A stretch of DNA of 32,343 nt, from NCBI GenBank assembly GCA_021324855.1, contig JAJPIG010000006.1, forward strand, positions 1 to 32,343. The letters are read 5' to 3'. The stretch is from Pseudomonadota bacterium (GTDB taxonomy: Bacteria; Desulfobacterota; Binatia; Binatales; Binataceae). Of this stretch, positions 1-32,343 are shown piece by piece. Every line of letters starts with the position of its first letter. The stretch's first letter is position 1. The position numbers and the translations under genes are program-made. The notes under the pieces were generated by a model. The model was not told where the DNA came from and searched no databases. It was given only the letters and a program-made list of their open reading frames with translations.

Positions 1-1253
1 CGCTTCTCGAGCAACCGGCGATCGAGCGAAATCTGCTGATTGCCGGTGCCTTTGAACTCTTCAAAGATTACCTCGTCCATGCGGCTGCCGGTATCGACCA
101 GCGCGGTCGCGATGATCGTCAGGCTGCCCCCGTCTTCGGTATTACGGGCCGCGCCGAAAAACTTCTTGGGCTTGTGGAGCGCGTTGGAATCGACGCCGCC
201 CGACAGGATCTTGCCCGAGGGCGGCACGACCGTGTTGTAGGCGCGCGCCAGGCGCGTGATCGAATCGAGCAGGATGACGACGTCGCGTCCGTGCTCGACC
301 AGGCGGCGCGCCTTCTCGATCACCATCTCGGCGACCTGCACATGGCGCGTCGCAGGCTCATCGAAGGTCGAGCTTACGACTTCGCCCTGCACCGAGCGCA
401 GCATGTCGGTGACTTCTTCCGGGCGCTCGTCGACCAGCAGGACGATCAGGATGATCTCCGGATGGTTGTGCGCGATCGCCTTGGCAATCGCCTGAAGCAT
501 CATGGTCTTGCCCGTAAACGGAGCCGCGACGATCAAGCCGCGCTGGCCTTTGCCGATTGGCGCGACCAGATCGATGATGCGCGTGGTGTAGTCCTCGTGA
601 TCGTATTCGAGCTTGATGCGCTCCTCGGGATAGAGCGGGGTCAGGTTGTCGAACAGGATCTTGTCGCGAGCCTTTTCGGGCTCTTCGTAGTTGATCGATT
701 CGACTTTGAGCAGCGCGAAATAACGCTCGCCTTCCTTGGGCGGACGTATCAGGCCGGACACGATGTCGCCGGTGCGCAGATTGAATTTCCGAATCTGGCT
801 CGGCGAGATGTAGATATCGTCGGGACCGGGCAGGTAGTTGTAATCAGGAGCGCGCAGGAATCCGAAGCCGTCGGGCAGAATGTCGAGCACACCCTCGCCG
901 AGAATCGAGCCGTTCTTGGCGGCCTGCGCCTGCAGGATCGAGAAGATCATCTCCTGCTTGCGCATGTTGGTCGCGCCTTCGATGTTGTACTCGCGGGCGA
1001 TGTGCGCGAGTTCACCAATCTTGGCGCGTTTCAGCAGCTTTAGATTAAGTACGCCGCCTTCGCTGATCACCGCCTGGATATCGGCGGGCGGCTGTCCCGC
1101 AAAGTCATGCGCTGCGGCCCGATCGCCGTTCCCGATCCGGCCCATGTCGGCGCGGCTGCCGTTCTCGGGCCGGCCCGGTACTACCGGCGCCCCGCCACCC
1201 ATCTCTTCCGCCGTACCATGCGACTCGTGTCGTGCAGCTCTGCCTCTGGCCAT
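1..1253 (-). CDS. rho: Transcription termination factor Rho (3' end outside window)
   Basis: Hexameric RNA-dependent ATPase/helicase that ends transcription. 417 codons are visible; by comparison with E. coli Rho about 70 C-terminal residues, including the arginine-finger region, lie beyond the window edge. In order: a low-complexity Gly/Arg N-terminal extension (about 1-50), the Rho N-terminal helical domain (about 60-95), the cold-shock-like primary RNA site ([17 protein letters not shown]), then the RecA-like ATPase core with GKT of the P-loop, [11 protein letters not shown] (Walker-B side), [19 protein letters not shown], the Q-loop region GGVDSNALH and the R-loop EFKGTGN. The P-loop reads AAPFTGKT, where E. 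coli has APPKAGKT. ATG at 1253 is chosen because the conserved N-terminal domain follows in frame; the ribosome site is weak. Identity is certain; Met18 or Met36 are alternative starts. Confidence 0.97.
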
Positions 1254-1617
1254 GTTGATTTTACCCCGTTATCCTGGAACTTTGATTCTTCAGTCGATTG
1301 CGCGCGCTATAACTTGCGGGCAATCCAGCCACATTCCCCCAAATTTTCGCAGCCTGTCCGGCGGCTTGATTCCGAGATTCGTCGCCGTCGCCCGTGCCGT
1401 CACAGGCTCGGCCTTAAATCGAATGCAACCCGTCTCTGGTTGCCTATGCTCAAGCGCTGGGAATCCGATGGATCAAACGACGCCTGGTTTCGGAATTTAC
1501 GTCGCTTGCGAGACGGGCGTATTTAAACCCGGACTGGCGTCTAGCAGTCAAATGCTGAAGCTACTGGCTGATGCTAGCCAAGCTGTACTAAAAAGTCAAC
1601 CTCGGAGCTTCGGTACG
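1254..1617 (-). other. Long untranslated leader/intergenic region upstream of rho
   Basis: 364 nt with no convincing gene. It holds the promoter at 1571-1599 and a short hairpin with arms GCAACC/GGTTGC at 1425-1430 and 1438-1443. Long leaders that serve Rho autoregulation are known for rho genes (rhoL in E. coli), so this leader could have that role, but I see no clear leader peptide. Confidence 0.5.
1571..1599 (-). promoter_or_regulatory. Probable sigma70-type promoter of rho
   Basis: On the minus strand, TTGACT (1599-1594) and TAGCAT (1576-1571) are separated by exactly 17 nt. It lies just after the upstream rluD-like gene, so transcription would begin near 1564 and give rho a leader of roughly 310 nt. 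A second weaker pair (TTGACT, 18 nt, TTTAAA) follows inside the leader. Seen in sequence; activity is inferred. Confidence 0.55.
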
Positions 1618-2661
1618 TCAGGCGCTCCGAATCCATTCTAGCATCACATCTTCGTTAACCATCATCCCGCGCTCCGCCAAATACGCGGAAAAATCGCCCG
1701 GCAGTGGCGCGATCAGGCGCATCCGCACGCCGGTTCGTGGATGCGTGAATTCAAGCGCCAGCGCATGCAGCGCCTGGCGATGAAACGGGCCGGCATCGCC
1801 ATCTGTCGCGCGGCCGTAGAGCCGATCGCCAAGGCAGGGATGACCGATCGATGCGAGATGCACGCGAATCTGATGGGTCCGGCCGGTGGCCGGAATCGCG
1901 CGGACCAGCGTCGATGAAAAGTCATCTTTCGCTGGGGCTTCGAAGCGCCTGAGAACGGTGATGCGCGTGACGGCTTCGCGCGGCGTGCGCGAGCGCGTCG
2001 ACATCCGCTTGCGCTCAGTGGGATGCCGTCCGAGCGCCCGCGAGACGACGAGATCATCGCGCGCGACGATCCCGCGCACTGCCGCCAGATAGATCTTGCG
2101 CACCGTGCGATCCTTGAACTGCTGCGCGAGCGACATCCGCGCGTAAGGAGTGCGCGCCACGACCATCACGCCCGAGGTTTCCTTGTCGAGCCGATGGACG
2201 ATCCCGGGTCGCATCACGCCGTCCGGCTCAGCCATCGCGGCCAAATCTGGGAATTGCGCGAGCAGCGCGTCGACCAGGGTCGGTGCGTGATTCCCGGGCG
2301 CGGCATGGACCACCATCCCGACCGGCTTGTCGATCACTATCACCTCTTCGTCGGCATGCAGTATCGGAATTTCGGGAAGTGCGAGCGCGGAGTAATCGGC
2401 AGATATTTTCGCCTCGACTTTTGCCGGCTCCGCCACCTCGATCCGATCGCCGGGGCGCAGCAGATGCGCTGGATCGTCGGCCGATGCGCCGTTGATGGTC
2501 ACGGCGCCCGCGCGAATCATCCGCGCGATTCGCGAGCGCGAGTACTCCGGCGCCATCTCGGTGGCCAGGAAGAGGTCGAGCCGGGTTCGTGGCGGGATGG
2601 TTTTTGCGATGAAGCTATGCGCGGTCACGTGAGCGGAACGGCTGTCCGCAAATGATACCAT
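1618..2661 (-). CDS. rluD: Ribosomal large subunit pseudouridine synthase, RluA/RluD family
   Basis: 347 residues. Isomerises uridine to pseudouridine in RNA; the RluD-type architecture suggests 23S rRNA as substrate. The N-terminal S4 RNA-binding domain spans about residues 28-78 (RLDLFLATEM..SRSRIARMIRAGAVTING). The catalytic domain carries the signature HRLDKETSG at 156-164, with the catalytic aspartate at 159, and later the TGRTHQIRVHLASIGHP block. Length is normal for the family (about 320-350). The ATG at 2661 has little ribosome-site support, and a GTG 11 codons in is an alternative. It precedes rho on the same strand with a 364-nt gap and its own promoter for rho, so co-transcription is uncertain. 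RluD versus RluA/RluC specificity cannot be settled from motifs alone. Confidence 0.9.
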   Translation of the reverse strand: MVSFADSRSAHVTAHSFIAKTIPPRTRLDLFLATEMAPEYSRSRIARMIRAGAVTINGASADDPAHLLRPGDRIEVAEPAKVEAKISADYSALALPEIPILHADEEVIVIDKPVGMVVHAAPGNHAPTLVDALLAQFPDLAAMAEPDGVMRPGIVHRLDKETSGVMVVARTPYARMSLAQQFKDRTVRKIYLAAVRGIVARDDLVVSRALGRHPTERKRMSTRSRTPREAVTRITVLRRFEAPAKDDFSSTLVRAIPATGRTHQIRVHLASIGHPCLGDRLYGRATDGDAGPFHRQALHALALEFTHPRTGVRMRLIAPLPGDFSAYLAERGMMVNEDVMLEWIRSA

Positions 2662-3077
2662 CGATAGGCCGCGTTCAAAGAACGATCCGTGGAGCGCGCC
2701 GACGACACGTTGCGGCGATGCAACGCCGTTGCACCCGCGCCGGCTGATCGACTGATCGAGTCACATAATAGGCTTCCATTATGGCCGAAATCAGGTTGGC
2801 ATAGCCCGTGCCTAACCAAGACCGCCGTTTTTTTGAAGGGCGGAGGACGAGGGTCAACTGCACGGCGGTTGGCTTGCTGGAGATGAGTGAACGCTGAAAA
2901 AAAATCGCTAAAGGCAGGGCCGTTGAGTTGAGGCTTAATGAGGACTAAATTGGCTATGGTGCGGGGGATGCGCGGGGCGGTTCAAAGCTTGGGTTCTCAT
3001 CCCGCCTGTCCAGATTGATCGGCCAGATTCCCGCTTTGGACATCGAGCTAGGCGGAATTGGAGGAGGGGAGGAATCC
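2662..3077. other. Divergent intergenic region between rluD-like gene and protease gene
   Basis: 416 nt with no convincing gene; the short open frames here look random. It contains a TGCAAC-gcc-GTTGCA palindrome (2719-2733), an operator-like palindrome (2764-2783), and an imperfect stem GGTTGGCA/TGCC(T)AACC (2794-2817) followed 10 nt later by seven T residues (2828-2834). The T-run is too far from the stem for a normal intrinsic terminator. Promoter elements for the two flanking genes are not clear. Confidence 0.5.
2764..2783. promoter_or_regulatory. Operator-like palindrome
   Basis: CATAAT and ATTATG are perfect 6-nt inverted arms separated by 8 nt. The site is AT-rich in a GC-rich intergenic region, upstream of two divergent genes, as expected of a dimeric regulator site. 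No regulator gene is adjacent, so function is inference. Confidence 0.3.
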
Positions 3078-4394
3078 GTGGAAGATCGCTCAACATTCAT
3101 AATGATCATCCTGGCGGCGCTATTCTTGATGCTGGGAACGCTCACCGCCCACGCGCAGACCGCAAGCCCGACGGCAACGCCAACGCCGGGCCTGTGCTCC
3201 ATCGATACCCTGCCCAGTCCGCCCAATCCGCCGAACACGCCGACGGACTGTAGGACCGGCGCTGAACCGCCGCCTTCCCTACTGGGAGTCTCGGGCAGTA
3301 ACTTTAACAGCGTCGGATATGTAAAAAAGACCAATACGATCACCTGCTGCACCGGCACACTCGGCGCGCTGGTTATCAATAACAAAGCAGTTCCGATGGT
3401 CCTGGGCTCAAGCCATATCCTCGCACGCAACAGCAGCACTACCAAGTCAGCCGCGGCCAACGAGGCAATCGTCCAGCCCGGCCTCGTGGATCTCGGATGC
3501 TGGCAGGACCCCACCGATCAAATCGCGAAGCTGACGAACTGGTCAAAGATCAATTTCAGCGGCGGTCCGAACACGCTTGATGCGGCTGTTGCTACGGTCA
3601 TCAATCAGGAGCAGACGCCCGGCGGTCCGCAGGTGCCCGGTATCGATCCATCGGGTAGGATCCTGAACATCGGTCAAATCAGTACGACACCTTTTCCATT
3701 TACCAGTCTCACCGATGCCATGTTCGTCGTAAAGATGGGACGGGGGAGCTGTCTCACGTCGGGCCAGATAGACGCATTTGACGCGATGGGCAAGGTGGTT
3801 TACCCGGGCAAAGTGTGCAACGTGGTAAGCGCAGGTACTGCCCTTTTCGATCACCAGATTCTCGTGATCGGAGCGGCCTTCGATAACCCGTCAGGTCAGG
3901 CCTGTGCATTCGCACAGACGGGCGACTCGGGAGCTTTGGTGGTCACCGCAGATTTCTCTTGTCCACAGGCGATCGGCATGATCTTCGCCGGCACTTCAGC
4001 GGCGGGCACTCTATACGGCCCCGAGATTTCCAGCACCATCGTCGCTGTGAATCCGATCGGAACGATTTTGAATAAGTTCGGCGTCACACTCGTAGGCCAG
4101 TCATGTACTCCGAGCGCTTTCAGCTCCGCTCTGGACAGCCAGATGCCGCAGGTGAGTGCCGCCAAGCGCCAATCGATCGAAGTCGTACGCAAGGTCAAGG
4201 AACGCCACGCAACGCGATTGCTCAAGATCGACGAAGTGACGGCAGTCGGAATCGGCGCCGGCGACGACGCGGATCACGCAGCGCTCAACGTCTATCTGGC
4301 GAAAGATACGCCGGCGATCCGCGCAATGATTCCAGCCGAGATCGACGGCGTGAAAGTGCATATCAGGCACGCGCCTAAATTCCAGATTCTCTGA
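3078..4394 (+). CDS. Secreted trypsin/chymotrypsin-fold serine protease, putative
   Basis: 438 residues. I chose the GTG at 3078 because a strong ribosome site (GGGGAGGA) lies about 5 nt upstream and the protein then starts with a clean Sec signal peptide (residues 1-27, ending TAHAQ). A Thr/Pro linker follows (TASPTATPTPG). The body shows a serine-protease triad in the right order: His113 (GSSHILA), Asp168 (NTLDAAVA) and Ser284 in TGDSGALVV. Several cysteines (40, 58, 90, 91, 141, 225, 247, 276) fit an exported, disulphide-bonded protein. After the protease domain, about residue 340 to the end, comes a small alpha/beta region (VKERHATRLLKIDEVTAVGI, later VKVHIRHAP) of unknown role. Substrate unknown. 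Family-level call from motifs only. Confidence 0.75.
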   Translation: MEDRSTFIMIILAALFLMLGTLTAHAQTASPTATPTPGLCSIDTLPSPPNPPNTPTDCRTGAEPPPSLLGVSGSNFNSVGYVKKTNTITCCTGTLGALVINNKAVPMVLGSSHILARNSSTTKSAAANEAIVQPGLVDLGCWQDPTDQIAKLTNWSKINFSGGPNTLDAAVATVINQEQTPGGPQVPGIDPSGRILNIGQISTTPFPFTSLTDAMFVVKMGRGSCLTSGQIDAFDAMGKVVYPGKVCNVVSAGTALFDHQILVIGAAFDNPSGQACAFAQTGDSGALVVTADFSCPQAIGMIFAGTSAAGTLYGPEISSTIVAVNPIGTILNKFGVTLVGQSCTPSAFSSALDSQMPQVSAAKRQSIEVVRKVKERHATRLLKIDEVTAVGIGAGDDADHAALNVYLAKDTPAIRAMIPAEIDGVKVHIRHAPKFQIL

Positions 4395-4440
4395 CAAGCA
4401 TTCGATTGCCCGCCTGAAGCGGCGGCGATTCAGAAAATCG

Positions 4441-4468
4441 AGCGGGAGCGTGATGCCACGCTCCCGCT
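4441..4468. terminator. Bidirectional intrinsic terminator
   Basis: Perfect 12-bp stem AGCGGGAGCGTG / CACGCTCCCGCT (4441-4452 and 4457-4468) with a 4-nt loop. T-rich sequence follows on the plus strand (TTTGGTTTA) and CGATTTTC on the minus strand. It sits between the convergent protease and leuD genes. Confidence 0.88.
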
Positions 4469-4480
4469 TTGGTTTATCGG

Positions 4481-5068
4481 CTAGAAACGATATGGCACCG
4501 GATGGGCCGCTTCGTAGGCGGCGATCTCTTTTTCGTGCATCAGCGTTAGCGCGACATCGTCGAGCCCTTCGAGCAGGCACTTTTTCTGGAACTCGCCGAT
4601 CTCGAAGCGTGCCGACCATCCGGCGCTGTCCGATACCGTCTGCGTCGTCAGATCGATTGTCAACTCGTAGGCTTCCTCATGGTGCTCGATCGCCTGGAAA
4701 ATCGCCTCGACCTCTTCCTCCTTCAGGATCACCGGCAGGAAGCCGTTCTTCAGCGAGTTGTTGCGGAAGATGTCGGCGAACGACGGCGCGATCACGGCGC
4801 GAAAACCGAAATCGGCGAGCGCCCACGGCGCATGCTCGCGCGAACTACCGCATCCGAAGTTCGCGCGCGCGACCAGGATTTTGGCCTCGCGATAGCGCGG
4901 CCGGTTCAGCACAAAATCCGGGTCCTTGCGCCAATCGAAAAAGAGCCCCTTGCCGAGCCCGGTCCGTACTACCGCCTTCAGGAACTGTTTGGGGATGATC
5001 TGATCGGTATCGACGTTTACGCGATCGAGCGGGGCGACAACGCCGGTGACTTTCACGAACGGTTGCAT
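4481..5068 (-). CDS. leuD: 3-isopropylmalate dehydratase small subunit
   Basis: 195 residues. With LeuC it isomerises 2-isopropylmalate to 3-isopropylmalate in leucine synthesis (cytoplasm). The swivel-domain signature is clear: [13 protein letters not shown] near residues 18-30 and [15 protein letters not shown] near 70-84, followed by the conserved [13 protein letters not shown]. Length (about 195-200) is typical of the bacterial long-form LeuD rather than the short archaeal form. A GAGGAG ribosome site lies 6 nt before the ATG, and the start is 10 nt after the leuC stop, so the two are one operon. The gene ends just before the bidirectional terminator. Confidence 0.97.
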
Positions 5069-5078
5069 CGAGTTCTCC

Positions 5079-6488
5079 TCAGTTGCGCGCCCAGTCGCGG
5101 ATGTCGACGAAGTGGCCCGCGACGGCCGCTGCCGCCGCCATCGCGGGGCTCACCAGATGGGTCCGGCCGCCAGCGCCTTGGCGTCCTTCGAAGTTGCGGT
5201 TCGACGTGCTGGCGCATCGCTCGCCCGGTTGCAGCATGTCGCCGTTCATAGCGAGACACATCGAGCATCCCGGCTCGCGCCACTCGAACCCTGCCTCCTT
5301 GAAGATCTTGTCGATCCCAAGCTTTTCGGCCTCGTCCTTGACCTGCCACGATCCCGGCACGACCATCGCGTTGACGCTTTTCGCGACCTTGCGCCCGCGG
5401 ACAGTCTCGGCGGCAAGCTTCAGATCGGTGAGCCGGGAATTGGTGCATGAGCCGATGAACACCCGATCGATCGGAATCTCGACCATCGGCGTGCCCGGCT
5501 TCAACGCCATATATCTCAAAGCGCGCTCGGCCGATTCACGCTGCACCGGGTCGGCGAAGCTCGCGGGATCGGGTACCCGCCCCGTGACGTCGGTCACCAT
5601 TCCGGGGTTCGTTCCCCAGGTCACCTGCGGGGCGAACGAGGCGCCGTCGAAGACCACGCTGCGATCGAAGCGCGCGCCATCGTCAGTGCGATAACGGAGC
5701 CATCGCTCGGCCGCGCGATCGAAATCCTTGCCGGTCGGTACGTAGCGGCGCCCACGGAGGTAATCGACGGTCTTCTGGTCGGCCGCGACCATTCCGGCCC
5801 GCGCGCCGCCCTCAATCGACATGTTGCAGAGTGTGAGACGTTCCTCGATAGAGAGCGCTTCGATGGCCGAGCCGCGATACTCGATCACCGTGCCGGTGCC
5901 GCCGCCGATGCCGATGCGGCCGATGATTCCGAGGATTAAATCCTTGGACGAGACGCCCGGGCTGAGCCGCCCGTCGATACGGACCTCGAACGACTTCGGT
6001 TTGTTCTGCCACAGGCATTGCGTGCCAAGCACATGCTCGACTTCGCTGGTGCCGATTCCGAAGGCGAGCGCGCCGAGCGCGCCGTGTGTCGCGGTGTGAC
6101 TATCGCCGCATACGATCGTCAGCCCGGGCTGCGTGATTCCGAGCTGGGGACCGATCACGTGCACGATTCCCTGCTCATGCGAGCCGAGGTCGAACAGGCG
6201 AAGCCCGAAATCGCGGCAGTTCTTGCGCATCTCCTCGACCTGCAGGCGCGCGTCGGGGTCGGCGATCGGGCCGAGCTGGTTGATGGTTGGCACGTCGTGG
6301 TCGAGCGTCGAAAAGGTGCGGTCGGGCGAGCGCACCTTGCGCCCGGCATTGCGCAGCGCCTCAAACGCCTGCGGCGAGGTGACCTCGTGAACCAGATGAA
6401 GATCGATATAGAGCAACGCCGGTCCGTCGGGCTGCTGGTAGACGACGTGTTCCTTCCAGATTTTGTCGAAAAGCGTCTCGGCTGCCAT
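5079..6488 (-). CDS. leuC: 3-isopropylmalate dehydratase large subunit
   Basis: 469 residues, aconitase superfamily, catalytic [4Fe-4S] subunit of isopropylmalate isomerase. The three cluster cysteines are all present: Cys348 in FIGSCTNSR, and Cys408 and Cys411 in GCSMC, matching E. coli positions 347/407/410 almost exactly. Other family blocks include [29 protein letters not shown] and [15 protein letters not shown]. The nearest strong ribosome site (GGGAGGA) is about 13 nt from the ATG, longer than usual, but no better in-frame start exists. First gene of the leuCD operon; leuA and leuB are not in the window. No T-box or leader peptide is evident. Confidence 0.97.
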
Positions 6489-6596
6489 CGCTAGCGAACA
6501 ATCCTCCCGGAAATCGTGCGATCAGTCATCGTACTGGATTGCGGCGCGATGCGCCAAACCGTGGCGTTAGGGAGGGTTACCGTCCCCAAAATAGAG

Positions 6597-6697
6597 TGTC
6601 AGATTTATGAAAGGATTTACGACCGGTTCTCGTATGGCGCGGTTGCGTGCGAAAGAGGACGACATGATGGCCGAGAGCGGCTAGACGAAATCTGACA
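6597..6697. repeat. 101-bp segment bounded by 10-nt inverted repeats (possible MITE/REP-type element)
   Basis: TGTCAGATTT at 6597-6606 and its exact reverse complement AAATCTGACA at 6688-6697 bound a non-coding 101-bp segment. The left end adjoins the hairpin at 6570-6586 (ACCGTCCCC). Terminal inverted repeats on a short non-coding segment suggest a miniature transposable element or a REP/BIME-like unit. No target-site duplication is obvious. Confidence 0.4.
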
Positions 6698-6877
6698 AAT
6701 CAAAGCAGATCGCTTTTGACGGCTCGCAGTTTTGCAGTTGCGTGCAACGCTGTGGAGCGGCGATGCTCCGCTGGGGCATTGTAAGTACTGGTGCCTGCGA
6801 TGCGGCTTCGTGCAGATCTGCAACGACGTGATTTGATTGTCTATCTTCGTTCAATCCGAAGTTTTTTGGCTGTTTTT

Positions 6878-6906
6878 CCCTCTTCCGCACAAACACTGGG
6901 AGAGGG
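6878..6906. repeat. Degenerate REP-like palindrome
   Basis: CCCTCTTCC (6878-6886) pairs with GGGAGAGGG (6898-6906) with one mismatch, followed by TTGGGAAGAGG. It resembles dispersed CCCTCTCCC/GGGAGAGGG intergenic repeats found in many genomes; a related perfect palindrome lies at 25688-25720. Confidence 0.35.
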
Positions 6907-7026
6907 TTGGGAAGAGGTCGTTCCCACCCAGACCGATGTCCACCGGCAACGGGCGCGATGCAAAACCGCATCAGAAACGGGATTATCCGTTCCAAAAGAT
7001 GCCAAAACATCGTGACTTGAACGGCA

Positions 7027-7057
7027 TTGACGGGCCTAGCTCTTGCTTCCCTATAGC
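7027..7057 (+). promoter_or_regulatory. Possible promoter of the small membrane protein
   Basis: TTGACG (7027-7032) and TATAGC (7052-7057), 19 nt apart and about 60 nt before the start codon. The spacing is longer than optimal, so support is modest. Confidence 0.3.
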
Positions 7058-7118
7058 TCGCCGAACGCGCTCCAGCGATGGGAGACGCGCCGGTCAGCGA
7101 GGGGGAGGAGGGACCGGT

Positions 7119-7304
7119 ATGTCGAAGCAGTTCGAGCCCGTGGTCCGGGCGGGAATCCTGGGTGTAGCGGCGACCGTGATGTTCGTCGGTGCGATTGCGC
7201 AGGAGGCGTTGGTCACCGCGATCGGCGCGGGACTCTCGATAGGCGGCGTGGTCCTGGCATTCAAGCCGACGCTTAAGAGCTTCTTGATGAGCTTTTACCA
7301 CTGA
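7119..7304 (+). CDS. Small two-helix membrane protein of unknown function
   Basis: 61 residues starting at ATG 7119, with a strong GGAGGAGG ribosome site about 8 nt upstream. The protein is hydrophobic: segment one spans about residues 9-27 (ILGVAATVMFVGAIAQ) and segment two about 28-46 (ALVTAIGAGLSIGGVVLAF), ending in a basic tail (KPTLKSFLMSFYH). It probably sits in the inner membrane as a helical hairpin. The frame stays open upstream, but the ribosome site and protein character point to this start. It is convergent with dinB, whose stop is 10 nt away. I do not recognise a family. Confidence 0.65.
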   Translation: MSKQFEPVVRAGILGVAATVMFVGAIAQEALVTAIGAGLSIGGVVLAFKPTLKSFLMSFYH

Positions 7305-7317
7305 CCGTCGCCGGTCA
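7302..7317. terminator. Short hairpin spanning both convergent stop codons
   Basis: TGACCG-tcgc-CGGTCA is a perfect 6-bp stem. The TGA of the left arm is the stop of the small membrane gene, and the TGA read on the minus strand from the right arm is the stop of dinB. There is no T-run, so termination activity is doubtful. Confidence 0.3.
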
Positions 7318-8574
7318 CTTGATACGACGTGTCGGAGCGGCGCGCTCCGCATGCGCCAGTCCGCGCGTGATTGCATCCTCGCCGAAACGACGGGTGACCT
7401 CGTCGAGCGCGCGATTGAGGCGGCTCCTGCGTCCGGCCTCGCGAAGCGCCGCGGGATCGAAGAGTCTGATTTGCCGCGTATCGGCGCGTTCCAGGTTATG
7501 GACCTGCACACCCGCCAGCCGCACCTTGTCCGGCGTCTTCACCCGTTCGATTAGTTGAATCGCGATCCTGGTGATCGCAGCGCCATCGTCGGTCGCCGAA
7601 TCGGTCGACATGCTCCGCGTCAGAAGCGGATAGCGTCCGCCGCCGAGCGGACGCGCGAGCTTGAGCTTGAGCGTGATGGTCCGCGCCCGCACGCCGTCGG
7701 CGCGAAGCCGGCGCGCCAGCGCCTCGCCGTGGGCGATCAGCACGCGGCGCAGCTCGAGCGAGTCGAGCGCCTGATCGTGCTCGAAAGTCGATTCCTCGCC
7801 ATACGATTTCCGTTCCCAATCGCCGATCACCGGGCGCGGGTCGCGTCCGTTGGCGAGTTCGTGGAGATGCGCGCCGAAGCTGCCGAAGCGGCTTCGAAGC
7901 CGCGCCGGATCGAAGCGCGCGAGGTCGCCGATCGTCCTGATGCCGGCCTCGTTGAGCCGCGCCAGCGTCACGCGTCCGACGCCCCACAACCGTTCGACCG
8001 GCAGCGGGTGCAGGAAGTCGAGCACATGCTCGGGGCCAAGCACGAGCAGGCCGTCTGGCTTCGACATGTCGGTCAGGATCTTGGCCGCCATCTTGATCGG
8101 CGCGACGCCGACCGAAACCGTAAGGCCGGTCGCTTCGCGCACCCGGCGTTTGAGCGCGCGCGCCACTTCGATCGGCGGCCCGAGCAGACGCTGCGTACCG
8201 GTCAAATCGAGAAACGCTTCATCGAGCGAGAGCGGTTCGATCACCGGGCTGAACTGCTCGAAGACCGCGCGGACCGCGCGCGACATCTCGGCGTAGCGGC
8301 TCATCCGGCCGCCGACGAAAATTGCATCCGGGCAGAGCTTCTTCGCCTGCGCCGTCGGCATCGCGGAATGAACGCCGAACCGCCGCGCCTCGTAAGAGGC
8401 GGAAGTCACGACGCCGCGCATGCTGTTGCCGCCGACGATCACCGGCTTGCCGGCCAGTTCCGGATTATCCAGCACTTCGACCGACGCGTAGAACGCGTCC
8501 ATGTCCGCGTGGGCGATGACGCGCGGCCATCCGGCAGCCGCGTCGTCATTTGCGCTCGTGCGCGACGGATTCAT
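7315..8574 (-). CDS. dinB: DNA polymerase IV (Y-family translesion polymerase)
   Basis: About 419 residues. Error-prone bypass of damaged template bases. Catalytic acidic residues are intact: the DMDAFYASVE block near the N-terminus and SLDEAFLD about 95 residues later. The helix-hairpin-helix region (LWGVGRVTLARLNEAGIRTIGDLA) and little-finger domain (KSYGEESTFEHD) follow. QIRLF near residue 373 resembles a beta-clamp-binding motif, then a basic tail of about 45 residues. The usual APNKFLAKIASD block reads APIKMAAKILTD. The start is either ATG 8574 or TTG 8580; GGAGG is 8 nt from the TTG and 14 nt from the ATG. The gene lies about 45 nt after hemG on the same strand, so read-through from the haem operon is likely. 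No LexA box is obvious. Confidence 0.94.
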   Translation of the reverse strand: MNPSRTSANDDAAAGWPRVIAHADMDAFYASVEVLDNPELAGKPVIVGGNSMRGVVTSASYEARRFGVHSAMPTAQAKKLCPDAIFVGGRMSRYAEMSRAVRAVFEQFSPVIEPLSLDEAFLDLTGTQRLLGPPIEVARALKRRVREATGLTVSVGVAPIKMAAKILTDMSKPDGLLVLGPEHVLDFLHPLPVERLWGVGRVTLARLNEAGIRTIGDLARFDPARLRSRFGSFGAHLHELANGRDPRPVIGDWERKSYGEESTFEHDQALDSLELRRVLIAHGEALARRLRADGVRARTITLKLKLARPLGGGRYPLLTRSMSTDSATDDGAAITRIAIQLIERVKTPDKVRLAGVQVHNLERADTRQIRLFDPAALREAGRRSRLNRALDEVTRRFGEDAITRGLAHAERAAPTRRIK

Positions 8575-8619
8575 CGGCAATGCCCCGGCCTCCGAAACCC
8601 GCCGGGGCAGCGATCAATG

Positions 8620-10032
8620 CTAACCCTCTGACGCGAGCCCTGAGAAGATCGCCTCGGCAGCGAGATTTCCGCTGCGGACGCAATCCGGGATGCCAACGCC
8701 GCGATAAGCAGCCCCTGCGAGTGCGAAGCCCGGCAGCTCCTGCGCCCAACGTTCGATCGCGGCCACGCGCTCGAGGTGGCCAACCTTGTACTGCGGCATC
8801 GAGTCGAGCCATCGCCAGACGTGCGTGAAAAGCGGCGCGGCGCGGATGCCGAGCAGGTCGCGAAGCTCTTCGCGCACCACGTCGATCATCGCGGAGGCTT
8901 CAAGGCGCATGATTTCCGGATTGAGCGCGCCGCCGAGAAATGCGCGCATCAGAATTTTGCCCGAGGGGGCGCGGTTCAAAAACTTGAGACTCGAAAAGCT
9001 GATCGCGATCAACCGGCGGCGCTCGATCGCGGGAATCAGCACGCCGAAGCCGTCTGGAATCTCTCCGGCCGCCGCGGCATCGTAGGCGAGGTTGACCGTC
9101 GCGCTCGAGGCATACTCGATTTCGGCGAGCGCCCGCGACAGCGCCGGCGCGGTTTCACGCAGGATTTTCGCTGCAGCGAAAGCGGGCGCGGCGCAGATGA
9201 CCGCATCGGTCTCGAACGCCCGCCCGTTGCGCGTCGTCACGATCCAACCCGCATCGCGACGCGTGATGCCGGCGACCTCTGCGCCGAAGCTGATCGACTC
9301 GCCGAGGCTCCGTTCGAGCGCATGGACCAGCGTCGCCATTCCATCGCGAAAGCTCAGGAACAGGTTCCAGCGCACGCCGCCCGATCCTCCGGCGGGCTTT
9401 TTCCGAATCATGCGCAGCGCACGGATCAGGCTGCCATGCTCGCGTTCCATTTTTTGAAATCGCGCGAAGCAGGCCTGTATGCTGAGCGTCTCGGGATCGC
9501 CGACGTAGATTCCGCCGGCCAGCGGCTGCACCAGCCGATCGAGCGTCTCCGCGCCGAAGCGGCGGCGGATGAACGCGGCGAGGCTCTCGTCGTTCTCATC
9601 GCGGCGCGCGCGGACCATCGGCTCGGCGAGCATCCGCAGTTTGCCGCGAAGCGAGAACAGCTCGCTGTCGAGAATTGGAATGATCGCCGCAGGCGCGAGC
9701 AGGCTGAAGCCGCGCGGAATTTCGACCAGCTTGCCGCGATGGACGACGAAGGCGCGCCGATGAGCTTCGAGCGTTCCGACGATTTCGGGTTCGAGGCCAA
9801 GGCGGCCCGCCAGATCGAGCGCGTCGGTCTTGTCGGAAATAAGCGAATCAGCGCCGGCTTCGATCACAAAGCCGTCGCGCAGGATGGAATGGAGCGCGCC
9901 GCCGACGCGCGAACCCGCCTCTAAAACGATTACTTCGAGCGGCAATTGGCGTACCGCCGCCAGCTCGCGCAGCCGGAACGCGGCGGCCAGGCCGCTGATT
10001 CCACCCCCGACCACTGCCACACGCTGCCGCAT
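8620..10032 (-). CDS. hemG: HemY-type protoporphyrinogen/coproporphyrinogen oxidase (FAD)
   Basis: 470 residues. Oxygen-dependent FAD enzyme that aromatises the porphyrinogen ring: protoporphyrinogen IX in the classical route, coproporphyrinogen III in the coproporphyrin route (then called CgoX/HemY). The N-terminal dinucleotide-binding motif VVGGGISGLAAAFRLREL is followed by VLEAGSRVGG, EAGADSL and the C-terminal FAD-closing block GFALAGAAYRGVGIPDCVRSG. It belongs to the HemY family, not the short flavodoxin-like E. coli HemG. The start at 10032 puts the glycine-rich motif at residues 8-14, as expected. It follows hemE and hemH by short gaps, so it acts in the same pathway. Confidence 0.93.
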   Translation of the reverse strand: MRQRVAVVGGGISGLAAAFRLRELAAVRQLPLEVIVLEAGSRVGGALHSILRDGFVIEAGADSLISDKTDALDLAGRLGLEPEIVGTLEAHRRAFVVHRGKLVEIPRGFSLLAPAAIIPILDSELFSLRGKLRMLAEPMVRARRDENDESLAAFIRRRFGAETLDRLVQPLAGGIYVGDPETLSIQACFARFQKMEREHGSLIRALRMIRKKPAGGSGGVRWNLFLSFRDGMATLVHALERSLGESISFGAEVAGITRRDAGWIVTTRNGRAFETDAVICAAPAFAAAKILRETAPALSRALAEIEYASSATVNLAYDAAAAGEIPDGFGVLIPAIERRRLIAISFSSLKFLNRAPSGKILMRAFLGGALNPEIMRLEASAMIDVVREELRDLLGIRAAPLFTHVWRWLDSMPQYKVGHLERVAAIERWAQELPGFALAGAAYRGVGIPDCVRSGNLAAEAIFSGLASEG

Positions 10033-10046
10033 CGAGGCTTGAGATA

Positions 10047-10979
10047 TCAGCCGCCGATCGCACCCTCAAGATGGCGCTGGATGCGGGCGGCCATCATCCT
10101 GATGAACGCCGGATGGTCGCCGACGGTCGCCGCGCGGAGCATTCGGATGTCGGCGGAACGCGCCACCGCAGCCGCCTCGATGTCGAGATCGTAGAGCACC
10201 TCGACGTGATCGCAGAGAAATCCCAGCGGCATCACGATCGCGTCGCGCGCGCGGCTCGCGCGGAGCGCGTCGCGGATGTCGGGTTCGAGCCATGGATCGC
10301 GAGGCGCCCCGCTCCGGCTCTGAAACGCAAGCGTCCAGTTTTCGATCCCGAGCGCCTCCGCGATGCGCCGCGCAGCGTTGGTGAACTGCTCGACGTACGG
10401 GCTCGCCGAGGCCATCGCGACTGGGATGCTGTGCGCGGTGAAGATCAATTGCGCGGCGCGGCGCGCCTCGGTCGTGAGCGACCGCGCCGCTTCATCGATT
10501 CGCGCCGCGGCGGCCTCGACGAATTGCGGATCATCGGACCAGGGCGCGACGTACTCGACCTCGGGAGCAGATGCACCAAGTTGCGCGCGCGCCTCCGCGA
10601 CGTTGAGCTGGTAGCGATCCCAGCTCGCCTCGCATTGGAAAGGCGACATGATGAAGCCGAGCACGCGTCGGGCGCCGCGCGCGCTGAGCGCGGCTAACGT
10701 ATCGACGATTAGCGGCGGCGAGTTGCGCAATCCGACCGCGACGGGTCGCGCGATCCCGATGCGAGCAAGCTCGCGCTCGAGCGCGGCGGCCTGGCGGAGC
10801 GTCAGTTCGTTGTAGGGCGAGCGTCCGCCGATTCGTTCGTAATGCGCGGCGACCTCCTCGAGGCGGCCGGGATCTGCGGCGCGGCCGCGCAGGACCTTTT
10901 CGAGAAACGGACGAATTTCCGCAGGCCGGGTCGGACCCCCGAACCCGATCAGCATCACGGCGTCGAACGATCGCGGCAT
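10047..10979 (-). CDS. hemH: Ferrochelatase (possibly coproporphyrin-type, CpfC-like)
   Basis: 310 residues. Inserts Fe2+ into a porphyrin. The catalytic histidine is His183 in FTAHSIP and the acidic partner is Glu260 in CDHVEVLYDLD. These blocks resemble the Bacillus enzyme (SAHSLP, DHLEVLYDND) more than E. coli HemH, which raises the possibility that the substrate is coproporphyrin III. VGLRNSPPLI stands at the usual GMRY/GNRN position. The family blocks LIGFGGP, GGRSPYNELT and FQSRSG are present. The short ribosome site AAGGAG lies 2 nt before the ATG, and the gene starts 6 nt after the hemE stop, suggesting translational coupling. Ferrochelatase identity is firm; substrate class is inference. 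Confidence 0.93.
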   Translation of the reverse strand: MPRSFDAVMLIGFGGPTRPAEIRPFLEKVLRGRAADPGRLEEVAAHYERIGGRSPYNELTLRQAAALERELARIGIARPVAVGLRNSPPLIVDTLAALSARGARRVLGFIMSPFQCEASWDRYQLNVAEARAQLGASAPEVEYVAPWSDDPQFVEAAAARIDEAARSLTTEARRAAQLIFTAHSIPVAMASASPYVEQFTNAARRIAEALGIENWTLAFQSRSGAPRDPWLEPDIRDALRASRARDAIVMPLGFLCDHVEVLYDLDIEAAAVARSADIRMLRAATVGDHPAFIRMMAARIQRHLEGAIGG

Positions 10980-10985
10980 TGCTCC

Positions 10986-12041
10986 TTACCGCCGGCTCAT
11001 TTCGTGAACCATCTCGACCATCGCGATCACGTTGTCGACGGGAGTTTGCGGCAGGATGCCGTGGCCGAGATTGAAGATGTGGCCGGGACGGCCGCCGGCG
11101 CGATCGAGAATCGCGCGGACCTGGCGCCGGAGTTCGTCACGATCCGCGAGCAAGACCATTGGATCGAGATTGCCCTGGATGCCGACCTCGGGTCCGAGCC
11201 GATCCCAGGCGTCGCGCAGGTCAACGCGCCAATCGAGCCCGATGATGTCGCCGCCCGCCTCGCGCATCGCTTCGATCAACCCCGCCGTGCCGGTGCCGAA
11301 ATGAATCGCCGGGACGCGGCCCTTGATGGACGCGAGGGCGGCGCGCGTATGCGGCATCACGAAGCGGCGATAATCGGCCGGCGCGAGCGCGCCCACCCAG
11401 CTATCGAAGAGTTGAATTAGATCGGCGCCCGCCGCGGCCTGCATCGCAAGGTAGTCGGCGGTAATGCGCGCCAGCGCCGTCATCAAGCGATCCCAGGCCG
11501 CGGGCTCGCGATACATCAGCGACTTTGTGTATCGGAAATCGCGCGATGCGCCGCCCTCGATCAGATACGACGCGAGCGTGAACGGAGCGCCGGCGAACCC
11601 GATGATCGGGCAGGCGGGCAGCTCGCGGCGGACGAGCCGAATCGAGTCGCTGACGAAGCCGAGCGACGCGGCGGCGTCGACCGGCGCAAGACTATCGAGG
11701 TCGGCGCCGGTGCGGATCGGCCGCGCGATTGCGGGACCATCGCCAGCCTCGTAGCTCAGGCCGACGTTCATCGGAATCAGCGGCAGCAGGATGTCGGCGA
11801 AGATTATTGCGGCGTCGACGCCGAGCCGTTTTACGGCGGTGACGGTTACCTCGGCGGCGAGCTCGGGATTGGTGCACAGCGCGAGGAAGCCATGGCGCTC
11901 GCGTATCGCGCGATACTCCGGCATGTAGCGCCCCGCCTGCCGCATGAGCCAGACGGGAGTATACGGCGCCGGCTCGCGGCGACAGGCCCTGAGGATCGGA
12001 TGATCGCCGAGCCTCGCACTCGCGCTGTCAACAATCGACAA
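10986..12041 (-). CDS. hemE: Uroporphyrinogen decarboxylase
   Basis: 351 residues. Removes four acetate carboxyls from uroporphyrinogen III to give coproporphyrinogen III (cytoplasm). Family signatures are clear: PVWLMRQAGRYMPEYR (residues 29-44), the active-site region FADILLP, GFAGAPFTLASYLIEGG, HFGTG, GNLDP and FNLGHGILP. The only usable start is TTG at 12041, four bases after the stop of the upstream metE-like gene, with no good ribosome site of its own. It therefore probably depends on translational coupling. Length matches the family (about 340-355). First haem gene of the run hemE-hemH-hemG. Confidence 0.96.
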   Translation of the reverse strand: MSIVDSASARLGDHPILRACRREPAPYTPVWLMRQAGRYMPEYRAIRERHGFLALCTNPELAAEVTVTAVKRLGVDAAIIFADILLPLIPMNVGLSYEAGDGPAIARPIRTGADLDSLAPVDAAASLGFVSDSIRLVRRELPACPIIGFAGAPFTLASYLIEGGASRDFRYTKSLMYREPAAWDRLMTALARITADYLAMQAAAGADLIQLFDSWVGALAPADYRRFVMPHTRAALASIKGRVPAIHFGTGTAGLIEAMREAGGDIIGLDWRVDLRDAWDRLGPEVGIQGNLDPMVLLADRDELRRQVRAILDRAGGRPGHIFNLGHGILPQTPVDNVIAMVEMVHEMSRR

Positions 12042-12045
12042 GCGA

Positions 12046-13176
12046 TCAGGAACCCCAGACCTCGCGCGCGACGTCGATCACGAGGCGGAGTTTGGCCTCC
12101 TGGATTTCACCCGGAATCGGATTGCCGGCGTAAGCGCTTGCAAAGCCGCATTGCGGGCTCAGCGCGAGTTGATCGAGCGGACAATACCTCGCGGCCTCAT
12201 CGATGCGCCGCCTGATTTCATCCTTGGTCTCGAGCTCGGGAAACTTGGTCGAAACCAAACCCAGTACGACGGTCTTGTTCTTCGGTACCAGGCGCAGCGG
12301 CTCGAAGTTACCGGCGCGCGGCGTGTCGTATTCGAGGAAGTACGAGTCGACATCGATGCGATTGAAGAGCGTGTCGGCGACGATGTCGTAGCCGCCCTCC
12401 GACGACCAATGACCCTGGTTGTTGCCGCGGCAGAGATGCATCGCGAGATGCATCGCGGCGGGCCGTCCCGCAAAGCATCGATTCATGACCGCCGGATAGG
12501 TTTCCAGCAACAGCTTGCGCCAGTCCTCGCGCCGCTGTGCCATCAGGGCGCGCGCATGCGGGTCGGTCAGGCAGGGCAGCGTCGTCTCATCGATCTGCAC
12601 GTAACGGCATCCGGCTTCGCCGAGCGCCTTAAGCTCCTTCTGGAACGCATCGATAATATCATCCCAGAAGCGATCCAGATCGGGATAAACCTGCGTGCTG
12701 ATGTTTGCGCGGCCGGCGCGGCAATGAATATGCGTCGGCGACGGCAGCGTGATCTTCACCATCCGGTCGGTGAGCGAGCTCAGGAATTTGAAATCGCCGA
12801 CGTGGACCGGACTTCGCCATTGCAGCCGATCGCTGACCTTGATGTTGAGCATCGGAATCCGATGGCCCTTGCGATCGACGAAGAACCAGTCGCTCGGCGT
12901 TTCGAAATCATACTGCAGGCCGCCCAAGCCCTGGATGTAGAACGCGCTGAAGAAGGTTTCGCGGCGAAATTCGCCGTCGGTGATCGATTGCAGGCCGAGC
13001 CGCTCCTGAAACGCGACGATGTCGCGAATCGCGCGGTCCTCAATTTCATGCAGGTCCGCGGCTTTGATTTTACCGGCCTTGAGATCCTCGCGCGCCGCCA
13101 GCAATTCCGGCGGGCGCAAAAAGCTGCCGACCTGCTCGGCGCGAAACGGCGGATTATGGGGCGCTGCGCTGGCCAT
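12046..13176 (-). CDS. MetE-like (cobalamin-independent methionine synthase II family) methyltransferase
   Basis: 376 residues from ATG 13176, which has a GGGAGG ribosome site about 5 nt upstream; the longer open frame to 13320 lacks one. The protein matches the C-terminal barrel of MetE and the YxjG/YxjH group, i.e. zinc-dependent thiol methyl- or alkyltransferases. RAEQVGSFLRP opens the domain. Likely zinc ligands are His247 and Cys249 (MHLCRGNN) and Cys343 (SPQCGFAS); Asp196 (QIDET) also fits. It has no N-terminal MetE half, so it is not a full methionine synthase. Relatives act on homocysteine or coenzyme-M-type thiols; the substrate here is unknown. It lies 4 nt upstream of hemE and leads the operon. 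Confidence 0.82.
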   Translation of the reverse strand: MASAAPHNPPFRAEQVGSFLRPPELLAAREDLKAGKIKAADLHEIEDRAIRDIVAFQERLGLQSITDGEFRRETFFSAFYIQGLGGLQYDFETPSDWFFVDRKGHRIPMLNIKVSDRLQWRSPVHVGDFKFLSSLTDRMVKITLPSPTHIHCRAGRANISTQVYPDLDRFWDDIIDAFQKELKALGEAGCRYVQIDETTLPCLTDPHARALMAQRREDWRKLLLETYPAVMNRCFAGRPAAMHLAMHLCRGNNQGHWSSEGGYDIVADTLFNRIDVDSYFLEYDTPRAGNFEPLRLVPKNKTVVLGLVSTKFPELETKDEIRRRIDEAARYCPLDQLALSPQCGFASAYAGNPIPGEIQEAKLRLVIDVAREVWGS

Positions 13177-13331
13177 CGTAAACCTCCCGACCCGGGCATC
13201 GCCCGAGAAACATTCAGCACGAATACCGAGTAAGTCTAGTCCGTGGCCTCCCGGATTGAAAAGCATCGCCCGGCGCGGACCCGATCGCAGGGATCGCACC
13301 GGACGTACCAAATCTGGCATTGTGGATCGAA

Positions 13332-13664
13332 ATGAAATATCGGGACGCGATTGCGATCGGCACGCTTGGCTGGATGCTGATGGTCCCGCCCGGACATCTG
13401 CCGCCGCGGCACGCGCATCGCGACAAGCACGCCGTGATGGTTCCGGACGCGACCGCGCCGCTCAACGGATGGTACCCGGTCGAGACGTTCTCGACCGAGA
13501 TGCTGTGCCGCCATGCGCTCGGAGAGCTGGGCGGACCGTCGCCCGGCCGCGACGCCTTTGTGACGCGCTATCACGATCCGCGCGAGCGCAAGTTCATGGT
13601 CCGGGCGCTGTCGATGGGCCAGTGCATCGCGTCCGACGATCCGCGGGTCAAAGACGTGCGATGA
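13332..13664 (+). CDS. Small putative exported/membrane-anchored protein of unknown function
   Basis: 110 residues from ATG 13332; a TTG four codons upstream is also possible. Codon use with G/C third positions looks like a real gene. A short hydrophobic N-terminus (DAIAIGTLGWMLMVPP) suggests an anchor or uncleaved signal. The remaining body has two or three cysteines (MLCRHALG, GQCIASDDPR) and a tryptophan motif (LNGWYPVETF). The pattern of LMVPP near the start, then W..., C... and a terminal CIASDDPR resembles small proteins I have seen in related lineages, but I cannot name the family. It is divergent from the metE-like operon across 155 nt and lies upstream of the exported methyltransferase. 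Confidence 0.6.
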   Translation: MKYRDAIAIGTLGWMLMVPPGHLPPRHAHRDKHAVMVPDATAPLNGWYPVETFSTEMLCRHALGELGGPSPGRDAFVTRYHDPRERKFMVRALSMGQCIASDDPRVKDVR

Positions 13665-13768
13665 CATTCGGCGCATCGGGTGGCATGGTAGGAATCTCGG
13701 AATTGTAGCATCTTCGTTTCGGCAATCAGGCGACAGCCCGAGCCGACCCATCCCGGAGGAGACTTTCA

Positions 13769-14572
13769 ATGAAAAAACCACGGCTGGCGATTCCGGTTAC
13801 GATCGCGATCGTTGCTGCGATGCTTGCGGCTACGCTCACGCCGACGCGCGCTCAAGACGGCGGAGCGGAGATGAAGGAAGCGGCGCCGATTCCCGAAGCG
13901 TCGATTCCGTCCTACATCATAGCGGCCGTGAACTCGCCTGCGCGGCCGGCTGCGGACAAGGCGCTCGACGCGGGCCGCAAGCCAGCCCAGATGCTTGCCT
14001 TCTTCGGCATAAAGCCCGGGATGAAGGTGGTCGACCTGTCGGCCGGGGGCGGCTACACGACCGAGCTGCTGTCTCTGGTCGTCGGGCCGGAAGGAAAGGT
14101 CTATTCGCAGAATCCCAACCTGGCGCGATTCGCCAAAATGCTGGCGGCGTGGCATGCGCGCGTAAAGAACCTTTCTAACGTCGTCGCGATCGAAAAACCG
14201 GCCGACGTTCCGAACCTGTTGCCGGTCGGGCCCGATTCGATCGATGCCGCGATCATCAACATGAACTACCACGACCTGGTCCACGCCGGACTTAACATGG
14301 ACCGGATGAACAAGACGATTTTTACCGACCTGAAGAAAGGCGGTGTCTACGGGGTCATCGACAACAGCGCGCAAGCGGGTTCGGGCGCGCGCGACGCGGG
14401 CACACTCCATCGTATCGATGAGAACTTCGTCATCAAGCAGGTCGAAGCGGCGGGATTCAAGCTCGATGCGGCGTCGAGTGCGCTGCGCAATCCAAGGGAC
14501 GATCGCACCTGGCCCATCTTCAAGCATCGCGGCCAGCAGGACCGCTTCATGCTGAAGTTCGTGAAGCCATAG
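13769..14572 (+). CDS. Exported class I SAM-dependent methyltransferase-like protein
   Basis: 267 residues with a good GGAGGAG ribosome site 8 nt before the ATG. Residues 1-28 form a Sec signal peptide (IVAAMLAATLTPTRAQ). The mature part is a Rossmann methyltransferase: motif I VVDLSAGGGYTTELL, then KVYSQNP, DAAIINMNYHDLV and KKGGVYGVID. This is the predicted periplasmic methyltransferase group (COG4798-like), whose substrate is unknown. SAM is not normally present in the periplasm, so these proteins may have another role or a retained domain. Its stop lies 2 nt from that of ribF on the other strand, with no room for a terminator. Confidence 0.8.
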   Translation: MKKPRLAIPVTIAIVAAMLAATLTPTRAQDGGAEMKEAAPIPEASIPSYIIAAVNSPARPAADKALDAGRKPAQMLAFFGIKPGMKVVDLSAGGGYTTELLSLVVGPEGKVYSQNPNLARFAKMLAAWHARVKNLSNVVAIEKPADVPNLLPVGPDSIDAAIINMNYHDLVHAGLNMDRMNKTIFTDLKKGGVYGVIDNSAQAGSGARDAGTLHRIDENFVIKQVEAAGFKLDAASSALRNPRDDRTWPIFKHRGQQDRFMLKFVKP

Positions 14573-14574
14573 AG

Positions 14575-15495
14575 CTAAGCCAGGATTTCGCGGGCGCGTT
14601 TCAGGTCGGCGGCGATCTGTTTCGCCAGCGCCTCACCGGATTCGAACTTGATCTCGCCGCGCAGCCGCTCGACCAGTTCGAGACGGAGGCGCTCGCCGTA
14701 GAGATCGCGGTCGAAATCGAAAATGTGCGCCTCGATCGATCGCGCGGACTCGTTGAAGGTCGGGTTCATCCCGATGTTCGAGACTGATGCCCGTCGCACG
14801 CCGTCAGAAAGCACAACGCGGGTCGCATAGACGCCGTCGGGCGGGATGCATTCGGTTTCGCTCGCGAGGTTGGCGGTCGGAAAGCCGAGCTTGCGGCCGC
14901 GTTCGCGGCCGCGCACTACGGTTCCAGTAAGGAAATGATCGCGGCCCAGCAAGCGCGCCGCGGTCCTGAGATCGCCCGCGGTAATCAGCTCGCGGATTTT
15001 GGTCGAGCTGACTTCGAGGCCATCGGCCCTGATCGGGCCGACGACGAAAGTTTCGAATCCGAACTCGCGGCCCATCGCCACCATCGCATCCGCGTTGCCG
15101 GCGCGCTTATGCCCGAAACTGACACTGTGACCGACGACCACGGCGCGCGCGCCGATTCTGTGCACGAGAAAGTCCTTGACGAAATCGCGGGCGGTCACGC
15201 GGCTCAACTCGAGCGTGAAATCGATCACGATTACGCCGTCGAGACCCGTGTCGCGCAGCAATTCGAGTTTGTCATCGAAGGTTACCAGCGCGGCGGGCGC
15301 GCGATCGGGGAACAGGCGGCGGGCCGGCAGCGGATCGAAGGTCAGAGCGAATGCGGCGCCGCCGGCGGCGCGTGCGCGCTTGATTGCTTCGCCCAGGATC
15401 GCGCGATGGCCAAGGTGCACGCCGTCGAAATTGCCGAGCGCCACCACCGGATAAGGCGGCGGCGCAAACTTATCGAGCTCGCGAATTATCTCCAT
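14575..15495 (-). CDS. ribF: Bifunctional riboflavin kinase / FAD synthetase
   Basis: 306 residues. Makes FMN from riboflavin and FAD from FMN with ATP (cytoplasm). The N-terminal adenylyltransferase domain shows ALGNFDGVHLGHRAIL (residues 19-34), TFDPLP, GHSVSFGHKRAGN and SSTKIRELI. The C-terminal kinase domain shows GRKLGFPTANL, PPDGVYATRV and the NIGMNPTF block. Full length for the family. It starts 9 nt after the cpoB stop, so it is probably the last gene of the tol-pal transcript. No ribosome site stands out at the ATG. Confidence 0.96.
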   Translation of the reverse strand: MEIIRELDKFAPPPYPVVALGNFDGVHLGHRAILGEAIKRARAAGGAAFALTFDPLPARRLFPDRAPAALVTFDDKLELLRDTGLDGVIVIDFTLELSRVTARDFVKDFLVHRIGARAVVVGHSVSFGHKRAGNADAMVAMGREFGFETFVVGPIRADGLEVSSTKIRELITAGDLRTAARLLGRDHFLTGTVVRGRERGRKLGFPTANLASETECIPPDGVYATRVVLSDGVRRASVSNIGMNPTFNESARSIEAHIFDFDRDLYGERLRLELVERLRGEIKFESGEALAKQIAADLKRAREILA

Positions 15496-15504
15496 GCCGG
15501 CGGG

Positions 15505-16467
15505 CTAGTCGCTGGCGAGATTCCTCATCATCGCGGTTGCGACCGAGGACTCGGGACATTCGCTATGATCGTTGACGAGCTTCTGGAGCGTCAGCCGCGC
15601 GTCAATGCGGTCGTTGATCTGCATGAAGGCCTGGCCTTCGCGCAGCAGCGCGGGGCAGCTGAAGCGGCCCTTCGGGAACCGCATCGCGAGATCGTTGAAC
15701 TGCAGAATCGCCTGATCGTACTTGTTCATTTCGTAAAGCGCGTTGGCTGAGAAATATTCGGCCGGTTCTGAGAGCGGGGACTTCGGGAAGCGGCGCATCA
15801 TGGTGGCGAAGCGCGCGGCGGCCTCCTGATACTGGCCGGCCTTCATCTGCTGGAGACCCTTCAAGTAAAGCGCCGCGCCGGGATCGCCGCTGGTCTGTGC
15901 GGATGCGATCTCGTGATCGATCGAGGCGCGCCAATCCGCCGCCTCGGCGGACGGCGGCGTTTCGGGCGCGCCCGCCTCTTCACCGCCCGTTTCCGTGCCG
16001 GGCGGCGTACCGGTTGCAAATTCAGGCGGCGGCGTCTCGCCGGGTACGGCCGGTGGCGTGCCCGCCGCCGCACCGCCGCTCTCCGGGCTGGCGCCGGGAC
16101 TCGCTGCTGCGCCCGGCATCGCCGGCGCACCCGGCGCACTTGGCGGCATCCCGGTAGCACCGGCCTGGAGCGCGCTCACCTCGCTTTCGAGCTTGCTGAC
16201 GCGCGCCGCGAGCGCCTTGTTTCCGCGGCCACTCCCGCCGCCGCCACCTCCATGGCGCAGCTCATCGACCTCATCCTGAAGCTGGCTCACCTGCTGCTTG
16301 AGCGCATCGATCTCCTGCTGATTGCTGGCGATCAGACCGCGCGTAGCAAACTGGTTGTTGCTGAGCTGCTGGAGATCGCTCTGCGTCGGGCCGCATCCGG
16401 CGGCGAGCGCGAGCGCAGCGACGAGCGCGATCGTCCGCGCTATGAGCCTGACCTCGAGAGCGTTCAT
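15505..16467 (-). CDS. cpoB: Tol-Pal system protein CpoB/YbgF, lipoprotein form
   Basis: 320 residues from ATG 16467, which overlaps the pal stop (TGATG). Periplasmic coordinator of Tol-Pal constriction with peptidoglycan synthesis. A lipobox (LAAGC, Cys at residue 25) predicts a lipidated protein, unlike soluble E. coli CpoB. A coiled-coil region follows (about 30-75, LKQQVSQLQDEVDEL), then a glycine run, a second short coil (VSKLESEVSAL) and a Pro/Ala/Gly/Glu-rich linker of about 80 residues. The C-terminal third has TPR repeats (ALYLKGLQQMKAGQYQEAAA, ALYEMNKYDQAILQFNDLA). The 25-codon open extension upstream lies inside pal and is not used. Confidence 0.9.
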   Translation of the reverse strand: MNALEVRLIARTIALVAALALAAGCGPTQSDLQQLSNNQFATRGLIASNQQEIDALKQQVSQLQDEVDELRHGGGGGGSGRGNKALAARVSKLESEVSALQAGATGMPPSAPGAPAMPGAAASPGASPESGGAAAGTPPAVPGETPPPEFATGTPPGTETGGEEAGAPETPPSAEAADWRASIDHEIASAQTSGDPGAALYLKGLQQMKAGQYQEAAARFATMMRRFPKSPLSEPAEYFSANALYEMNKYDQAILQFNDLAMRFPKGRFSCPALLREGQAFMQINDRIDARLTLQKLVNDHSECPESSVATAMMRNLASD

Positions 16468-17048
16468 CAGCCCTGCGAGCCCTGGATCACGAAGTGGTCG
16501 CGTCGATTCTGAGCCCAGCACTCCTCGTTGTGGTCGGTGCAAAGGGGCAGCTCCTTGCCGTAGCTGATGGTTGACATACGATCGGGCGCGATCCCGAGCG
16601 TCTGAAGATAGTCCTTCGCCGCCTGCGCGCGCCGCGCGCCGAGCGCGATGTTGTATTCCTCGGAACCGCGCTCATCGCAATGGCCCTCGATCTGGACGCG
16701 GGCATTCGCATGGTCCTGCAGCCATTTGGCGTTGCTCTTCAAGACTTCGCCGTCCTGGGTCGTGATCGTGTAGTCGTTGTAGCCGAAGTGGATGTCGGAG
16801 AGCGGCCCGGTCTGTCCCGCGCCGAGATCGCCACCCTGCTTCCATTTTTCAAGCGAGTTGCCGCCGCCGAGGTTTCCTTCGCCGAGCTGGCTGCCGTTCG
16901 CGCCCTGAGCGCCGGCGCCGGGCTGCGGTTTGTTGGAAGAGCATCCAGCGATCGCGAATGCGACCGTTATCGAGAGCAGCATCGCCGCGCGGCGCAGACG
17001 CGCCAAATTATTCCCCAAGCCACCACGACCATGCCGGTGATGTGTCAT
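16467..17048 (-). CDS. pal: Peptidoglycan-associated lipoprotein
   Basis: 193 residues. Outer-membrane lipoprotein that binds peptidoglycan and TolB. I chose the ATG at 17048: GGAGG lies 9 nt upstream, whereas an in-frame ATG at 17057 abuts the GGAGG with no spacing. The signal ends in the lipobox AIAGC, with the lipidated Cys at 36, after an unusually long basic N-region rich in His and Arg. The OmpA-like domain carries IHFGYNDYTI, the diagnostic IEGHCDERGSEEYNIALG and RRAQAAKDYL. Its start overlaps tolB by 41 nt and its stop overlaps cpoB by one base, so translation of the three is tightly coupled. Confidence 0.94.
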   Translation of the reverse strand: MTHHRHGRGGLGNNLARLRRAAMLLSITVAFAIAGCSSNKPQPGAGAQGANGSQLGEGNLGGGNSLEKWKQGGDLGAGQTGPLSDIHFGYNDYTITTQDGEVLKSNAKWLQDHANARVQIEGHCDERGSEEYNIALGARRAQAAKDYLQTLGIAPDRMSTISYGKELPLCTDHNEECWAQNRRDHFVIQGSQG

Positions 17049-18318
17049 TGCCGTCATCCTCCGTAAGCGCCGAAACAATTGTAGGGTTGTTGGCCTGCAT
17101 AATATAGATGCGCGCGCGGCCACTGCGCGTAGAGCTGAACGCTATATACCGCCCGTCGGGTGACCACGAGGGCGACGTATTGCTGCCGTCGGTTGTGAGC
17201 CGCAGCGCCTTGCCGCCCGCGGTTGGAATGACATAGATGTCGAAGCGGCCGCCTTCGCGACTTTCGTAGGCAATCTTGCTCGCATCCGGCGAGAACGACG
17301 GCGCGGAATTGTAGCTGCCCTCGTAAGTGACCCGGCGAGCCGCGCCGCCGTCGAGCGGCATCACGTAGATCTGCGGACGCCCCGAACGATCCGAGCAGAA
17401 CGCGAGTTGCGATCCGTCGGATGAGATCGATGGATTGACGTTGATCGCGTTGTCGTGCGTGAGCGCCCGGATGCGATTACCCGCGCTGTCGAGCAGATAG
17501 AGGTTGGTGTAGCCGCCCGACTCGATCGCCGCCACGATCCGATCGCCCGACGGCGTAAGCGCGCCGCCCACCATCCGGCCCAGGTTGCTCTGGATCTTCA
17601 CCTCGCGCTTGGCCTCGAGATCGACCAGGTAGAGCGCCGGTTCATCGCTTTTGTACGACAGATAAATCAGATGACGGACGGTTTTGTCGAAATGCGGGAA
17701 CAGGTTGATGGTCGGATTGTTGGTGATTTGGAACAGACCGTCGCCGTCGAGGTAGGAGACGTAAACTTCCTTGTAGCGGCTGTTGCCGGTCGAGACGAAG
17801 GCAAGCTTGGTGTCGAACGGGCCGCGTGTTCCGGTCACCGCCTTCATCACGGCGTCGGCAAAGCGCCGCGCCATCTCGCGGACATCGCTCGGCGCGCCGA
17901 CGAACCGCTTGCCCATCATGCGCTGCTGCGTGCTGACATCGAACAGCATCGCCGTCAGCTCTACCTGCGAACCCTGGGCCTTAACGGAGCCCTTCACCAG
18001 GAACAGCGCGTTGATCGAGCTCCAGTCGGCGAAATTGATCTGGCCGACATCGTAACCGGAACTTTGCGGCTTCTCGATGTAAGAGTCGGGATCGAGAATT
18101 TTGAAATCGCCCGAAAGCTTGAGATTGCGCATGAGCGTGCTGACGAAGCGGCCCGAGATGCGGCCTTCATCGTCGCCGCCTAGGTTCTTGAGCTGCGAAA
18201 TAGCGATGTTCGCGACCTGGCTCGGACCCTCGATCGTCATCCGGAGCGGCTGGGCCGACGCTGGCGCGCATACGTATGCGATTAGGATCAGAACCAGAAG
18301 AGGGATAAGCCGTTTCAT
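17008..18318 (-). CDS. tolB: Tol-Pal system periplasmic beta-propeller protein TolB
   Basis: 436 residues from ATG 18318, which begins a normal signal peptide (LIPLLVLILIAYVCAPASAQ, cut near 23). The 14-codon upstream extension lacks a signal logic and is dropped. The N-terminal domain (about 25-165) includes the ISGRF..TLMRNLKLSGDF block. The C-terminal six-bladed propeller shows the repeated SPDG-type blades (LTPSGDRIVAA, ISSDGSQLAFCSDRSG, FSPDASKIAYESREGG, WSPDGRYIAFSSTRSG). It links TolA to Pal in the periplasm. It ends in PAWSWWLGE and overlaps the start of pal. Confidence 0.96.
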   Translation of the reverse strand: MKRLIPLLVLILIAYVCAPASAQPLRMTIEGPSQVANIAISQLKNLGGDDEGRISGRFVSTLMRNLKLSGDFKILDPDSYIEKPQSSGYDVGQINFADWSSINALFLVKGSVKAQGSQVELTAMLFDVSTQQRMMGKRFVGAPSDVREMARRFADAVMKAVTGTRGPFDTKLAFVSTGNSRYKEVYVSYLDGDGLFQITNNPTINLFPHFDKTVRHLIYLSYKSDEPALYLVDLEAKREVKIQSNLGRMVGGALTPSGDRIVAAIESGGYTNLYLLDSAGNRIRALTHDNAINVNPSISSDGSQLAFCSDRSGRPQIYVMPLDGGAARRVTYEGSYNSAPSFSPDASKIAYESREGGRFDIYVIPTAGGKALRLTTDGSNTSPSWSPDGRYIAFSSTRSGRARIYIMQANNPTIVSALTEDDGNDTSPAWSWWLGE

Positions 18319-18387
18319 GTCTGCTGAGCACCTGTGCTGGAAATCGAGCCGCCGCCGCACACCTCATCCACTTCGCGTTCCGGGAAG

Positions 18388-19419
18388 CTACGACTGCAGC
18401 TCGCCGGGTTTGAACTCCGCCTCCACCCCCTGCTCGAATTGCGAGCGATACTTCTCGGGAGGTGGCGGGAACGGGGCTGCCCGCCGGATCGCGCGTACCA
18501 CCGAGTCGTCGAAGGCGGCGTCGCGTGAGCTTTCGAGTACCTTGACTCCGTTCAACTCACCATTGGGACCGATCGCAAAGAGCACTTCGGTGCTGAGATC
18601 GTTGTTCGCGCCGGGGAAGCTCCATGCGTCCTTGATCCGTTTCCTGATGGTCTCGTAGTAGAGCAGAAATTCCGGGTCCTGTTGAATCCCATTGCTGCCA
18701 GTTCCCGGGCCGACGCCATAGCCCGTGCCGGCGATTGAGCGGCTAGCAACCACCGGACCAGCGTTGCTTTCGGAATTAGAACGCGCCGGCGGGATTTTCT
18801 TGCTGCTCTTTTCGAGTTCCTCATGCACCTTTTCAAGCGCCGCACGCAAATCGGGGGTTGGCTCGGCCTCCGCGACCATCACCCTGGGCGATGGTGCTGT
18901 GTGCGGATGACGCCGAACCATGGGCGTCGGGGCAGGCGTCGGACGCGCTCGATGCCGCGGCCGCGGGGTGGGCGTCGGCTTGGACGCGGGGCGCGGCGTA
19001 TGCCGCGGATGCGGCGTTGCGGTATGCCGTGGGCGAGGTGTCGAGGTCGGCTCGGGCGGTGGCGGAGTGGGTGTCGGGGTTGGTTTGCGCCGTTCTTTGA
19101 GAGCGATCGCGTTGGTATCGGGCTCCTTCGGCGGGATTATTTTCGATTCTGTCCGCGGCGGTTCTTTCCTGGTCTCCTCGCGCATCGCGAGCCTGCGGTG
19201 CGATAGCGGAGGCAACGGATGCGTCCCGAGATCGCCCGCCGGCAGGTTATCGAGCACCTGGACGGTGTAAACCGGCGGCGGGGCATGCTTCAGCCGCAGG
19301 AAATCGGGCAACACGAATAGGAACAACAGAATCAGCCCGGCGTGAATTATCGCCGAGGCGAAGATCGCTGCGAAATAGCCCAGCCGCTGCCGGCCGCCAC
19401 TAAGGTCCGGACGTGCCAC
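18388..19419 (-). CDS. tolA: TolA-like energy-transducing protein (TonB C-terminal domain)
   Basis: 343 residues from a GTG start inside tolR (20-nt overlap). One transmembrane helix at about residues 14-38. A periplasmic stretch at about 112-178 is extremely rich in Pro, Thr, Arg and His (PTPTPTPPPPEP, RPRHTATPHPRH). A short charged helix follows (LRAALEKVHEELEKSSKK). The last 90 residues are a TonB/TolA C-terminal domain (YYETIRKRIKDAWSFPG, VLFAIGPNGELNGVKVLESS, AAPFPPPP). Position between tolR and tolB fixes the TolA role, although the spacer is TonB-like rather than the Ala/Lys helix of E. coli TolA. The repeat-like DNA here is coding. Confidence 0.9.
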   Translation of the reverse strand: MARPDLSGGRQRLGYFAAIFASAIIHAGLILLFLFVLPDFLRLKHAPPPVYTVQVLDNLPAGDLGTHPLPPLSHRRLAMREETRKEPPRTESKIIPPKEPDTNAIALKERRKPTPTPTPPPPEPTSTPRPRHTATPHPRHTPRPASKPTPTPRPRHRARPTPAPTPMVRRHPHTAPSPRVMVAEAEPTPDLRAALEKVHEELEKSSKKIPPARSNSESNAGPVVASRSIAGTGYGVGPGTGSNGIQQDPEFLLYYETIRKRIKDAWSFPGANNDLSTEVLFAIGPNGELNGVKVLESSRDAAFDDSVVRAIRRAAPFPPPPEKYRSQFEQGVEAEFKPGELQS

Positions 19420-19861
19420 TGGCGCGCTCGGCCGCGGCGGAGCCCCCGTCTTCCGCCGACGGCATCTCGGTCACCAATCCCACCTTGTCGATCCCGGCCG
19501 CCTTGATCGCCGCCATCGTCGACACCACCTCACCGTATGCGACGCTCTGATCGGCGCGGATGAAGACCTCGCGGTCGGGGCGCTCCTTCGCGATCGCGCG
19601 GAGCTTCGTCGTCAGCTCATCGCGCGTCATCCGCGTATCGTTCAAAAAGACGCCCTTGTCGTGAGTCACCGAGACGACGAATTGCTCTTCCTTGCCCGGC
19701 AGCCCTTCGGCTTTGACCCTAGGCAGCGCGACTTGAACACCCTGCTGGATGATCGGCGCGGTGACCATGAAGATCAGCAGCAGCACCAGCATCACGTCGA
19801 CCAGCGGCGTGACGTTGATCTGCGATACGAGCTGACCGCGCTGTCCGGGTTCGAACGCCAT
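19400..19861 (-). CDS. tolR: ExbD/TolR family biopolymer transport protein
   Basis: 153 residues. Stator partner of TolQ in the proton-driven Tol motor of the inner membrane. One transmembrane helix (about 19-38, PLVDVMLVLLLIFMVTAP) contains Asp22, the proton-carrying residue of the family. The periplasmic domain (about 45-135) is normal (VFLNDTRMTRDEL, REVFIRADQSVAYGEVV). The tail is low-complexity Ala/Gly/Ser. It starts 4 nt after the tolQ stop and overlaps tolA by 20 nt. Confidence 0.95.
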   Translation of the reverse strand: MAFEPGQRGQLVSQINVTPLVDVMLVLLLIFMVTAPIIQQGVQVALPRVKAEGLPGKEEQFVVSVTHDKGVFLNDTRMTRDELTTKLRAIAKERPDREVFIRADQSVAYGEVVSTMAAIKAAGIDKVGLVTEMPSAEDGGSAAAERASGTSGP

Positions 19862-19865
19862 TTAC

Positions 19866-20573
19866 TTACGAGAGGAAGTGACGCTCCGCGATGTTGAGAA
19901 ATTCAGCGACGAAGTTGCCCATTTCAACATCGAGCTCGCGAACCTTGGCATTGAGATGGTTGTAAAACGCCTGCGCCGGGATCGCTGCGATGAGCCCGCC
20001 GAGCGTTGTGATCAATGCCTCGGCGATTCCGGGCGCCACCGCCTGGATGCTCGACGTATGCGCCGCCGAGAGGCCCATGAAGGCCGTCATGATACCCCAG
20101 ACGGTGCCGAGCAATCCGATGAACGGGCAGGTCGATGCAGTCGTCGCAAGGAACGGCAACCCGGCTTCGAGCTTCGTCAGCTCCACGTTCTGCTGACGCT
20201 TCATCGCGCGGCTGACGTTCTCGACCCCGCCGAGATCGGTCGAAAAGCCGCTTTCGGCGCCGACCGCCTGGCGCTTGGCGCGCGTGAGCTGGAGCAGTTC
20301 CTGGTAGCCGGCGCGAAACACCTGCGCGACCGGGCTCTTCTTAAGCCCGACGCTCGCGGTATGAATCGCAGCGAGGTTCTTCGATTCCCAGAAGATCGAG
20401 ATGAAGCGTTCGGATTCGCGGCGTGCGGCGGAGATCTGGCTGAACTTGTAGAGAATGATGCCCCAGCTTACGACCGAGAAGAAGAACAGCAGCGCCAGGA
20501 TGCCTTGAACGAACGGACCGGTGCCGAAGATCAGGTCCGCCACCCCCACCCCGCCGCCAAGCTCGTGAAACAT
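19866..20573 (-). CDS. tolQ: MotA/TolQ/ExbB family proton channel protein
   Basis: 235 residues. Inner-membrane proton-channel subunit of the Tol motor. Three membrane segments: about 21-42 (VQGILALLFFFSVVSWGIILY), about 142-165 and about 175-200. The family signature runs through FIGLLGTVWGIMTAF and PGIAEALITTLGGLIAAIPA. The large cytoplasmic loop lies between segments one and two. First gene of the tol-pal operon, with a perfect TATAAT box 28 nt upstream of the start. The ribosome site (GCGGGG) is weak. Confidence 0.96.
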   Translation of the reverse strand: MFHELGGGVGVADLIFGTGPFVQGILALLFFFSVVSWGIILYKFSQISAARRESERFISIFWESKNLAAIHTASVGLKKSPVAQVFRAGYQELLQLTRAKRQAVGAESGFSTDLGGVENVSRAMKRQQNVELTKLEAGLPFLATTASTCPFIGLLGTVWGIMTAFMGLSAAHTSSIQAVAPGIAEALITTLGGLIAAIPAQAFYNHLNAKVRELDVEMGNFVAEFLNIAERHFLS

Positions 20574-20600
20574 AAACCCCGCTTAGCTCCAAGGTGATAA

Positions 20601-20629
20601 ATTATACGGATTCGCCCGCGATCTGAAAC
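20601..20629 (-). promoter_or_regulatory. Promoter of the tol-pal operon
   Basis: On the minus strand, GTTTCA (20629-20624), a 17-nt spacer and a perfect TATAAT (20606-20601) lie 27 nt upstream of the tolQ ATG. The -35 is weak and the -10 is consensus. Confidence 0.55.
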
Positions 20630-20648
20630 AGGCGTGGTTCGTCGGGAT

Positions 20649-20678
20649 TTGCCGCCGACGCGAAGGCTCGTCTATAAG
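20649..20678 (+). promoter_or_regulatory. Possible promoter of the Rieske oxygenase gene
   Basis: TTGCCG (20649-20654), an 18-nt spacer and TATAAG (20673-20678), about 60 nt before the start. It is divergent from the tolQ promoter within the same 167-nt gap. Confidence 0.4.
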
Positions 20679-20740
20679 TCTGGATAATTCGGCCGGGGTG
20701 GCCTGCGCGACAACTCGGTTTCGAGTCGGGAGACTAAATC

Positions 20741-21785
20741 ATGTTTCTGCGCAACTACTGGTACGTGGCGGCGTTCAGCGATGAAGTCCGCGAGGAACCC
20801 CTCGGCCGCACCATCCTGAACGAACCCGTAGCACTGTTCCGAACCAAAAGCGGCGCCGTCGCCGCACTCGAAGATCGATGCTCTCATCGCTGGATGCCGC
20901 TCTCCAAGGGATGGGTCGATGGCGAGATGCTGGTCTGCTGCTATCACGGCGTCGCCTTCGACAGCGCGGGCGCCTGCGTGCGCGTGCCGGGGCGCGACAC
21001 GCCGCAGCCCGGCCTTGCCGTGCGCCGCTTCCCGACGGTCGAGCGCTACGGCGCGATCTGGATCTGGATGGGCGACCCGCAACTCGCCGATCCCGCGAAA
21101 ATTCTCGATTGCAAGCTGATGGACCCCGGCGGGCAAAAACGGCAGCCGCGTCTATCTGCATGCCAACGCGAATTACATGTTCATCAGCGACAATCTCTGC
21201 GATCTGCTCCACGTCGCTTTCCTGCACAACTCCGCGCGCAAGAATTCATCGAGCATCGGCAACACCCTGATGGAGAACGGCAGGCTCGATGTCGGCCAGC
21301 GCGGCGACAGCGTGATCGCCAACTGGACTTGGACCGATGTTCCCACCCCGCCGACCTGGCGCCGCCTCGGCAACCTAGGCGACCGCGCCGACGGCTGGAT
21401 TCTCTCGACCTTCGTGCCGCCGTCGTTCCTGATCAATCCGATCGGCTTTGCCGAGGCCGGCACCGGCGGGATCGACAGCCCGCTGCCGCAAGGCCGCGGC
21501 AAGTTCAGCTTCACCAACTATCAATGCATCACGCCCGAGACCGAGCGCTCGACGCATTTTTTCAAGCTGGTGGCGCACGAATGGCCCGCCGATCTGATCC
21601 CCCACGGCCTTGAGATGATCAGGAACGTCAATGCCGAGGACATCTGGGCGATGGAGCTGCAACAACAGGCGCTCGATCGCGATCCCGCGGGGCAGATGCG
21701 CCCGATACCCACCGATGAAGGCGTGATCAGGATGCGCCGGCTGATGGACCGGCTGCTCAAGGAAGAGGCCGCCCGCGCGGGCTGA
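20741..21785 (+). pseudogene. Rieske non-haem iron oxygenase, alpha subunit (single frameshift)
   Basis: The start at 20741 has a GGGAGA ribosome site. Frame one encodes the Rieske domain: Cys47-x-His49 and Cys66-x2-His69 bind the [2Fe-2S] cluster (DRCSHR, CCYHG). After about residue 130 this frame turns to nonsense. The neighbouring frame then continues the protein with VYLHANANYMFISDNL, the mononuclear-iron motif DNLCDLLHVAFLH, and a normal end at 21785. One extra base in the run ccccggcgggcaaaaa (21124-21139) explains the shift; removing one C or one A restores a protein of about 347 residues, the usual size of vanillate O-demethylase/PaO-type oxygenases. Substrate unknown; no reductase gene is adjacent. 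It could be a true pseudogene or a sequencing error in a homopolymer. Confidence 0.85.
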
Positions 21786-21978
21786 GATCGCGAAATCGCG
21801 TCTTCTGTCTCTGTTTGACCCATCGTTGCAACTGCGTCGACTCAGGGTCTCGCGCGAGAAGGCGTCGAAGCCTAACATCCGTGTTGTATTGTGCTAGCTT
21901 TGAAAGCATCCGCTTGACGGCTCGAATTTTGCGTGAAGCTTTACCGAAGTTTTCCAGCTTACAGGGAGGAACGGACCA

Positions 21979-22983
21979 ATGGCGGCCAGGATCGCTATAA
22001 ACGGGTTCGGCCGGATTGGCCGGATGTTTCTGCGCGCTGCGCTGAATAACAAAGAGCTCGAAGTTGTTGCTGTCAATGACATCACGGACGCCGCTACGCT
22101 CGCCCATCTGCTGAAGTATGACTCTGTCCATGGCACGCTCAAACAACAAATCCAAGCCGAGGGCAATCAGATCATGGTCGATGGCCGCGCGTTCACGGTG
22201 CTCGCGGAACGCGATCCGGCTAAACTGCCATGGTCGAAGATGGGCGTGCAGATCGTGGTCGAGTCGACCGGACTGTTCACCGCGCGCGACAAGGCCGCGG
22301 CTCATCTCGCGGCCGGCGCGCGCAAAGTCATAATCAGCGCTCCGGGCGAAAACGCCGACGTCACGCTGTGCATGGGCGTCAACCAGGAGGCGTACGATCC
22401 CGCCCGGCATCAGGTGATCTCGAACGCTTCGTGCACCACCAACTGCCTCGCCCCGATCGCGAAGGTGTTGCACGAGAGCTTCGGCATCGTGCACGGCCTG
22501 ATGACAACCGTGCATTCCTACACCGGCGATCAGAACTTGGTCGACGGACCCCATCGCGATCTTCGCCGCGCGCGCGCGTCGGCCGTCTCGATGGTACCGA
22601 CGTCGACCGGCGCGGCCCGCGCGATCGGACTCGTGCTGCCGGCGCTGAAGGGCAAGCTCGACGGCATCGCGATTCGCGTGCCGACCGCCAACGTCTCGGT
22701 CGTCGATCTGACCGCGACGCTGTCGCGCAGCACCGACGTGAAGGGCGTGAACGACGCGATGAAGGCGGCGGCCGAGGGGCCGCTGAAAGGCATCCTCGCC
22801 TACAGCGCCTTGCCGCTGGTGTCGGTCGACTTCAACGAAAATCCGCATTCGTCGATTTTCGATGCGCCGCTGACCAAGGTGATCGACGGCACGCTGGTCA
22901 AGGTTTTCTCGTGGTACGACAACGAATGGGGTTACTCATGCCGGCTGGCCGACGTGACCGCGTTCGTCGCATCGCGAATCTAA
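21979..22983 (+). CDS. gap: Glyceraldehyde-3-phosphate dehydrogenase, type I
   Basis: 334 residues. Oxidises and phosphorylates glyceraldehyde 3-phosphate with NAD+. The Rossmann motif INGFGRIGR is at residues 7-15, VND (32-34) suggests NAD preference, the catalytic Cys152 sits in SNASCTTN and the catalytic His179 in TTVHSYTGDQ. The closing block VKVFSWYDNEWGYSCR is typical. A strong GGGAGGA ribosome site precedes the ATG. First gene of gap-pgk-tpiA-secG. The 193-nt upstream gap has a TTGACG hexamer (21914-21919) without a good -10, and a perfect palindrome TCTCGCGCGAGA (21848-21859). Confidence 0.98.
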   Translation: MAARIAINGFGRIGRMFLRAALNNKELEVVAVNDITDAATLAHLLKYDSVHGTLKQQIQAEGNQIMVDGRAFTVLAERDPAKLPWSKMGVQIVVESTGLFTARDKAAAHLAAGARKVIISAPGENADVTLCMGVNQEAYDPARHQVISNASCTTNCLAPIAKVLHESFGIVHGLMTTVHSYTGDQNLVDGPHRDLRRARASAVSMVPTSTGAARAIGLVLPALKGKLDGIAIRVPTANVSVVDLTATLSRSTDVKGVNDAMKAAAEGPLKGILAYSALPLVSVDFNENPHSSIFDAPLTKVIDGTLVKVFSWYDNEWGYSCRLADVTAFVASRI

Positions 22984-23015
22984 GCGAATCCGATGCTGCA
23001 TAGCGTTTCACAGCC

Positions 23016-24188
23016 ATGATCATTCCGGTCTCGCAACTTCCGGTCGCAGGCAAGCGCGTGCTGGTGCGATGCGACTTCAATGTCCCGATCCTTCAGGGCG
23101 AAATCACCGATCCGACCCGGATCGACGCCAGCCTCGAAACCATCCGCTGGATCACGGGCCACGGCGGCGCGGCGATCCTGTGCTCGCATCTCGGCCGCCC
23201 CAAGGAACGGACACCCGAGCTGAGCCTTAAGCCGGTCGCCGCCTATCTGACCAAAGTGCTCGGCCGCAAAGTTGCGCTCGCTCCCGATTGCATCGGCGAA
23301 GTGACCTGCAGGATGGCCGAGACGCTGCCGATGGGCGAGGCGCTGCTGCTCGAAAATCTGCGCTTCCACCCGGAGGAAGAAGCCAACGCTGAGGATTTCG
23401 CGCACGAGCTCGCGCGCGGCAAAAGTGCGTATGTGAACGACGCGTTCGGGACCGCGCATCGCGCGCACGCTTCGACCGCCGGCGTGGTCGCGTTTCTGCC
23501 GGAACGGGCGGCGGGCTTTCTGATGATGCGCGAGCTCGAGGCCTTGCGGGCCTTCACCGAAAATCCCGAACGGCCGCTGATCGCGATTCTCGGCGGCGCC
23601 AAGGTTTCCGACAAGATCGGCGTGATTCGTAACCTCCTGACCAAGGTCAACACGATCCTGATCGGCGGCGCGATGGCCTATACGTTTCTGAAAGCGCGCG
23701 GCATCGCGGTCGGACGCTCGCGCGTCGAGGACGACAAGCGCGAACTCGCCTTACAGCTCATGAGCGAGGCGGCGAATCGCCAGGTCGATTTCGTCCTGCC
23801 CATCGATCACGTGGTCGCGGCGGCTCCCGAAGCGGGCGCGAAGGCCGAGACGGTGGTGCAGATTCCGACCGAGCTGATGGCGCTGGACATCGGACCGCGC
23901 ACGGTCGAAGAGTTCCGCAACCGGCTGGCGGGCGCGCGCACTGTCATCTGGAACGGACCGCTCGGCTATTTCGAGTTGCCGCAGTTCGCGCGGGGCACTT
24001 TGCAGGTCGGCGAGGCAATCGCCAATCACGAGGGCCTCAAAAGCCTCATCGGCGGCGGCGACACGGCCGCGGCGATCGCTCACGCGCCGTGGGCAGGTCG
24101 CTTTACTCATATCTCGACCGGCGGCGGCGCAACGCTCGAATATCTCGAAGGGCTGGTGTTGCCCGGCGTCAAAGCGCTCGAGCGCTGA
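23016..24188 (+). CDS. pgk: Phosphoglycerate kinase
   Basis: 390 residues. Transfers phosphate from 1,3-bisphosphoglycerate to ADP. Substrate-binding block VRCDFNVP (18-24), SHLGRPK (58-63), [12 protein letters not shown], and the hinge/nucleotide blocks [11 protein letters not shown] and [11 protein letters not shown]. The glycine-rich GGGDTAAAI lies near the C-terminus. Full length (family about 390-400). It starts 32 nt after gap; no clear ribosome site, so coupling within the transcript is likely. Confidence 0.98.
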
Positions 24189-24219
24189 TTCGGGCTCAGA
24201 ACCATTGACGGATTCATCG

Positions 24220-24990
24220 ATGCGCCGATTGCTGATCGCCGGGAACTGGAAGATGAACCTGACGGCCGCCGAGTCGCAGGCGCTCGCGGGCGCGCTGCGC
24301 AAGGATCTCGACCGCGACGCCGCCCGGCTGGGACGCGATCGGGACGTGATGGTGGCGCCGCCCGCGGTTAACATCCCTGCGGTCGCGCGCGAACTCTACG
24401 GCTCCTCGATCGGGCTCGGCGCGCAGAACATGCACTTCGAGGATCGCGGGGCCTTTACCGGCGAGGTCTCCGCGCCGATGCTCAAAGAGTTCGGCGTGGT
24501 TTACGTGATCCTCGGTCACTCCGAGCGGCGGCACATCTTCGGCGAGCGCGACGAGTTCATCAATCGGAAGGTTCTGACCGCGCTGCGCCACGGGATGACG
24601 CCGATTCTCTGCGTCGGCGAGACCGGCAGCGAGCACGACCGCGGCGAAACGTCGACCGTGGTGCTGCGTCAGCTCCAGCGCGGATTGGACCAGGTGCCCG
24701 AGGGCGAGCTTGCGCGGGTTGCGATCGCGTACGAGCCGGTCTGGGCGATCGGCACCGGCCGCAACGCCACGCCGGGCGAGGCGGGCATCGTCCATGGCGC
24801 GATTCGCGAAGCGCTTCGCGATCGTTCCGGCGCTGTCGCTGACCAAGTGCGAATCCTTTATGGCGGCAGCGTCACTGCGGACAATGTTGACTCGCTCGTC
24901 GGGCATCCGGATATTGACGGGGTTCTGGTCGGCGGAGCAAGCTTGAAGGCTGAGTCGTTCGCGCGGATCGCAAGGACGGGCATCGCCTAG
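24220..24990 (+). CDS. tpiA: Triosephosphate isomerase
   Basis: 256 residues from ATG 24220, which gives the family-standard start MRRLLIAGNWKMN; a TTG five codons earlier (24205) is less likely. Interconverts dihydroxyacetone phosphate and glyceraldehyde 3-phosphate. Catalytic Lys11 (NWKMN), His100 (LGHSERR) and Glu172 (AYEPVWAIGTG) are all present, with the flexible loop 6 following. The phosphate-binding ILYGGSV and VGGASL blocks are intact. Third gene of the glycolytic run, 31 nt after pgk. Confidence 0.98.
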   Translation: MRRLLIAGNWKMNLTAAESQALAGALRKDLDRDAARLGRDRDVMVAPPAVNIPAVARELYGSSIGLGAQNMHFEDRGAFTGEVSAPMLKEFGVVYVILGHSERRHIFGERDEFINRKVLTALRHGMTPILCVGETGSEHDRGETSTVVLRQLQRGLDQVPEGELARVAIAYEPVWAIGTGRNATPGEAGIVHGAIREALRDRSGAVADQVRILYGGSVTADNVDSLVGHPDIDGVLVGGASLKAESFARIARTGIA

Positions 24991-25023
24991 CGATCGAAGC
25001 GCAGCCAGGATCGAAGGAAAGAG

Positions 25024-25365
25024 ATGGTCACCGCGATAATCGTGCTTCACGTGCTGGTCTGCATCGCACTGGTGGTGGTCGTGCTGTTGCAGCAGGGCAA
25101 AGGCGCCGATATTGGCGCGGTCTTCGGCGGCTCCAGCCAGACCGTGTTCGGCGCCAGCGGCGCGGGCAACATGCTGACCAAGACCACCTATGCGCTGGCG
25201 GCGGTGTTCTTTTCGACTTCCCTGTTCCTGGCCTATAACTCGACCCGGCGCGCGACCGGCAGCATCTTCAACGGCCGGGCGTTTCCCTCAGCGCCCGCGC
25301 CGGTCAAGCCGGTTCCGCCGGTCAAGAATCCGGCTTCGGCGCCGAATCACGCGCCGGGACATTAA
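25024..25365 (+). CDS. secG: Preprotein translocase subunit SecG
   Basis: 113 residues. Auxiliary inner-membrane subunit of SecYEG. Two transmembrane helices, about 3-22 and 54-72, flank the diagnostic loop LLQQGKGADIGAVFGGSSQTVFG. The C-terminal tail is Pro/Ala-rich. An AAGGAAAGAG ribosome site precedes the ATG. The tpiA-secG-tRNA-Leu order is common in proteobacteria and supports the call. Confidence 0.96.
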   Translation: MVTAIIVLHVLVCIALVVVVLLQQGKGADIGAVFGGSSQTVFGASGAGNMLTKTTYALAAVFFSTSLFLAYNSTRRATGSIFNGRAFPSAPAPVKPVPPVKNPASAPNHAPGH

Positions 25366-25379
25366 GTCTGTTTCGCGAT

Positions 25380-25465
25380 GCGAGGGTGGTGGAATGGCAG
25401 ACACGCGAGTTTGAGGGGCTCGTGGTAGAAATACCGTGCGGGTTCAAGTCCCGCCCCTCGCACCA
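25380..25465 (+). tRNA. tRNA-Leu (anticodon GAG)
   Basis: 86 nt. Acceptor stem GCGAGGG/CCCTCGC, D-arm with GTGGAATGGCAGACAC, anticodon stem CGAGT/GCTCG around loop TTGAGGG (anticodon GAG, 25413-25415), long class II variable arm with GGTA/TACC stem, and T-arm GCGGGTTCAAGTCCCGC. The CCA end is encoded (25463-25465). It lies 14 nt after secG and probably shares its transcript. Confidence 0.97.
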
Positions 25466-25547
25466 TCCGCTGACAAGGGTTCCAAATCGCTAATAGCCGC
25501 TGCGCGGAGCGCGCCGCCAACCGGGATGTCCGCTCTGGCCGCCTCGT

Positions 25548-25679
25548 CGTTATCCCGAGCGTAATCGCGGGATAGGCGCGACGCGGTTTCCCTGATCTTG
25601 GGTTTTGATCCATCGCCGCGCGGCGATTTCTCCACTGTGCCTGGCTCCAAGCGTTCCTTCGGCTCCGGTCGAGATGACG
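25548..25679. repeat. MITE/REP-like unit with imperfect terminal inverted repeats
   Basis: CGTTATCCCGAGC (25548-25560) matches the reverse complement of GGTCGAGATGACG (25667-25679) at 10 of 13 positions. Inside are TATCCCG/CGGGATA arms (25551-25574) and a perfect 16-nt palindrome ATCGCCGCGCGGCGAT (25612-25627). The ends resemble dispersed intergenic repeats of the CGTCATCCCGAGC type seen in many bacterial genomes. Confidence 0.45.
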
Positions 25680-25687
25680 GAAAATTG

Positions 25688-25720
25688 TCCGACTCTCCCC
25701 CAGATTGTGGGAGAGTCGGA
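25688..25720. repeat. Perfect 12-bp hairpin palindrome
   Basis: TCCGACTCTCCC (25688-25699) and GGGAGAGTCGGA (25709-25720) pair perfectly around a 9-nt loop. There is no adjacent T-run, so it is a REP-like unit or RNA-stabilising hairpin rather than a standard terminator. It could act on transcripts of tRNA-Leu (plus) or the Kelch gene (minus). Confidence 0.5.
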
Positions 25721-25795
25721 GCGGGTCGTTATCAGCCGCGATTTTCCACTTCGCGGCGCGGACTACCGGATCAGAGTTGCCGGTCGCTGCGGGCA

Positions 25796-26803
25796 TCAAT
25801 GCGGCTTGAATGCTTCGTTAACGTCCAGGTAAGGGGTCGAGTTGTTCGTTCCGCCGACTGCGAAGAGAAGGCCGTGAGCGGCGCCCACCGCGAACGAAAA
25901 GCGACTCGTCGGCATCGATGTGTCGGTGCTCCACTCATCTTCTTCAGGTTCGTACATCTCGTTCACCGAGGTCGCATTGCCACTGACGTTTCCCCCTAAG
26001 ACGTAGATATTGCCGTCAAGTTTGACGCCGCCGGCCTGAATACGAGCTGTGGGCATTGAAGCGCCGGTTGACCAGCTGTCTTCCTCAGGATCATAGACTT
26101 CGTTCACGGAGAGGGCTCCGGAGGCATTTCCTCCTCCGATGGCAAAAAGCTTACCGTGGGCCGCGACGACGACCAAATTACTCCGCCCCGTTGGCATGGA
26201 GGTCTTGGCGGACCAGGTGTTGGTGGTTGGGTCGTAGGCTTCAATCGAATTCAAATATACGCCGGGCGAGCCATTCTCTCCCCCAACAACATAGAGCACT
26301 CCATCCAATGTCGCCGCTCCTTCGCTATCAACCAGCGACGGTAGCGGCGCTTTTTCCGTCCAAGTGTTGGTGCTGGGGTCGTAAGCCTCGACCGTAGTTA
26401 CAGCGCCTCCGCATCCAGTTTGGCCGCCGATTACATAAAAGAGCCCGTTCAATTCGGCGCCGGCACCGTTCCAGCGTGCAGTGGGCATCGGCGCTACATC
26501 TGTCCAGGAGTCGGTAGCGGGATTGTAGGCTCTTACCGTGCTGATCGGCGTGCAATTGTTCGCTACCCCTCCCCCGGCAACGTAAAGGATACCGTTCACC
26601 ACGGCAGAGGCGCTCCCATTAAAGGCGATCGGAGAGGGTGCAAGCTCCTGCCACGTATCGGGCAAGTCCTGCGCGAACGCGTTGCTAAAGGTTATTGAAC
26701 CGGCAACAAACAGACAGACTGCGAATACCCATTTCCATTTGAGAGAATACGTTAAGTAATCACTACTCTTGCCTTGCATTACGACATCTATGCGCCGAAT
26801 CAT
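25796..26803 (-). CDS. Exported Kelch-repeat beta-propeller protein
   Basis: 335 residues. AGGAGG lies 9 nt before the ATG at 26803. The N-terminus has an extended charged leader followed by a hydrophobic signal (about 25-44, FAVCLFVAGSITFSNAFAQ). The mature protein is built of about six Kelch repeats of 45-50 residues, each with the pattern LYVAGG...YNPATDSWTDVAPMPTAR. A single six-bladed propeller is likely. No enzymatic residues are recognised; Kelch propellers usually bind proteins or sugars, so a periplasmic or extracellular binding role is inferred. Base composition is less GC-rich than neighbours, and the promoter region is very AT-rich, both hinting at acquisition by transfer. Confidence 0.88.
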   Translation of the reverse strand: MIRRIDVVMQGKSSDYLTYSLKWKWVFAVCLFVAGSITFSNAFAQDLPDTWQELAPSPIAFNGSASAVVNGILYVAGGGVANNCTPISTVRAYNPATDSWTDVAPMPTARWNGAGAELNGLFYVIGGQTGCGGAVTTVEAYDPSTNTWTEKAPLPSLVDSEGAATLDGVLYVVGGENGSPGVYLNSIEAYDPTTNTWSAKTSMPTGRSNLVVVAAHGKLFAIGGGNASGALSVNEVYDPEEDSWSTGASMPTARIQAGGVKLDGNIYVLGGNVSGNATSVNEMYEPEEDEWSTDTSMPTSRFSFAVGAAHGLLFAVGGTNNSTPYLDVNEAFKPH

Positions 26804-26820
26804 AGGATCATCCCTCCTGT

Positions 26821-27010
26821 TAGGTTAATACAATTCAAGTCAAGACAATCTCCTTTACGTCATTACCTATAGCGCTATTTAATCTTTAGATCAATCTATA
26901 ACAACATATTTTTGTTTAAAAGCTTTTTGCAGGAACGTGTGAGTGGAAGTTTTTATTCTAATAATATTGAGATCTATTAGTAATATGTAAAATAAAACAG
27001 GCGACAATAT
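26821..27010. other. AT-rich regulatory/intergenic block
   Basis: By hand count 26821-27000 is about 27% G+C in an otherwise strongly GC-rich window. It contains the Kelch promoter and inverted arms CTAATA/TATTAG (26958-26963, 26975-26980). Such islands are typical of xenogeneic-silencer targets or recent insertions. No gene is seen. Confidence 0.6.
26866..26894 (-). promoter_or_regulatory. Probable promoter of the Kelch gene
   Basis: On the minus strand, TTGATC (26894-26889), a 17-nt spacer and TATAGG (26871-26866). A perfect 10-nt palindrome ATAGCGCTAT (26869-26878) overlaps the -10, a suitable place for a repressor. Confidence 0.4.
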
Positions 27011-27066
27011 TAGTGGTTCTTAAGTATCGTGCTGTGACAAAAGACACGCCGGTGTTTGCGCCGCGC

Positions 27067-27089
27067 GAGATCCCTTCGCTCAGGATCAC
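27067..27089. repeat. Fragment of a dispersed intergenic repeat
   Basis: GAGATCCCTTCGCTCAGGATCAC resembles the right end of the repeat unit at 25548-25679 (CCTTCGGCTCCGGTCGAGATGACG) and has GATCC/GGATC arms. It probably is a decayed half copy. Confidence 0.3.
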
Positions 27090-27106
27090 CGCATGCCAAA
27101 AATTGA

Positions 27107-28084
27107 CTAACTGACAAGGTGGAGTTGGCTCGCGAGCCCACGCGATGCCGGTGGAGTCGCATCGCGGCGATCGCGCTCGCGATCGATCGGAAAGCCGTGT
27201 TTTTGCCGGATACGATCGAAGATCGGCCCGATGCGTTCATCGTAGCTCTTCGGCGCGTAAGCCGAGCGCCCGTAGAATGATTCGATGCGGGCGCGCAGAT
27301 GCGGGAAATGCGCCGCGACGAACGGGATAAACTTGCGCGCTGCGGCGGGCTTCAGAAACAAACTGCGCCACCACACGCCGTTGGCGCCGGCCAGCCGCGC
27401 TGCCCGCACCACCGCCTCGAGCGATGACTCCGCATCGGTGATGCCCGGAATCACCGGCATCACCAGCACGTTGCATCGGATGCCCGCCTGGCGAAGATGC
27501 ATCAGGGCGCGGAGACGCAATCCCGGCCGCGGCGCGCGCGGCTCGAGGAGCCGCTGGAGCCGCCGATCGAGCGTGATGAGCGAGAAATTGATCGAAAGCC
27601 GCGAGCGACGGTTGATGCGTTGCAGAAGATCGAGGTCGCGCACGATCAACGCCGACTTGGTGGTGATCGAAAGCTCAAGCCCGCCGACGCCGGCAAACAC
27701 TTGGAGCATCGACCGCGTCATCTGGAAGGTCCGCTCGGCGGGTTGATAGGGATCGGTCGCGGTGCCGATCGCGACCGCATCCGAGCCGATCGGCGTGCGC
27801 GCGAGCGTGCGCGCCAGGACCTCGGCCGCCTTGCGCTTGACGAAGATGCGCCGCTCGAAGTCGTCCGGGTCGCGCAGTTCGAGAAAATCATGGGTGTAGC
27901 GCGCGTAGCAGTAGACGCATCCGAATTCGCATCCGCGGTACGGATTGATCGTCCAGCGGAACGGCATCGCCGGGCTGGCGCATCGATTGAGAATCGATTT
28001 CACCGGCATCTCGACGAAGGTGACGCCGCGCCGCTGTTCTTCAGCAGCTTCAGGCTCCTCGAAAAGCTCCGCCGGGTCGAGCAT
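27107..28084 (-). CDS. SPL-like (Rv2578c/COG1533-type) radical SAM protein
   Basis: 325 residues. The radical SAM cluster motif is Cys52-x3-Cys56-x2-Cys59 in RGCEFGCVYCYAR, preceded by the family-typical RWTINPYRGC. Later blocks GTATDPYQPAE, LSITTKSALIVRDLDLL, SINFSLITLD and PVIPGITD match the COG1533 group related to spore photoproduct lyase. It should bind a [4Fe-4S] cluster and cleave SAM; the substrate is unknown for this group. Its high GC resembles the core genome rather than the neighbouring Kelch gene. No ribosome site is obvious at the ATG (28084). It lies alone, with no partner gene in close spacing. Confidence 0.88.
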   Translation of the reverse strand: MLDPAELFEEPEAAEEQRRGVTFVEMPVKSILNRCASPAMPFRWTINPYRGCEFGCVYCYARYTHDFLELRDPDDFERRIFVKRKAAEVLARTLARTPIGSDAVAIGTATDPYQPAERTFQMTRSMLQVFAGVGGLELSITTKSALIVRDLDLLQRINRRSRLSINFSLITLDRRLQRLLEPRAPRPGLRLRALMHLRQAGIRCNVLVMPVIPGITDAESSLEAVVRAARLAGANGVWWRSLFLKPAAARKFIPFVAAHFPHLRARIESFYGRSAYAPKSYDERIGPIFDRIRQKHGFPIDRERDRRDATPPASRGLASQLHLVS

Positions 28085-28271
28085 ACGGAGCAGTTTCGCT
28101 TTTTATTCGCTACAACGCAAGGGGGATTATCGGGAACCTGATACTCACCGAAGGGTTGCGTCGAAATAAAAGGCAACGTGAAGGTCGGCAAAATTCGTCG
28201 GATTCTTCGTCGCCGTCGGATGGCGACGACTCGTCAAGTCGGGTGTCTCAGCGCGGCGTCGTTGCGTTGCG

Positions 28272-29114
28272 TTACCTGTGACGCCTGCAGTGTGGGTTTT
28301 GTGTTGTGTCGTTGTCGAAATTGCAGTAGCCAAAGAACCCGAACGGTCTCTCTCTGCTTGGAACGGCATTGTACTGTTGGCAAAACCGAGTCCGATAACA
28401 AGAATCTCGCCACATGTAGTCAATGCATCCCAACATGATGATGCCTTCTGGATGCAGATCGACCGGTGTTGTCGGTTTGAGCTTAAGCCCGAGTTGTTCG
28501 CGAATGTATTCAACGGTTCCTGCTTTGAGGGGCTCTGTGTAGAGGTCCGCCTGGTGAGACTGTCCCGGTAGCAACAAAGCTCCAACTCCCGCGTCGGTAG
28601 GCTTTTCCCTACACCATTGTTCAACTCTTTGTCGGCTCGAGGAGTCAAATGGGGTGATTGCCAACCCCCTAAACCAGACTTGGTTCGCTGGCGAATGCCC
28701 CGCGTTGGCGTAGCTAATCCGAACTTTCAACGACGTATCGGTTGGAGCGGCCAGCACCTCTGTGCCGGTGAGCCCAACCCAAGGGCGTTCCGAAGCTTCG
28801 TATTCCTGCTGCGTAATTTGGGCTTGATAGGCAGCAGCCGCAGCTTGTCGATTAGCGGCCTTCACGCTGCGATTCAGGCTCTTGAGCGAACAGATAGCGA
28901 CGATGGTACCCACTACGGCCACCGCTACAATCAAGTACTGACTGAGAAGATACCAGCACTGATAGTGCTGCTTGCGGCGGGGATGATTGTGTGGTGGTGG
29001 GCGATTCGATTCACTTTTGGAAACGAAGGTGTCGGACTGTTGGCCTGTTGCTACTTTGATGGCTTCTTCTTGATTCTCGCCGCCTGGGCGATCCTTATCT
29101 CCCTCATTACCCAT
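28272..29114 (-). CDS. Membrane-anchored protein of unknown function
   Basis: 280 residues with a GAGGGG ribosome site before ATG 29114. A hydrophilic, acidic-then-basic N-terminus (about 1-50) precedes one transmembrane helix at about 56-76 (LSQYLIVAVAVVGTIVAICSL). A short coil follows (SVKAANRQAAAAAYQAQITQQEYEASERPWVG), then a probable beta-rich domain (VLAAPTDTSLKVRISYANAGHSPANQVWF) with several cysteines near the C-terminus. The helix-plus-ERPWVG layout recurs in many uncharacterised bacterial proteins, but I do not recognise a named family. Codon use is less GC-rich than the core genes, so transfer is possible. A CGTCGCC/GGCGACG hairpin downstream (28208-28228) may help end transcription. 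Confidence 0.65.
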   Translation of the reverse strand: MGNEGDKDRPGGENQEEAIKVATGQQSDTFVSKSESNRPPPHNHPRRKQHYQCWYLLSQYLIVAVAVVGTIVAICSLKSLNRSVKAANRQAAAAAYQAQITQQEYEASERPWVGLTGTEVLAAPTDTSLKVRISYANAGHSPANQVWFRGLAITPFDSSSRQRVEQWCREKPTDAGVGALLLPGQSHQADLYTEPLKAGTVEYIREQLGLKLKPTTPVDLHPEGIIMLGCIDYMWRDSCYRTRFCQQYNAVPSRERPFGFFGYCNFDNDTTQNPHCRRHR

Positions 29115-29213
29115 TGAGCGCCCCTCATAGATTTTTTGCGTGAAAATGATCGAACGCCGCTTCCGATACAGTACCCTCTAGCACGCCGAGCGCCGGCATC
29201 GTGACCAGCCTCG

Positions 29214-29230
29214 CGGGTCATCGAGACCCG
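29214..29230 (-). terminator. Weak hairpin after the AhpD-like gene
   Basis: CGGGTC-atcga-GACCCG, a 6-bp perfect stem 10 nt downstream of the stop. There is no T-run, so support is low. Confidence 0.25.
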
Positions 29231-29239
29231 GATGGGCGA

Positions 29240-29887
29240 CTACTTGCTGGCGTGGACCGGGGCGAGATCGACGTAGCCGGTGTCGCGCAGCAGGAACGAC
29301 TCGATCGGGATATGCAGGCTGTCGTGCACGGTGTTGTAAAACTTCCAGAAGCCGACCACGCACGCGAGTTCGATCACTTGCGGCGGCGTCAGATGGCGCT
29401 TAAGGCGTTCCAGAATTTCCTCCGGCACGCTCGTCGGATCGGCGGAGGCGGCGCGCACATAATCGAAGCAGATGCGCTCGAACTCGTTCTTCGGCACGTA
29501 AGTCCCAGCAATCAGGGACTGCAGTTCCTCTTCGCTCAGCCCCCATCCCTCTTCGCCTTCCATGCCTCGCGGCCGCTTGAGCATCGCGCACGAATGCGCG
29601 GTGCAATAGGCGCATCCGTTGATCGCGCAGGCGACCGCAGCGAGCTTGCGCTTGAGTTGCTGATCGATCGTCGATGAGGGGTCGCGCATGATGCGGCTGT
29701 TGAGCGTCCACAGGGTTTCGGCGATCTCGGGGCGATGCATGTAGAGCTTGAGCGCGTTCGGTATGAAGCCCATCCGGCGCTTGTACGGCTCGAGCACCGG
29801 CTTCAGATTTTCGGGGTAGGCCGATTCCTCGACATACGGGATGAAGGGCTCGGCCTCGATCGTCACCTTGGGCGGGGGCGTCTGCAT
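29240..29887 (-). CDS. Carboxymuconolactone decarboxylase/AhpD-like peroxidase-related protein
   Basis: 215 residues from ATG 29887, chosen because GAGGAG sits 8 nt upstream; the open frame extends five codons further to a TTG. An all-helical AhpD-like fold is indicated by the redox motif Cys92-x2-Cys95-x2-His98 (NGCAYCTAHS) and the surrounding DQQLKRKLAAVACAI and YVPKNEFERICFDYVRA blocks. Such proteins use the CxxC pair to reduce peroxides or act as thiol-disulphide partners; true carboxymuconolactone decarboxylase activity is unlikely. The N-terminal PFIPYVEESAYPENLKPVLEPYKRRMGF is typical of the peroxidase-related subgroup. It is divergent from the DUF1329 gene. Confidence 0.85.
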   Translation of the reverse strand: MQTPPPKVTIEAEPFIPYVEESAYPENLKPVLEPYKRRMGFIPNALKLYMHRPEIAETLWTLNSRIMRDPSSTIDQQLKRKLAAVACAINGCAYCTAHSCAMLKRPRGMEGEEGWGLSEEELQSLIAGTYVPKNEFERICFDYVRAASADPTSVPEEILERLKRHLTPPQVIELACVVGFWKFYNTVHDSLHIPIESFLLRDTGYVDLAPVHASK

Positions 29888-30258
29888 CGTTGGTCTCCTC
29901 AAACTTTATCGACGGCGTGCGAAAATTGCCGCGTTCGGCATGCCAAGCTTATCGGGAGCCGATACAGTCATCCGCATAGCAAAGTCATCCGATGCATACA
30001 AATCCAGGCGGGAATCAATCCGCTATCGAAGCGGCAGCGTTGAGGAGTTTCGCCGCACTGGATTTTTTTCCGACCGTTCGGTAGATATGTCGCACGTTTC
30101 GTGGCGGTTACGGGTTGTTGATTCAAAAAACGGGCTGACACCCGGGGGCAGTGCGGAAATTTGACAACCGTGCGGGCCTGATGCTAGCGCTCGCCGGGTT
30201 AAGGCATCGTAATTTTTTTTCGCATGAGGGTTATCGAATGCTCGCGGAGGAACTTCCC
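29888..30258. other. Divergent intergenic region upstream of the DUF1329 gene
   Basis: 371 nt with no gene. A consensus TTGACA (30161-30166) lies 18 nt before TAGCGC (30185-30190), a good -35 with a poor -10, about 70 nt before the DUF1329 start. A loose GCGGC...GCCGC stem (about 30031-30056) and a run of eight T (about 30211-30219) are present. Confidence 0.4.
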
Positions 30259-31605
30259 ATGCGCATTCCATTGAGACGGATGATCGGAGCGCTGTTGCTG
30301 GTTGGAGCAGTGGCGTTAAGCGGCGGACTCGCCAGTGCGGCAGGCGAGGAGGCTGCAACGATTCCGCCCGGCACCAAAATTACCCAGAAGAACTGGGAGC
30401 AGTATCAGCAGTTCATGAGCGAGGGGATGAAGGCCGTCTTCAAGGGCGATCACTTCTGGAAGTTCCCGGACAATATAGAGATCGATATCGGGCCGACGGT
30501 GCCGATTCCATTGCCCTCGTTCTTCAAGTCGGCGACCGAAGCGAACCAGAATGTGACCAAGATTGTGGCTGTCGGCGGCGGATTTGTGGCTGAGCCGTAC
30601 AAGACTGGACTGCCGTTTCCCGATCCGCTGAAGGGCGACCCGTCCCAAATCGGCCAGCGGATTTTCTGGGACCTGTGGTATCGATTTCATCCGCGCGTCG
30701 AAGAGGCGCCCAACTGTTCCTACGTGCTCGATCAGTTCGGCAATATGACGCGGACGGCCGACGAAATCATCGCCTTTTCGCAGCTCTCGCATCTGACCGA
30801 TCCGGGATTTCCGGAGAACGATCCGAATGCGGGTCCGTACTATTATGTCGCCTATGCTGAGCAAGTCGCCCCGGAAGCGGGTAAGTACACCACCACGCTG
30901 AATCTGCTGCTGCAGGATCCGCGCGCCGAGCCTGAATTGTATGAATTCGTGCCGACGCTGCGCCGCAGCTTGCGCCTGTCGCAATCGGCGCGATGCGCGC
31001 CGCTGTTCGGCACCGACCTGACCTTCGACGACAACTTCGAAGGACCTCCCGGGCTCCCCCAACTCTTCGATATCAAGTACGTGGGCGAGAAGAAGCTCAT
31101 CACGCTGGTGCATGGCGACACGCACAGCTTCGACACCTGCGGGACCGCATCGAACGTCGATTCCCGCTACTACTACATGGGTTCGAAGGGCATCGTGCCG
31201 TTCCCGAATCCCGGTTCCGGAGCCTGGGAACTGCGCGACGTTTATGTATTGTCGCTAAAGCGATTGCCGCAGAATTCGCCCGGGTACTGCTACGGCAACC
31301 GGCTGCTGTACGTCGATAAGGAGAACTTCTTCCCCGACCAGTTCGATCTCTATGACGCAGCGGGCAATCTCTACAAATGGAATGCGACCCTGCTGCGACC
31401 CTATCCCATGCCGGGCGGGAAGCCGGGCGACCAGGTCATCAGCATCTCGGGGCAGAACACGGCCTACTGCGTCAATTTCCAGGACAAGCACGTGACCGTA
31501 TTCATCGGTCTTCACGGCTGCATCAACAACGATTGCCAGGCGCAAGGCTACACAGACGCGACCCGTTGGGCTCTTCCCGAAGGGCTTTCGAAGATCATGC
31601 AGTAA
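30259..31605 (+). CDS. DUF1329 family exported protein
   Basis: 448 residues from ATG 30259 (GGAGG 8 nt upstream); earlier in-frame starts would bury the signal peptide. Signal peptide about 1-27 (MIGALLLVGAVALSGGLASA). The mature protein follows the DUF1329 plan: an N-terminal block with IPPGTKITQKNWEQYQQFM, then the diagnostic FVPTLRRSLRLSQSARCAP (240-258) and FGTDLTFDDNFEG. DUF1329 proteins are predicted LolB/LolA-like periplasmic or outer-membrane carriers of hydrophobic molecules, and often sit beside YCF48-like and RND/MMPL genes in hydrocarbon or steroid loci. Here the YCF48-like gene begins 4 nt after the stop. Cargo unknown. Confidence 0.88.
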   Translation: MRIPLRRMIGALLLVGAVALSGGLASAAGEEAATIPPGTKITQKNWEQYQQFMSEGMKAVFKGDHFWKFPDNIEIDIGPTVPIPLPSFFKSATEANQNVTKIVAVGGGFVAEPYKTGLPFPDPLKGDPSQIGQRIFWDLWYRFHPRVEEAPNCSYVLDQFGNMTRTADEIIAFSQLSHLTDPGFPENDPNAGPYYYVAYAEQVAPEAGKYTTTLNLLLQDPRAEPELYEFVPTLRRSLRLSQSARCAPLFGTDLTFDDNFEGPPGLPQLFDIKYVGEKKLITLVHGDTHSFDTCGTASNVDSRYYYMGSKGIVPFPNPGSGAWELRDVYVLSLKRLPQNSPGYCYGNRLLYVDKENFFPDQFDLYDAAGNLYKWNATLLRPYPMPGGKPGDQVISISGQNTAYCVNFQDKHVTVFIGLHGCINNDCQAQGYTDATRWALPEGLSKIMQ

Positions 31606-31609
31606 CGGG

Positions 31610-32343
31610 ATGTCTTTGGATGGAGTGTCGGTGCGTCGAAAGATTCTGAGATTTCCTGCCCGGTTATGGTCCGGCGACGCGGCAACGCGCCTGTCGTCAC
31701 GATCAGTCGCCGCTGCGATGCTCGCGTTTGCGATCGTCATCGCCGGCGCAGCGATCCTTTCGATCGGGCACGCGGCAACAACCGGAGAGGATCGCGATGA
31801 AGCCGGATGGGGTTTTGTGCGCCCCTGGGACAGTCTCTACAGCGTGACCGTTCTCCCTTCGGGCAAATGGCTGTCGGTCGGCGCGGAGGGTGTGCTTCTG
31901 ACGTCGAGTGACAGCGGCAAAAACTGGAGCCGACAGCGGCTGGCCAAACGCGGCGATCTCTCCTGGTACGATCTGTTTTCGATTCGCTTCGCGGGCGATG
32001 GAAAAACCGGCTACATCGGCGGTGAGCATGGAATCATCCTCAAGACCGACGATGGCGGTGAGACTTGGGCCGAGCAGAAGACCGGCACGCAGGAACTGAT
32101 CTTCAGGGTCGTACCGGTTGACGCGCAACACGCGGCGGCGGCGGGATCGAACGGTCTCCTGATGTGGACCGAAGACGGCGGCCAGAACTGGCATAGTCAG
32201 ACCTTCAAGAACGGCATCACGTTTTTTGATGTGGCGTTTACTGACCCGCGCAACGGATGGGCGGTTGGTGAATTCGCGACCATCGCGCACACCGCCGATG
32301 GCGGCAAAACGTGGCAGCTTCAGGCAGGCGGCGATCGCTCGAA
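31610..32343 (+). CDS. YCF48-like/BNR-repeat exported protein (3' end outside window)
   Basis: 244 codons are visible and the frame is open at the window edge. One N-terminal hydrophobic segment (about 34-54, AAAMLAFAIVIAGAAILSIG) is a signal or anchor. The rest is a propeller with four Asp-box/BNR-type repeats, each ending S/T-x-D-x-G-x-x-W: SSDSGKNW, KTDDGGETW, WTEDGGQNW and HTADGGKTW, preceded by GYIGGEHGIIL and GWAVGEFATI blades. This is the YCF48/HCF136-like fold. In loci with DUF1329 it is thought to assist an RND-type transporter. ATG 31610 has no ribosome site but is 4 nt from the DUF1329 stop; GTG 31631 has GGAG 5 nt upstream and is an equal candidate start. Confidence 0.85.
   Translation, partial: MSLDGVSVRRKILRFPARLWSGDAATRLSSRSVAAAMLAFAIVIAGAAILSIGHAATTGEDRDEAGWGFVRPWDSLYSVTVLPSGKWLSVGAEGVLLTSSDSGKNWSRQRLAKRGDLSWYDLFSIRFAGDGKTGYIGGEHGIILKTDDGGETWAEQKTGTQELIFRVVPVDAQHAAAAGSNGLLMWTEDGGQNWHSQTFKNGITFFDVAFTDPRNGWAVGEFATIAHTADGGKTWQLQAGGDRS

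Follow-up and report, generated by a model that had tools for sequence, protein, structure and literature searches.

A predicted Ame-type transporter gene set that runs straight into amine dehydrogenase genes

The locus at and beyond the window end

What do two closely spaced genes at the very end of the window belong to, and what might their products carry? The window, the whole 32,343-nucleotide stretch analyzed here, opens a contig (C31) of 168,795 bases and fills its positions 1 to 32343; the draft genome has 3.75 Mb in 38 contigs. Its last two genes encode a DUF1329 protein and a YCF48-like protein; DUF1329, like the DUF1302 family met below, is by its Pfam name a family of unknown function. 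The initial annotation placed the pair at the front of a transport locus with the remainder past 32343, and proposed looking for an MMPL/RND gene and a DUF1302 gene within the next 5–6 kb. Extension of the contig recovered both within that distance, completing a four-gene DUF1329-YCF48-RND-DUF1302 set that supports the transport reading. In window numbering, the locus comprises:

29240–29902, minus strand: AhpD/CMD-superfamily-like gene, divergent, the upstream border of the cassette
30259–31605, plus strand: DUF1329 protein, AmeB-like, 448 aa (PF07044 96.7 bits, cut-off 23.1)
31610–32722, plus strand: YCF48/BNR-repeat protein, AmeC-like, 370 aa, interrupted by the window end at 32343 (PSII_BNR 108.5 bits for the full protein, cut-off 27)
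32698–35118, plus strand: MMPL/RND protein (PF03176 63.2 bits)
35147–36955, plus strand: DUF1302 protein (PF06980 26.6 bits, cut-off 23.2)
37007–38218, plus strand: amine dehydrogenase heavy chain, mauB (PF06433 181 bits)
38259–38801, plus strand: MauE (PF07291 102.7 bits)
38776–39444, plus strand: MauD (TIGR02661 242 bits, cut-off 188.6)
39401–40024, plus strand: cytochrome c
40025–40807, start uncertain, minus strand: second cytochrome c, convergent
40552–41079, minus strand: amine dehydrogenase light chain, convergent (PF02975 168 bits)

The reported 4-nt spacing of the first pair is borne out (31605 to 31610), and profile matches agree with both family names. The DUF1329 frame starts at the ATG of position 30259 and has a hydrophobic, signal-peptide-like N-terminus, with an upstream GTG at 30151 as a possible alternative start. 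Pfam's LolA_like family also matches the protein (37.2 bits, cut-off 30). Its predicted structure, folded alone, has a mean pLDDT of 34, too low to be informative, and a sequence search of solved structures returned no DUF1329 relative (one match, E 0.18). The divergent AhpD-like neighbor described earlier is real and lies on the minus strand, with scores under both curated cut-offs (Pfam CMD 22.2 of 23; TIGR01926 53.7 of 81.8). Further upstream, 28272–29114 on the minus strand holds a 280-aa open reading frame of doubtful status as a gene, which matches neither Pfam nor NCBIfam at E 0.001, and 25796–26803 encodes a 335-aa Kelch-repeat protein with a signal-like N-terminus.

From 30259 to 40024, eight plus-strand genes follow one another with spacings of at most 51 nt or with overlaps, and the DUF1302 gene is separated from the heavy chain gene on the same strand by just those 51 nt. 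This layout is an apparent operon that links a four-part transporter of the Ame type with the oxidation of amines in the periplasm. The reference system is AmeABCD, a monoterpene exporter of Castellaniella defragrans with an RND protein of the HAE3 lineage, whose deletion lowered monoterpene tolerance and increased dye accumulation in de-energised cells (PMC6394551). It unites a DUF1302 outer-membrane protein, a DUF1329 protein of the LolA superfamily, a YCF48-like protein (COG4447) and an RND pump, clustered with the catabolic genes that it serves (PMC6394551); the likeness to our locus is one of family content. All four families are adjacent and on one strand here. The two systems differ in gene order (A-B-C-D there, B-C-D-A here) and in partners, which are monoterpene genes there and amine dehydrogenase genes here. 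The RND protein shows, by simple hydropathy only, two large loops after TM1 and TM7, in gaps of ~180 and ~200 residues (39–219 and 431–628). Judged by gene content and this topology, the four-gene set is a predicted Ame-type transporter.

What is new is the Ame-type set running straight into amine dehydrogenase genes. A search of the literature, mostly without subscription papers, found no paper joining "amine dehydrogenase" with DUF1329, DUF1302 or YCF48. It had been suggested that DUF1329-YCF48 pairs commonly precede RND/MMPL genes in hydrocarbon or steroid loci; the RND gene is indeed present, but the neighbors are those of amine oxidation. Nor does a general rule of DUF1329 genes preceding RND genes hold for most such genes in this genome: among the 24 over the cut-off in its 3.75 Mb (e.g., L009–L032), just one, that of the window, has as its neighbor any of the four RND genes of Ame type found there.

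A predicted TTQ amine dehydrogenase

The TTQ-type amine dehydrogenase gene set (MADH/AADH family) behind the cassette includes the heavy and light chain families, MauE and MauD. The light chain is rich in cysteine (14 Cys), and tryptophans in its TAWVGTC and TVWCFG motifs align with the Trp residues of solved light chains that we take to be the TTQ-forming pair. Methylamine-specific chain models stay below cut-off (TIGR02659 196.0 of 196.85; TIGR02658 192 of 454). Against solved structures, the heavy chain scores 216 bits with aromatic amine dehydrogenase and 165 with methylamine dehydrogenase; the mature part of the light chain scores 141 and 133 bits, respectively, and the top light-chain score, 179.5 bits, belongs to the longer methylamine chain 3c75 in a match that takes in the leader. 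The closer match to aromatic amine dehydrogenase weakens the reading that the mau genes serve methylamine oxidation and nothing else. The G437 heavy chain, introduced below, has the same preference (191 aromatic versus 142). The L122 heavy chain shares it too (156 versus 122), although this member of the class has no cassette, so the preference does not set the window enzyme apart. Genes mauAB have been reported in Binatota (PMC8262859).

A close known system for the enzyme is the aralkylamine dehydrogenase aauBEDA. The likeness lies in the heavy chain, for which structures of aromatic amine dehydrogenase are the best match, and in the B-E-D-A genes plus two cytochromes c, as in the annotated aau genes on the Pseudomonas aeruginosa RW109 plasmid. 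It differs from the present locus in two respects: in the window genome (G000) the light chain and one of the cytochromes c are turned around, and both G000 and G437 carry an Ame-type cassette ahead of the enzyme genes. The Indioceanicola cluster additionally carries MauF, MauJ and a cytochrome c peroxidase. The inversion relative to the heavy chain (40025–41079) is found in the window genome and in its congener G427, unlike the other loci fetched. Another rearranged form occurs at L110 and L160 (G429 and G428), where MauE and MauD lie on the strand opposite to the heavy and light chains.

A small RND clade and the spread of the linkage

Relatives of the RND protein (E up to 1e-60) occur in 118 of the 148 class genomes, with four in the window genome; at most six candidates per genome were scored, so further members of the clade described here may be missed. 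In a tree of 32 rows chosen by similarity, with G503_C40 left out, the proteins of the window genome, G437 and G432 form one clade with support of 100/100, present in 100% of 200 bootstrap trees. An earlier choice of rows gave the clade 100/99 and set G419_C33, G421_C169 and G503_C40 apart as a far long-branch group, two of them short, taken as wrong frames. The clade spans three genera—that of the window genome, a second genus of the same family (G437) and that of G432, whose RND protein is the closest to the window's by identity (70%)—and one of its three members lies on an 8.9-kb contig.

In all three members found, the RND gene is followed by a DUF1302 gene and then by an amine dehydrogenase gene: mauB in the window genome and G437, qhpA in G432. 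There, 48 nt separate the cassette from the gene for the quinohemoprotein alpha subunit (TIGR03908 623 bits, cut-off 274), behind which comes the first part of the QHNDH radical-SAM maturase, interrupted by the contig end (TIGR03906 264 of 453 bits); a search of the G432 genome gave no light-chain match. The quinohemoprotein (qhp/pea) system thus resembles our locus in that, in this closest relative, the cassette precedes qhpA and the start of the maturase gene, and is unlike the TTQ enzyme in its unrelated subunit families and maturation. The chance of one given pair lying within 200 bp in the same direction is roughly 3e-5 to 1e-4, a figure that ignores the choice of pair and shared ancestry.

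Congeners show the same sites without the cassette. In G427, of the window's genus, the AhpD-like gene directly adjoins mauB, and the aligned flanks leave 193 bases versus ~7.2 kb in the window contig; in G436, of G437's genus, a TmcC-like gene (a label resting on 65 of 240 bits) and mauB are ~0.8 kb apart versus ~7.7 kb in G437. Each of the two genera thus has one species that carries the cassette and another that lacks it at this site, between flanks that are conserved, and no cassette remnants stood above noise in G427 and G436 among the matches listed. The pattern could stem from a single ancestral linkage followed by two losses, or from two gains. The enzyme can do without the cassette, since the congeners retain the enzyme genes alone.

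The linkage is narrow. Light-chain genes occur in 54 of the 148 class genomes and in five of a phylum-wide sample of 395, each of these five belonging to the class. Sequence around every one of the 59 light-chain places over the cut-off was taken (a sixtieth, under it, was left out), and most show the usual order heavy chain-MauE-MauD-light chain-cytochrome c. A full cassette stands directly before the heavy chain in two of the 59, the window genome and G437, where at least eight stretches reach less than 4 kb upstream of the light chain, too short to tell, and where searching with the proteins of the window at E 1e-5 targeted window-like cassettes and would miss distant ones. Of the other loci, that of G428 includes an RND gene past the mau genes at a distance of ~4.7 kb, and L152 (G472) a weak DUF1329 match (25%). 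As a separate observation, L101:7377-10502 and L102:6044-9162 pair a DUF1329 protein ~50% identical to the window's with a DUF1302 protein, with no RND or YCF48 match in the fetched stretch.

Quinohemoprotein loci offer more distant instances. The alpha subunit has matches in 23 of the 148 class genomes (14 over the cut-off), and 20 stretches of one other family were fetched. Behind qhpA-qhpD, on the same strand, lie DUF1329-DUF1302 genes in G404, G407, G408 and G409, their four main DUF1302 genes also being Pfam matches, and DUF1329-RND genes in G405. The downstream pairs are tandem in L254 and L255 (G408 and G409): a second pair precedes the first, with a DUF1329 gene that is weak in G408 (E 9e-5) and, lacking a match in G409, is named there by position and resemblance. 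Weak DUF1329 matches follow qhpA on the opposite strand in G402. The fetched stretches of G395, G397, G400 and G401 hold none; the remaining ones are interrupted by contig ends. Elsewhere in the phylum, none of eight quinohemoprotein loci (seven over the cut-off, one just under) gave a cassette match.

Among plasmids, RND matches were found in 46 records, three of which were examined for their setting. Two of these, Aromatoleum aromaticum EbN1 plasmid 2 and the Methylibium petroleiphilum PM1 plasmid, hold all four families side by side; in the third, a YCF48 gene neighbors genes for phenol hydroxylase where the record ends. Unlike our locus, EbN1 and PM1 show a permuted gene order, RND proteins ~28% identical to the window's (distant long-branch rows in the tree), and other neighbors—acyl-CoA-type genes in EbN1, IS elements and further DUF1329/DUF1302 genes in PM1. 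Of 29 heavy-chain and 27 qhpA plasmid records, ten (seven and three) were examined, three of them unannotated and judged by translated search alone. One of the ten loci carries the full set, that of Cupriavidus pinatubonensis HN-2, a record picked because it also had an RND match, so that one in ten is not a fair rate; and since translated search missed the annotated DUF1302 gene of HN-2, the plasmid negatives are not strict. By annotation, HN-2 plasmid p1 has DUF1329, DUF1302, MMPL and YCF48 genes in one region with a TTQ operon (large subunit, MauE, MauD, light chain, two cytochromes c and an aldehyde dehydrogenase). It differs from the window locus in that the cassette lies 5.2 kb before the operon, with five genes between (four on the opposite strand plus a LysR regulator), and in an RND protein 24% identical to the window's. 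Two annotated plasmid pea clusters, when examined, had no such cassette.

For comparison, the surroundings of eight other RND genes in the family, three of them from the window genome, gave no Mau or Qhp match; the G428 stretch begins past the mau genes, 4.7 kb from the RND gene, and the G430 RND gene is ~22 kb from that genome's light-chain gene on the same contig. Several of the control RND genes have YCF48, DUF1329 or DUF1302 neighbors (G427 and G437), which makes a cassette in itself nothing unusual for the family. Within the window genome, 13 further stretches with 17 DUF1329 matches showed no RND, DUF1302 or YCF48 match, and the DUF1329 gene at C14:3024-4007 has RND-superfamily genes 6–10 kb away with much longer frames (1281 and 1089 aa).

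What the transporter may handle

That the set runs straight into genes for an amine-oxidizing enzyme suggests that the transporter handles the amine or its product. With moderate confidence, we favor an Ame-type transporter specialized for the amine or the aldehyde made from it. The RND protein would use the proton gradient to extract a lipophilic molecule, either from the inner membrane or from the periplasm; the LolA-like DUF1329 protein and the YCF48-like protein may carry or hand over the molecule in the periplasm; and the DUF1302 barrel would provide its passage across the outer membrane. The cargo may be an amine, aralkyl or otherwise amphiphilic, or the aldehyde formed by the adjacent amine dehydrogenase. 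The likeliest task would be export, keeping a toxic substrate or product low in membrane and periplasm while the enzyme works. Gene content, order, spacing, linkage, clade and presence/absence are observed directly; cargo, outward direction and assembly of the four parts we infer from them.

Several lines of evidence argue for this amine-specialized reading. The eight plus-strand genes are tightly spaced; all three clade members found precede amine dehydrogenases of two unrelated types, the transporter being kept; each of two genera has the cassette in one species and an otherwise conserved site without it in another; distant instances recur, as modules at qhp loci in five genomes of another family and on the HN-2 plasmid; the eight stretches around other RND genes are free of Mau and Qhp matches, with the two reservations given above; and deletion of ameABCD reduces tolerance of monoterpenes (PMC6394551). 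Counting against it are the narrowness of the linkage, at two of 59 light-chain loci, none of eight quinohemoprotein loci elsewhere in the phylum and one of ten plasmid loci, the congeners whose enzyme genes stand without a cassette, and the small size of the clade, with three found members. We regard as evenly balanced the further proposal that an amine-dedicated Ame-type branch stayed with amine oxidation while one oxidizing enzyme gave way to an unrelated one, TTQ type for quinohemoprotein type; the branch would then carry lipophilic amines or aldehydes in partnership with periplasmic quinone enzymes.

The same link with amines could operate in the opposite direction, with DUF1302 as the entry channel for a lipophilic amine and DUF1329, YCF48 and RND proteins clearing or recycling it. 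The enzyme is periplasmic by leader type and family, which would leave the outer membrane as the sole barrier to cross, and the DUF1329-DUF1302 genes behind qhp genes in G404, G407, G408 and G409, with no RND match in the fetched stretch, fit uptake or a carrier better than RND efflux. However, the characterized relative AmeABCD behaves as an exporter (PMC6394551), and a proton-driven RND pump would presumably be needless for uptake, which we therefore consider unlikely.

Slightly more doubtful is a purely incidental arrangement, in which an Ame-type module with some other hydrophobic cargo was inserted before an amine dehydrogenase in a few genomes. The clean presence and absence in both genera, the many amine dehydrogenase loci examined that have no cassette, and the abundance of Ame-type RND relatives across the class would all accord with it. 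Against this stand the direct placement of every clade member found before amine dehydrogenases of two unrelated types, the small chance estimated per given pair (with its neglect of pair choice and shared ancestry), and the distant recurrences at qhp loci and on HN-2. An envelope-lipid transporter like HpnN, unrelated to catabolism, is very improbable: HAE3-type RND proteins include hopanoid transporters (PMC6394551), and the DUF1329 protein matches LolA_like, but presence that varies among species of one genus is a misfit with a housekeeping lipid route, and three RND paralogs in the same genome sit amid oxidative enzyme genes.

Amine dehydrogenase genes give the DUF1329 and DUF1302 families a second setting, chemically different from monoterpene export, the one characterized setting found for them. 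With the cassette lying beside two unrelated amine dehydrogenases, the cargo hypothesis becomes specific enough to try out in bacteria that grow in culture, for instance Cupriavidus pinatubonensis. A further suggestion is that TTQ enzymes of this kind in uncultured lineages, where they are read as "methylamine" enzymes, should be looked at again.

The paralogs in the window genome have settings of their own. On C35, a YCF48-RND pair lies amid Rieske, dioxygenase-superfamily, aldehyde dehydrogenase and PLP-decarboxylase genes; on C9, an RND gene is surrounded by molybdenum hydroxylase and Rieske genes; and on C28, one stands beside a GMC oxidoreductase gene. These settings fit a transporter family in which each member is placed with a catabolic locus. 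Two decarboxylases may be recorded separately: the C35 pair (L195, G000:C35:73000-92000) is near a PLP-dependent decarboxylase (PF00282) and oxidative aromatic-type genes, and a decarboxylase of the PF00282 family, possibly an amine-forming step, follows the mau cluster of G437 (L098:17178-18638).
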